NCBI GenBank assembly: GCA_032622095.1 | Contig: CP136061.1 | Coordinates: forward strand, 47,375,797-47,439,796 | Length of the DNA stretch: 64,000 nt | Reading direction: 5' to 3' | Source: Siphonodentalium dalli | Lineage: Eukaryota > Mollusca > Scaphopoda > Gadilida > Siphonodentaliidae | Part shown: positions 1 to 64,000 of the stretch, piece after piece | Layout: each line of letters starts with the position of its first letter | How positions within the stretch are numbered: position 1 is the first letter of the stretch | The notes under the pieces: generated by a model | What the model saw: only the letters and a program-made list of their open reading frames with translations | The model's database searches: none | Told to the model about the DNA's origin: nothing | Made by a program: the position numbers and the translations under genes

Positions 1-34
1 AAGAAGTAGATCTAAACAGGATATGTGGCCAAAT

Positions 35-767
35 TACCAAATGTACACTACTAGTTCTTGGCTCTGCCATACATATTTTAAGAATTACTATGTTGTGAAA
101 TAGTTATGTCTCTGGCAATGCCCTTATTCGACTTTGTGATGCCATTTTCACAAATCTGTCACCCAAGGTAATTTCCTACTAAATATAAGCAAAATAGGCC
201 ATTTCATTCCTGCATAGAAGACGTATGATGAATTGCTATGGAGAGAAAGAGTAATGTAGCTGGCCTTGCACCTACTTGACCTGGTGACCCTGATTAAACA
301 AATCTGAATCACACATCACCAAAGGAGCTTCAATATTAAATGTGAACTAAATAGAGCTGGTGGTTCTTTCAAAGAACACTTTTCAAGTTTGCCAAATATG
401 TTCTGGTGAAGTGGTGGGTGTGGGAGAGTTAAATGTCCTGTTGAAAGATTTGAACAATACATATGATAGATTGATGTTGTAATTGGGAATTAATGACCTC
501 TAGCAGATCTCCAGGAAATGTTTATAAAAATGTCAGACTTCACTTGCAATTTTTAATATTTTGTGGAGTTATGTCCCTGCCACATTTGACCCAGTGACCT
601 CATTTGAACAAATCTGAATGTGAGTCACCTGGGCAATATCCACACCAACTATGAACCCATTCGGTCTTATGGTTCCAGAGGAGAAGTTTAAAGAATTGTT
701 GACGGACGGACGAGGAGTGATGACTATAGCTCCACCAGAGACTTTGTCTCAGGTGAGCCAAAAACTA
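35..767. repeat. Degenerate mollusc-type tandem/dispersed repeat, copy 1
   Basis: Imperfect units of roughly 150-250 bases recur here. Each carries a phrase like GTTATGTCCCTG, then GACCCAGTGACC, then AACAAATCTGAATGTGAGTC. The copy ends in a GACGGACGGACGAGGAGTGA stretch followed by TCGTCTCAGGTGAGC-like sequence (about 690-760). A second, better preserved copy lies at 2060-2671. No coding capacity is visible. Confidence 0.7.
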
Positions 768-1080
768 TTGAAATTATAGAATGACTCCCCCCCCCCCCCC
801 ACTTTGGATCCCAAAATGCAACAGAATTCAAACTTTTTTAATGGAAGGGGAAGAACTCCATCTTTAATATATAGAGTTATTCCCCCTGCATTGAAAATAA
901 TGCTGCTTTTTACTGCAATCTAGATGACAAAACTCTTTGGCAACTCAATAAAAACAACATGTCCACAGTTTATTATACTGGATAAGTTGATAATACAATG
1001 TTTTGGAGCTTGCTCTTTCAAATGGTATATAATATGCCATATATTTTATATAATGTAATCTGGGGGTTAAAAAATTAAGT
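768..1080. mobile_element. Partial TTAA-type MITE (GGCCCACTTAATTTTC family)
   Basis: This stretch matches the internal and right part of the elements at 43501-43926 and 51338-51820. Shared phrases include AATGGAAGGGGAAGAACTC, ATATAGAGTTATTCCCCCTG and CAATGTTTTGGAGCTT. The left end is replaced by a poly-C run (about 787-800), and the right TIR is eroded near AAAATTAAGTAG. Confidence 0.65.
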
Positions 1081-1930
1081 AGTTTACTATTTTATATTCA
1101 TTTTAGTCTATATAATTAATTTTGAGAAAACAAATTACATCTCATTGAACAAATCTGCTAAATCCACCCCTCAACCCATGGGGACATCCCTGCAAGAATA
1201 GGACATCTGTGATTTATTGGATGCTTGTCTACATTTGCCTAACAATATTTCCTTAACCTTGAAAGCCAGTGCATTCTCTTAGGTGAGGCTACCTATGGGA
1301 CACTCACATATATAAGACAATGCACTGGCATGATACTAGTACTTTGTTATAAAATAATAAATATTGGACAAATATTAAAACTAGGAGCTCATTTCTCTTG
1401 ATCAATGGTCTATTATTTTATATTCATTTTATTTTAGTATATGTAATTGGTTTTGGAAAAACAATTACATCTCAATGAACAAATCTGAGAAATTTGCCCC
1501 CTCCCCAAACATATGTGGGGACATCCCTGCGAGAATACCGGTAGGACATGTGTGATTTATTTGGATGTCTGACCATATTGGCCTAACAATATTTCCTTGA
1601 TCTTGAACCCCAGTGTATTCTCTTATATATAGGATAATACACTGGTGCAGGGTCTTTATTGCTGTACCAGCATAGCTCTGGTAATGAAATGGTTAATACT
1701 AATGCTATTATAAAATGTGTACACTGTCAAACAGTTAGAGTTGTATTTGAGATTGCTGTAAACACATAGGATTAAATTTCATTCACAGACATCTTTCTCT
1801 CTTACCCTGATAACTGTGGATATTGAGATAAAAGTTAATTACTTTATAATGACTGGACACACAGCTGTGATCACTGTGAGAATTAAGGCTGGTCAGTTCC
1901 TGGCATGTCATATAACTAAAGTGTAAGGCT
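1081..1930. other. Intergenic, decayed repeats only
   Basis: AT-rich sequence with two diverged copies of a block (about 1080-1340 and 1420-1660) that share ACAATTACATCTCA, GGGGACATCCCTGC and AACAATATTTCCTT. Both blocks end in fragments of the TATATAAGA/AATGCACTGG palindrome family seen near 8270-8420 and 38679-39143. I see no gene. Confidence 0.6.
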
Positions 1931-2039
1931 TTTAATGGGGTGAACCTTGCAGGGATCTCTGGTGTGGGGTGGCATGGACATGCAGTGGTGGGGGAGGTGG
2001 GGTGGAGGGGGGGGGGGGGGGCAAGTGTTTAAAACAAGG

Positions 2040-2671
2040 ATTTGAATTAACTTTTTTTTAAGAGTTATGTCCCTGGGCCCTGGCTCTGCCCCTATTTGAC
2101 CCAGTGACCCCATTTGAACAAATCTGAACCCCAGTCACACAAGGACTCTCCATACCAAATGTAAGCTAAATCGGTCAAATGGTTCAAAAGAAGAAGTCAT
2201 TCTAAGAATTACTATGGAGGAATAGAGTTATGGCCCTGGTTTCTCAACTAATCAACCTGGTGACCTCATTTTAACAAATCTGAATGTGAGTCAACTAGGG
2301 AACATCCACACCAAATATGAATCCATACGGCCTTATAGTTCAGTAAAAGAAGTCGTTCTAAGAATTACTATGGAGGAATAGAGTTATGGCCCTGCTTTCA
2401 CAACTATTCCACCCAGTGACCTCATTTGAACAAATCTGAATGTGATTCACCTAGGGAACATCCACACCAAATATGAACACGTTAAGTCTTACGGTTCGGG
2501 ACGAGAAGATGATTGTTGACGGACGGACGGACGGACGGACGGACGGACGGACGGACGGACGGACGGACGGACGGTCAGACGGACGGACGGTCAGACGGAC
2601 GGACGGACGGACGACGGACGAGGAGTGATGACTATAGCTCCACCGGAGACTTCGTCTCAGGTGAGCTAAAA
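2040..2671. repeat. Dispersed repeat, copy 2, with (GACG)n microsatellite
   Basis: Two to three direct units of about 160-170 bases contain GTTATGGCCCTG, GACCTCATTTGAACAAATC and AACATCCACACCAAATATGA. A GGAC/GACG tetranucleotide array follows at about 2517-2623, then a conserved tail TGACTATAGCTCCACCGGAG. The block has the same architecture as 35-767. A poly-G run lies just upstream at about 2007-2021. Confidence 0.8.
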
Positions 2672-2822
2672 AGCTCCTGTATCTAAGTTTGTCATAAAAT
2701 ATCATGTATAATAAGGTCGCAGAATCGTTAAACTGCCATAGCACCGTGGTTGTCAAGCCGCAGAATCGTGAAATTGGTCGCAGAATCGTCAAAATGATTG
2801 TGTCGTGTGCTCCTGGAACACA

Positions 2823-3660
2823 TTAACCAAGCAGGTCTTTCCAAATAATTTCTCTCAATACAAACATCATTTTTCTACCGTAGAATTTAAGTAGAAATAA
2901 ACAGTAAATTATGTTGTTTTTGTAACTTTAGTCCCAGAAAATAAAGGCCATTTTTAGAAGAATTATGTGAATTTGTGTGTTAAATTACAATGAAAGAAGG
3001 AACAAACTTCTGGGTAGCTCCGGGGTTTAAATTCAGAGAGATTCTTTCAATTTCAATACCAGAAACTGACATTTTTCTATCAGCAATTTCATATAAATAC
3101 GTTCAACAAGATTTATATTTTATTACAGGCTTGTTCCCAGAAGTAGTGTTATTGCTGTTCCATATTTACAAATACGTTCCATATGCATCTCGTTGACGTA
3201 AAATGACATACCTGACATTCGCCTTAACCATGAAACAGGAACTATAAAATAAAAGCATCATCACACATGACAAAACACGCCCTCTATGTGCCTAAATAAA
3301 CCTTCTAAGCCTGCATTTTTAATGCATGGATTATAGGACGCGAAACACAGAATGACACGATGTGTAAATGGGTTTGTCGATACAGCACTTGTGCTGTTGC
3401 GGAAGGATAGAACTCGAGGCTCTTGCGCCTCTCGTTCTATCCTTCCGCGACAGCACTCGTGCCGTATCGACAAACCCATTTACACATCGTATCGTTCTGT
3501 GTATGTATTCCAGCTGATGGGTAACCAAGTAGACTTCCCTGAATAATTTCTTCCAACACAAACTTATGTTGATCAAGTAGAAAGCATAAAAATGTTTTTG
3601 TAACTTTAGCCCCAGAAAATAAATGTCATTTTAGAAGGAAATCTATGAATTTATAATAAA
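2823..3660. repeat. Direct-repeat pair flanking a 158-bp foldback
   Basis: Positions 2823-2985 and 3521-3660 are diverged direct copies, sharing AACCAAG, AATAATTTCT and TTTTTGTAACTTTAG followed by CCCAGAAAATAAA. Between them, 3345-3502 is a long hairpin. Its left arm reads ACACAGAATGACACGATGTG onward and is mirrored from GACAGCACTCGTGC to TTCTGTGT, centred near 3424. The short ORFs here are products of the palindrome. Confidence 0.75.
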
Positions 3661-3728
3661 ATAAAAGGTCAGCAGACCACAGTGTCCCCTGAAAACGTTG
3701 CAAGTCGATGCTGCTTTGTTAAAGAAAT

Positions 3729-4360
3729 TAAAAAAAAAGTTGAAATTTTCTAAGTAGAAAAGGGTTAATAACTTCGTAAAAAAAAAATTCCGTCATCTAT
3801 ATACATGTTGCACATCTCTAATATATGGGTAACAATATTCTGAAGCTTGAAATATCTACGATCAAAACTGTAGGAGGAGTTGATTACACCATGAAGGTAC
3901 CCTCATACAGAAAATTATAAAAAATGTTGAAATTTTTAAGTCGAAAAGGGTTAATAAACTCTGTCAAAAAATATTTTTTCCGTCATCTATATACATGTTT
4001 GCACATCTTCAATATATGGGCAACAATACTCTGAAGTTTCAAATCTCTAGGATGAAAACTGTAGGAGGAGTTGATTACACCATGAAGGTACCCTCATACT
4101 GAAAATTATAAAAAATGTTGAAATTTTTAAGTCGAAAAGGGTTAATAACTCCATCAAAAAATAATTGTTCCGTCATCTATATACATGTTGCACATCTTCA
4201 GTATATGGGCAACAATATTCTCAAGTTTAAAATCTCTGGGATGAAATCTGTAGCAGGAGATGATTACACCATGAAGGTACTGAAAAGTGTGACGGACGGA
4301 CGGAATGACGAACGGACGGACGGACAGAGCCCGTTTCTAGTCCCCCGAAAATAAAAAATT
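3729..4360. repeat. Three tandem units of about 190 bp plus GACG tail
   Basis: Three direct units start near 3729, 3915 and 4106. Each has TTGAAATTTT, AAAAGGGTTAATAA, CCGTCATCTATATACATG and GTTGATTACACCATGAAGG or a close variant. The last unit runs into GACGGACGG tetranucleotides and a tail TAGTCCCCCGAAAATAAAAA. Non-coding. Confidence 0.8.
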
Positions 4361-4426
4361 TCGGAGGACAATAATAAAATATCATGAATCATACATAGGC
4401 AATATTTATAGTTGAATATGAAGATG

Positions 4427-4771
4427 TTAAAGGGAGACTGTACCTAAATACAGCCATTGTACAAGCCATCTCCGACTCTATTCAACAGAAAATATGCTAA
4501 AAATGAATGAATTTGAGTCAGGGGATGAGGGCAAAATAATATTATACTTTATCAACAATGTAAAACAACATGGTAATTATTATGAAAATGAGTAAATGTC
4601 TTAAGCCTTTTACTCATTTTCGTTATAATTATCAGGTTGTTGTACGTGGTTCTTTATGTATGTGAGTGTAATTAAATCTCATTTTTGACTCATATTAATT
4701 CTTTTATTGGGTATATTATGTTGAGGAAATGGCCCCATAAATGGCTGGATTTAGGCACAGTCTCCCTTTAA
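4427..4771. mobile_element. TTAA-flanked MITE, 345 bp
   Basis: The element is bounded by TTAA on both sides (4427-4430 and 4768-4771). The ends are inverted: AGGGAGACTGTACCTAAAT on the left and ATTTAGGCACAGTCTCCCT on the right. TTAA target sites are characteristic of piggyBac-type cut-and-paste elements, so a non-autonomous piggyBac-like MITE is inferred. No transposase is encoded. Confidence 0.8.
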
Positions 4772-4914
4772 GTCACAATTCATATTGGAGGCCAAATTCA
4801 CATTTCTTGGTTATAAATCCACAGTAGTAGAATCGATTTTCTCTGCACTCATTTTAACTAATAAATGTGAATCTGCATTCCATATATCTTAGCAACAGGA
4901 AATATTGTCTTGAC

Positions 4915-5007
4915 AAGAATGAGGTCTCCAGAGGGTGAATTTAGTGACGCTATCCTGCATAGCGGGCTAGCATCACCAAATTCACCCTCTGGGGGACCTC
5001 ACTCTGC
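4915..5007. repeat. Hairpin element of the GAATGAGGTCC family, copy a
   Basis: Self-complementary block. Its left arm AGAATGAGGTCTCCAGAGGG is mirrored by CCCTCTGGGGGACCTCACTC, with a GC-rich loop region around TGCATAGCGGGCTAGC. It is one of four near-identical hairpins around CMTR2. Confidence 0.85.
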
Positions 5008-5190
5008 ATGGCCTCATCTGCTATGGGAGACATAAGACTCAGATTGAAGTTCCCAAATGGTGAATATTGTGATGTATATATGCCAATTTGGGGATATAGA
5101 GAAACTAAACTAAAAAAGAAATAGAATCAAAGTGAAGAAGTTTGAAATTTGATAGTATTATAAAAGAAACTTTCCAGAGATGAGGCCTAA

Positions 5191-5283
5191 GCAGAATGAG
5201 GTCCCCAGAGGGTGAATTTAGTGATGCTAGCCCACTAAGCGGGATATCATCACTGAATTCACCCTCTGGGGACCTCATTCTGC
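5191..5283. repeat. Hairpin element of the GAATGAGGTCC family, copy b
   Basis: Near-perfect hairpin. GCAGAATGAGGTCCCCAGAG on the left is mirrored by CTCTGGGGACCTCATTCTGC on the right. It ends 97 bp beyond the CMTR2 stop codon, so the CMTR2 3'UTR probably transcribes it. ORFs across it are palindrome artefacts. Confidence 0.9.
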
Positions 5284-5379
5284 AAATGACAGGTACACTA
5301 AACTCAGGCTTGTTCATAAATACATGTACATGTATAATACAGAAACTCAACAATGACCATTTCTCATGGAATTCGAAGA

Positions 5380-7716
5380 TCAAGTGGAGGCAGCGAGATA
5401 TCTTTTCTCACATTCTATCACATTGTTAATGAAGTATTTCACTAAGGATTCATTGGCGTATGTGAGATATTTTTTGAATGAGTTGTTATTCAGTAAGACA
5501 TTATTTTGGACAAACTCCAGCACCGATTTACCAGAAGCACACTCATCCAGTAAAGTGTCCAGATAATCCAATAGTTTTGTGTTTGGTCCTTTAAAATTTT
5601 GGAAGACAACGACCTGACTGAGACTGAGGGGATCTGGGTACACAGTCATGTGTATTTTCTGGAACATCAACGAGACAATGTATATCAATCCTATTGTAAA
5701 ACGTGTAAGTGATGCATGGGTTATCAAAATAATCGTCCCATTGCTGTTCAGTCCTTTGAGAGCAGCAAGAACGCACTGTAGTAAGTTTTGACTGCTGCTC
5801 AGCTCCTCCATACCAGTTGCCGGGAGATCCAACGTCAAGTCCATTAAAACAACAGAAGCATCTGAAAAATTCTCAATATTGAGAACATCTTCTATTTTGA
5901 AACAGTGACAGCATTTCGCTAATTCAGTTATCAATGTTTTGTCGATTCTATAACACAACACACATTTAGAATCACTATCACTATCAAAGCATTCTGATGA
6001 TAAGTTAAGAATTGAGACGAGCAAATGCAGACCGTTTAGTTTATTCCTCACAATTTGATCCGACTTCGCAATGAATTGGCTTTTAGTTGTCAGCTCATAC
6101 AAATGACTCAAAAGTCTTTGGTTACAGAACTTTGAACTGTGAATAATTGTAATTGGAGACCCACATATGATATGCCATGGTAAGCTCACATGGTCCAATG
6201 AACACGCGTTTTCATCAACACATAAATATGCATGAGTGGTCACATCAGCGTCAAATTCATAATTGTATGTTGGCATTTCATTAACCTTTTCCGCCCACTC
6301 TTTCTTATCAAATCTCTTCTTGAATGAGCCACTATGAATGTTGTCGGCTCTTTCGAGCTGAATTTCTTTATGCCTTAATATACAATGTGTTTTCTTCATC
6401 CATCTGTGTTTGACAACTGTATCACATTTCCGTATTGGCACTAGAGCATATCTATCAAAGAACTGATAGGACGCCTGCTCCCTCTGTTTGTCTATCTCTG
6501 CTTTATCAGCATCACTCATTGTCATAAATCGCCTCAGATTTGACTTGATCGTCTCAGACTGTAGATTTTTGAAATACGAACAGCAAGCCATGTGTTCATC
6601 CAAGAAATCCGAAGGAATTTGATCTTTTGATAGTAAAGCCCTGCTACATTGTGAGGCGGTAAAGTACATATTCACCAATTCAGCTACTCGGTCCGTATAT
6701 CCACGATACCCTTTACAAACAACATATACCTCAGAATTCCCAGGCTTACTACTTCCTGGTTTGAAAACAGTAACTTCATCAAAACAACAATTGAGAATCA
6801 ACATCAGAATGATGGTTTCACACTCGTACATAGTAAACAACTTCAAAACAAATGAGCCTTGTTTTGATAGCAGCTGTAGCGTGAGCAGAGTTTCACAGTA
6901 ATGTAGATGTGACACTATGCCTTCCTGTTCCGCGGGGTTGTCCTGACAATCTATACTGCCATCTGCTGTTATAAGCATGATCCCAGCATCCCGTTCAGGG
7001 CCCGTTGTTTTACTGTGTGTGACTGTCTTCATACCGAATTTTGACCGTACACATCTGATGACACCATTAACGTTTGCAGTGTTGAGCAAATTCCCGGTGT
7101 TATCCTCGCAAAAATACCAATTTTCTAACGTGTCCTTAATGAATCTGTCATCATTAACCATTTCCGTCAGATTATTGCCCTCGTAATACGGGTTTAATGT
7201 TACACCCATCCAGTCCCATGAACCACCATAATTATTGCTGACTAGGAAATGATTCAGACTCGTGACGAAGGCCCCAGGTGCCTCGCACAAATGCAGAGTG
7301 TTCAAGCTGCTCAGCGACAAATCAATGATTCCAAATGACGAAACAATTTCATAGAATTTACACCATGCACCAGTACACAGTTCTGGATGAATGAATTTCT
7401 TGACATCACCGACAACTTGTCCTGCAATGTTAGTGAATTGAGTATGCTCATGCCATTCTATGATTTCTTTGTCGTTCAACTCACTCTTTAACTTGTTCAG
7501 CTCCTCCTTGAATTTCATGGTAACATCTAACAACCATCCCCTCTGTGTTTTGGCCTTCACCAAAATCTCATCTGTATTCTGTAATGTGGTGTATGAGAAT
7601 TTCTTCTCATATACGTTCCAGACTTCTACCTCTTCTCTTGTAAAGTCATGTTCAGAAACATTTCCAGAATCGACTCTCTTTCGTTTCTTCTCCATATCAA
7701 TTAAACTAGCAGACAT
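5380..7716 (-). CDS. CMTR2: Cap-specific mRNA (nucleoside-2'-O-)methyltransferase 2
   Basis: A single 778-residue ORF, close to the 770 residues of human CMTR2, which is also encoded by one coding exon. The enzyme uses S-adenosylmethionine to methylate the 2'-O of the second transcribed nucleotide, turning cap 1 into cap 2. The Rossmann-type catalytic domain shows the SAM-binding motif CEAPGAF at residues 144-150, then NPYYEGNN (176-182) and ADGSIDCQ (251-258). The FVLKLF segment at 289-294 and NSEVYVV at 327-333 follow. K120 (in AWCKFYEI), D252, K292 and E329 fit the K-D-K-E tetrad of this family, so the catalytic domain looks intact. The C-terminal part (about 400-760) corresponds to the degenerate second methyltransferase-like region. 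A Lys/Arg cluster (KKRKR, residues 10-14) could be nuclear targeting. The first Met (7716) is taken as the start; Met8 is an alternative. No frameshift is visible. Confidence 0.97.
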   Translation of the reverse strand: MSASLIDMEKKRKRVDSGNVSEHDFTREEVEVWNVYEKKFSYTTLQNTDEILVKAKTQRGWLLDVTMKFKEELNKLKSELNDKEIIEWHEHTQFTNIAGQVVGDVKKFIHPELCTGAWCKFYEIVSSFGIIDLSLSSLNTLHLCEAPGAFVTSLNHFLVSNNYGGSWDWMGVTLNPYYEGNNLTEMVNDDRFIKDTLENWYFCEDNTGNLLNTANVNGVIRCVRSKFGMKTVTHSKTTGPERDAGIMLITADGSIDCQDNPAEQEGIVSHLHYCETLLTLQLLSKQGSFVLKLFTMYECETIILMLILNCCFDEVTVFKPGSSKPGNSEVYVVCKGYRGYTDRVAELVNMYFTASQCSRALLSKDQIPSDFLDEHMACCSYFKNLQSETIKSNLRRFMTMSDADKAEIDKQREQASYQFFDRYALVPIRKCDTVVKHRWMKKTHCILRHKEIQLERADNIHSGSFKKRFDKKEWAEKVNEMPTYNYEFDADVTTHAYLCVDENACSLDHVSLPWHIICGSPITIIHSSKFCNQRLLSHLYELTTKSQFIAKSDQIVRNKLNGLHLLVSILNLSSECFDSDSDSKCVLCYRIDKTLITELAKCCHCFKIEDVLNIENFSDASVVLMDLTLDLPATGMEELSSSQNLLQCVLAALKGLNSNGTIILITHASLTRFTIGLIYIVSLMFQKIHMTVYPDPLSLSQVVVFQNFKGPNTKLLDYLDTLLDECASGKSVLEFVQNNVLLNNNSFKKYLTYANESLVKYFINNVIECEKRYLAAST

Positions 7717-7728
7717 TGATCGTAAATT

Positions 7729-7750
7729 CTGTGGGAGAACGTAATTTCAG
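7729..7750 (-). other. Splice acceptor just upstream of the CMTR2 ATG
   Basis: Read on the minus strand, the sequence is CTGAAATTACGTTCTCCCACAG, followed by 12 exonic bases and then the ATG at 7716. The pyrimidine-rich tract and CAG predict a 3' splice site at 7729/7728. CMTR2 would then have at least one upstream non-coding 5'UTR exon and an uninterrupted coding exon. I could not place the upstream exon with confidence. Confidence 0.65.
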
Positions 7751-7824
7751 GCCAGGATCTGTAATGATCAAAGTAAATAACTGAAAATAAATAAATAATA
7801 ATCATGCTTCTTCTATACTAATGT

Positions 7825-8082
7825 GCAAGCCTTTGAAATAGTGTGTCTGTCATTGGCAGAATGAGGTCCCCAGAGGGTGAATTTAATGATGCTACCCAGC
7901 ATAGCGGGCTAGCATCACCAAATTCACCCTCTGGGAACCTCATTCTGCTGAGGTGTAAGCAGAATGAGGTCACCAGAGGGTGAATTTGGTGATGCTAGCC
8001 CACTATGCGGGGGTAACATCACTAAATTCACCCTCTGGGGACCTCATTCTGCAAATGACAGACACACTATTTCAAGGCTTGC
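7825..8082. mobile_element. Compound foldback: two hairpins inside an outer inverted repeat
   Basis: Outer arms GCAAGCCTTTGAAATAGTGT (starting about 7825) and ACACTATTTCAAGGCTTGC (ending 8082) are inverted copies. Inside lie two tandem hairpins of the GAATGAGGTCC family, at 7856-7948 and 7959-8052, each self-complementary over about 40-bp arms. The copies at 4915 and 5191, at the other end of CMTR2, have only traces of the outer arms. It looks like a non-autonomous foldback transposon; class unknown. Confidence 0.85.
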
Positions 8083-8269
8083 TAAAGTGACAAGACATTG
8101 TCCATGAAGGGATGTGGTGTCAGGAGGGAGGGGGTCTGCGTTTATTCGAGATGTACACACAAGGTGTAACATATTGGTACAAGTCAAGCAGACTTGTTGT
8201 AAACAGTATTTATTTCATATAATTCAATGTTAACCCTTCCATGATATTTTGCACAAAACCTGTGCCAAT

Positions 8270-8420
8270 CCATAGGGAGTCTCGCATATATAAGATAATA
8301 CATTGGCCTAACAATATTTACATTGACCTTCACTACTACTAATATAGTGCATTCTCTTATATATGCGAGGCTCTGTATGGGAGACATGCATATATAGGAG
8401 AATGCACTGGCAGAGGATCT
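8270..8420. repeat. TATATAAGA/AATGCACTGG palindrome family
   Basis: Inverted copies of GTCTCGCATATATAAGATAA and TTATATATGCGAGGC surround AACAATATTTACATTGACC. The same family occurs at about 10345-10480 and in the arms of 38679-39143, with fragments near 1280 and 1620. The embedded TATATAA strings are part of the repeat, so I do not call them promoters. Confidence 0.7.
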
Positions 8421-8625
8421 ATATTGCTGCACAAGCACAACTCCTGTCATGAAATAATTAACATATAACAGAACAAGTACATGTATAAACAAGGATGTTA
8501 CCAATGGGATTGATATTAAATACATTTTAAGCTTTTGAGAGTCGTTTCCTATTGACTTGTGACCAGGTCCACCACCTTTTAGAGTGCTTTCTGAGTAAAT
8601 TATGACAAACTCTTTCGAATAACAA

Positions 8626-8773
8626 GTTTAAAGGTACTCAATCCGATTCGATGGTCCCCATATCATTAGATTCCAACAACAACAATTTTTTTTTGAAATG
8701 CCGCTTCTGTTATCAGAATCGATAAACAAAAATAATGTTAACCACAGTCAAATATAGTATAAAATTATGGAGG
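8626..8773. mobile_element. Left part of an AGGTACTCAA-family TTAA MITE
   Basis: Begins TTTAAAGGTACTCAATCCGA, continues GATTCCAACAACAACAA, then AGAATCGAT and AATAATGTTAACCACAGT. This order matches the copy split by the LINE at 28565/33153 and the inverted copy at 27125-27293. It is interrupted at 8774 by the next element. Confidence 0.65.
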
Positions 8774-9250
8774 GTTATTAGGGTCACAATCCTAACTTCA
8801 CATTTTAATTCTAACTTAACATTTTAATTCTTATATTTTAATTCTAACTTAACATTTTAATTCTAACTTAACATTTTAATTCTTATATTTTAATTCTAAC
8901 TTAACGTTTTAACTCTAACTTAATGTTTTAATTCTTACTTAATATTTTAATTCTAACTTAACATTTTAATTCTAACTTGATATTTTAATTATAACTTCAT
9001 ATTTTAATTCTTACTTAATATTTTAATTCTTATATTTGAATTCTAACTCTAACTTTATATTACAATTCTTACTTAATAGTTTTATTTTAATATTTTAAAT
9101 CTACTACAAAAAGCTCTAATGTTGGAATTAAAATATTATATTTAAAAAGTTGAAATTGAAATGAGCATAAAACGGATCTCAGAATTGAAAGGCAAAAATT
9201 AAAACAAACATAAAATGGATTGTAGAAGTTGTAATTGTGACCCTAATAAC
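8774..9250. mobile_element. TIR element filled with an AT-rich minisatellite
   Basis: The ends are a perfect 17-bp inverted repeat: GTTATTAGGGTCACAAT (8774-8790) and ATTGTGACCCTAATAAC (9234-9250). Most of the interior (about 8795-9110) is a degenerate tandem array of about 17-18 bp, CTAACTTAACATTTTAATT and variants. No ORF. The target duplication is unclear because the flank is itself palindromic. Confidence 0.8.
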
Positions 9251-10344
9251 GCGCCTGCACTTCTGTAACAATTATAATGAAAGGCGTCGCTACGATCGAA
9301 CGGCGGGACATGACAATCTGCGGGATGGGATGGAATATGGAATATAATGACAATCTGCCGAACAGAATTTCAAATTGCGTGGAACGGCCGATATCTCGAG
9401 GAATACAGCACATAGAGGGCTACTTTTGGTGTTTAACGAAAGGCCCACATTCGCACTATCCACACAAATTAACCCCGCCACTGACCGGACAGCAGAAGTT
9501 GCATTATTCGATCGACAACTGACCTAACATAAAATTGTCGAAATCAAGGCCGTAGAACAGCTGTAGAAATGTATTTTTACAGTGATAACGCTATGCCCAC
9601 AAGCAGACTTGGTATTAAAATGAAGTTTATCATCTATTGCACAGCAAGAGACCGATTAATCCACCCATGCGAAGGTGCCATGAAGCACGAAAAACTGCGT
9701 TTGACGTCAATGTTTAGAATTTAGATTTCTCGATGAATACGCTAGCAAACAACAAGTGTTAGGTCTAAATGACACAGTGGAATACTGCGCATTCGTTTTT
9801 AGCTACAATATGGCTGTTTTAGTACGAATAATGTAATGGCGACTCACTAAAAATAGACTCGATGTTTACAATAACAGGATCGATTTCAGCTGATATATTC
9901 CATATAATGGGGCGTATAGTATATCAAAATGTAGGATTAGACACAGGGAATGTAATTTTGTCCAAATGGGTCCAACACGCAGTGAGAAATTGTTGCAGAA
10001 ATTCGCTCCAAGAAAGAGCGCTACTTTTTCTCGTAAAAAATAGAATGGCCGACTGAAGCCGTTTTATCGTTCCAACTAAGCCTGTTCTTAGCAGCACTTC
10101 GTCAACAAAATACGAATATACACCATGTATCAGAAGACGTATCAAATGTTATTTTTTAAGGGTTTTGCGCTCTTCATTTGTTATAATTCGCACTTATTTT
10201 TTATTTCAGTTGTGACTAAAAGCCCAGATGCCGGAAGCCGGTGTCCGGCAATTACAAGCCAAGTTACAAAATAGATTAACTGGGTTGAACGCATGAATAT
10301 ATCAATGGTGAGACTGTTCGAAAGAATATTCAAATCAAATAGTG
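9251..10344. other. Non-repetitive intergenic stretch, candidate upstream region of two divergent genes
   Basis: Among the less repetitive stretches in the left third, with scattered CpGs. It lies between the 5' end of CMTR2 (minus strand) and the small gene starting at 10651 (plus strand), so either promoter or first non-coding exon could be here. Only short ORFs (for example 9277-9522, 81 residues, no recognisable motif) are present. The divergent-promoter idea is inference from position alone. Confidence 0.35.
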
Positions 10345-10650
10345 TTGAGTCTCTTATATATGGGAGCCTCGCATATATAAGAGAATGCACTGGCTTACAT
10401 GGTCAAGGTAAATATTATTATGCCAATGTATTCATTTATATATGCGAGGCTACCCATGGGAGAGAATACATTGCCACAGGGTTTTCGCACAATTTCAGGA
10501 AGCTCCAGACATAGAAGGATTTAGTGCTGATAATCTGCTGTTGTGTAAAATTATACAATGTCACATCATGACATGATGAGGATGTGCAATTTCAGTGGGT
10601 GAGGTCATATAGGCTTGGCTAATCCTGGAAACTAGCTACGGTTGATTAAC

Positions 10651-10713
10651 ATGGATGGTTATTTCAACAATGCTTTTAACATTCCAGTTGAGGAATTGGA
10701 TACAGTTATGAGG
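10651..10713 (+). CDS. Small two-exon gene, coding exon 1 (21 codons)
   Basis: The start ATG has a strong animal context (AACATGG: A at -3, G at +4) and an in-frame stop shortly upstream. The exon encodes MDGYFNNAFNIPVEELDTVM plus Arg, and ends at AGG followed by the donor GTAAGA at 10714. Phase is 0, which fits the acceptor at 12778. The joined product is 58 residues, acidic at the N-terminal end, with no signal peptide or membrane segment. I do not recognise the family. Extra internal exons in the 2-kb intron cannot be excluded, but that intron is almost entirely repeats. Confidence 0.6.
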
Positions 10714-10748
10714 GTAAGAAACTCACAACCATTTGCTGCTATACTCAG

Positions 10749-11021
10749 GCCCGTTTTATACATCGCGCCAAACACGGGTCGTGCTATCTTCCCCTGGCTC
10801 GACATTGGCGCGTCTCTGGCTCGTGTTTCGTTTGTTTGATTTATACGTCGAGCCAGCTAGCATCGAGCCACAGACGGGTAGCATGTCGGGTCATGCCAGA
10901 GAAATTCTGACGAGCCAGTTGGTTTTATACGTCGTGCTCCAGTCGCGCTATCTTGGACTTTGACATTTTTACACTAATTAGGCTGGCTCGACCCGTGTCT
11001 GGCTCGACGTATAAAACGGGC
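10749..11021. mobile_element. TIR element, 273 bp, inside the small gene's intron
   Basis: Ends GCCCGTTTTATACATCGCGC (10749 onward) and GACGTATAAAACGGGC (to 11021) are inverted. Further inward, GCCAAACACGGGTCG is mirrored by CGACCCGTGTCTGGC. Repeated ATACGTCGAGCCAG-like subterminal motifs fill the interior. It begins only 35 bp after the donor site. Non-autonomous DNA element, superfamily not determined. Confidence 0.75.
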
Positions 11022-11161
11022 ATCATTCTATAGCCATGTAGAAACGAAATTCCATTATTTTGCCTATTCACCAAATAATTTGCATTTGAAGATGACCCAT
11101 CTGATTTCATGCCATAAAGAATATATTTGTACATTTTCTTTAGCAGAAAATAATGAGATCG

Positions 11162-12490
11162 AACTGAGGGTGTCCCAAACCACACAAATGGGTGTCTCAA
11201 ATCATCAAGTGTGTGTACCACAAACCATCCAATGGGTATCCCAAACCAACATATGAGTGTCCATAATCATCCAATGAGTGTCCCAAGCGACACAATGATT
11301 ATCAAAACCATCAGGAGTGTCTAAAACGTCCAACTAGTGTCTCAAACTACCCACTGAATGTTCCAGTCATTTAATAGGTGTCCCAAAATAGTGTACAAAA
11401 CATATATCAAACTAATAGTTTGAAACTATGTTTTGGTAAACTCCTTGGATGGTTAGACAACTCGCTTGATCGTGTGAAATACTCGATGGAGGGTTTTGTA
11501 CACTATTGTAGATGTAATGATATGACAGTTGGTTGTTGGTTCGTAACACCAGTCCTGTCAAGTTGGATGGATAGGGAATTTGTTGGACGGTTTATGATGC
11601 TAGTTTTATGGTTTGGGTCACCCACTGGGTGATTTGTGACTTCAGTTGGATGCTTTTGGGACACCAATTGGGTGGAGTGTTCACATTGAGAGGTTTGGGA
11701 CACTCATTATAGATTTTAGATACTGGTTATGTGCATTGGGACACTGCGTGGCCAATTGGGTCACTGGTTGGGCTTTTTGGGACACCACAGTTGAATGGAT
11801 TGAGACGACAGTTGTAAGTTGTATGACATATGGCATGGGCTACATATTGGATGCCTGCCTCTCTTGTGGTTTCGAACACCCATTGGATGGTTTGGTAACC
11901 ATGGTACACCCATTGTGTGGTTTGGGGCACTGATTGAGTGGTTTGACACACTCAATTGGTGCTCATTGTATGTTTTACCCATCTGATGGTTATGGACATT
12001 CATTGGATATTTCTGGAACCTACTGGATGTCTTGGGACACACCTATTATGTTGTTTCGAACATATGGAGCACTACTGGTGTGGTTTGGAACATTTGTTGA
12101 ATGGATTGGGTCCTTAATCAGGTCGATTGAGACACTCATTTATTGGTTTGGGACACTCATTTTGGGTGAGTTGGAATACCAGATGCATGGTTTGGGGGAC
12201 TATATGTGTGGGTAATGACACCAGTTGAGTATCGCTTGGGGAGCTACCTACCTCAGTCTACATCAGTCTGGGTGGTTGTGAAACTCGTTTGGTGGATTGG
12301 GACACCCCGTCGATGGTTTGGAACAATGTTTGGATTTGGGGCGCCCATCATATGGATTTGGATACTCACATGTTGGGTTTTTTTTGGACACCAGTTGGGT
12401 TTTGTAACTCTGTATATGGTTTGGAGGACTCGTTGTGTGGTTTGGGACACTCATTTGATGTATTATGAAACTATTGGTGGCTTTGGAAAC
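11162..12490. repeat. Foldback minisatellite of TTTGGGACAC units
   Basis: Degenerate units of about 25-33 bp. From 11162 to about 11395 they read in one orientation (GGGTGTCCCAAACCA, GAGTGTCTCAAAT). From about 11420 to 12490 they read in the opposite orientation (TGGTTTGGGACACTCATT). The array therefore switches strand once, forming a very large imperfect inverted repeat. The overlapping ORFs on both strands, with W/F/G-rich or P/N/H-rich products, are translations of the satellite, not genes. Confidence 0.8.
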
Positions 12491-12777
12491 TCGTATGGTG
12501 GCATATATGACTACATATTGGCTATACGTTTATTCAATATCATAAGATTTAGTGAAAAAAAATCCACAAAAAAAAAAACACTTCAATTGTTCACTTCCGA
12601 CTGCCATTTTCGCTGTCATTTTTAAAACTGTTTAGACACCGAATTGTCAAATCCTCGGGATATGACTTACTATAACGGATTAGGATTTGCCATTTTATAG
12701 TTTTAGGGTCAAATTATGCACGAAATGACAGGCATAATTATGCTATGGCAACAGGAATAATGCGTTTTTTGTTGCAG

Positions 12778-12891
12778 GTTGCTGTCACATTAATACAATT
12801 AGAGGACACTGTAGTGAATGGTAGTACACTCCAGGAAATTGCCGACATATTGCCCCGTAACATTCACGGCCACATGTTAGCATCAAATTAG
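12778..12891 (+). CDS. Small two-exon gene, coding exon 2 (37 codons plus stop)
   Basis: Preceded by a strong acceptor (GCGTTTTTTGTTGCAG ending 12777). In the phase set by exon 1 it reads VAVTLIQLEDTVVNGSTLQE and continues IADILPRNIHGHMLASN to TAG at 12889-12891. The segment has an amphipathic helical look (VTLIQLED, LQEIADIL). A candidate polyadenylation signal AATAAA lies near 13357. Function unknown; it resembles no family I can name. The two strong splice sites, matched phase and strong start context argue for a real small gene. Confidence 0.6.
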   Translation, partial: VAVTLIQLEDTVVNGSTLQEIADILPRNIHGHMLASN

Positions 12892-12899
12892 TTGGAGCA

Positions 12900-13860
12900 G
12901 ACATCCTTACGAAAAAATGGATCAAGATTAATACTGGGGCCCCAGTCTGGAGAAACATTTTGGCCAACCTCGTTCCCAGACAAAAATCCCAATTTTCACC
13001 ATTTTCTTACATATATTCTTCATTTTTATCCAATATTAACGACTTTCCCTTCATTAAACACATGGACATTTTGGATATGTTATTATATGGTCACATTTGG
13101 CAGTCAGAGCGTTTATGGTTGGCAGATTTGTTTATTAAAAAAATTCCAATTTTCACCATTTTGTTTTTACATATTCCAGTATTTTGACTCAAAAATTACG
13201 ACTTTCCCATTCTGGTTCATGGGGATTTTGGATATGTTATTATATGAGTACAGTCACACTCAAAAAGACCAAAAGTCATTGCATAGCAAATTTTTTCATG
13301 GTTGGCGTTTCCTTCCACCCGTTTGACTGGACTAATAAGGAACTGCAAACTTGACACAATAAAGCCATAAATAGGATATGTAGAAAATTTCCCCAAAAGC
13401 GAATTTTGGATATATTGTTCCCCAGATTCTGCCCGACAAAATAACACTAACAGCTTGTTACCAATTTAATATAGGTTCACCTTAAAATCTGAGTCTCAAC
13501 CAAAAAATTACAATTTTCACCATTTTTGTTTACATATTCCTGTCTTTTGACCCAAACATGATGATTTTCCCACCCTGGGATTCATGGGGATTTTGGTTAT
13601 GTTATCATATGGATATAGTCACATTCAAACACACCAAAAGACATTGCATAGTAATTTGTTCACGGTTGGGTTTTTCTTTCCATCAGATTAACTAGATTAA
13701 TAAGGAACAGTAAAATTTACACAAAAAGCCATAAATAGGACCCCATTTCAACGAGCTGTAGAAAATTTTCCCCAAAGCGGATTTTGGATATATCATTCCC
13801 CAGATTCTGCCCGACAAAATGACACCAAAAACAGCTTGTCACCAACTTGCGACCTAGAGT
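12900..13860. repeat. Tandem diverged repeat of about 370 bp
   Basis: Positions about 13140-13440 and 13505-13830 are diverged direct copies. They share CAATTTTCACCATTTT, TTACATATTCC, TTCATGGGGATTTTGG, AAAAGNCATTGCATAG and CCCCAGATTCTGCCCGACAA. A third partial unit lies at 12970-13110. The short ORFs (such as 12892-13326) follow the repeat and look spurious. Confidence 0.65.
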
Positions 13861-14148
13861 TCACCTCAAAATCGAATCTCAACAACCAGACAAACAGTTT
13901 GTACACAGTGGTGAAAACCAAAAGGAAGTTATTCTACTTATTCAGTTCCTTCTAACCTTGGTGTTCCACCATGGTTCAGGGAAGATTCAGTCTGGGGCAG
14001 ATTCGGCAGGGAAGATTCGGCCCATGATTTGGACTGATTCTTCTCACCTAAAATTGTTTTTACCAATATGATATGGCTGTATATTTGGATGTTTTTATAT
14101 ATTTTTCAATGGTATGATATATGTTATTATTTATAATATACTAGCAGG

Positions 14149-16402
14149 GTTACACGGCGTTGCCCAGGTTAAAGTGATGTGTGGATATTTGGTGGGAATA
14201 GTGATTACTCAAGCTCAAAGTGTTACACGCATTCTCATAAATTGTATATTCAAATAGCATCACAAAACATGATTCTTACATATGGAATGTAAGTAGTGGT
14301 TCACCTTGTCAACTGTCATTTTGTTTATCGCGATTAATCGGTTCCACCAATAAAGAAGTATTTATTTATTTTCTGCGTATACGTCAGACGTTATGACATG
14401 ACATATGACCATCATAAACACATTAGTTCGCAAAATCTAAAGATGACAATTGGGTTTACATATATAGAGAAGTATCAATCAATCTAGTTGGTAAGACTAA
14501 GATTTTGAGGACACCTGGCTATCATATCTCCATGAAGATACAGATGTTTTAAAGAAATGTCCAGGTGCTCCTCTGTTCATGGCGCTATCTATTGGCAAAA
14601 TATTCGCAGTTTAAAAGAAATGTTGCTATGCATGTATATCAGCTACATGTGCCCAACACAGAGCGCGATTTTGAGTGGTGTATTGTATTGTTTTGTGTGG
14701 AAACTATATTGAATGTAACAGACTCAATTGTGTTATAATATATACATGATCCATTCTAAAATGCAATCCCCTGACGGTTCGAGGTCTCTCAGTTTGCAAG
14801 AATATGTGTATTTGTTTTAAAAAATGAGAAATCTACGTTTAATGCTTTCTTCTATGTATCTAGCTCATTATACATTTTTAACGTGCACGATTTGATTCCT
14901 TGTATCATTTGAGAAGAACTTGTATGAATTTGATGGTTATTGGCACTAAACATATTTTTTTTAACAGTTTTGGTGACCCTCCCGTCCCTACTTCAGACGG
15001 AGGCGGCGCCTCTTTTGTTATCATTAAACCACACGCTTTAGACTCATTATGGAAATATAATAAAAATATATATAACATTGGTGAAAATTGGTGAGTATAC
15101 AAATCCGTATCAAATTTAGGGCCCCCATATCTCTCATACAAACGGCACCAATTTGGCGCATCTAAACCACACGATTAGATTTCTCGTATCACAGAGAAAA
15201 ATATGTATCAATCTGGTGGAAATCAGCGTTAAACATATTGTTCATCTTTCTTTTGTGTTCCTCTCACACTCTCTGCATCCTGACTCGAATGGCCCCACTT
15301 GTGACAGCTTGTGACATCCTTAAACCACACAAATAGACTCCTGATATCATGGAGATGATTATTGATAAGTTTGGTACTAATCGGCGACTAAATCAATTTT
15401 GATCAAATTTAGCACCAACATGGCGTCTTTAAATCACACGATCAGACTCCTCATATTATGGATAAGAATGCGTATCACTTTGGTGGAAATTGGCGCTAAA
15501 ATTATTGCGTATCAATTTTGGTGCCCCTCTGCCTTTCAGTTCACCCCTGACTCAAATGATGCCACTTTTGACAGATTTAAGCCACACCATTAGACTCCTC
15601 ATAACATGGGGATGATATTGTATAAGTATGGTGGCAATCAGCGACTAAACCCATTCTTATCAAATTGAGTGCCCCTCCCACAATCTTTAATCCAAACGAC
15701 AGCAATTTGGAGTCTTTAAATCGCACAATTAGAGTCCTTGTATCATGGAGAAGAATATTTCTATCAATTTGGTGGACATCGGCGCTAAAATTAGTTTTAT
15801 CAATTTTGGTGCCCCTCTCCCCTTCCGTGCACCCCTGACGCGAATGGCGCGACTTTTGACATATTTAAAAAACACCATTAGATTGCTCATATCAATGGAA
15901 TGATTATATATAAGTTTCATGGCAATTGGCGACAAACATTTTTCTGCCCCTCCCCCTGTTCTGCCCCTGACAACGGCGTCACTTTAGAAAATTCTAACCC
16001 GCACCATTATCTTTCTCGTAAAAAGTTACCCCATATAGACCTGTTTGGTGCCATCTAGATGGTCCCTCGGCGCTAAACTCAGTTTATCAATTTTGGTGCC
16101 CCTCTCCCCTTCCGTGCATCCCTGACTCGAACAGCACCACTTTTTGACATATTTAAACCACACCATTAGATTCCTTATATCATGGGGATGATTATATATT
16201 AGTTTCGTGGCAATCGGTGACAAAACAAATTCTGCCCCTCCCCCTTTCCTGCCCCTGCGTCACTTTAGAAAATCCTAACCCGCTACATTATCTTTCTCGT
16301 AAAAAGTTACCCCTAGTATACCCCTTTGGTGGCATCTAGATGGTCCCCTGTGAATTTCTATAGAACACAGAGACAGACAGTCGCAAATATAGATATAGAT
16401 TA
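14149..16402. repeat. Long interspersed repeat with internal tandem half-units of 150-300 bp
   Basis: Starts near ACTAGCAGGGTTACACGGCG and ends near GACAGACAGTCGCAAATATA followed by an AT-rich ATAGATATAGAT tail. From about 14880 to 16330, units recur with TTAAACCACAC, GACTCCTCATATCATGGGGA-like, GGTGGAAATTGGCGCTAAA and TTTTGGTGCCCCTC motifs. The defined ends suggest one transposon-derived family, but no protein survives and the class is undetermined. Confidence 0.6.
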
Positions 16403-16891
16403 AAACACGAACTAAAGTGATTTAATTAAAGTGTATGTAATTAAAGGGTATATTTTATATAATTTTTTCACTCAGTGAGTGAGTTGTTCCTTGGTAAGTG
16501 AGGATTGTTCAGGCAATCACAAGAGCCCACGGCCCTATCACAACACAAGTTCATTCTATTTCATCGTATTACTTCTTCAATTAATTCAACTGTGAGTCCA
16601 CACTACTTTCTTCGAGAACATAAGTTTCAACATCACACAGCGCGACTACTACTAATCGGCGACCAACATGGAACACACAACATTTCACTTGATGACGACA
16701 AACTGAAATCAAATGTTTACTAAATGACATGTATGCCTTATACATAAATCAATATGGATCACTATTTTGCAGAATTTTAAATGCACATACTCGATGTCTT
16801 TAATCAGTTAAAAAAAAACATATTTCAAATCCAAATAAAAGTAATCAGACAATTTGATGATCAAAAAGCTTTAAAGGCATGGATGGCATTG
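16403..16891. other. Intergenic, nothing recognised
   Basis: AT-rich sequence with only short ORFs (72 residues or fewer, none with a motif). No splice-bounded exon is convincing. Confidence 0.4.
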
Positions 16892-18012
16892 GTTATAGGT
16901 AGGGTTGCCACGATTAATCATATAATCAATGAACCGTTGATAAAGCTGATAATCGATTACCATTTCCATAGTCGATTAATCTGTGTTATTTATTTCGGAC
17001 GTCGGAAAATGCCCGATATTATTAATGAATACCATTTTGTTTTACACATTTTAATCTACAACCGATGGGTTAACAACCTTTGATCGCATATCAAAGAGAT
17101 TCGGACAACATGAGTACTACTAACTTATGTTTCAAACAGTCGGCAGTTCATTTGATGATGTGACATGGTTACTCTTCAGGTCGTTGTATATTCTACAAAT
17201 TGGCGGTACTGCAGCTTTGAACTTATGGCGACATGGTTGTATATTTATACTTGAAAGGTGGCACTATGTCTTTGAAATATGCCGACTGCCACCCTGTTCA
17301 ATGAACTGAATGTTCTCGCCCTTGAATCTGATTGGACCATTGGGGAGTTGACTGACATTCTCTGGAAACCAGGAAACCTACAGCATTTTAATCAGCGATA
17401 TTATCTGCGATGTCAGCTGCGAGTATACTTTGTTTGCATAAGTATACTAAGATGTTACTAGTACAGGCTATTGCGTATCATGTAGTGAATGCAGAATGAA
17501 ACTCGATATTATCAAATACTTAACTTGTTCTACATTGTTAAGTCGTGCAATTTGCAGGTGGGGCTCACCTTTGTAATTGTTATCCACTCTCTGGAAGTTT
17601 TATGAAACTTATAGTTTCCTTTTTATGAACTGCCAGCCATCCGTCGTGCATTCCTACTTTTATATTGTTTGTATGCTTGGCTATTCATAACACTGAAATT
17701 AATCGCTACGTTCGTTCTAATGAACTCACAAATATTATAACCATAACATCGCCAAGAACTGTGCTGGTATTCAATACATTGTGTTCATTGGTCATTAACA
17801 GTGGTTTATGGTGCACTTTATTAACGTAAAAATTACATCAGCCGATGCCTAAAACAACCAGCGACAGTGCAGTTAACGAGCACCCAGCCAATAGGCCATA
17901 TTACTGAATACTTCAACTGATGTTATTAGGTACTATTAATCGATTATAGTCGATTATTGATGACCGATTATCGATTATCAAAATCAATAATCGTGGCACC
18001 TCTAGTTATAGG
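16892..18012. mobile_element. hAT-like non-autonomous element, copy 1, with 8-bp TSD
   Basis: The element (16900-18004) begins TAGGGTTGCCACGATTA and ends TAATCGTGGCACCTCTA. It is flanked by a perfect 8-bp direct duplication GTTATAGG at 16892-16899 and 18005-18012. Subterminal ATAATCGATTA motifs recur on both sides. An 8-bp duplication with short TIRs is the hallmark of hAT elements. The 1.1-kb interior has no transposase. Copy 2 is at 21506-22588. Confidence 0.88.
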
Positions 18013-18910
18013 TTTCAATTTAGAAATAAAAATTACCAAATTATCTATTTCCTCAAGAATATACTAATACTAGTATAGTATAATGATAGCATGAATGCGA
18101 TATTATCCACAAAACACACTTTGTATATAGCACGTAAAGAGTGTGTGATAAGCAAAACACTCATCACCATGGCAATTTTGTTTTTGGGAGAGTGATTCAC
18201 GCTGGCCCATTCAACACCAAAATCTTGAGTGCGAGGATATATCGGTTGTAAACAATATGGTGGCAATTTTAACGAAAGTTCACCTTGTGGGGTCTCCCCG
18301 GTGTTGAGTGTTTTGTGTATCGCACACTCTTTATGTACTGTACTGTATCATAACTTGGCTTCTGTTTACTATCAATGTGTGTGCTGTGACGTCATACTGC
18401 AGAAGATATTTATAGCGGCGTAACATGAATGGTAGCGAAATCGTTCAAACTAGGAACACGTAGCTTGTTCAATGGTCTGCATTAGTCCAACAACTATAGT
18501 TAGGACCACTGCTATGAACAGAGTTTTAGCCCTGTGTTATGAAATATAATTGAGTTTTGGCAGTGTAACAGAATGAGAGAGAAGTGTGGGAGTCTAACGA
18601 CTGTGACCAAGAGATCTAGACCTCTCGAGCAGAGAAGTCAACGGCCTTCTATATTTACAACGTGACTGCTACAATGGGAGATGTGAACCAGTGCATCGTT
18701 GTTTATGCATTTGTGCTTGGGGCCCCAAGTGGGATAACAAAACTAATATTGACCGTACTTTGACTCTATCTCCATATTGGGGGATATGTTTTGCACAGGA
18801 TCTATGAGCATGAGTAATTTCATCACAGAAATCCTGTGCACAAAATATCCATACTCCGGCATTCTTTGATGTTATGGCAACATTCTCATATGTATATTAT
18901 GCTATATACA
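18013..18910. other. Intergenic, no supported feature
   Basis: Contains an inverted pair of about 25 bp around CACGTAAAGAGTGTGTGATA (near 18130) and CGCACACTCTTTATGTACTG (near 18320), which hints at another decayed foldback. No exon with both splice borders was found. Confidence 0.4.
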
Positions 18911-19636
18911 CAGGCCTGGAAATCTCAAGGTGGGCTGCCCGCCTACAGCCCGCCTAGAATTTTCCAAGGCGGGCTTTTTATAGACCGCCTCATCAACAAT
19001 AGGAAATTTATTAAGTTATTTTATCGTGTTTTACTGCATCGAAATTGTAAAGATTTAAATTGTACAGTGTGCACATGCGTGATCTCTGCAACAGATGGTA
19101 ATGTCAAATGGTGGAATCGTTAGTTTCCGGAACAAAATTATCCGTAAATCTGATCTTTTGATTGATTCTCACACATTTTAAGGACAAAATAAATTATTTC
19201 TCTTCATAAGATTGAGCTTACAATATATTTCACTGGATAAAAGCGGTGAATATTCTTGTTTACAATGTTATTCAATTATTAAAGTTGAGAAACTATTCTC
19301 TATGTCCCCAATTGCAAACACTCCGTAAATCTATACCGAACGACTTGACCGCTGGAAGCAGCAATCTGCGAAAGCGGTCTTGTCATCGGTGATGGAATAT
19401 GGATTACTTTGACAAATAAAGCAGTCATTTGTAACTGTATTCAAGTGTACATATACTGGATTTGACATTCAGAACTCGGGACATTTTTTTTGTCTACATA
19501 ACATAACTAATTTAGATGAAGTTAAACGTCAAAAATAGACAAACTAAGGGCAGTAGTAACTAAGGTATAAAAAATAATAACTGTAAAAGTTGAGGAGGGC
19601 TATAGCCCTCCTGGATTTTCTAGACCGCCAGCCCTG
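18911..19636. mobile_element. CAG...CTG-ended DNA element, 726 bp
   Basis: Begins CAGGCCTGGAAATCTCAAGG and ends TTTTCTAGACCGCCAGCCCTG, with subterminal inverted GGGCTTTTTATAGACCGCC and GGATTTTCTAGACCGCC-like blocks. Flanks share TATACA (18905-18910 and 19637-19642). The CAG/CTG ends suggest a hAT-like remnant, but the target repeat is only 6 bp by eye. Confidence 0.5.
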
Positions 19637-21505
19637 TATACAACATCACTATTTGACTGCACACCAAACATTGCGTTATAGTTTTGGCGCTTTTATTTCA
19701 AATGGTTACACTGTAGTTAATGGGGTCATTGTCGTAGTGTTTTCTACATAAATGCACACATGTTGATCATATTTGTAAGTTCGTGTTCTTCTGTTCATCG
19801 ATCAAACAACCATGCAGTTCTTTTGGCCCCCTGTTTTATACTAACTTACTAAGATCAATATGTGACCAAAGATCAATTCTATCCTTGTGCTAAAAGAAAT
19901 TTAAGCCTTTATCACAACTTCTGAAGAAAAATAGTTTCGAATTGAAGCACATAGCAATTATTTATGGCAACATTTCAATCTCGCGCCGACTGAAACTGGT
20001 GTGCGTTCATGTATAAAATATTACGACAAAGACCCCATCAGCTACACTGTACTGGTAACATAAACATACTGTTCTTAATTTTTCCATTGCAGTTGGATTT
20101 TGTTTATGATAGATGGCTATTGACTTTAGGTACATGTGTGACAGTGCTATTTTATATACAAAAGCAGTATATGCCTTTATTACATGCTACACATGTATAC
20201 TAACTAAGTTATTAAACCTAACTCACTAATATACATTTTATAGCCGCATTGTAATCATTTCATTCCGCGTACTTGGTTCATTCCATTTCGCGCTATTCCG
20301 TTCTTTAATTTCCCGTTCTTAGTTTAGTTCCTGATCTCTATTTTGCTATTTCCTATTTCTATCTACGCCCAATCTCTTACCCGCTTAAGTCTTCCTCTGT
20401 CTAGTTCAGCGCCCAGTATTAGATCTAACTGTCGGACACTAAGGTGTTTTAGCCAATCACAGGTAAGCTTATTTACCGCGCTTTCTCATTCCGTATTTCG
20501 TCACCAAGGAGTAAACATCGCTATATCGTATAACACTCTCAGTGTTATCCTAATTTCTTCATGCTCGAAGAATGTAATAAGTTATGACATCTGACCTATG
20601 CTTTCCAAAGGATGGTATGTAATATTTGTTATATGTTTTTACCCGTTATTATATCTTGTATTTTAATACTATTGTCTTCGTTGTGGAAATTTAGAATTAC
20701 GTCACATTTGCAATATATATTTGCCCCATAATGTAGGGATGTAGGAAATCGCACGCTGCGTTCATAATCTCCCTTTTATACCAGCAATATACGTTTTATT
20801 TCTAACTGTTCGTCACAGTTAGGATTGTGTCAAAATAGTTGTTTATATCGACAATAGGGAAGTTGGTTTTTGACACAATCACATTTCACATATTTATTCA
20901 TATCCATTCTGGATATGTAACTAGGCAGCAACTACAATCTATGTATTTGTTCGCCAGGGTCCTGTAACTCCTGTTGGTTATTTCGTTGATCATCTGGATA
21001 TCTGGATTGATGTCTGATGTGTGATGTTTGATGTTGTTGGAACTTGGAAGTCTAGCTGTCTGTACAGATGTGTGTGATGTCATCCAGACATCCATGTGTT
21101 GTGATGTTGGATTGTGTTTCCGTTGCATAAGTATCTGAATAAATGCATGATGAAGACTTTTAAAGGTAGGCTCAGTTTACTATAGACCCTGCCAGATGTT
21201 TAGACTCAGAGCCCTACAAATGTTTGTGATAGCGACATGGTTCTCTTAAGACCGACCCCATGCGCTCTACCACACATGTATGTCTCAAACAGATCACCAG
21301 CGAAGGGAATGAGGCTGAGATGTAGTAATGGACTGATGGAATTGAAACCCTGTTTGAGATGGACGATATCTCAACTCATTGAAAGTAGAGCAGAAGTTCA
21401 GAACGAAATATTCCACTTTCAACTCATTGAGATATTGTCCATATCAAAACACTCTATGCTATTATCTATTATATATTTTTGGAAGATCTGTTTGTGTGTG
21501 GGTGT
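19637..21505. other. Intergenic, no supported gene
   Basis: Mixed AT-rich DNA. A short inverted pair ATTGTGTCAAAA / TTTTTGACACAAT lies at about 20824-20880. ORFs at 20343-20594 and on the minus strand at 20898-21128 have no recognisable motif or bordering splice sites. Confidence 0.4.
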
Positions 21506-22588
21506 GTGTGTAATAGGGGTGCCACGATTAATCGTATAATCGATGAACCGTTGATAAAGCCGATAATCGATTACCATTTCCGTCGTCGATTAATCTGCGT
21601 TATTTATTTCGGACGTTGGAAAATGCCGGTTATTGTTGAATACCCTGATAAGAGATTCCGACAACTTGAGTACTACTAGTATATGTTGCAAACAGCCGGC
21701 AGTTCATTTGATGACATGGTTACTCTTCGAGTCATTGTATATTCTTCAAATTGCATGGCGCCATGATGGCGGCACTGCAGCTTTGAACTTATGCCGACAT
21801 CGTTGTATATTTCTACAAGAAAGGCGGCACTACGTCTTTGAAATGGACTGACTGTCAGTGAACTGAATGCCCTCGCCCTTGAATCTCATTGGACCAAAGG
21901 GGAGTTGATTGACATTCTCTCGATATCAGGGAACCTACGGCATTTTAATCAGCGATATTCTCGGCGGTGTCATTTGCAGCAATTAGTATACTTTGTTTGT
22001 ATAAGTATACTTAGATGTTACTAGTACAGGCTATCGCTTATAGTGTGGTGACTGCTAAATGAAATTAACTATTACCAAATACTTATTTTTGTATGTGTCC
22101 TGAAATTTGCGGGCAGAGGCCCACCTTTGTAATTGTTATCCATGCTCTGGAAGTTCGCTGAAACGTATAGTTTCCGTAACATTAGATTCCTTTTTTTTAG
22201 GAACCACCGTCGGTCCGTCGTGCATTCCTACTTTTATATTGCTTGTATGTTTGGCTGTTAAATTAATCGCTACGTTCGTTCCAATGAACTCACAAATATT
22301 ATAACCATGACATCGCCGAGAACTGTGCTTGTATTGAACACATTGTGCTCATTAGTCATTACCGGTGGTTTATGATGCACTTTATTAACACAAAAATTAC
22401 ATCAGCCGAAGCCTCAAACATGCAGCGAAAGCAGTTAACCAGCATCCAGCCAATATGGCAATAGGCCATATTACGGAATACTTCTAGTGATGTTATTATT
22501 ATTATGTACGATTAATCGATTATAGTCGATTATTGACGACCGATTATCGATTATCAAAATAAATAATCGTGGCACCTCTAGTGTGTAA
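21506..22588. mobile_element. hAT-like non-autonomous element, copy 2, with 8-bp TSD
   Basis: The element (21514-22580) begins TAGGGGTGCCACGATTAATC and ends AATAATCGTGGCACCTCTA. It is flanked by an 8-bp direct duplication GTGTGTAA at 21506-21513 and 22581-22588. It is colinear with copy 1 through its length (shared CAGTTCATTTGATGA, GGAGTTGA-TGACATTCTCT, GTACAGGCTATCGC-like phrases), with point differences and small indels. Confidence 0.88.
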
Positions 22589-23562
22589 TCGATGAACTCG
22601 AAAACGCCCGACCCGATTTCGATCAAACTTGGTATGTGGGGTATTTTCGGCCGGGGAGTGACATAGGCCTATTGATTTTCAGATCCAAGGTCAACTTTTC
22701 ACGTGCCGAGGTCAAATCTGTTTTTACGCTGTGTTACAGGACTTTCATTTGAGTTCGGTGCTTACAAATCGATTCGAAACAGCGCGAATAATAAAATGCC
22801 AGTCATAATAATGACACTGTGAGAATCTTTCGTGTTTCCTCTTTCTAACGATATATTTATAATGCGTATGTATCCGTTTTAGTTATCTGCCTCAATTATC
22901 AAGAAGAAGTGGTATTATCTTCCATCAGGATAAAAACAATGCGTAACTTCTATGACGTCGTTAGAGGTCACAACGTTAGATCACGTTAACGCTTAACCGG
23001 TCGATGCAGTTGACTGTTTCAGACGTCTTGGCGATATCTCGGGCACCGATGGTAATTTATCTTTACGTTGAAACTTGATAATTAATGAGCGTGTGTATAT
23101 GAGGCGCGTTTATATACTTGAGTGGAAATCAAATCGTGTTAAACTGGCAAATTTTTACGGACGAAATTTGATGCATAGGGTATCTCGGTATCCGCTGGGC
23201 CGATTTCCCGGTATCCGCTGGGCCGATTTCCACCATTTTTGGGGTGTTGGTGTTTGACCCCACCTGACCTTGACCTTCAAAATGGTCAATTCAAGGTCAA
23301 AGCCCGGACGAAGTCGGGTCACCTTCTAGTCATATATAAAATACGTCAAAATACGTCCAAAATACTGCAAATCGTCGCCTTATTTTCTTCAAATTCTTGT
23401 CACCTATTGTCACCACATCCAATAGACTATAATCCATACTATTGATCGCCCAAAATTCATAAGCGCAATATAAGACATGTATAAATCATTATTTGATTGT
23501 TTCCAATCAAAATTAAAAGAAAGTAACCGATAGTTCAAGTATATACAATACATTTTAGCAAA
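22589..23562. other. Intergenic with AAGGTCA-repeat fragment
   Basis: Contains a 23-bp direct doublet GGTATCCGCTGGGCCGATTT near 23190-23233, then CACCTGACCTTGACCTTCAA and GGTCAATTCAAGGTCAAAGC, a single unit related to the arrays at 25430-25995 and 40690-41255. No gene. Confidence 0.5.
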
Positions 23563-23850
23563 GAATTTGCCGGAATGGGTACCTCGAAACAGTGCGCGGA
23601 ACTGCGCAGAAGTGCGCGGAACTGCGCGGTACAAACAAAACAGTTATTATGCACGGGGAGTTGATTTAAAACATGTATATTAATGAAATATAGTAGTAGA
23701 AGGTCTTCAGTTACGAATTTGCAAGATCATTTTAACGTTTTATTAGAGAGAGTGAGTGGTAGAATCTACCGCGCACTGTTTACTGCGCTATATCTTCCGC
23801 GCATTGTTTCGAGAAAAGCTTACTGCGCAGTTGTTACCAGAAAACTTAAT
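23563..23850 (+). repeat. GCGC-rich repeat, forward copy
   Basis: Contains ACCTCGAAACAGTGCGCGGA, repeated AACTGCGCAGAAGTGCGCGG, and later TTCCGCGCATTGTTTCGAGA. An inverted copy of the whole block lies at about 27598-27885. Confidence 0.75.
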
Positions 23851-24069
23851 GCGCGATGTCGGATTAATAGCCACAGTTACGTGATAAATTATATATTATA
23901 AAACAATTTTCTAAAACTCCTATCAGCTTTTATCCGGGCTTTGGACCGGCAGACTTAATTGTCAAAATGAATTTACCGGTGCCATGATATATGGCACCTC
24001 TGTGCATATACTAGTATGGCACCTCTTATTACGCCACCGTAGTGTGGTGTTTATTGCTTTTGGTTTTTT

Positions 24070-26204
24070 TGTATCGCATGGGCGATCGATAATTCACTGG
24101 GTGATTGTACATTCGGCAAACCTCGTTAGATTCCGTCACCGTTTCATCGTACCGATAATTACGAGAGTACAACTAAGATTGGCACATGTGTTTACGTCAC
24201 CGGTGTAATTGTGGGGACATGCTTCTATTATGAAGGTTTGCTATCCCGAAGGTCCGCTATTCCGAAGGTTCTCTATTCCGAAGGTTTTTGTTATTTTTAG
24301 GTTAATTCTATATTTTAAAGTATTGAGACTAATTTGAGAGGGTTCATTTTCACAAAGATTCTTTATATGGAGTGTGCGCTCACATCCGAACTGATCATGC
24401 GCGCACACCGATACAGATACAGGAGGAAATAACTTAACTTAGAACATTAAATGTGATTTTGTTTTGTTTTCGCTGGTTTTCTTGAGATTTTATGTCATTA
24501 CGTGGGCCCATACCTTTGAATTCTTGGCATATACTATGAATGTTGTGGTATATATGGACCCTCCCGCATTGGGACATGACATAGGTTCAGTTGACTTAAG
24601 TGGTGTTCTGTGTGTGCTCCAATTTGGAGTTCATTATTTTAAGGGCCAAGTTTAGAATTTTATGGGTCCATACCTTTGAACTCTGGGCATATAATATGAA
24701 TATTGGGGGGCATGGCTCTATTCCGAAGGTTCACTATCCCGAAGGTCCACTATTCCGAAATTTCTCTGAATGTTCGCTATTCCGAAGGTTCACCAATCCG
24801 AAGGTTCGTTATTCCGAAGGTTCTGTGTTCCAAAGATTTTTTTTATTTTAAGGTTAATTCTATATTCTAAAGTAACGAGAGGGTTCATTATCACGAAGAT
24901 TCTTTTTATGAAGGAAATAACGTAAAACATTAAATGTGATTTTGTTTTGTTTTCGAGGGTTTTCTTGAGTTTAATGTCATTACGTATGACCTTATTTCTC
25001 ATTACATATTCACGCCAAGGAGCCCACACAATTGCTATGTTACGATGCGATTTAATGTGATTATGTGTGACCTAATATCTCAATAATCTGAGGCAAGAGT
25101 ACGCCTGCTAAAGGCGAATTATAACAGTTGGGGGTATAACGCTCAATAAATACTGGAGGCTATAACAAACTGCGCAGTAGAATATCGCTGAATGGACGAG
25201 TATGAGATGAGCCTAAATGCAATTGTGACTTTGTTTAAAGGCCCACTTAATTTTCGAGTCATTAATTTTTTATAGTATATACGGTTTTAATAACAATTTA
25301 TGCCATAAAATTTGAATAAACTACTATAATTCATCACCATTTGAAAGGCAGAATACTTCTATCTCCTAGTTTGAAACACCTTCAAAATACCGCGTCGTAT
25401 ATCTAGCAATTAGCAACCAACATGTCCTCCTCGGCTTTCCATAGATTTCAACGTAATTTGATACCTATGGGTATTTGTGTCCGGGAAGTGTTTTGAACGG
25501 GTCAAATCGTGACCCCGACCTGACCTTGACCTTTAAAACTGTCAATGCAAGGTCAATTTGGGTAAAACGGACAAATTTCGGCGAAATTTGATACTAGGGA
25601 TACTTTGGTCAGAGGAGAGTTTTGAACGGGTCAAATCGTGACCTCGGCCTGACCTTGACCTTCAATATGGCCAATCAAAGGTCAACTCGGATAAAACGGA
25701 TAGATTTCGACGAAATTTGATACCTATGGGTACTTTTGTCGGGGGGGGGTGTTTTGGACGGGTCAAATCATGACTCTGACCTTACCTTGACCTTCAAAAT
25801 TGTTAATTAAAGGTCAAGTTGGGTAAAACGGACGGATTTCGACGAAATTTGATACCTATGGGTAGTTTTCTACGGGTGGGGGTGTTTTGGACTGGACAAA
25901 TCATGACCCTGACCTGACCTTGACTTTCGAAATAGTCAATTGAAGGTCAAATCGCACCTTTCACCGGAAAGCAGATGTGAAACAGCCCGGGTGAAGTCGG
26001 GCCTATCAGCTTGTGTAATAAAGAAGACAGTTTGATGAAAGTAATGTATGCCACGAGAAACGGGAAAACTTGAAATATGGAAGTACGCAAATTTCCCGCA
26101 TAAAATTTGAAAGCTAGTTTATAGAATAATTGTATTATTATTTATATTTATGGCTAATAATACGATCTTGGTGGCGTTACCATTTCTGACTATGGTTTTC
26201 TTGT
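24070..26204 (+). repeat. 2.1-kb dispersed repeat, copy 1
   Basis: Colinear with 39285-41463 in the same orientation. It opens with GATCGATAATTCACTGGG and ends GACTATGGTTTTCTTGT, after which the two copies diverge abruptly. In order it contains two CCGAAGGT arrays (24225-24290 and 24718-24835), a partial GGCCCACTTAATTTTC MITE (about 25238-25380) and an array of about 115-bp units rich in TGACCTTGACCTT (25430-25995). No long ORF; the short ORFs translate the arrays. Confidence 0.85.
25430..25995 (+). repeat. Tandem array with direct AGGTCA half-sites
   Basis: About five units of roughly 110-120 bp. Each carries TTTCGACGAAATTTGATACC, TATGGGTACTTTTGTC, GGACGGGTCAAATCATGAC, CTGACCTTGACCTTCAAA and AAAGGTCAAGTTGGGTAAAA. 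Each unit therefore contains AGGTCAAGGTCA (two half-sites with no spacer) plus a separate TCAAGGTCA-like site. Whether nuclear receptors bind here is inference. Confidence 0.75.
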
Positions 26205-27124
26205 CTCTCTCTGTTGATCAGTTATTATGTCAAGTAGTCTGTCCGTCAAACCTGCACAGTTATTATTAGTCAGTTTCGATGCATAACTTTTGTGCTTCAT
26301 ATGAAGAAATTGATATAGTTACAAATTGAATTATTAATCTTTCATTTTCTTTTGGTGAGGACGCAATTAGATAATATTATATAAAGCGTAATCCTATATG
26401 CTTTTTCTGGTGTCTAAAAGATCTATTTGGCCAATTACCCAAACCGATGCACATAGCCTCAAATCGATTAAAATTTAGAAAATTATTGAATATGTAGTTT
26501 CTTACCACCCAAGGACTCCTGAATCAACTGTACATTATCACCATATGCACTTAATTTTGTTTTTTGTTTTCTTTTGTTAATCACGTGAATATTTTTGTAA
26601 ATTATATTTTGTTGAGTCGGACTTATATAGGTCTTCGGACCTGTTGTCTGGCTCTTTGCATATTTTATTTGCAATAAACCTATTTATACAAAAAAAGTTT
26701 CGATTTATTAAAAAATTCCTCATATGTCAGGGGGGGGGGGTGAAAAATTTTCTTCCGGCACGTATGCCGGGGTGGGTGGGTGGTCAAAGCCACCAACAAG
26801 CAACTTTTTCCGCAACTAAAAAAAAAATTCCTGCTTGTTTTTAGTGTTTTGGCAATGAGTTGGGCTTCAAAACCACTTTGAATCAGAGAAATAATGTAAT
26901 TCTAACTGGTAAACTGACTGCAGGCAGTTATCGTGTTGTATTTTGTTGCAAATTTTGAAATCCAAGATGGCCGCTGGCAGCCATGTTTTTTTGGCCGAAT
27001 GACCTCAAAATTACTCATTCCTATTTACATGCCCATGTTAACATCCATGATAAATAGTATGCACAGAAATTCATATACAGCTGTTTACAGTGAAATCCCC
27101 CCCCCCGCAAATCTCTGTTTTAGT
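26205..27124. other. Intergenic, repeat fragments
   Basis: Includes a fragment related to the 45328-46717 element at about 26725-26850 (poly-G, then TATGCCGGGGTGGGTGGG). No convincing exon. Confidence 0.4.
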
Positions 27125-27293
27125 GTTAAAACAACACATTTTGGGCAATTATATACGACATTTCACAGTCGTTAGCAATATTTTTGGATAATTAATCGAT
27201 TCTAATAACTAAAGTGACCTTTGATAAAATTTTGTTGTTGTTGGAATCTGTTGAGATGGGGACACTCTGATCGGATTGAGTACCTTTAGTTGC
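27125..27293 (-). mobile_element. AGGTACTCAA-family TTAA MITE fragment, inverted
   Basis: Read on the minus strand it runs AAAGGTACTCAATCCGATCA, GTCCCCATCTCAACAGATTC, CAACAACAACAAAATTTTAT, then AGAATCGATTAAT and TTGCCCAAAATGTGTT. This matches the order of the copy split at 28565/33153. Confidence 0.7.
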
Positions 27294-27597
27294 GTTTTCA
27301 GTGGATTTAATTTGATTCTGCATTTGGAACACAATTTTTCTAGGCTATATATGAACACTTGATGTATAGGGTCATTTGGGTATGAAATTGTCAGAGTCGA
27401 CTTCATACTAAGGCTATACCCTGCAGATTTAATCACTCAATAATCACTGCATGATGGTTGTGTTGTTTCAACATTTTAACTTCACACATTTTTTCTACAG
27501 TGACATGCAGTAAGCTGTCACCTCTAATCAGTCCACCGCTATACTAGGCCTATTACTAATTAAGACATGTAGGCTAAGTGTGGTCCCTAATCCGAAA

Positions 27598-27885
27598 CCA
27601 CGAGTATGCTTTTCGTGAAACAATGCGCGGAAGATATTGCGCAGTAAGCTTTTCTCGAAACAGTGCGCGGTAGATTCTACCACTCACTCTATCTCTCAAA
27701 TACAAGTTAAAACGTTAAAATAACCTTACAAATTCGCAACTGAAGACTGTCTACTACTACAGTTCATGTATTAAATCACCCCCCACCTGCCTCTGTGCAT
27801 AATAACTGTTTCATTTGTACCGCGCACTTCCGCGTAGTTCTGCGCAGTTCCGCGCACTGTTTCGAGGTGCCGGCCGGAATTCCTC
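27598..27885 (-). repeat. GCGC-rich repeat, inverted copy
   Basis: Reverse-complement match to 23563-23850: TTTCTCGAAACAGTGCGCGG, GTAGATTCTACCACTCACTC and TCCGCGCACTGTTTCGAGGT occur in mirrored order. Together the pair brackets a 4.3-kb segment. Confidence 0.75.
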
Positions 27886-28379
27886 AATTTGTTTTGGAAA
27901 AACCCAAACTGACTAAAAATTGCATCTTTGGATTGCGAGGTGGAAAATAAACCCATATTGATATTTATAGTTTCTTCCTCTTAGAATTATTTCACAAATA
28001 TATCCACCTGAAAGTGGAAAGTGCCCCTCCCCATTTATCACGAAAGGTGACCCAAATTTTCAATAAGCGAATTTCTATTGTATAAATATTCACATCGAGC
28101 AATCATCCTGTGGTGTAGTTGGTCGAAGCGGCATTTTCTTCGTTTTCGGCGTTAATTATCGCAGTGCTACGTACAAAAGTGTTTGTAATTACAATTTTTG
28201 GTGAGAGAGGTCTAATTAATCGGCGAACGAGTTCTAAACACAAGATTTTCTGGCAGACAAACACGTAGCTAGGCCACATAAAAAGGTGATAATTATTAAC
28301 TTGATTGATATATCTCAAAACTCACATGGAGCTGAAATTGAGCTAGTAACTTTTGGCATATATCTACCATTATATGTAA

Positions 28380-28520
28380 GATAGTAAGGCTATGAAAACC
28401 TATTATGCGTAAGAATAATGGCATTATGCTTAAGCATAATGGAGTTGTGAGAGAGCAATTACGCTTACGCACAACAGCATTACTCTTAAGCATAATGACA
28501 TTACGCTGAAGTGTAATTAG
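28380..28520. repeat. Cluster of ATTATGCTTAAGCATAAT palindromes
   Basis: A perfect 20-bp palindrome CATTATGCTTAAGCATAATG sits at about 28422-28441. Related half-palindromes (ATTACGCTTACGC, CTCTTAAGCATAATGACATT) follow for about 80 bp. Short, cruciform-prone, function unknown. Confidence 0.6.
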
Positions 28521-28564
28521 CTATTTACTGTTAATTTTGCCTCCCATAATGCCTGTGCTATTTA

Positions 28565-28590
28565 ATGGTACTCAATCCGATTTGATGGTC
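28565..28590 (+). mobile_element. Left fragment of a TTAA MITE split by a LINE
   Basis: GGTACTCAATCCGATTTGAT followed by GGTCC is the start of the AGGTACTCAA MITE. The continuation appears after the LINE at 33153-33450 (GGTCCC, AACAACAACAG, AATCGATTAATTGCC, then CGACTCGAATCAAATATTTT). The shared GGTCC at both junctions may be a short target duplication. Confidence 0.6.
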
Positions 28591-28599
28591 CTTATGACA

Positions 28600-29631
28600 C
28601 ATCCAAGCAAGATAAACCTGAACAACTTGGGAAATTGACTGAGCTCAAAAACATCGAATTAAAAAACCCCGACACCGATGAAACTGTCAAACTACGGTCT
28701 GAAATTCTGACCAAAGACCGGGAACTCAAGAAAAGAGATAAAGAAATATGTAAACTTTCTTCACAACTAGAGAAAGTCAACAGGGAATTAGTAACATCTA
28801 GAACCTACATCGTCACCTTAGAAAAAGATAAGCTAGAGCTACAACACTCCCTCATGCAAGATCAGGAGTTCAGAACCATCCATTGAAACTCATAAACCTT
28901 CAAAAAAATCTGATGCTCAACAGCCAACTGATGTACACTCCATGGAGAAGATATCGACAGACATGAAGCTATGGAGCTTAGAACACAGAATGAGGCAACT
29001 TGAACTTGAAATAATGAAACAATCAACATGTACCCACCGACATCCTCCACTGGAATCTCACTCTGAGAACACGGAGACGACGTACGAAAACCACGTAAAT
29101 AACACCGCAGAGTTCAACTCCACGAACTTATTTACTAAACGCAAACATATTAGTAACCATCAGAATCACGAGATCGCTCGAAGTGATAAGATCACGCAGC
29201 CATCAACGCCTAGACCAAAATCCTCTGAAGACGGTAACCAACGAAACAATGATACCCTGGCAACATCCCCTCCAGATGAGAATACCCTGCGAGAACCACC
29301 AGGTAAACAGAAACCTAACAACACCGTACCCATCTCTAAGCAGTCTTTTTTAGGGGATCGCCAACATCATCGGCCACCTCGACTAAGAAGACGATACCAG
29401 CAAGCTCCAAAACACATGATGTGGAATCAACCACCACCTTGGACATATCCACCTCAACTAACAGCACCACTGCTTCCAACATTACCACCCCACCAGCACG
29501 GAAACTGGATCCATCATGCTCCTCCAGTTCAAATGAGAATACAGAGCTCACCCTTACCTCTTACAATGTTGAAGGTCTTACATCCAATGGCGAGTATCTA
29601 CAACAACTTGCGACCAAGACAGATGTTATAA
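28600..29631 (+). pseudogene. LINE ORF1-like region (coiled coil, then low-complexity linker), frameshifted
   Basis: The first part (28635-28886) is charged and heptad-like (LRSEILTKDRELKKRDKEIC, then LSSQLEKVNREL), consistent with the coiled coil of LINE nucleic-acid-binding ORF1 proteins. At about 28865 the reading frame shifts. The continuation (28942-29631) reads SLEHRMRQLELEIMKQST and then a Ser/Thr/Pro/Asn-rich linker with basic PPRLRRRYQQ. No RRM or zinc knuckle is evident. The tail of this frame overlaps the start of the endonuclease frame. The region probably once formed the N-terminal part of the element's proteins. Confidence 0.6.
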
Positions 29632-30248
29632 TCGCACAAGAGCACTGGTTATATAACTACGAAACATGGAAAATTGAAGACCTACTTGAAAACTTTAATG
29701 CTGTCGTGAAATGTTCGGACGACAACGATATTGTTCTCCCAAATCATCGCTTCAGAGGGGAGGCTGGAATCGCGGTATGCTACCGGAAAAACATCGCCCA
29801 ATACGTGGATGCTCTACCGGACGGGGGAAACCGAGTAGCTGTAATACGGATAAACGCAGAAAACCCAGTGGTCATCATCGGCGTTTACCTACCAAGCAGA
29901 AATAGTAACTATACCAGAAACGACTATAATGCTCTCCTTGACGAGCTCATGACTATCATCCGAAAATATAACTCATCGTCCCATATAATCTTGGCGGGAG
30001 ACGTCAATGCATCACTACATAGGACATATGCCTGTACCCGGGATAACGACTTCAAGAAGTTCCTCGATGAGGCCAAACTGACTTTGCCCTCAACCTGCTC
30101 CAGTGAGCCAACCTACCACTCATATGACAATGTAACACACACACAAATAGACTACTTTTTCCAGTCACAAGATACCATTGGAAAGTACCAAACGCTCAAG
30201 AGAGAACTATCAACCTTTCAACTCATGATCCCATCACCGCAACTATAA
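29421..30248 (+). pseudogene. LINE AP-type endonuclease domain
   Basis: ORF of 275 residues. After a Ser/Thr-rich leader it shows the exonuclease-endonuclease-phosphatase fold signature: LTSYNVEGL (about residues 45-53), DVIIAQEHWL with the metal-binding Glu, VVIIGVYLPSR, HIILAGDVNASL with the catalytic D-x-N, and THTQIDYFF near the end. This domain nicks target DNA to prime reverse transcription. The frame is lost at about 30225, and translation continues in frame +2 (NHDPITATINLQL) into the reverse transcriptase ORF, so endonuclease and RT were one protein. A +1 or -1 indel is the simplest explanation. Confidence 0.88.
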
Positions 30249-30379
30249 ATCTTCAACTTAAAACCATCCAAAACATAGTACACCCACAGGGACCCGGGAA
30301 AAGAAGAATCAACTGGCGTAAAATTGACACAGGTCTATACTGTACCCATGTCACTGAAGCCCTAGTCAACTCTGCGATA

Positions 30380-32989
30380 ATGAATACCGATGATGCTACA
30401 ACGGAGACGCTGGTTTCAAACTTTACATCGGTACTGAAGGAAGCCGCTCAGCAACAATGGAAGTCCAAACCCAGCAAACCATTTAAGCCAAACAGGATCT
30501 GGTCACCACTCATCACCACGGCTGTTAAAGATGCCAAACACACCTTCTGGCCATGGAAGCAAGCAGGACGGCCAGATGGAAACAACCCGCTGTACCTCAA
30601 CGTCAAATCCAAAAAAAAGCAGCTACGAAGTCTAAAAAGAAGACAGCAAGCTACCATCCGAACCAACAAACTGTCCGAGATCATGGAACTGCGAGAAACC
30701 GACGTAAAGGCCTTTTACCGGCTCATCAAAACTCAGAGCGACCCGAGAGCAAGCGGTACTACTCTCCTAACAGTAAAAGAAGAAATCCTAAAGACAGATG
30801 AAGAAATCACTAACGGATGGGCCACCTACTTTGAGGACCTATCAACCCCGCTCGAATCCACTAACTTCAACGACCAATTCAAAATTCTCGTGGAAGAAGA
30901 CATTGATGTTCTTACAAAGACACTAACCAAAAATCGAAGGCACATTCACCCAACAACTCCCGATGAAGTAGCTCTGTGTATCAAGTCCTTCAAATCTGGC
31001 AAGGCACCTGACGAAGATGGAATCACAATGGAACACCTAAAATATGGAGGAGAAATATTAAACTCACATTTATGCAATATTATCAATAAAATATTTCTGG
31101 AAGCCAAGATCCCAGACTGTATGAAAGGTGGAACAGTTTGCCCAATATACAAAAAAGGAGGGAAACCAAAAGACGATCCCAACTCATATAGGAAGATCAC
31201 CATCACCAACACAATCGGAAAGACTATCGAAAAACTCCATCTGAAAAGAAACAATGAGGCAGTAAAATCCATACAGTCACCCCTTCAGAAGGGATTCACA
31301 GAGGGAGAATCCCCTACCACCGCAGCCCTTATAATAACCGAGTTAATATACGAAGCAAAAGAACTAAAGAAACCACTATACATGGTCTTTATGGATGCCA
31401 AAAAAGCATTCGATGTCGTCTGGCACCCCGGATTACTGAGAGAACTACATAAAGCTGGAATATCCGGTGATAACTGGCTCCTCTTCAAGGACTGGTACTC
31501 CAATCTGCACTCTACTGTCAACTGGAATGGTGCATCCTCGCGATCCTTTTTGGAGAAACAAGGTGTCCGTCAAGGGGGTGTCTGGTCACCTACAGCCTAT
31601 AAGGTTTTTGTCAATGGATTACTGACCCAATACAGTGAACATAACATCGGCTCTCATATTGGCTCTATCTTCTGTGGATCGCCAACCGTTGCTGACGACG
31701 TCACGCTCGTTTCTGAAGACCCAAATGAACTACAAGTCATGCTGAATATCTTGACAGAGTACTCCAACAGACTGCGCTACCTCATCAGCGAACAAAAATC
31801 ATGTATTTTACCATTTACCCATAAAGATCTGGGCCACACATGGACTCTGAATGACAATAATATCCAGACAACGGCCACCGCCACACATCTTGGCATTACT
31901 CGTGACAACACGTCCAAACACGGCACCAGCACGGTTGCACACGAACGTATCTCTTCTGCTAGAAGATCATCATATGCATTGTTAGGCGCAGGATTTCATG
32001 GTATGAACGGGCTAAATCCAAAAGTCTCGGCCCATCTACTGCGATGCTACATTCTTCCTCGCCTACTGTATGGTTTAGATGTCATAAACCTTAACAAGAA
32101 GGAGATGCATCAACTGGAAACTTTTTATGTACAGACAGCAAAGCGTCTACAACACCTACCTACAAGAACAGCCAACTGTGCAGCTCTACTCACATTGGGT
32201 CTTATTCCACTAGAGGCAGAAGTACACAAGAGAACCCTGAAAACCTATGGGAATGTAGTACGGAATCAAGGATCTATTGAATGTCAACTAGCCGCCAGAC
32301 AACTTGCAGTAAAATCTGGAAAATCCAACAGCTGGTTCATTAAAGTCACCAATCTCACTGAAATGTATGACCTACCATCAACACACGACACAGTAGCACT
32401 ACCTCCTCCAAAACGTTTATGGAAAATCATGGTGGATACTGCAGTAGATTCCCACTGGATGAAAATTTTGAAACAGGAAGCCATGGGAAAATCAACTCTA
32501 TCACATCTCAACCTTCAAGACGCCACCCCTGGCTCCGTACATCAAATTTGGGATGCTTGCGGGTCTGAACCGTTCGCCACTACCAAGGCTACCTACAAAA
32601 TGAAAATGGCTACAGGCACCTATATTCTCCAACGGCAGAAAGCCAAATTTTCCTCTACCAACACAGATATCTGTCAACTATGCGACAAAGAACCTGAAGA
32701 CATGGTCCATTTTATAACAACATGCGACAGTCTCAATGAAGTCAGAAAACGTTTTATAAACGCTATTGAAGAAACCCTGAGCCAAGCTGGTCTGAACCCA
32801 TCTCTACAAAATCAACAACTACTGAAATTAATACTCGACTGCTCAATATACAATATTCCACATGACTGCATGCAGAAGATAGAAGCTATATCACGAGGTC
32901 TGTGCTACCAACTTCACCAAGCTCGACTCCGTATCCTGACTGCAAAGAAACTTGGTCCCAAAGCTCCGCCTGTGGACCCCGGCAGTTAG
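30380..32989 (+). pseudogene. LINE reverse transcriptase with C-terminal finger, 869 residues
   Basis: Long intact ORF, but cut off from its endonuclease by the upstream frameshift. RT blocks are in order: GTVCPIYKKGGKPKDDPNSY and KGFTEGESPTTAAL, motif A FMDAKKAFDVVW (about residues 336-347), motif B GVRQGGVWSPTAYKV (about 394-408), and motif C VADD (about 437-440; the usual Tyr is Val). Further on is LGITRDN. Near the C-terminus CQLC followed by HFITTC forms a Cys-Cys-His-Cys finger found in several LINE groups. It copies the element RNA at the nicked target. The codons look unremarkable. The first Met is arbitrary because the true protein began upstream. Confidence 0.92.
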
Positions 32990-33152
32990 TGACGGTCTCA
33001 ACCCCAACTTGACACTTACCCAACCAATCCAATTATTTTACATGTATATATATCAGAAGTTACTGTGCTTAAGAAGAAGTGGTCACGTCCACCCTAAGGA
33101 CGGTTCTCCTGACACAGGAGGAATTTACAGAGAAGGTAAAGGTAAAGGTAAA

Positions 33153-33470
33153 GGTCCCAATTTACTATCATATTCAGACTACAAAAACAACAACAGAATC
33201 GATTAATTGCCCAAAAATAATGCTTAACACAGTGAACTATAGTATAATATTGCCCAAAACGTGTTATTTTTCAACATTTTGTTCAACGAAGTCTGTAGGA
33301 TTGTCAAATATCTAACACACAATGCCACTTGTAACAAATTTCAAAAATCTATATCTGATCACTCTTTAGCTTTGATGGGTGGGTTCCTCGACTCGAATCA
33401 AATATTTTACCCCCCCCCCCCCCGAAGCCAGAGAAATAGTAATTTGGGACAGTTAATTCGGATTATGCAT
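33153..33470 (+). mobile_element. Right fragment of the TTAA MITE split by the LINE
   Basis: Resumes the AGGTACTCAA family with AACAACAACAGAATCGATTA and continues to TTCCTCGACTCGAATCAAAT, GAAGCCAGAGAAATAGTAAT. Compare 57956-58060 in the intact copy. A poly-C run interrupts it at about 33411-33422. Confidence 0.65.
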
Positions 33471-33966
33471 CTTTAATTTAATTCCGCCGATCAAAAAATA
33501 AATATCAACACGTCTGACTGCCACTATATTAGGCCTCGTTAACGAATATTAATTAAAAACATAAAATGTGTGTCTCAAGGTGTCAAAATTTTACTCATTG
33601 AGGTATTTGTCAGAGCATATACTATTATGGAAAGTGTTACAAATTATGTTTTCTTTTGATTTAGTACCAAGAAAATAATGTATAGATTGACTTGCGTGCT
33701 GCCAAATGCTGCTGCTATATAATAAGTCAGTCTTATGATGAAATACGCGGCGTCCGTAACTAACCAACGTTGTCTGTATTTTAGAGTTATTGTTCGTTGC
33801 GGAAAAAATAAACATTGGCTGCTGTTACAGTTAATTGTTTACAAACACTTCAACACGAGGAATCTCGTCACTGGACCTATATAAGTATCTAATGTCTCTG
33901 CATCATTATTGACAATGGAAATAAGAACTTGTAAATTCGTTGTTATTTCAGCTGGTTACGTAGCGT
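33471..33966. other. Intergenic or intron, no supported exon
   Basis: A 74-codon minus-strand frame (33591-33815) is open and bordered by AG dinucleotides, but its phase does not continue exon 6 of the PAN-like gene and it has no motif. I leave it uncalled. Confidence 0.35.
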
Positions 33967-35096
33967 TTTTCCGAAGACCCATAACTCCGAAGGTCCGATT
34001 CTCCGAAGGTCAGATTCTCCGACGCCCCGTTTCTCCGAAAGCCCATAACTCCGAAGTCCCGATTCTCCGAAATCCCATAACTCCGAAGACCCATAACTCC
34101 GAAAGCCCATAACTCCGAAGGCCTATAACTCCGAACGCCCATAACTCCAAAGGTCTAAAACTCCGAAGGGCCGATTCTCCGAAGGTCCGATTCTCCGAAG
34201 GTCCGATTCTCCGAAGATCATGTTTTATCGCTTATTAAATAGTGTACAGTCCAGTGGCGGGGTCAATGGGGCCCTAGGGAAGACCGCCCCCAAAAAACAT
34301 GTCAAATGTCATGTAAACGTCAGGAAATCCCTCCTAGGCATTCAAATATTCACAGTGTTCCTACCCAGGGGAGCCCCCGGACCAACGATTGGGGGCGACC
34401 CCTCCCATGTATGCGCTCCCCAAATCAGGCCTTCGTGATATGCTTTCGGCATATCATATGCATGATATATCCCCCACATATGCTAATTAATGTGCACCCC
34501 TAAATGGGAACCCTGGCTCCGCCACTGGTGTGCACCGGGTATGTTATAACGAAACGCTGCAAGAATGTCAGAGTAGCCTAACATGCACAGGGGCGACAAG
34601 TTCTTCCCCGTTCACCCCTGCACATTTTACTCTGGCATCTCATGGGCCAACGTAACGTTATAGTATCTGGTGTATATATAGTCAGTGGCGGGCCAGGATT
34701 CCCATTTAGGTGGGGGGCAGTAGGAAAAGTTTGAATATTTTGATTCCCCATGAACGATTTCCGGGTGTTTACATGACATTGGACATGTTTTGGTAGGGGC
34801 CCATATTGTCTGAAATAGCAAGTAGAGGTTTAATGGGGGCAGTGGGAATTTTGGGACGCCTTGGCTTCGCCACTGGACTGTACACTATTTAGTAAACGAT
34901 AATACCCCAATAAAACAAAATCTTCGGAGAATCGGACCTTCTGAGAATCGGACCTTCGGAGTTATGGGCCGTCGGAGAATCGGGCCTTCGGAGTTATAGG
35001 TCTTCGGGGGATCGGCCCTTCGGAGTTATAGGTCTTCGGAGTTATAGGTCTTCGGAGAATCGGCCCTTCGGAGTTATGGGCTTTCGGAGAATCGGA
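33967..35096. mobile_element. Foldback element with tandem-repeat arms
   Basis: The left arm (33967-34218) is a tandem array of about 16-17 bp units such as CCGAAGGTCCGATTCT and CCGAAGCCCATAACT. The right arm (about 34917-35096) is the reverse complement (AGAATCGGACCTTCGGAG, AGTTATGGGCCGTCGG). Just inside, ATAGTGTACAGTCCAGTGGCG (34238 onward) is mirrored by CGCCACTGGACTGTACACTAT. The core holds CAGTGGCGG/CCGCCACTG-ended sequence, perhaps an older nested element. Long arms of tandem repeats resemble FB/Galileo-type foldbacks in form only. Confidence 0.8.
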
Positions 35097-35384
35097 TCTG
35101 ACAAGAGCCGACGGATGTGTGATTTGAAATCAAAACACAAAATATGATACAAGTTTTTATTTCCAATCATCAACATATTTATTGAAGATTATAGTCAGGA
35201 TCGACACAGGTGACTCGGGTTGGGGATATCTTACCCCTCTAACTTTTGTCAATAATTTCAATAGCTGGACATGTCATAACTAATTGGGAATGTGTTATTT
35301 TAGACCAATAGTCGTATAGTTTTCTACTTTTTGTCAAAATTATATAGGGACTGAATGGAATTTTCCAACTTTAGGGGGTGTCAT

Positions 35385-35581
35385 CACAGGGGCCTGTATA
35401 ACGCGCTCCGATGCCCGCCCCCTTTACACTACCGCTATGCGCCAAAACTATATACGCGCCGGCTTTACGTTAATGGTATCAAATATACGATGCCATTAAC
35501 GTAAAGCATGCGCATATATATTTTTGGCGTATAAGGGTAGTGTAAAGGGGCGGGCAGCGAAGCGCGTTACAGGCCCCTGTG
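35385..35581. mobile_element. 197-bp palindromic MITE with 7-bp direct flank
   Basis: Almost wholly self-complementary. It runs from CACAGGGGCCTGTATAACGC to GCGTTACAGGCCCCTGTG, with its centre near 35483 between TTTACGTTAATGG and CCATTAACGTAAA. GTGTCAT occurs directly on both sides (35378-35384 and 35582-35588). It is consistent with a hAT-type MITE. It lies about 230 bp beyond the last exon I placed in the PAN-like gene. Confidence 0.8.
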
Positions 35582-35810
35582 GTGTCATTCACTCCGGTTT
35601 GGGAATTCCCAACAGTTGCAAAGCTCGAGGTACCGGTGCCATGCAGTTGGAAAATGTCAACTCAAGGGAGAGGATGCAATTGGAATGCATGGTTCAATTA
35701 GTGGGAGGTGCCGTTTGGAAATTTCAAAGTGCATGGAAACCCCCGAATGAAGACTTTCTATTCATATGCCCGGCCTGTCAGGATACAGATTATGTTCTCC
35801 GTGAACATAC

Positions 35811-35898
35811 CATGACCAAGAGGCCTTTCCAAATCAAACATCCCAATATTACGAATATCGATTAAAATTGAGACCAAATCCTTTCTCATAATTATATT
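35811..35898 (-). CDS. Secreted PAN-like protein gene, candidate exon 6
   Basis: On the minus strand an acceptor TTATTAATTTTCCAG precedes an 88-base exon in phase 0, which is what exon 5 requires. It reads NIIMRKDLVSILIDIRNIGM followed by FDLERPLGH, and ends at a GTATGT donor in phase 1. The beta-strand-like alternation continues the exon 5 domain plausibly. No downstream exon could be placed before the LINE, so the 3' end of the gene is unknown. Confidence 0.5.
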
Positions 35899-35899
35899 C

Positions 35900-36778
35900 T
35901 GGAAAATTAATAAGGATACGAAGTGCATGAGACGCCAACAATATATCACTGCATTATATATAGTCTGTATATATAATTATGAAATCAATATAGAGTGCAT
36001 CATTGATACGTGTGTATTGACTCAGCTATATAGGCATAAATATTAGTCAAAGAGAAACAACGTATATATAGAGTATTATAGACAAATCGAAAGTTTCCAG
36101 GAAATATAATACTTGTAAAATTAATTAATATTGAGAAAACACAATTATCCCGGGTGTGTGTTCACGTGTCTTTCGACGTTAATAATATATATGAAGGGTC
36201 GTGTGGGTGTATGGATCGCCATCGTGCTATTCAAACGGGCTACGATATATATGTATACTAAGTTGGTAACAAAATAGCATTATAACCCAATCTCAACGGG
36301 CTTTCACGGAAAGAGCCGAGCCATTGAGACTGGTTATAAACAGTGCACATCTTACTAAAGATGTTTTGTCACTTCTCGACAGTACTATATAGATCAACAA
36401 CATCAAACTTTTCTTCAAACTTCCTTTCAATGCACGTTTCAATTAGTTTTACCAAAACCACAACAGAGAATTAACACCTGGTGTTGCACATATTTCACTT
36501 AAAACTTTTTTCAAAAGATACATTCCCAATAAAATAAAAATCGTAATATTCTACAAATAGCCACAGTTTCTGTCCAGGTTCACAAAAATAATTGAAGAAA
36601 AAATTATTTCTTATTTTCCTAGTGACAGAAGCATCTGAATGTTAGAGGAAGAGATCCACCATAATCCAGAAAATCAACTGTCAAATGCATGGTCAATGAT
36701 ATTAGTTGTGGCTAACATTATAGACTTATTTAAGCTTGGCCAACCACTTTAATACAGAGTTGATATGGGTATCGAACA
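35900..36778. other. Intron 5 of the PAN-like gene, no exon
   Basis: AT-rich sequence. It contains an imperfect hairpin around AATCTCAACGGGCTTTCACG and CCGAGCCATTGAGACTGG (36289-36333). Nothing coding is supported. Confidence 0.4.
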
Positions 36779-36990
36779 CGACGACATCAGACATCAGACT
36801 CGTCCAGCCAGGCGCCACACGACGGTATCAGACACCACACTCGTCCAGCCAGGCGCCACACGACGATATCAGACACCACACTCGTCCAGCCAGGCGCCAC
36901 GCGACGATATCAGACATCACACTCGTCCAGCCATGCAGGCGCCACACGACGATATCAGACACCACCCTCATCCAGCCAGGCCACACGCCC
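36779..36990. repeat. 41-bp tandem repeat, about five units
   Basis: Units of CCAGGCGCCACACGACGATA plus TCAGACACCACACTCGTCCAG recur with a 41-bp period (for example starts at 36808 and 36849) and few differences. It lies in the intron just after exon 5 of the PAN-like gene. Because 41 is not a multiple of three, the open frames across it change residues at each unit and are not coding. Confidence 0.9.
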
Positions 36991-37046
36991 CTACTTGACG
37001 TAGATGGAGAATCTTTCTGAGAATCCTGTACATTCGAGATTCACAC

Positions 37047-37164
37047 CTGTGAATATGTAAACACATACATATTGTCAACTGCAAGCATGTCAAAATATAA
37101 GAGGGATATTTTCGGGAATATAGGCGGAGAATATTCCAACTTGTGCATCAGACTTGCATGCAGC
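37047..37164 (-). CDS. Secreted PAN-like protein gene, exon 5
   Basis: The acceptor CCCCTGTATCGCAG (minus strand) is followed by 118 bases. The first base completes the Arg codon begun in exon 4, then LHASLMHKLEYSPPIFPKIS and LLYFDMLAVDNMYVFTYSQ follow, ending at the donor GTGTGA in phase 0. The LEYSPP and VDNMYVFTY phrases resemble an Ig-like or DUF11-type beta-sandwich repeat that often follows PAN-type modules in mollusc secreted or membrane proteins. That resemblance is recalled, not searched. Confidence 0.65.
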
Positions 37165-37772
37165 CTGCGATACAGGGGCTGTCAGTTTTCCCAGTTGATG
37201 CATGGCATTTAAGAACAAACATTGACCGAAAGTAAGAATATATGTTACTTCTGCATGGTCTGAAACAATATTCAAGTCTAACATTTTTGTTTTGTCAGGT
37301 ATGGAATTTCCAACTGTTGAAATGTTTTACCAAAGTTGGGGGGGGGGGGGACACAACAAACCAATTGCAAGCCCTCTCGACAGTCCCTAAATATAGAAAT
37401 ATAACATGTAACGTGACTATATATATACATGTAGGTCGATAGTTTACTGATTAGCTATATAAGGGTGATATAAACTATTGACTATAAACTTGTGAGTTGT
37501 TTTCTTTCCAGCTGTTTTGATTCTTTCGATTCCAAAAAGGAATATGCCTGATGTGCGCGGTGCGCCCATTGTCATCTGTTTTGGGGGCTGTTTTAAATTT
37601 CAGGCATGTTCTGTCTCATCTCTAAAGTATGACGGGAACCCGGGACCAGCGTGTATATAATTCAAACTACAGTTTTCTTCCTTCTGTCCGATCAAAAGTT
37701 CAGAAAACATAATATTGATTAAAACCTCCACTGAGCTTCAAGTTATATGTCGAACGCATGATGAATACACAC

Positions 37773-37877
37773 CTGTCGCTGTCTCGAAGACGGAAGACGA
37801 TGTCGCCCTTGAAAAAAGGAATTGTGGGCCGCGTGTGAATCGGCGATCGTAGTTGCAACCAGAGGTTCCCTGAGTCA
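37773..37877 (-). CDS. Secreted PAN-like protein gene, exon 4
   Basis: The acceptor TATACATCACAG precedes 105 bases. The first T completes an Asn codon split after exon 3, then DSGNLWLQLRSPIHTRPTIP and FFKGDIVFRLRDSD follow, ending in AG before the donor GTGTGT (phase 2). Phase matches on both sides. The segment starts a new module after the exon 2-3 domain; the GDIVFRL strand suggests the first strands of a beta-sandwich. Confidence 0.7.
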
Positions 37878-38457
37878 CTGTGATGTATACTTGGTCGCCT
37901 ACACACTTGCCCTTTGCTGTATATATGTTGAAGAATCGGCTGTGATACGAGAAAGAAACAAGATTGTGTGTATATTGATTTCAGAAGCACACCCTGTGCG
38001 GTGTATATTAGTGATATAATCATAACATATCATCGAAAAGGGACACGACTATAAATAAGCCATGCTAATAAACTTAAACTCTAAAACGTCTGCTCAACGG
38101 TTTTCGTAACTTTATTTTCTATTGTACATGTGCATGCCACGCATGGAATGTTATATATGCTTGTTGGGCGCAGTTTAACCCTTTATTTATTAAATGGATT
38201 CACCTACTCAGTTATAGCACTATATATTGGAACGGTTTATTATTCATTTGGAGGGGTGTTCATGTAATAAAAACTGACGGCAGACATACGAAACGATAAT
38301 ACAAGTGCACAATGATTCATATTTATTGGTGGGAAATGTTCAGATAATAATTTAAACAAATGACCTATGGTCTGAATATTTCATAAGGAAACTACTCGTC
38401 AATGAGTATTTAGTATAGAAAGGGTAAACATTTTCAAATCTAACCCTTTAAACTTAC

Positions 38458-38633
38458 TTCCAATTTGGCTTTGGCTTTTTAATCTGAAACACAGCATATA
38501 ACCCTCCAGGGAGGTCCGACCAACTGCTGTCTATCAATCGATCTGGAGTGAACCAACCCAGATTCTCAGAACCCTCAACATTAAACGTCATTCTGGCGTC
38601 AATCGTCTGGTTCGTGGATAATTCAATACGTAC
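38458..38633 (-). CDS. Secreted PAN-like protein gene, exon 3
   Basis: Acceptor TTTCGTCTATCACAG, 176 bases starting in phase 0, donor GTAAGT in phase 2. It encodes VRIELSTNQTIDARMTFNVE then GSENLGWFTPDRLIDSSWSD and LPGGLYAVFQIKKPKPNW. The pattern VRIEL...LGWF..DRLIDSSWSDL matches, from memory, a domain widespread in mollusc PAN-containing secreted proteins, where it follows a WKL(V/L)F strand. N-glycosylation sequon NQT lies near its start. Confidence 0.85.
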
Positions 38634-38678
38634 CTGTGATAGACGAAATAATTTCCATCTATGTATATAGCTACATAA

Positions 38679-39143
38679 TATGTGACCCGCCATATCAAAT
38701 CCATTCGTAAGTCGGGATTTTTTTTACCCTGTGCCAATGCATTCTCTTGTCTATGCGAGTCGACCATAGGTCGCCTCGCATATATAAGAGAATGCATTGG
38801 CCTAACAATTTTTTACAATTTTAATAATTTTTTCTTGTATTCTTTAACAATTTTATAATTTCACCCATACATAGCCCCAGACAAACATGAGCAGACGACA
38901 CTCTTCTATATGCTTCTATATATGTGTGTGGGGCTCCCTGCAGGGTAATGGATGTTTTTTATTTTATGTCCTAAAAATTGTAAGAAACATTTATTTAAAA
39001 AAAATGATAAAAAATTGTTAGGCCAATGCATTCTCTTATATATGCGAGGCGACCTATGGTCGACTCGCATATATAAGAGAATGCATTGGCACAGGGTAAC
39101 AAAATCCCGACTTACGACTGGATTTGATATGGCGGGTCACATA
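38679..39143. mobile_element. Foldback element with about 130-bp arms, intron 2
   Basis: Ends TATGTGACCCGCCATATCAA and TTGATATGGCGGGTCACATA are inverted. The arms continue through TTCGTAAGTCGGGATTTT, CTGTGCCAATGCATTCTC and CTCGCATATATAAGAGAATG and are mirrored closely. The inner arms are themselves palindromic. It sits 46 bp from the exon 3 acceptor, close to the expected branch point region. Confidence 0.85.
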
Positions 39144-39284
39144 TGCAGTTCTGATTAAAATCATAGTACTCAGACGCTTCAGGTACTGAGTCCGACGAAA
39201 TTTGGTAGGGCTCCCATGCATTATACTACCAGCAGGAATTGCGTAATTGCCAGCCAATCGCAATATCACCATTAAAGCGATGTT

Positions 39285-41463
39285 CGAGTGGACGATCGAT
39301 AATCCACTGGGCGAATGTATTATGGTTAGGTATTTGTTCGTACTTGAATATAAACCGTACCGATAGAGTCACGATAGTCCGACAAAGATTAGCACATGTG
39401 TTTACGTCACCGGTGTAATTGTGGGGACATGTTTCTATTATGAAGGTTCGCTATCCCGAAGGTCCACTATTCCGAAGGTTCTCTATTCTGAATATTTGCT
39501 AATTCGAAGGTTCACTATTCCGAAGATTCGTTATTCCGAAGGTTCTCTATTCCGAAGGTTTTTGTTATTTTTAGGTTAATTCTATATTCTATATTCTAAA
39601 GTATTGAGAGGGTTCATTATCACGAAGATTCTTTTTATGGAGTGTGCGCTCACATCCGAACGATCCTGCGCGCATACCGATACAGATACAGGAGGAAATA
39701 ACTTAGAACATTAAATGTGATTTTGTTTTGTTTTCGCGGGTTTTCTTGTGATTTAATGTCATTACCTTTGAATTCTTGGCATATAATATGAATGTTGTGG
39801 TATATATGGACCCTCCTACATTGGGACATGACACAGGTACAGTTGACTTAAGTACTGTTCTGTGCGGGCTCCAATTTGGGGTTCAATATTTTAAGGGCCA
39901 AATTTAGAATTTTATGGGCCCATACCTTTGAACTCTGGGCATATAATATGAATTTTGGGGGGCATGTCTCTATTCCGAATGTTCACTATCCCGAAGGTCC
40001 ACTATTCCGAAATTTCTCTGAATGTTCGCTATTCCGAAGGTTCACCAATCCGAATGTTCGTTATTCCGAAGGTTCTCTATTCCGAAGGTTTTTGTTATTT
40101 TAAGGTTAATTCTATATTCTAAAGTATTGAGAGGGTTCATTATCACGAAGATTATTTTTATGAAGGAAATAACTTAAAACATTAAATGTGATTTTGTTTT
40201 GTTTTCGCGGGTTTTCTTGAGTTTAATGTCATTACGTATGACCTTATTTCTCATTACATATTCACGCCAAGCAGCCCACACAATTGCTATGTTTCCATGC
40301 GATTTAATGTCATTACGTGTGACCTAATATCTCAATAATCTGAGGCAAGAGTACGCCTGCTAAAGGCGAATTATAACAGTGGGGCTATAACGCTTAATGA
40401 ATACTGGAGGCTATAACAAACTGCGCAGCAGAATATCGCTGAATAGACGAGTATGAGATGAGCCTAACTGCAATTGTGACTTTGTTTAAAGGCCCACTTA
40501 ATTTTCGAGTCATTTATTTTTTGATAGTATATACGGTTTTAATAACAATTTATGCCATAAAATTTGAATAAAATACTATAATTCATCACCATTTGAAACG
40601 CAGAATACTTCTAACTCCCAGTTTGAAACACCTTTTAAAAAACCGCGACAAGTCGTGCGTCGTATATCTAGCAATTAGCAACTAACATGTCCTCTTCGGC
40701 TTTCCATAGATTTCAACGTAATTTGATACGTAGGGGTGTTTGTGTCCGGGAAGTGTTTTGGACGGGTCAAATCGTGACCCCGACCTGACCTTGACATTTA
40801 AAACTGTCAATGCAAGGTAAATTTGGGTAAAACGGACGAATTTCGGCGACATTTGATACCTAGGGATGCTTTTGTCCGGGGAGTGTTTTTGAACGGGTCA
40901 AATCGTGACCTCGGTGTGACCTTGACCTTCAATGTGGTCAATCAAAGGTCAAATTGGGTAAAACGGATGGATTTCGACGAAATTTGATACCTATGGGTAC
41001 TTTTTCGGGGGAGTGTTTTGGACGGGTCAAATCATGACTCCGACCTTACCTTGACCTTCAAAATTGTTAATTAACGGTCAAGTGGGGTAAAACGGACGGA
41101 TTTCGACGAAATTTGATACCTATGGGTACTTTTCTCCGGGTGGGGGTGTTTTGGACGGGTCAAATCCTGACCTGACCTTGACTTTCAAAATAGTCAATTC
41201 AAGGTCAAATCGTGCCTTTCGCCGGAAATCAGATGGGAAACAGCCCGGACGAAGTCGGGCCCATCAGCTTGTGTAATAAAGAAGACAGTTTGAAGAATGT
41301 AATGTATAACACGAGAAACGGGAAAACTTGAAATATGGAAGTATGCAAATTTGCCACATAAAATTTGAAAGCTAGATTATAGTATAATTATATTATAATT
41401 TTATATTTATGGCTAATAATATGATATTGGTGGCGTTACCAATTCTGACTATGGTTTTCTTGT
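39285..41463 (+). repeat. 2.1-kb dispersed repeat, copy 2 (intron 2)
   Basis: Same order and orientation as 24070-26204: GATCGATAATCCACTGGGCG at the left, CCGAAGGT arrays (39438-39565 and 39968-40095), MITE fragment (about 40475-40640), AGGTCA array (40690-41255), and the shared terminus GACTATGGTTTTCTTGT. Small indels distinguish the copies. No terminal inverted repeats were found. Confidence 0.85.
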
Positions 41464-41884
41464 TACATATCTATCAACGTAATTCGCATGATCGCACGAG
41501 TTTCCAGGCATGTGATTATTCTCAGAATCGCACTAGTGCAGTCTGTCGACGGAACTATTTCATTCAGTGTTGTTAGACTGGTTCTCGCCGTTACTATTTT
41601 TACTTTCTCAATCGCGACAATAAAGAAACAAAAAGCGATCAATCGATGAGATGATTCATTCAAGTAGTTTCATTTCAAGAATATGTTTGTCGAGGCACAG
41701 AATTTAATTTCAAACGCATCATTAAAGATGGGTCAAGGTCACTCGCGGATAGAAGGGGCTCCCTGCCTGATTGTTGCGTTAACCCTAAAATGCCGTTAAA
41801 ATCAATTAAAACTCACATTTTCTGTACCGGAGATGTACGATTGTGAGTCAACTTATACTATGATACGGAGATATGTAATAAAAA

Positions 41885-42036
41885 TAGAACCGCATGAGTG
41901 TCTGGATTTTGACGAATTATCGCACTCGATTTGTTGGCGGAACGCGATACCTCTCGTGCGGGACTGCGTCCCGTATCGCTCCGCCAACAAATCTCGTGCG
42001 ATAATTCGTCAAAATCCAGACACTCATGCGGTTCTA
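41885..42036. repeat. 152-bp hairpin (foldback)
   Basis: TAGAACCGCATGAGTGTCTG at the left is mirrored by CAGACACTCATGCGGTTCTA at the right. The arms continue through GATTTTGACGAATTATCGCA and TTTGTTGGCGG with few mismatches to a centre near 41960. It has the same design as the hairpin at 3345-3502 but an unrelated sequence. Confidence 0.88.
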
Positions 42037-42125
42037 TCTATATATCAGATTAATTAATCTGAAATATCAGATAATTAATCTGATATATCGGATTAAGTGA
42101 TATCAGAATAATAATCTGAGAATTT
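42037..42125. repeat. Tandem ATCAGATTAATTAATCTGAT palindromes
   Basis: ATATCAGATTAATTAATCTG and degenerate copies repeat about four times with alternating half-sites (AGATAATTAATCTGATAT, ATCGGATTAAGTGATATC). It follows the hairpin directly. Confidence 0.7.
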
Positions 42126-42276
42126 CCAACTGACGGCAATTTCAGTGTGTTAATGTTTTTTTTTTTTACAGAAAGTAAGACAATTTTCGACTTTTGGTAT
42201 AAAACGTCAGATTTTACACGTGAACGAAACTATCAGAAAAATATCAACCTATTTTTGGCATTACATTATAACGAGG

Positions 42277-42889
42277 TTAAAGGGGTACTGTACGCCATTT
42301 TCATTAAAATTCCGGTGATAACAACGATCTAATATCGATAATATATAGTAACATAAATAATTTGAGTCGAAGATGTATTCTGTAAACGCTCAGGTTAATA
42401 GGCTATCTTAAAATTTTATAATTTAAAAGTTAATAATTTGATATAAATTGAATTTATGACTGGAGCCATAAAATGGCGTCAATTAAATTACGAATTCCCG
42501 TGTACATGACGTAATCAAATAAAGTAATTGAGGGATACTGGATTTGTAAACCGATCGCACACACGATCGTTTGAACATTATGATGATACGAGGAGAGAAA
42601 ACTCAAGCCACTCACTGACTAGTGATGATACAATAACTTAAATGAGTATATGTGACTAGTATTCATATAATATAACTTTTATTTGATTCATTTGGTTGAA
42701 AACTGTACAAAAATTACTCGACAACGACAATTTGTATTTTTGCATTCCGGTAAATTTGCCATCCGTAACACTACTTCGTACTCAACAGACTTTCAAATAA
42801 TGGAAAAATTGTGTTACCTTATTTACCTTATTCTCCGACTCGGAGACTATAGAAACCAACAACAACATGTTGGGTACAGTATCCCTTTA
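42277..42889 (-). mobile_element. TTAA MITE of the AGGGATACTGTACCC family, most complete copy
   Basis: Bounded by TTAA (42277-42280 and 42886-42889), with inverted ends AGGGGTACTGTACGCC and GGGTACAGTATCCCT. It serves as the uninterrupted reference for the copies at 48765-51007 and 55599-58522. No ORF. Confidence 0.85.
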
Positions 42890-42910
42890 AGTAAAAAAAA
42901 AAAAAAAAAA

Positions 42911-43127
42911 AAAAATGTTAATTTGAGCAAATAGCTCAATAAAAAATTTATTATTATTTTTTTATTATTAAACGAACTGTTTAAACGATCAAAATTCTAC
43001 CTTTATTCAGCGGAGGGGACTGTGGCCGCTTTGTGCGTTAGGGCAGCACACCCCCGCGCACACAGGTGCTGCCGGCTCCTAACGCACAAATTTAGGGGGC
43101 ACAGTCCCCTCCTATGCGGAGTAAAGG
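42911..43127. repeat. Intron 2 inverted-repeat arm plus GC-rich palindrome
   Basis: 42911-43000 (AATGTTAATTTGAGCAA, then ATTAAACGAACTGTTTAAAC and GATCAAAAT) recurs inverted at about 47370-47440. Positions 43000-43127 form a hairpin: CTTTATTCAGCGGAGGGGAC and TTTGTGCGTTAGG are mirrored by CCTAACGCACAAA and GTCCCCTCCTATGCGGAGTA. Confidence 0.75.
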
Positions 43128-43210
43128 CCTGTTTCACCTATAGTATACTTCGGTAATATATACAGACAGCTCAAGCAAAAGGTACATCGTCTTTAATACA
43201 AAATACATAC

Positions 43211-43356
43211 GGTTTTGAAGTTGAATTGCTTCCACCCGTCCATCAACGGACTTCTATAGACATCCTGGCAGTTTGCAGTTTGGTTCGCCTCGTTCAAGCT
43301 GGTATCGAAGTCAGCATCTGTGCCGTTACGAGCACTAAACAGTAACTTCCACGAAC
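43211..43356 (-). CDS. Secreted PAN-like protein gene, exon 2
   Basis: Acceptor ATATTATTTAG on the minus strand, 146 bases, donor GTATGT. The first two bases (GT) complete the Ser codon begun by exon 1, then SWKLLFSARNGTDADFDTSL and NEANQTANCQDVYRSPLMDG WKQFNFKT follow, ending in phase 0. Two N-glycosylation sequons (NGT, NQT) and one Cys are present. The WKLLF strand after a PAN-like module, with a later DVY segment, matches the module order of mollusc PAN-containing secreted proteins as I recall them. Confidence 0.85.
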
Positions 43357-43500
43357 CTAAATAATATTACACTATACAATATTCCTGAACTTTAATTGAT
43401 ACAACTCTACCATGTGTAATGTCAACGTTATGTTTTGTATGACCATATCTATAATTGTCACAATAAAAATATTAAACAAAAAACAAATTCCACGCACCTG

Positions 43501-43926
43501 TTAAAGGCCCACTTAATTTTCGTGTCACCGATTATTTTTTTATTGTTCCTTGATATACGGTTTTAATAACAATCTATACCATAAAATATGATTAAAATTC
43601 TATAATTCATCAATATTTGAAACATCTGTGTCTCAGAAGACGCCCACAGAGAAATAGAAAACTGTTGAAATCATAGAATGACTTGCCCCCTTTGCCACCC
43701 AGAATGCAACAGAATCCAAACGTTTTCAGTGGAAGGGGAAGAACTCTATCTTTAATATATAGAGTTATTCCCCCTGCATTGAAAATAATACTGATTTTTA
43801 CTGCAATCCAGCATGTCGAACAGTTTATTACTCCGGATAAGTTGATAATACAATGTTTTGGAGCTTCCTCTTTCAAATGGTATATACTATGGCATATATT
43901 TTATATAATGTAATTTGGGCCTTTAA
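43501..43926. mobile_element. TTAA MITE of the GGCCCACTTAATTTTC family (intron 1)
   Basis: TTAA at 43501-43504 and 43923-43926 encloses AGGCCCACTTAATTTTCGTG and a shortened right end TTTGGGCCT. The interior AATGGAAGGGGAAGAACTC and CAATGTTTTGGAGCTTC match 768-1080 and 51338-51820. Confidence 0.8.
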
Positions 43927-43949
43927 ATTTGGATAATTGCAATTCCTAG

Positions 43950-44766
43950 CAGATATCTGCTTGGAATATGGTCCATTATGGAGATATCTCCTTGGATACA
44001 AGGAGATATCTGCTTGGATTATGGAGATATCTCCTTGGATCCTAGGAGATATCTCCTCGCAACTACGAGATATCTGCTTGAAATATTTCCAACGAGATAT
44101 CTCATTGAAACCGAGGAGATATCTCCATAATCCAAGCAGACAACTGCTCGGATCCAAGGAGATATCTCCTTGGATCCAAGCAGATATCTGCTCGGATTAT
44201 GGAGATATCTCCTTGAAATAGTTTTCAACGAGATATCTCCTTGGACCCAAGGAGATATCTCCATATTCCAAGCAGATATCTCCTTGAAAATATTCCAAGC
44301 AGATATCTGCTTGGATTATGGAGATATCTCCTTGGAAAACCGCGGCTATGAAATATTATTGATTTCTCCAAGGTACATATACGTTTTTTCCATTTTTTTT
44401 AAATACATCCAAGCAGATATCTGCTCGGAATATGGAGATATCTCCTTGAAATATTTTTCAAGCAGATATCTCCATAATCCGAGCATATATCTGCTTGGAT
44501 CCAAGTAGATATCTCCTTGAACATATTTCAAGGAAATATCTCCATAATGCGAGCAGATATCTGATTGGATCCAAGGAGATATCTCCTTGGATCCAAGCAG
44601 ATATCTGCTCGCATTATGGAGATATCTCCTCGGTTTCAAGGAGATATCTCCTTGAAAATATTTCCGAGGAGATATCTCCATATTCCAAGCAGATATCTCA
44701 TTGAAACCGAGGAGATATCTCCATAATGCGAGCAGATATCTGCTTGGATCCAAGGAGATATTTCCG
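43950..44766. repeat. Array of about 29 GATATC-centred palindromes
   Basis: About 800 bp built from short perfect palindromes: AAGGAGATATCTCCTT, AAGCAGATATCTGCTT and hybrids such as GAGCAGATATCTCC. The connectors are TGGATCCAAG, CATAATCCAAG, GAAATATTTCC and similar. I count about 29 intact GATATC cores, typically 20-35 bp apart, with one gap at about 44345-44410. Connectors such as TTGGATCCAA are also palindromic. The many ORFs on both strands (DISPWIQADI-type) are by-products. It lies in intron 1 of the PAN-like gene. Function unknown. Confidence 0.93.
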
Positions 44767-45327
44767 AAAACGAATATTTGCAGGGATGGCGCCCCATAGA
44801 TTTCCATGTTATCCTCGCGGATACAAGAATTGTTTTACAAAACAAATATTATAACAGTGGTGCAAGTATCGGTGTACCATACGGTGTAGAAAATCCAATA
44901 TGGCGAACAAGCAAGGTCACAGAATGTTGATTAGTTCTTTGTGTTAACCATCGTTTTCAGCACGAGCCCTGGGTTATACTAGAACAAATTATATCACAGA
45001 ATATATTGGCACCTCGTTCGTTCAGATTATCTGTTGCATTATAGCGTGATCAAACTTAGCTGTTTTTTTTGTTTGTTTTTTTTTTGTTTTATTCGGCGAG
45101 GTAGCACATGCAGTGGCTATATATTCCACTCAATTTTCACAAAATAAGCTGATTAATCACACGGATTTCTTCGCATATCGAGGTCAATATGTCTCAGGAA
45201 TAAATTACGCAAATGCGTGGACATCAAATGGGCTATTTTTCAATTTTTCGAGTAAATTTAGTTTTGTTTAAACACGCTATTATGACGGTGCATATAGTAA
45301 TTATTTAGACAATAATAACGGTTTAGA

Positions 45328-46717
45328 CAGGGGGGAGTAGTAAACAATTTGCAGGAAGGTATGCCGGGGTGGTGGGTGGCCCGAGGGGTGAAAAACACGT
45401 TTTTTACACCCTCATGCAAATTTGTTACTAAAGACCTTTTGTGCCCTTATATGACATTTGTCAGTTTAAAACATAGTATAAGAATTTATGACTGCAAAAA
45501 CACCATATTTATGTTACTGGGACCTCATATGGGCCTTAATAGAGATGACATTGAGCTATATGGCATGTTGCATATGGGGCGGTGGGTTGACAAAAATTCC
45601 TTCCCGACACCCTTCGGAAAGTAGATTCGAGAAATGAAAACTGAAATAAATAAACTTGTCTTGATGTAACTAAAGCCAAGATCATTGTGTGCATGTAAAA
45701 AGAGCGAGCAACTGTCTCAAACATTAATGTGATTATCAATGGCTAGAATATAACTGTCATCACACTGTTCATCGGTGCATCAAGCCAATCAGTGAAATAT
45801 TTACATGTCTATCAACTCATATGATCTGTTACTCTCACAACACCTAAAATATCCTAGTCTGGCATAGTGACTGTTTGTCATTTATTATAACAGAGGTTGC
45901 TCCAGTAGACTAACAAACGCGTTAAGGCATATAATGCTAGATAATGGGCTGGTTGACAGACTAATCGGGAAATGGTTAGAAATAATGGAATTGTGTGTAT
46001 CCTGTACATTGACCTAAGTTTGCATATATAAGTAAACTTGTCCTGATGTAACTATTGCCTAGATCATTGTGTGCATGTAAAAAGAGCGAGCAAAACATTA
46101 ATGTGACTATCAAAGTGTAGAAAATATCGGTCATCAGTTTTGCAAAAATTTTAATTAAAAATAAATAAAATAAAATTGGTTTTGTTAAATTGAGCAAGGA
46201 ATTCAATCTTTAAAATAAAAATATTAAAACAATATACATATATATCAAATGTTTCAATGCTCCAAAGGGAGCCTGTTTCAGCTAGTTTAGTATAATAGAA
46301 GTAAGTTGCTCCAGTAGACTAATATAAGTGGTATGGAATATGTTAGATAATGGGCTGGTTGACAGACTAATCAGGAAATAGTTAGAAATTATGAAATTTT
46401 GTGTATTCTGCACAATGACCTAGGTTTACAGATGATCAGCAATTTATAAAACATTTTTTTTTCCAATTAAAACAGCTTCTGAAACAGGTTAAACTGTTAT
46501 TTGAACTAGTTAAATGAGATCAATTCCAGTCACATGAGTGATATCAGTAGAGTTTTATGCGATTTTAAACCAATTTTAGTTAAATTTGGGGGGTGGGTGT
46601 CAAAAAATTTGGACTAAAAAAAAAAAAATTGTGCAGGTTTGGGGGTGGTGGGCCCCCGAAAATGTCAGATGCAAAAAAACGGCATACCTTCCTGCAAATC
46701 TTTTACTACTCCCCCTG
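45328..46717. mobile_element. CAGGGGG...CCCCCTG element, 1.39 kb, with direct flank GTTTAGA
   Basis: The left end CAGGGGGGAGTAGTAAACAA then TTTGCAGGAAGGTATGCCG is mirrored by CGGCATACCTTCCTGCAAAT and TTTACTACTCCCCCTG. GTTTAGA occurs on both sides (45321-45327 and 46718-46724). Internally about 45660-45960 and 46040-46390 are diverged direct copies (AGATCATTGTGTGCATGTAA, AAAAGAGCGAGCAA, GGGCTGGTTGACAGACTAAT). No transposase. hAT-like by its ends and near-8-bp duplication. Confidence 0.82.
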
Positions 46718-46799
46718 GTTTAGATGTCTTTTTGTGATGGCGTAGACTAAATTCGTTGCACAAACGACTGCGTGGTCACAAGGGAATGACAAGTGTATG

Positions 46800-47120
46800 A
46801 CATACTTGTCTTAATTTTAGAAATGGCAAGAAACAAATTTTCTTATATTTCAAAAAATTTGAGAATATTTTTCTCACGTTTGTCTATAAAGTAAGAAAGT
46901 GCCTTCTTAACGTATTAGAAATACATTCTAGCTTTAAGAAATATATTTTCTAGATATACGAACAAGAATATTTTCCCAAATGTTCTAGTCTAGAAAACCT
47001 TTTCTCGACTTTTGAGAAAATATTTTTTTACAATTTTCTAGATATTGATAAAAACACTTTCTAGGATTTAAGAAATGAATTCTTACTCTTAAGAAAATAT
47101 GAGAACAATATTTAAATAAT
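46800..47120. repeat. Degenerate TTTCTAG/AAGAAAATA repeats
   Basis: Short AT-rich motifs such as TTTTCTAGATAT, AAGAAATATATTTTC and CTTAAGAAAATATGAG recur irregularly in both orientations. No coding signal. Confidence 0.5.
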
Positions 47121-47261
47121 TATTCTCATTATTATAACTTATGCAGGGTGCCAGTTTCTCTTATGTTAAATCTTACTTCAATGGAGTGGACATAATTGCG
47201 GATGGCAGTTGACATAATTACGTTGTCCTTACTAGCTGAAACAGCTAGGTATCCGACTCTC

Positions 47262-47440
47262 TTCGGGAGCCTTTATTCAACGTCGGGGGGCCTCTCCCCC
47301 CCCCCCCATGCGCAGGCCCCGTAGTACGTTAAGGGCATGTGGCCCCCATATGCGCACATTTTGATCGTTTAAACAGTTTAATTTCCAAAAAATTATATAA
47401 AAATTGCTCAAATTAACCAACATTTTGTTTAAAATTAATT
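47262..47440. repeat. Intron 1 inverted-repeat arm
   Basis: Contains GCACATTTTGATCGTTTAAAC, then AGTTTAAT and TTGCTCAAATTAACCAACA, the reverse complement of 42911-43000, next to a GC-rich GCCTTTATTCAACGTCGGGG block that parallels CTTTATTCAGCGGAGGGG. The two arms bracket exon 2. Confidence 0.7.
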
Positions 47441-47907
47441 AAATTTTTAAATCAAGCCAAGTATTATCTATATAGTAGTATTTTGAGACTTCTGGATCGG
47501 TCCCAAGAAATGATGAACTTGCAATGCTTCAAAAATAAATTATGTATAGCTGCAACTAAGTTCAACAGAATTTGTCATTGGTCTAGAACAGCTTGATGCC
47601 ATATAAGATGTGTGTGCATGCTAGCCTTTTTTTGTGATTTTACCGGTTATTATTGGTATTTATCTTGAATTTTATCTTGCACGATGTTCAAACATGTAGA
47701 TGACAGGGGTGACACCGGTGGCATGCCACATGGTTAACCCCCTCGCCGTCGGGGAAATCTGTAATGATAAGCCTGATAGCTTCCGGGATCATATAGCCCC
47801 CGGCCCCGGCTGTCGGGGATCGTATAACCCCTGCGTCGGGGAAATCATGGCGCCATCCATGATGCATGGCCATAAAATGCAGATGCCTGTTTATAAGATC
47901 AACTCAC

Positions 47908-48208
47908 TTGAATCGTAGAAGATATCGCAGTTGGAGTCTTCATCTGTGAAGGCGAGATCGGTAGTTTTCAGATCACAACTGTCGTCGGAATGACAGTGCG
48001 AAACGGCAACACACCCTTTCGTTGCCAGGCATAACTCTACACACCGTAACTGTCCATGTTTCCCTGGCAACGGCAATCTGGATGCCCATCTTGAATTTGA
48101 TAACGCTGTGAATCTACTCTGCTGAAAATTCGAAGCCAAAACAAAATGGACGACAAGATATATGTGAAAATAAAACCACATCAGAGATTTAATCGTGCAC
48201 ATCATCAT
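47908..48208 (-). CDS. Secreted PAN/apple-like protein gene, exon 1 (signal peptide plus PAN-like module)
   Basis: The exon holds 100 codons plus one base. Residues 1-25 are a signal peptide: MMMCTIKSLMWFYFHIYLVV then HFVLA, with likely cleavage after Ala25. Residues about 30-98 carry Cys 56, 60, 66, 72, 78 and 94 in the segment LRCVELCLATKGCVAVSHCH plus SDDSCDL, a PAN/apple-like arrangement used for protein or glycan binding. The exon ends GATTCAA at a perfect donor GTGAGT. The leftover A joins GT of exon 2 to give Ser. Exons 2-6 (43356-43211, 38633-38458, 37877-37773, 37164-37047, 35898-35811) continue in matching phases, giving about 310 residues with no stop. The protein is probably extracellular or on the cell surface. 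A TATA-like element lies 80-90 bp upstream. The gene's 3' end was not found. Confidence 0.87.
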
Positions 48209-48286
48209 TCTCTGGATTGTCTTGTGGATCTGTGCTATGTGTTGACATGGTTGAATACTACAGAGACGTCAGTTCTGTATCTGTAT

Positions 48287-48296
48287 GATATATAGG
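48287..48296 (-). promoter_or_regulatory. Candidate TATA box of the PAN-like gene
   Basis: The minus strand reads CCTATATATC about 80-90 bp before the ATG at 48208. This would put transcription start near 48258-48262 and leave a 5'UTR of about 50 nt without an intron. TGACGTC, a CRE-like site, lies next to that predicted start (48265-48271). Prediction from sequence only. Confidence 0.4.
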
Positions 48297-48985
48297 CGGG
48301 GGCTTCATGGATGTTCCACTCAGCTGCCTATATATTATAATGCCAGTAAACATCAGAGCAGCCCATTCAATCAACAAGTTTCGATCGTTAATTAACAATT
48401 ATGTATAGAAACTACCAGATAACCAGTATAGAACAATCAGTTCCCTCGTTTGTAGAACTTTGTCCACGAGTGGTAGCAGTCTGGCCAATAGATGGGAAGA
48501 TCAATTGTACTCTCAAGGAAATGAAAAATGGGAGAAATGTTAAACGCATTGTTACCTCCCCAGAAGATTCGTTCAAACTATATTGGGTGGTCAGAGGAAA
48601 GGGTTAGCAGCCTTGACATGTATTTGTCTCTTAGACAGATTCGACATCTACACTACTGACAACAAATATGTCCGTGTATGTCCTACTACCCTAGTGATTA
48701 ATGCATCACAATCAGTTGATAATAGTACCGTTAATTCACTTAACTCTAGTTGGATAAATAATGATTAAAGGGATATTGTACCCAAATGTTGTTGTTGGTT
48801 TCTTTAGTCTTTGAGCTGTAGAATAAGGTAACCAGATTTCAATTATTTGAAAGTCTGTTGAGTACGAAGTAATGTTACGGATGGAAGATTAGCCGGAATG
48901 AGAGTAATGTTTGGACAGTTTTCAAAATAAATGTTATTTGATATGCATACTGGTCCCATATACTCATTTAAGTCATTGTATAGTC

Positions 48986-50690
48986 AATACATGGATAATT
49001 TTGGAGATCTGTTTCAAAAGGAAACTTACCCGGGAATGCCTGCTCTGTTGGTGGGGCAAACAGCGAAGAAGACATTTGCAAAATGTGGAGTGAACACTAC
49101 CGAGATATATTTAGTAAAAGCAAAGAAGATATAACACAGATTAGTAATATTCACAAGACTGTTGAATGCTCAGATATACACATCTCCCAACAAGATGTTA
49201 CAGATGCTTTCGGAAAATTAAAATCAGGAAAATCTGCAGGGTCAGACGATATCATGCACGGCATTTCATCTAAAACTGTGCGATGATTATATTAAAGGCT
49301 GCCTACAGTTGTTATTCAACGCGATGTTGAAACATGGTCACCTTCCACCAGATATGCTGAAAGTGACTCTGGTACCTGTACTGAAAAACAAAACAGGTAA
49401 TATTTCCGACAAAGAAAACTTTCGCCCAATTGCATTGTCATCTACAATCTCAAAGGTGCTGGAAATGATTCTGCTCACCAAATGTTCTGATTGTTTATAT
49501 ACAACAGCCAATCAGTTTGGTTTTAAGAAAGGCCATTCAACAGATGGATGCGTGTTTGCATTAAAGGAGGTAATTCGACATTATATTTCCAAAGACACAC
49601 CAGTTTTCGTGTGTTTTCTTGACGCTAGCAAGGCGTTTGATCGGGTAAACCACAAAACGTTGCTGGAAATCCTGGATCAGAGATCTGTACCACCTGAACT
49701 CACCAGAATTCTTAATGATTGGTTTCATAACCAAACATATAACGTGCGCTGGGGACAATGTTTCTCAACTGGCTTCAAACCTAATAGTGGCGTTAGACAA
49801 GGCAGTATTTTGAGTCCCGGCCTACTTATTCAATGTATATACAAACTCGATCAGCGAGAGACTGAATGCATGCAATGTCGGTTGTGTTGTTGGTGGGGAG
49901 ACCATCAATCATTTATGTTATGCTGATGATATGTGCCTTATTGCCCCCTCGTTAGAGGGATTGAGACGTCTGTTGAGAATATGCGAAGAAGAAGCCTATA
50001 ATATTGATTTGGCATACAATGCAAAGAAGACCCAGGGGATGGCCTTTATCCCAAAATCCCTACCCATTAGGACATTTCCGAAACTCTTTCTGGTAGGAAA
50101 TGAAATTAAATTCGTTTCCACCTTCAAATATCTGGGACATATTCTCAACGGCGATCTTTCTGATGACAATGATATAATGCGCCAATACAGATCAATTTTT
50201 TCCCGGTCAAATATTCTGATCAGGAAATTCTACAAATGTTCTTCTCATGTTAAAATGTACTTATTTCACATGTTTGTATCTCCTCTATACTGTGCTCACC
50301 TTTGGGTGAATTACACCAAACGTTGTTTTAATAAGTTAACAGTATGTTTTAATAATGCATATATGAAGTTAATGGGATATGAAAGAGCGTGCAGTGCCAG
50401 TGGAATGTTTGTGAATGACAGAATGTGTTCGATTTCAGTGTTAGTGCGCAAGGGTGTGTATGGGTTCCGAGAGAGAACGTCTAATTCTACAAATAAGATA
50501 CTATATGCCATTTATAATTCTGATTTGTTATTCAGCTCATACTTATTTCGTCATTGGAATAATCTACTTTATATGTAATCTTTAATATAATCTCTATTAT
50601 AATGTTACATATGTATGCTAAATTGTGATATAATATATGGGCGCTTTATGCCTGATTCAAAATAAATAATAAAATAATAATAATAATAAT
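48986..50690 (+). mobile_element. 5'-truncated LINE inserted in the MITE
   Basis: Starts inside a degraded linker (about 49010-49080) and proceeds through a reverse transcriptase broken into three frames to a 3' end with a TAA/TAAT microsatellite tail (AATAAATAATAAAATAATAA). 5' truncation plus a simple-repeat tail is typical of LINE insertions. The six bases GCTAGT of the target appear to be missing at the junction, so a clean target duplication is absent. Confidence 0.85.
49083..50578 (+). pseudogene. Broken LINE reverse transcriptase
   Basis: Three frames cover one RT. 49083-49286 encodes the fingers lead-in (FGKLKSGKSAGSDDI). 49309-49926 has FRPIALSSTISKVLEM, QFGFKKGHSTDGCVFA, motif A CFLDASKAFDRVNHKTL and motif B GVRQGSILSP. 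After a frameshift near 49815, the frame ending at 50578 carries motif C YADDMCLIAPS (49919 on), FKYLGHILNG and a C-terminal region ending HWNNLLYM. The catalytic motifs are readable, but the frame is broken at least twice, so it is non-functional. Sequence style fits the CR1/jockey side of LINE diversity; clade not assigned. Confidence 0.88.
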
Positions 50691-51113
50691 CAGTGAGTGG
50701 CGTGAGTTTACGCCCCGTATCAACATAATTTTTTACACGATCATGTGTGCCACGCCTTGCTCAATCCAATATTCGTGAATTATTTTTGATTACGTCTTGT
50801 ACACGGAAATTCGTAATTTAATTTAAGGCTCCAGCCATGAATTCAATTTATATAAAATTATTAACTTTGATTTTAAGATAAAATATTAACCTGAATGTTT
50901 ACAGAATACATCTTTGACTGAAATTACTTAGTTTTCATTGTATTATCGATATTAGATCATTGTTATCACTGGGAATTTATTGAAAATGGCGTAGTGTACC
51001 CCTTTAAGAATCTGTTGATATTAAAGGGTTAGGTTCAATACAGTCATTCAGAGTGCCCGAACCAACTTGTTCTCTTTCAAACTTGTTATGAATATTAAAG
51101 AAATTAATCTGAC

Positions 51114-51217
51114 CAATATTAATAACGTAAATAATATAAATACACTCTCAGAGCTCACAAATACACAATATTAATAACGTAAATAATATAAATACACTCT
51201 CAGAGCTCACAAATACA
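51114..51217. repeat. Perfect 52-bp tandem duplication
   Basis: The unit CAATATTAATAACGTAAATA through CTCAGAGCTCACAAATACAC occurs twice head to tail (starts 51114 and 51166) without visible differences. The identity inside otherwise decayed LINE sequence suggests a recent local slip or an assembly artefact. Confidence 0.85.
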
Positions 51218-51337
51218 CAATTCACTGATGATAACCATTGTTCGTCTTCAGATAAAAACTACACGGTTCACTCGATGAATCCGAATTTGTCAATCGGAGT
51301 TGATAGAAAAGAGTTAGAACCAGTACACATAGACTGA

Positions 51338-51820
51338 TTAAAGGGCCGTTAGTCACCGATTATTTTTTTTTATAGTGCCTTGATATACGGTTTTAATAAC
51401 AATATATGCATATGATTCAAATAATATAATTCATCACCATTTGGAACTTATGTGTCTCATATATAAGGTGCCCATAGAGTAATAGAAAATAGCTGAAATC
51501 ATAAAATCATGTCCCCCCGTTATGGCTCCCATAATGCAACATAATTCAAACTATAGTTTATTTTCAATGGAAGGGGAATAACTCTATATCTAAACATATA
51601 GAGTTATACCCCTGCCATTGAAAATATATGACTCTGTGCATAAACTTGATCACAGACCAGACGCTAGTTTCTCAATAAAAACAACATGTTCACAGTTTAT
51701 TACATCGAATAAGTTGAAAATATAATGTTTTGGAGCTTACTCTTTCAAATGGTATATATATACTATGTGATATATTTATATAATGTGATCTTGGGGTTTG
51801 AAAATTAAGTGGGCCTTTAA
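51338..51820. mobile_element. TTAA MITE of the GGCCCACTTAATTTTC family, inside a LINE remnant
   Basis: TTAA at 51338-51341 and 51817-51820 flank the insert. The right end is GAAAATTAAGTGGGCCT; the left end is eroded (AGGGCCGTTAGTCACCG). The interior is colinear with 43501-43926. Confidence 0.8.
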
Positions 51821-52630
51821 ACAAACTTATTTTATTTCAAAAATCTTTCTGAAAACGAAGAAAACATTCAGAATACTGCGCTATCAGAGCTCCCAATAAT
51901 ACATTCCGAGGCTGCTACTTCTATTCCTAACCACTGTCTATCTATATGTGATGCACATGTACACAGCGACGTATCGTTTGAACAAGATTAATCATTATTA
52001 GTAACTGTAACAGAATCTCTGCTAAAATTCACATGTTTAAATATATACAAAGTATACAAAGCAAATTGAATCTTGTTATTCGTTAATCATAGTGTCAAAA
52101 CTTTGATATGATTTGCCTCAGTGAGACTAAGACAGGTTCTATTGATCCTAATGATTTTACAGGGTTTAAACCTTTTACCATGACAAATAACATACACCCC
52201 AATTATCTTGCATGGTAGCACACACCTATATTTTGTAGTTTCCGTACATTCCGCATGAAGCATAAGTACACAATGATGGTGAAATCTTTGGCTATATTGC
52301 AGAGGATATCCTTACTTTAAAATCCACATTGGATTGTCCTGTCATTATGATGGGCAATTTCAACAGTCGTACAGGCAGATTGGATGATATTGAGATAAAT
52401 AATGACACCTCTATTCACAAGTATCAGCGCTATTTCATCACATGATGAGTATATTGAGAATAATCTTATAGCCCATGGATTGTCTAGATTTCGATGTAAC
52501 AGAGATACCGTTGTTAATAATAGTGATCGCAAATTGGTATGCCGAGCGCAAGAAATGTTGTTTCTTAAGTAATGGTTAGAGCACAAGAATTGTTCTTTAC
52601 CAGAATCAATCGAGTCGGAGATATTGTTAT

Positions 52631-53892
52631 ATGCAGATGACTGACATTTTCGGCTTTGTGAAGGACTGCTCCCTTTATAATTATGCAGACGATAACACAA
52701 TTTCCTTCTCTCACAAGGACCCTGATGTAGTTCGGAGCACTCTGGAATCTGATAGCCTTCATCTCATTGAGTGGTTCGCACTAAATGGCATGAAGGCAAA
52801 TCCAGAGAAGTTCCAAGCAATATCATTGGGTCCCAAAAGTAAATCTATAACTGGCATAAATGCTTCACATCTTATCCCATGTATCGAGGAAGTGAAATTA
52901 CTCCCTATAACTCTGGACAGTAAATTGACGTTTAACACTCACATTGATTCGCTATGTTCAAAGGCATCAAGGCAGCTAAATGTCTTAAAGAGACTTGGAC
53001 ATATGCTGACCCTCTCAGGCAAAAAATGTATCTTCAAATCTTTCATCCTCTCAAATTTTAATTACTGCCCTCTTACCTGGCATTTCTGCAGTGTGTCCTC
53101 TACGGACAGGCTGGAGAAAATTCAGGAGAGAGCCTTTCGTTTTATCTATAATGACTACACATCTGATTATGACTTTCTCCTAAAGATTGCAAACTGTGAG
53201 CATCTACATCTCCAAAGACTCAGACTTATGGCACTCACAGTTTTCAAAATACTAAAGAAGGACATTAGCACTCCTTCCTATTTGGACTGCCTGGTGAAAC
53301 GTAAACAATAGTTCATACTCTTTTAGTAATTCTGAGACTCTGGAACTGCCATCACCTGATACTACTACTTTCGGTTTAAGCTCGTTTAGATTCATGGCAC
53401 CTAAAGTGTGGAATTCTCTTCCAGAGTCATGCAGAACCGCAGAGACGATGAAAGACTTTGAATGTATGTTACAAACCTGGAATGGTTTTAAATGTAAATG
53501 CAGTGCCTGTAGGATATCCTAATTATATGCATATGTTTTGTATTTTAATCCGCACTCTCTGGTCAGGTATCTCTGAATGGAACAAAACGTGTTATCCAGG
53601 AATGAAATATGGACTCGTTGTGCACATTACTGTGCCGTATATGAATATACAAATTTGTGTCTTACGCTTTTGATCCAGTCAGGGCTACCTGTCCTCAGGG
53701 ATTTTACTCGTCTTTTACAAAGTTTTAGCTAATATACATGTTATTTATTTTTCAGATAGGTTGTGTTTTATTCACGTTACTGTTTATGTACATATTCATT
53801 GTTTTACAAGTCAGTTAAGAGCTTAATGCTCATGTTTGTAATTTAAAATGCCTGACTTTATAAATAAAGCTTTTGAACTTTGAACTTTGAAT
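52631..53892 (+). pseudogene. LINE reverse transcriptase C-terminal half with 3' end
   Basis: The ORF 52631-53311 begins at the RT motif C block (LYNYADDNTISFSHKD), then EKFQAISLG, DSKLTFNTHIDSLCSKASRQ, LSNFNYCPLTWHFCS and LEKIQERAFRFIYNDY. After a frameshift it continues to APKVWNSLPESCRTAET (about 53397-53450). The element ends at 53892 with TTTGAACTTTGAACTTTGAA. The upstream half is missing and replaced by the endonuclease remnant. The YADD...NYCPLTWHFCS style is typical of CR1-like LINEs. Non-functional. Confidence 0.87.
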
Positions 53893-55598
53893 GACACTGC
53901 AATCATGGCAGAGAGTAAACAGCACCTATTGCATGACTCTCCCGATAAAGTTACATATATATTTTAAGTTGATAATAAACGCTCTTTAATGCTAATTATT
54001 AGCTCCTCTTTAAGTCATTTGATATCAACAGCACCTATCCCGTGACATTCCCCGAGCAATTTTCCCACATAGCGTCTGTGCTAAAAATAAACGCTCTTTA
54101 TTAGTCATATAATTTATTAGTTCCACTTTAAGCCACCTGAGGTCAAGGGCGCCTATCCCATGACAATTCCCTGGTCATGTGACCCATATGTACCAATTTC
54201 CCCACACATATTCTAATCTGATTAGACACGCTCTTTATTGCTCATACCCCATTTGAGAGTCGTCTGAGGTCAACAAAATCGATTACACTCTTCGTGTCAA
54301 TTTATCCCCGTGTTTCTATTTTCGACGACCAGATTGCAACCATTTTGGGTATATAGTTAATTATTTAGTTTCACCAATTAGTAGTGCCCTTTTAAGACAT
54401 CTGAATGGGGCCTATCCAATAACGTTCCCGGGTCAAATTACCCCTGTATGCAGCATTTCAGCTCATACGGTCCATCAGTTTTGTCGCCTATACGTCGCCT
54501 CGGTGCTAAAATGTTCTATATCCCTTTTGGCGGGAAAATGAGATAACTGTACCGTCGATTCGGCGTGGCATTTTCTGTCCGAAAAACACAAGATATTGAG
54601 TATAGCATATACCAGATATGAATGAGAGGCTATGCAAATATGTTCCATCTCCCGAATTAGTTTTTGTGTCAGTGCTGTAGTGTTCTATCTCCACTGTGGT
54701 CCAATGGAATGGTTTGTTTTGTACCACATGATTGCGTAAATTTTAGTGCTATAATGTTCTATCTACAACCGACAATGGTAAGCAATGGGAACTGGTGGCC
54801 GTCAATATGCCTGACTGGAAATGGTGCTTTCGTACTCCTATATATGAAAATCTTAATTCCAGCTAAATTCTTAGGTTAATATAGCACTGAAAATGACATA
54901 TTATGCGAGTTTTGTACTTTGGAATGATTTAAAACCCTAAAAACCACTTTAGCACTCACGGAAAAAGCTAAATTGTTGAGCAAAGTGTTCTATCTCCAAA
55001 CACATGTCAACGAATTACAAGAATAATACTGACATTTAAAGCAATAAAATTAAATTAGATTAGTTTTTCATTTCCTGTGATACAATGAAAAGAACATAAG
55101 GTGAAAATAAAGCAGACATATACGAATACCATAATAAGCGGACAAACAAACATACGAAAAACAAAACTGAGCTTGATTAGTATATATTTAAGCTTACTAT
55201 AATGTAATTAATCAAAGGATACACAGTGTGACGACTCTATTGGTATCCCTAAAAGATCATGCGTTATTGGCTTACTCTAGTGTTTAGTATGAAATGTGCC
55301 TTCGCTCCATATGTTAAAGGGGCACAAGGCACTCGCAGTGGGTTTAATTGTGCAACAATATATAGAAGTCTGTAAAACCATCACCACAAAGAAGAACATA
55401 TAGAAGGAGGTAAACTTTGTTCTTATAGTCATTAATGATAGTTCTCTAATAACGAAATTTCGCAAGTCGAAAAAATTCTTAACAAAACTGTTACAGAGAT
55501 CACTTTGTCAACAAACAATGCTAATCGTGTAATTGGTAACTATTTTAGGCTGTATATGATTTCAGAATATTGCTTAATGATCTAACATTTTCTTATGT
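53893..55598. repeat. Intergenic with tandem units of about 120 bp, then decayed repeats
   Basis: From 53935 to about 54480, four diverged units share AAACGCTCTTTA, TAAGTCATTTGA or similar, GGTCAA, GCCTATCCC and TGACATTCCC. From 54500 to 55010, TAAAATGTTCTATCTC-like phrases recur irregularly. No gene. Confidence 0.6.
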
Positions 55599-55995
55599 TT
55601 AAGGGTACTGTGCGTCATTTTCAATAAATTCCCGGTGAAAACAACGATCGAATATCGATAATATATAGAAAACTAAGTAATTTGAATCGAAGATGTATTC
55701 TGTAAACGTCCAGGTTAAAGGTACTCAACCCGTAAAGAGGGTCCCCATCTCAACAGATTCCAACAACAACAATCCGATCAGAGGGTCCTATATTACTATT
55801 TCTTTGGCTTTGGGGGTAAAAAATATTTGATTCGAGTCGAGGAACCCATCAAACAAAGCTCAGAGTCATTAGATATTGATTTTTGAAAATTCTTATGTTC
55901 TCGAGATGAGTACTTATAACTGCCGTCAATTTGGTAACATGCTCGAGATTTTACGCCAAAATTCTATTCAAACAGACAAGGATGGATAACTCATA

Positions 55996-56238
55996 TTGAT
56001 TCATGCGCGAAACATATACTGGGATTTCATAACGAACAGATTCGGAATTCCAATATACATGTTCATGGCTTCGCTTACCGTTGACGACTTGTGTGCCATG
56101 CTTTTAGGTTCAAGATGTAACATATTAAATATATCGGATTTTCCTCTGGATTTCATCGTCGACTCGACCGCAACATTCCTTCTGCATGCGAACAAGGCTG
56201 TCAACGTTCTACGATCTACACCCGATGGTCTCGGCTGA
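55996..56238 (+). other. Open frame of 80 codons inside the TTAA insertion, origin unknown
   Basis: Encodes IHARNIYWDFITNRFGIPIY then MFMASLTVDDLCAMLL and DFIVDSTATFLLHANKAVNV. I cannot assign it. The trailing FLLHANKAVNVL looks like the C-terminus of some LINE proteins, and a LINE fragment lies nearby, so a LINE remnant is the simplest guess. Confidence 0.3.
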
Positions 56239-57061
56239 TGGACAATTCGAAGCTATCTATAAATAATTAGTTTTTGCTATAATGATTCACACAAGAAACC
56301 TCTATATATACACACGTACATTGTGGTCGATAGTTCAAAGATAATTAATGCATGATCACCAGCAATCGGCAACACGCCTATTGTCACATCAAAACTGTTT
56401 TCATGCAGCTGGGCCATTTGCGTGTTACATAGTATCCATCATACACGCACATTCACATTATACCTGACATATGTCTTAAATAGGCCATTTTCATGCTACT
56501 TTCTGAATTCGATGTCTGAAATCTTTGTATAATTTCACTCGATACGGTGATATGACGAAACACATTCTCAATTTCTTATACTCAACTTTGATGTTGACTA
56601 AATATTTTATTTGGAAGTTTTATTTCGCTCGATCACACGCATGTGATTTTGCTAATTTATTTCCAGAAACGCTCATCAACTTTCACTCGACAAGTTAATA
56701 TGACGACTCACATTCGAAAGTTCCAATACTCAACTTTGATCTGCAATAAATATTTTATTCGGAAATTTTATTTCGCTAAATCACACGCATGTAATATTGC
56801 TAATCAGGTTTGGTTTTGTTTTTTGTTTTTTTGTTTTTTGTTTTTGTTTGTTTTTGTTGTTGTTGTTGACAACTGGCATTTCTATATTAGATTATCACCG
56901 ACCACCTTAACACATGGAATTTGAAAATATCAGACCTGGCCGCATGCGTGTGACATGGCATAAACACTGTTATATTAATATTGTGACTAGTATTACATTT
57001 GCATGCATATTTATGTAACTTGTATATAATTGTCATTTGTATATATGCTCTCCTAAATTGA

Positions 57062-57571
57062 GGAGGTTAACAATAAACTTATTCGATAGGTTTATCTTTA
57101 GCGGGCATATTATGACTACATTGTTTGCAAGTTCGTTCATCTACGGGGATTGGATTAGGTTTCACATGTCTGCCTATTTCTATTTCTAGCTTGTGCGAGC
57201 TTGTAACAAGTTTCGATATTGGACGTCTTTCATTTCGAGATAACGTTGTTAAATAAGAAGCCCTTGTTTCAAAATCTGTTTTGATTTTTCACATATTCTA
57301 ATTTACTATTTTCTGCACATGCACCTTTTATATCAAGGTGCCTCCATGCTTGTCGGAAATGGTCTTTTAATCGGGATTGAAATTTCTCCCCAAAAGTATC
57401 TATGTTGACTGATTTTGGTGATTCCCACACGTACCCAAATCCATATTTATATAAGTTATTTTTAATACACTGTAACCACTCATTATCTGCATCACAAGAA
57501 ATCAATTTTAAACATTTATACACCAATCGTTTATCACACAAAGTGTTAGCTCGAAGCCAATAGACTATCAT
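57062..57571 (-). pseudogene. LINE C-terminal fragment, inverted
   Basis: The minus-strand frame reads YWLRANTLCDKRLVYKCLKL, WLQCIKNNLYKYGFGYVWES, QSRLKDHFRQAWRHLDIKG. After a one-base shift near 57255 it reads FETRASYLTTLSRNERRPIS, LEIEIGRHVKPNPIPVDERT and CKQCS, ending at TAA. This order (short-helix region, then IGRH and a CxxC finger start) is typical of LINE C-termini. Truncated at both ends. Confidence 0.75.
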
Positions 57572-58522
57572 GTTCCTTAAAGGTACTCAACCCGTAAAGA
57601 GGGTCCCCATCTCAACAGATTCCAACAACAACAATCCGATCAGAGGGTCCTATATTACTATTTCTTTGGCTTTGGGGGTAAAAAATATTTGATTCGAGTC
57701 GAGGAACCCATCAAACAAAGCTCAGAGTCATTAGATATTGATTTTTGAAAATTCTTATGTTCTCGAGATGAGTACTTATAACTGCCGTCAATTTGGTAAC
57801 ATGCTCGAGATTTTACGCCAAAATTCTATTCAAACAGACAAGGATGGATAACTCTATAATCAAGTGGGTAATAATAACGAATTTTTTACTATCTTCTGGG
57901 CCAGAAAGAATTCCCGATAATGAAAAATAATAGATTTCTAAAATCGATATCTAACAAATCTGAGCTTTGATGGGTGACTTCCTCGACTCGAATCAAATAT
58001 TTTTGACTCCCGAAGCCATTGAAATAGTAATTGAGAGGAGTTTTATCGGGTTGAGTACCTTTAATAGGTTCTTAAAATATAAGTTAATAATTTGATATAA
58101 ATTCATAAATTAAAGTCATAAATTAAATTACGAATTTCCGTGTACAAGACGTAATCAAAATAATTCACGGATAGTGGATTGGTCAAAGCGTGGCACACAT
58201 GTTCGTGTAAAAAAATATGTTGATACGGGGCGTAAACTCAAGCCACTCACTGACTAGCGACTATACAATGACTTAATGAGTATATGGGACTACTATGTAT
58301 ATATAATACAACATATATTTGATTATTCGGGACATTTGCTTGAAAACTGTCCAAAAATTACTCACAACGACAATTGGTATTTTCGCATCCCGGCTAATCT
58401 ACCATCCGTAACATTACTTCATACTCAACAGACTTTCAAATAATGAAAATCTGGTTACCTTATTCTACAACTCAGAGACTAAAGAACCCAACAACAACAT
58501 TTGAGTACTGTATCCCTTCAAT

Positions 58523-58805
58523 GTTAAGTTTTGATTAAACATTGGTATATCGGATTAAGCACCCCTAAATTACAATTTCTTTGGCTTCGGGTGTAAAAAG
58601 TATTTGATTCGAGTCGAGGAACCCACCCATCAAAGCTCAGAGTGATCGGATATCGATTTTTGAAATTTGTTAATGTTTGGAGATGTGGGACAGAACCTCG
58701 TGCTCAAACAGACAAATTGCGGGTGTAAGATGGATAACTCGAAAATCAAATGGTCATTATTGTTAATAGTAACCACTTGATTTTCGAGTTATCCATCTTA
58801 CAGAC
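58523..58805. mobile_element. AGGTACTCAA-family fragment and perfect hairpin
   Basis: 58560-58690 matches the interior of the 57577-58064 MITE (TTTGGCTTCGGGTGTAAAAA, GATTCGAGTCGAGGAACCC). It is followed by a hairpin with about 28-bp arms: GTAAGATGGATAACTCGAAA (58725 onward) mirrored by TTTCGAGTTATCCATCTTAC (to about 58801). Confidence 0.75.
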
Positions 58806-59089
58806 AATTAAGCTAGGTATGTTCCCACATGCACACCTTGAATGCGGTGCATGGGTTCTTTGAAAAATCAAACTAAGGATTTGGTTGCAGCTGAGACGAA
58901 CGCAATGCGAACCAAACTGTTTGGTTCTATATTGGTATTTGGTTCTCCGGTGAACCAAATTGGGAGCTGTTTTCTTGGAGTGTATGTAACACCAAACTGT
59001 CATATATTCACTAATGCTCTTCGGAAAGGGGGGCCAATAAAGTATCGCCACCGTCCTCGCCTGACCATAATCGCCATCATTCTTCTCCT

Positions 59090-61535
59090 CATCACCATCA
59101 TCTAATTTTCACCACCATCGTCCTCGCTTGACCATCATCATAATCATCATCATCATCACCATCACCACCATCGTCATCGCCTGACCATCATCATAACCAT
59201 CATCATCACCACCATCGTCATCGCCTGACCATCATCATAATCATCATCATCACCACCATCATCCTCGCCTGACCATAATCATAATCATCATCATCATCAT
59301 CACCACCACCATCGTCATCGCCTGACCATCATCATAATCATAATCATCACCACCATCGTCATCGCCTGACCATCATCATAATCATAATCATCACCATCAT
59401 CATCCTCGCCTGACCATCATCATAATCATCATCATCATAATCATCATCACCATCGTCCTCGCCTGACCATAATCGTCATCATCATCATAATCACCATCGT
59501 CCTCGCCCTCGCCTGACCATAATCGTCATCATCATAATCATCATCACCACCATCATCGTCCTCGACTGACCATAATCGTCATATCATAATCAGCATCACC
59601 ACCATCGTCCCCGCCTGACCATAATAATCATCAGCATAATCATAATCACCACCATCGTCCTCGCCTGACCATAATCGGCATCGTCATCATAACCACCATC
59701 GTCCTCGCCTGACCATAATCGTCATCATCATAATCACCATCACCACCATCGTCCTCGCCTGACCATAATCGTCATCATCATAATCATCATCACCACCATC
59801 GTCCCCGCCTGACCATAATCATCATCATAATCATCATCACCACCATCGTCATCGCCTGACCATAATCGTCATAATAATCATCATCATCACCACCATCGTC
59901 CTCGCCTGACCATAATCGTCATCATCATAATCATCATCACCACCATAGTCCTCGCCTGACCATAATCGTCATAATAAATCATCATCATCACCTGACCATA
60001 ATCGTCATAATCATAATCATCATCACCACCACCGTCGTCCTCGCCTGACCATAATCGTCATAATCATCATCATCATCATCACCACCATCTTCCCCGCCCC
60101 ACCATAATCGTCATAATCATCATCACCACCACCACCGTCCTCGCTTGACCATAATCTTCATCACCATCATCATCGTCCTAGCCTGACCATAATCGTCATA
60201 ATCATAATCATCATCACCACCATCGTCCCCGTCTGACCATAATCGTCATAATCATCATCATCATCATCATCACCACCGTCGTCCTCGCATGACCTTAACC
60301 GTCATAATCATAATCATCATCACCACCATCGTCCTCACCTGACCGTAATCGTCATCATAATCATCATCACCATCATCGTCCCCGTCTGACCATACTCGTC
60401 ATAATCATCATCATCATCACCACCGTCGTCCTTGCCTGACCATAATCGTCACAATCATCATCATCATCACCACCGTCGTCTTCGGCTGACCATAATCGTC
60501 ATAATCATCATCATTGTCATCACCATAGTCCTCGCCTGACCACAAGTGTCATCATCATAATCATCATCACCACCATCGTCCTCGCCTGCCCGAAAGTAAG
60601 TGAAAGATAATCACCACCATCGTCCTCGCCTGACCATAATCGGCATCGTCATCATAACCACCATCGTCCTCGCCTGACCATAATCGTCATCATCATAATC
60701 ACCATCACCACCATCGTCCTCGCCTGACCATAATCGTCATCATCATAATCTTCATCACCACCATCGTCCCCGCCTGACCATAATCATCATCATAATCATC
60801 ATCACCACCATCGTCCTCGCCTGACCATAATCGTCATCATCATAATCATCATCACCACCATAGTCCTCGCCTGACCATAATCGTCATAATAAATCATCAT
60901 CATCACCTGACCATAATCGTCATAATCATAATCATCATCACCACCACCGTCGTCCTCGCCTGACCATAATCGTCATAATCATCATCACAATCATCATCAT
61001 CATCATCACCACCATCTTCCCCGCCCCACCATAATCGTCATAATCATCATCACCACCACCACCGTCCTCGCTTGACCATAATCTTCATCACCATCATCAT
61101 CGTCCTAGCCTGACCATAATCGTCATAATCATAATCATCATCACCACCATCGTCCCCGTCTGACCATAATCGTCATAATCATCATCATCATCATCATCAC
61201 CACCGTCGTCCTCGCATGACCTTAACCGTCATAATCATAATCATCATCACCACCATCGTCCTCACCTGACCGTAATCGTCATCATAATCATCATCACCAT
61301 CATCGTCCCCGTCTGACCATACTCGTCATAATCATCATCATCATCACCACCGTCGTCCTTGCCTGACCATAATCGTCACAATCATCATCATCATCACCAC
61401 CGTCGTCTTCGGCTGACCATAATCGTCATAATCATCATCATTGTCATCACCATAGTCCTCGCCTGACCACAAGTGTCATCATCATAATCATCATCACCAC
61501 CATCGTCCTCGCCTGCCCGAAAGTAAGTGAAAGAT
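59090..61535. repeat. CAT-rich minisatellite, 2.4 kb, with a roughly 0.93-kb internal duplication
   Basis: Variable units of about 45-65 bp: CACCACCATCGTCCTCGCCT, GACCATAATCGTCATCATCA, TAATCATCATCA. The block about 59643-60607 is repeated as 60608-61535 with the same order of variants, and both end in the unique phrase CCCGAAAGTAAGTGAAAGAT (starts 60589 and 61516, 927 bp apart). The second copy lacks one subunit. No ORF of note. Confidence 0.95.
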
Positions 61536-61579
61536 AAATTTAAAATCTATACAAAATTTAGAAGATATATAAAAAAATA

Positions 61580-61690
61580 AAAGCCAGGGTCCGTAACAGC
61601 CGGGGTCCGTATAAGCCAGGGTCCGTATGAGCCGGAGGTCCGTAAAAGCCAGGGTCCGTAAGAGCCAGGGTCCGTATCAGCCGCATACCA
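61580..61690. repeat. 18-bp tandem repeat AGCCAGGGTCCGTA
   Basis: About six units of roughly 18 bp, AGCCAGGGTCCGTAAA / AGCCGGGGTCCGTATA, immediately after the CAT-rich array. Both strands stay open across it, but only as short ORFs. Confidence 0.85.
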
Positions 61691-62578
61691 TCATCACAAA
61701 CAACAATCGTCGTCTTCAGCACCGTAACCACCACCATCTTCATCCTCGTCTCGTGATCATGATTTTCACCATCGTCATCATCGATCATAATCGTCATTTA
61801 CCCATTTGTGTTCTGGGTGCCTGTAAATGTAAAGTTCATTATATTAGACCACGTGATAAGCCAACAAAATGACGCTCGTGTGTAAAGTATATTTCATTCT
61901 TCCTATTTTCGTCCAAATATCAATATAAAATCAAATCATAAACAGATCAACACCGCTACTGTCTTTAATTTAAAGTAACATAAAGTAATGTCTATAGTAA
62001 ATATTAAAAAAAAATATAAAAAAAAAAAAATATCGATTCATTTGAATAATTTTTTATTAATAATCAATGATTTTAAACCGTCGATTTAAATCTGCCAACC
62101 CTGATTTTCAGGCACCGTCACCAAACGAGGTACATAATCCCCTTATACCGTACATTTGGCACCCAATGAGTGTATACCATTACATCAGTGAAACATCGCC
62201 AAAGGCGACGTTTCTAAATTAGAAACATTATATAAAATATAATTATCTTTGAATTAGCATGGCTGCTTGGTTAACATTATGTTTTTTTGCTGAATTCGCA
62301 CTAATTATCCGTACAATCAAACCATGTTGTGCCTCTAACGACAAATGCGTTTACGAACTAAAAAGAGTCTAATATTAGTCAAAAGATGATCATATAAGTG
62401 TAGGATAGTCACTGTGGTTAATTATGACTGTCACACGAGGTGACTCGTTCGCGTACGTGCATGCTTGGGTTGAGGAAACTAAGTACATCATCGATATCAA
62501 CCCTGAAAACTGCTAGCCAATTAATGGATGATTGTGCAGACTCATGTGAATGATGATTAATTTGGGGTTGGGAGTCAA
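61691..62578. other. Upstream region of the Met-rich gene
   Basis: AT-rich, largely single-copy by eye, with poly-A runs near 62008-62030. It contains no supported exon. Enhancer or promoter sequence for the gene at 62662 would be expected here, but apart from the TATA box I cannot point to a defined site. Confidence 0.4.
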
Positions 62579-62585
62579 TATAAAT
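62579..62585 (+). promoter_or_regulatory. Candidate TATA box of the Met-rich gene
   Basis: TATAAAT lies 83 bp before the ATG. Transcription would start near 62610-62617, where CTTTTCCAATC gives a weak initiator-like pyrimidine/A context. The 5'UTR would then be about 45-50 nt with no intron. Confidence 0.5.
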
Positions 62586-62661
62586 TAAGAACACCCAGTT
62601 CGTCGCCCACTTTTCCAATCATAAGAGAGGAACCCGGGTTCGCGCGCGCCACACGAACAAG

Positions 62662-64000
62662 ATGAACACGAGGATATCGTCTGCCGTTTTGTTATTGTGT
62701 GTGGTCGGTGCTGTGGCGGAGCTTGGCTCTGACATTGGCGGTCTATTGACCAAATTAATAGGAATTAATATGCTTGGTTCAGGAAATGGTGTCTCCTCCA
62801 TTGTTGGCTTGTCTCTCATCGGCGATAACGACGATGGCCATTCCATCCTTGGCGACAACCCTCTGATGTTGCTGCTGTTGGCTGGAGGGATGGGTGGAGG
62901 GATGGGTGGAGGCGCAGCAAGGGCGCAACCTGTGATGATGGCAGCTGCGCCAACCTTGGTCCAGACACCCATTATGCCAGCTTTCGCGTCTGCAAAACCG
63001 ATGAAAATGGGCTCAGCTGCCATGATGAAGCCAGGACTAATTGGCGGACCTGGAATGAAGGGCGGACCTGGAATGATGGGCGGACCCGCAATGATGGGGG
63101 GGCCTGGAATGATCGGCGGACCTAGAATGATCGGCGGTCCTAGAATGGTGGGCGGGCGTGGAATTATGCGCGGGCCTGGAATGATGGGCGGACTTGGAAT
63201 GATGGGCGGGCCTGGAATGACGGGCGGACCTGGAATGACGGGCGGACATGGAATGATGGGCGGGCCTGGAGTGATCGGCGGGTCTGGAATGGTCGGCGGT
63301 CCTAGAATGGTGGGCGGGCGTGGAATTATGCGCGGGCCTGGAATGATGGGCGGACTTGGAATGATGGGCGGGCCTGGAATGACGGGCGGACCTGGAATGA
63401 TCGGCGGGTCTGGAATGGATCCTTGGCTGGGCGGAACGTCGATGAACCCGTTTTTCATGGGATTTGACGGCATGCCAGATATGATGGGATTTGACGGCAT
63501 GCCAGATTTCGGAGGCGATTTTTTTCCATCCGGAGCCATGCTGCCTCCAATGGGGGGTCCCATTATGGGAGGACCATCGATGGGAGGGCCACCAATGGGA
63601 GGTCCCATTATGGGAGGACCATCGATGGGAGGGCCACCAATGGGAGGTCCCATTATGGGAGGGCCATCGATTGGAGGACCCATCATGGGAGGGCCTCCGA
63701 TGGGACGTCCGGCCATGATGAGAGGACCCACGAGACCGCTCCCTCCAGTTATGAGTCCAGGTATGACATCACGACGAGGTGGCATACCACCGATCGGAAG
63801 ATCGGGCAGTCTGATGATTCCGAGGAACGACAATTTTGGAATGAATTTTGGAAGATCGGACATGTTTGTGGACGGTATGGGCGGGTTCACGGATAACTTG
63901 ACACCAGACTTCGGGATGGACATGGGAATGCCGGACATGGGAATGCCGGATATGAGAATGCCGGATATGGGAATGCCGGATATGGGAATGCCGGATATGC
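62662..64000 (+). CDS. Secreted Met/Gly/Pro-rich repeat protein, partial at the right edge
   Basis: An open frame of 446 codons with no stop before the window ends. The start (AACAAGATGA, A at -3) is followed by a signal peptide MNTRISSAVLLLCVVGAVA, with likely cleavage after Ala19. Residues 20-120 are mixed (DIGGLLTKLIG, NPLMLLLLAGG). Residues about 125-265 are tandem GGPGMMGGPGMI-type hexapeptides. After FMGFDGMPDMMGFDGMPDFG comes a second array of GGPIMGGPSMGGPPM (about 300-350), then an Arg/Pro-containing stretch. The visible end is GMPDM pentapeptides. Met makes up about 76 of 446 residues (about 17%), and there is one Cys, in the signal peptide. Composition and secretion fit an extracellular structural protein such as the Met-rich or Gly-rich matrix proteins of mollusc shell, periostracum or byssus. 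No named family is assigned, and the role is inference. Confidence 0.9.
   Translation, partial: MNTRISSAVLLLCVVGAVAELGSDIGGLLTKLIGINMLGSGNGVSSIVGLSLIGDNDDGHSILGDNPLMLLLLAGGMGGGMGGGAARAQPVMMAAAPTLVQTPIMPAFASAKPMKMGSAAMMKPGLIGGPGMKGGPGMMGGPAMMGGPGMIGGPRMIGGPRMVGGRGIMRGPGMMGGLGMMGGPGMTGGPGMTGGHGMMGGPGVIGGSGMVGGPRMVGGRGIMRGPGMMGGLGMMGGPGMTGGPGMIGGSGMDPWLGGTSMNPFFMGFDGMPDMMGFDGMPDFGGDFFPSGAMLPPMGGPIMGGPSMGGPPMGGPIMGGPSMGGPPMGGPIMGGPSIGGPIMGGPPMGRPAMMRGPTRPLPPVMSPGMTSRRGGIPPIGRSGSLMIPRNDNFGMNFGRSDMFVDGMGGFTDNLTPDFGMDMGMPDMGMPDMRMPDMGMPDMGMPDM

Follow-up and report, generated by a model that had tools for sequence, protein, structure and literature searches.

Gene A, which runs across the edge of the window (the whole 64,000-nucleotide stretch of DNA that was analysed), is a genuine gene for a Met/Gly/Pro repeat protein encoded on the plus strand. 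It is placed beyond chance by a diverged downstream copy, hereafter copy B: the frame and both ends of the protein are kept in this copy, the insertions and deletions separating the two coding sequences are multiples of three, and dN/dS is below one. A chance open reading frame was rejected on these grounds. The two copies probably encode a secreted structural protein, most likely an insoluble scaffold in a mineralised or sclerotised secretion, of which shell matrix is an example; we infer secretion, self-assembly, tissue and material of the product from the properties of the chain.

Gene A and its downstream copy

The coding sequence of gene A (62662..64000, plus strand, running beyond the window) is a single exon encoding 451 amino acids. 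As stated in the preliminary description of this DNA, the frame is open for 446 codons from the ATG at 62662 to the window edge. The extension to a stop codon that had been proposed there was carried out with the genome sequence beyond the window, and a TAA was found at C1:47439811-47439813, after 451 codons. A protein search of the whole genome assembly (2.2 Gb in nine contigs) located copy B on the same strand, 16.8 kb downstream, with its start at C1:47455240 and 520 codons open. The edge of the window had hidden both copy B and the true end of gene A. Homology between the copies begins approximately 0.5 kb before the start codon and reaches approximately 2 kb past the stop, and the duplicated unit is therefore a few kb in length.

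The protein begins with a putative signal peptide of about 19 residues (62662..62718, plus strand), for which inspection of the start (MNTRISSAVLLLCVVGAVA/E) identifies a basic n-region, a hydrophobic core and an A-x-A cleavage motif. The n, h and c regions can be recognised by inspection in both copies, and the A-x-A motif is retained in copy B (A-V-A / A-M-A). The start is thus signal-peptide-like, as noticed earlier, and the protein is probably secreted. A unique N-terminal region follows (residues 20-123; 62719..63030, plus strand). The three successive repeat grammars of the preliminary description were recovered with Tandem Repeats Finder as tandem arrays of 18, 45/15 and 15 bp, besides a minor 12-bp array at 62879-62912.

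Repeat block 1 (63043..63417, plus strand) comprises 20.8 copies of an 18-bp unit encoding GGPGMM, and a longer run of these units occurs twice within the block. It is followed by a unique spacer, MDPWLGGTSMNPFFMGFDGMPD... (63415..63546, plus strand), which is acidic and Phe-rich, includes the sequence DPWLGGTSMNPFF... and differs by one residue in copy B. Repeat block 2 (63547..63714, plus strand) has a 15-bp/45-bp unit, GGPIMGGPSMGGPPM; the array was called as 45 bp x 3.3 at 63543-63692, or alternatively with a 15-bp period. A basic linker (63715..63909, plus strand; 11% Arg, pI approximately 11) connects this block to an acidic C-terminal tail of GMPDM repeats (63910..64000, plus strand), for which the array call is 15 bp x 5.5 at 63918-63999. 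The tail ends past the window with the five C-terminal residues that the window lacks, PGGMF. The 520 amino acids of copy B present the same order of parts. Alignment of the two proteins indicates that their repeat blocks differ in length through gain and loss of units, and that units of the block 1 type are also found inside block 2 of copy B.

Residues 1-122 of gene A, used as a query against the assembly, gave matches at E values up to 10 to gene A and copy B only (six candidates, all of them scored); as the search scores the best candidates of a sequence with gaps, a third copy may have escaped it. The whole-genome protein search returned 176 matches, most of them weak and on other contigs. 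Seven weak-match stretches were examined, two of them in part, and all proved to be tandem minisatellites in which two or more frames stay open over long distances; a wider repeat family is unsupported by these seven further stretches out of the 176 matches. As minisatellites also match, a repeat score alone proves nothing, and it is the comparison of A with B that carries the proof.

Some of the matching arrays are of note in their own right. Matches extend over about 100 kb at C6:214.85-214.95 Mb, where a tandem array of short units can be read without stops over very long distances in several frames, one of which gives a Met/Pro/Cys repeat; it is probably satellite DNA. Two related short-unit minisatellite arrays on another contig (C2:71983500-71988500 and C2:72132000-72135000) are open in several frames on both strands, and one of these frames contains 26% Met. 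The latter pair is a caution against taking Met-rich repeats for genes.

Constraint and the choice of coding strand

Both the protein and its promoter are under constraint. For the 239 aligned non-repeat codons of A and B, dN/dS is 0.42 (bootstrap 0.23-0.85), with dS of 0.122 and dN of 0.051; these codons correspond to gene A residues 1-122, 252-302, 366-425 and 443 onwards, limits that were chosen after the alignment was seen. The ratio becomes 0.39 when the whole alignment of 420 codons is used. When the DNA was aligned freely, all 11 of the indels in the coding sequence proved to be multiples of three, a count that overstates selection because many of them look like whole repeat units, which are in frame by virtue of their length. 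The corresponding figure for the flanks is 8 of 25, made up of 1 of 4 upstream, 5 of 9 in one downstream stretch and 2 of 12 in another; the proximal promoter has no indels.

The proximal promoter (62382..62578, plus strand) aligns without gaps between the copies and is identical at 187 of 197 positions. Identity is lower in the stretch preceding it, at 162 of 197 (p 0.0001), and in the one immediately after the gene, at 480 of 536 (p 0.03); the limits of promoter and flank stretches were set post hoc from the alignment. Identity in a more distant downstream stretch is 642/711. A TATA-like box, TATAAATTAAG, lies at 62579..62589 on the plus strand, 83 bp before the ATG, and differs by one base in copy B. 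The conserved promoter is visible solely through the comparison of the two copies. Gene conversion between A and B would also lower their divergence, and may contribute to the dN/dS, indel and promoter figures. The pair offers a natural comparison, in which the same ends and promoter are kept while the repeat blocks grow and shrink; the constrained parts are the unique N-terminus, the acidic Phe-rich spacer and the C-terminal end, and not the repeat count.

Just upstream of gene A, the window contains a long C-rich minisatellite (catcatcatcaccaccatcgtcctcgcctgacc...) at 59000-61700. The GC skew in this region is -0.51 at 60001-62000.

Opposite gene A, an antisense frame of the PPIIPG type (62619..63938, minus strand; 439 amino acids) is open, as is the minus frame of copy B. 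It had been taken for a shadow produced by the repeats, and we do not put it forward as a gene. The minus frame pairs third codon positions with third positions, so that its stops, which appear on the plus strand as TTA, CTA and TCA, need a plus codon that begins with TA or CA and hence specifies Tyr, His, Gln or stop; the gene A protein has no Tyr, two His and two Gln. Gene A itself has a single minus-strand stop, at its 3' end. It was recoded synonymously 1000 times, and 45.8% of the recoded sequences under its own codon usage, or 31.4% under uniform usage, did not exceed this number. The same test on copy B gave 28.2% and 30.8%, respectively. The open minus frame therefore needs no explanation of its own, and the shadow interpretation stands, recoding having left the frame as open in 28-46% of trials.

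That a frame is open is not enough to tell which strand is coding. Were the minus frame the gene and the plus frame its shadow, the open minus frame in both copies would be expected, and its dN/dS of 0.58 lies within the bootstrap range of the plus frame and is not clearly distinct from it. When the minus protein is recoded instead, the plus frame likewise stays open, in 70% and 52% of trials for A and in 13% and 29% for B. What decides for the plus strand is the signal-peptide-like start and the conserved promoter: these and the conserved TATA box are all found upstream on the plus strand, and the start of the minus frame in the window shows no hydrophobic core on inspection. An antisense gene is consequently hardly credible, and the plus-strand repeat protein is the product considered below.

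Composition of the chain and its probable material

Over the whole gene A protein the composition is 28.2% Gly, 17.1% Met and 12.6% Pro, the Met content agreeing with the earlier estimate of about 17%. The mature chain has 29% Gly, 18% Met and 13% Pro, and that of copy B 34% Gly, 20.2% Met and 15% Pro; the pI is 6.1 for gene A and 4.3 for copy B. The sole Cys of the gene A protein is located inside the putative signal peptide, and Lys and Arg are few in the chain. AlphaFold2, run on the single sequence, returned a mean pLDDT of 38.5, with 408 of 446 residues below 50 and helix confined to the first 75 residues; this suggests a disordered chain, a one-sequence fold prediction being weak evidence on the point. 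A search of PDB sequences with the gene A protein gave no match at E 0.1. The Pfam scan of gene A returned a sole match, to extensin (PF02095), which was rejected as a low-complexity match far below the cut-off (22.6 bits versus 105).

The chain properties can be assembled into a tentative mechanism. The signal peptide would take the chain into the secretory pathway, from which it could be exported as a disordered polymer, the Gly/Pro repeats blocking stable folding. Evenly spaced Met residues may let neighbouring chains make flexible hydrophobic contacts. The two acidic parts, namely the spacer and the GMPDM tail, alternate with the basic block and linker and could form charge contacts or bind calcium. 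Chains associating with one another in these ways would build a network. The mature chain lacks both Tyr and Cys and can therefore have no internal dityrosine, DOPA or disulfide links; any covalent links would need Lys, Met or partner proteins. What Met- and Gly-rich domains do in the proteins of shell matrices has been called enigmatic in print. With a chain free of Tyr and Cys, the insolubility of Met-rich matrices becomes directly testable with one protein.

The preliminary description had drawn an analogy with Met-rich proteins of mollusc shells. The analogy is apt in composition and layout, and such proteins are better known than was implied, as NU-5, LMP, MRNP34, GMP_LOTGI and CLC_12027 illustrate. 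The sequence of gene A is new and its kind, that of Met-rich matrix proteins of shell type, appears to be already known, the likeness being one of composition and layout. A literature search with six repeat strings gave no match in text, where strings in figures or supplements would escape and where three of the six do not occur literally in A or B. The Met contents of these low-complexity proteins, 17.1% for gene A and 20.2% for the mature chain of B, may be set beside the 7-18% of the published examples in the sources covered.

The closest parallel in layout among the Met-rich shell proteins would seem to be an abalone protein, CLC_12027/idb_54497 of Haliotis laevigata, which is uncharacterised and is discussed under the major shell proteins (PMC6003135). 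As described in the part of that source consulted, it resembles gene A, whose own signal peptide is putative, in having a secretion signal, predicted disorder and G/M/P-rich repeats around [GMPG/MXn]; unlike gene A, it is listed with a transmembrane segment, the two being compared by description only. The gene A units GGPGMM, GGPIMGGPSM and GMPDM are absent from the descriptions of this protein in the same part of the source (PMC6003135). GMP_LOTGI from the shell of Lottia gigantea, with 20% Gly and 18% Met, is extracellular and partly disordered, as is proposed for the gene A product, in the portion of the report covered (PMC4094399). It differs from the products of A and B in its pI of 11.24, versus 6.1 and 4.3, and in its 12% Ala and 10% Leu, with no Pro richness listed in that portion (PMC4094399).

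In the insoluble shell fraction of Pinctada fucata, a Met-rich region is common to most of the identified proteins, and knock-down of NU-5 leads to disturbed nacre tablets, according to the sections consulted (PMC7591529). NU-5, LMP and other proteins of this species share with gene A their Met-rich regions, in some cases many prolines, and a proposed role as scaffold; NU-5 departs from it, by description, in its mass of approximately 180 kDa and its Glu- and Ser-rich parts (PMC7591529). Again by description, the Pinctada protein MRNP34 is similar to gene A as a Met- and Gly-rich nacre protein. Three shell proteins of Haliotis asinina are reported with 7-11% Met, and the nacre of Laternula yielded M- and G-rich peptides, in the portions of these reports that were covered.

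The same chain properties could conceivably serve a soft or adhesive product with no mineral, such as mucus, a tube, an egg capsule, a byssus-like thread or a cuticle, and the sequence contains nothing that demands a mineral. Cross-links through Tyr and Cys are usual in adhesives and threads, and the mature chain has neither residue. Silk-like repeat proteins are known from many tough secretions, as the literature sampled records; the closest published descriptions found of G/M/P repeats behind a signal peptide, in the sources as far as covered, come from shells. A soft or adhesive product is thus possible but doubtful, and the scaffold of a mineralised or sclerotised secretion is preferred. 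It is improbable, too, that the product is a lineage-private polymer with a repeat grammar of its own in a poorly sampled lophotrochozoan. Since Tyr and Cys are both missing from the chain, the cohesion of its material would then come from Met contacts or from sulfilimine-type Met-Lys cross-links.

Abductin of the scallop hinge ligament is, like the product proposed for gene A, a Gly/Met-rich disordered structural chain in the part of its description consulted (PMC13052691), and the ligament protein LMP of Pinctada fucata is Met-rich in the corresponding part of another (PMC7591529). The abductin described there has GGFGGMGGGX repeats, very little Pro and conserved Tyr and Cys (PMC13052691), whereas gene A has 13% Pro, no Tyr and Cys in the signal peptide alone, so that the mature chain is free of both. 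Identity with abductin was rejected on these features. The hinge ligament is moreover a bivalve structure, and an elastomer that is functionally abductin-like appears distinctly unlikely as the product of gene A.

The block 1 consensus has Gly at each third position, and GGP-GMM could accordingly be read as Gly-X-Y, with the blocks forming a collagen-like triple helix. Substitutions within the block do not respect this pattern: in gene A the two obligate Gly positions are replaced in 2/20 and 4/20 units and the non-obligate Gly in 0/20. The corresponding counts for copy B are 2/16, 1/16 and 0/16, taken over its first 16 units because the six-letter reading loses register afterwards. Block 2 has a period of five, and the gene A protein has no Pfam collagen match at E 0.001. 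Collagen was rejected, uninterrupted Gly-X-Y being broken at 6 of the 40 obligate Gly positions of gene A block 1, and a triple-helical product is very improbable. The probable scaffold of a mineralised or sclerotised secretion remains the preferred reading of both copies.

Further observations in the window and the assembly

Searches of the assembly gave no match to the hemocyanin domain PF14830 or to the annelid linker PF16915, in both cases without a positive control. The APGWGK pattern had no match in the genome, and its reversed control was likewise empty. The tyrosinase domain gave six matches in the assembly. A tyrosinase-domain protein at C1:162.34 Mb has a Cys-rich N-terminal stretch and C-terminal GYD repeats.

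Exons of a muscle-type myosin heavy chain occur in several clusters, at C4:274.2-275.5 Mb and also at 158, 172, 221, 223, 288 and 291 Mb. One of these exons is found at 11 places within a single 1.3-Mb stretch (one copy translated), an unusual expansion for muscle myosin. A query of 160 residues of the muscle myosin, made by joining two exons, had its best PDB matches at 260 and 254 bits, which we take to be squid and scallop, followed by myosin-7 at 237 bits, presumably the human protein. Muscle myosins of annelids or brachiopods are, as far as can be judged, absent from these matches, which agree with a lophotrochozoan, molluscs included, without singling out a phylum; a mollusc is plausible. 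A kinase exon of the arginine-kinase type has as its nearest matches two long chains, of 716 and 718 residues, under the names taurocyamine and arginine kinase; we assume these to be from a fluke and a sea anemone, and the exon therefore does not narrow the phylum. Pieces of rDNA are scattered, and in one stretch an 18S fragment is followed by a 28S fragment.

Within the window, an intronless open reading frame of 778 amino acids on the minus strand (5380-7716) contains an FtsJ methyltransferase domain and is presumably cap-methyltransferase like. Several open reading frames resembling LINE proteins are located at 28942-32989 and 49309-53311; a Pfam reverse-transcriptase domain was identified in one of them, and another was scanned without such a domain being detected.
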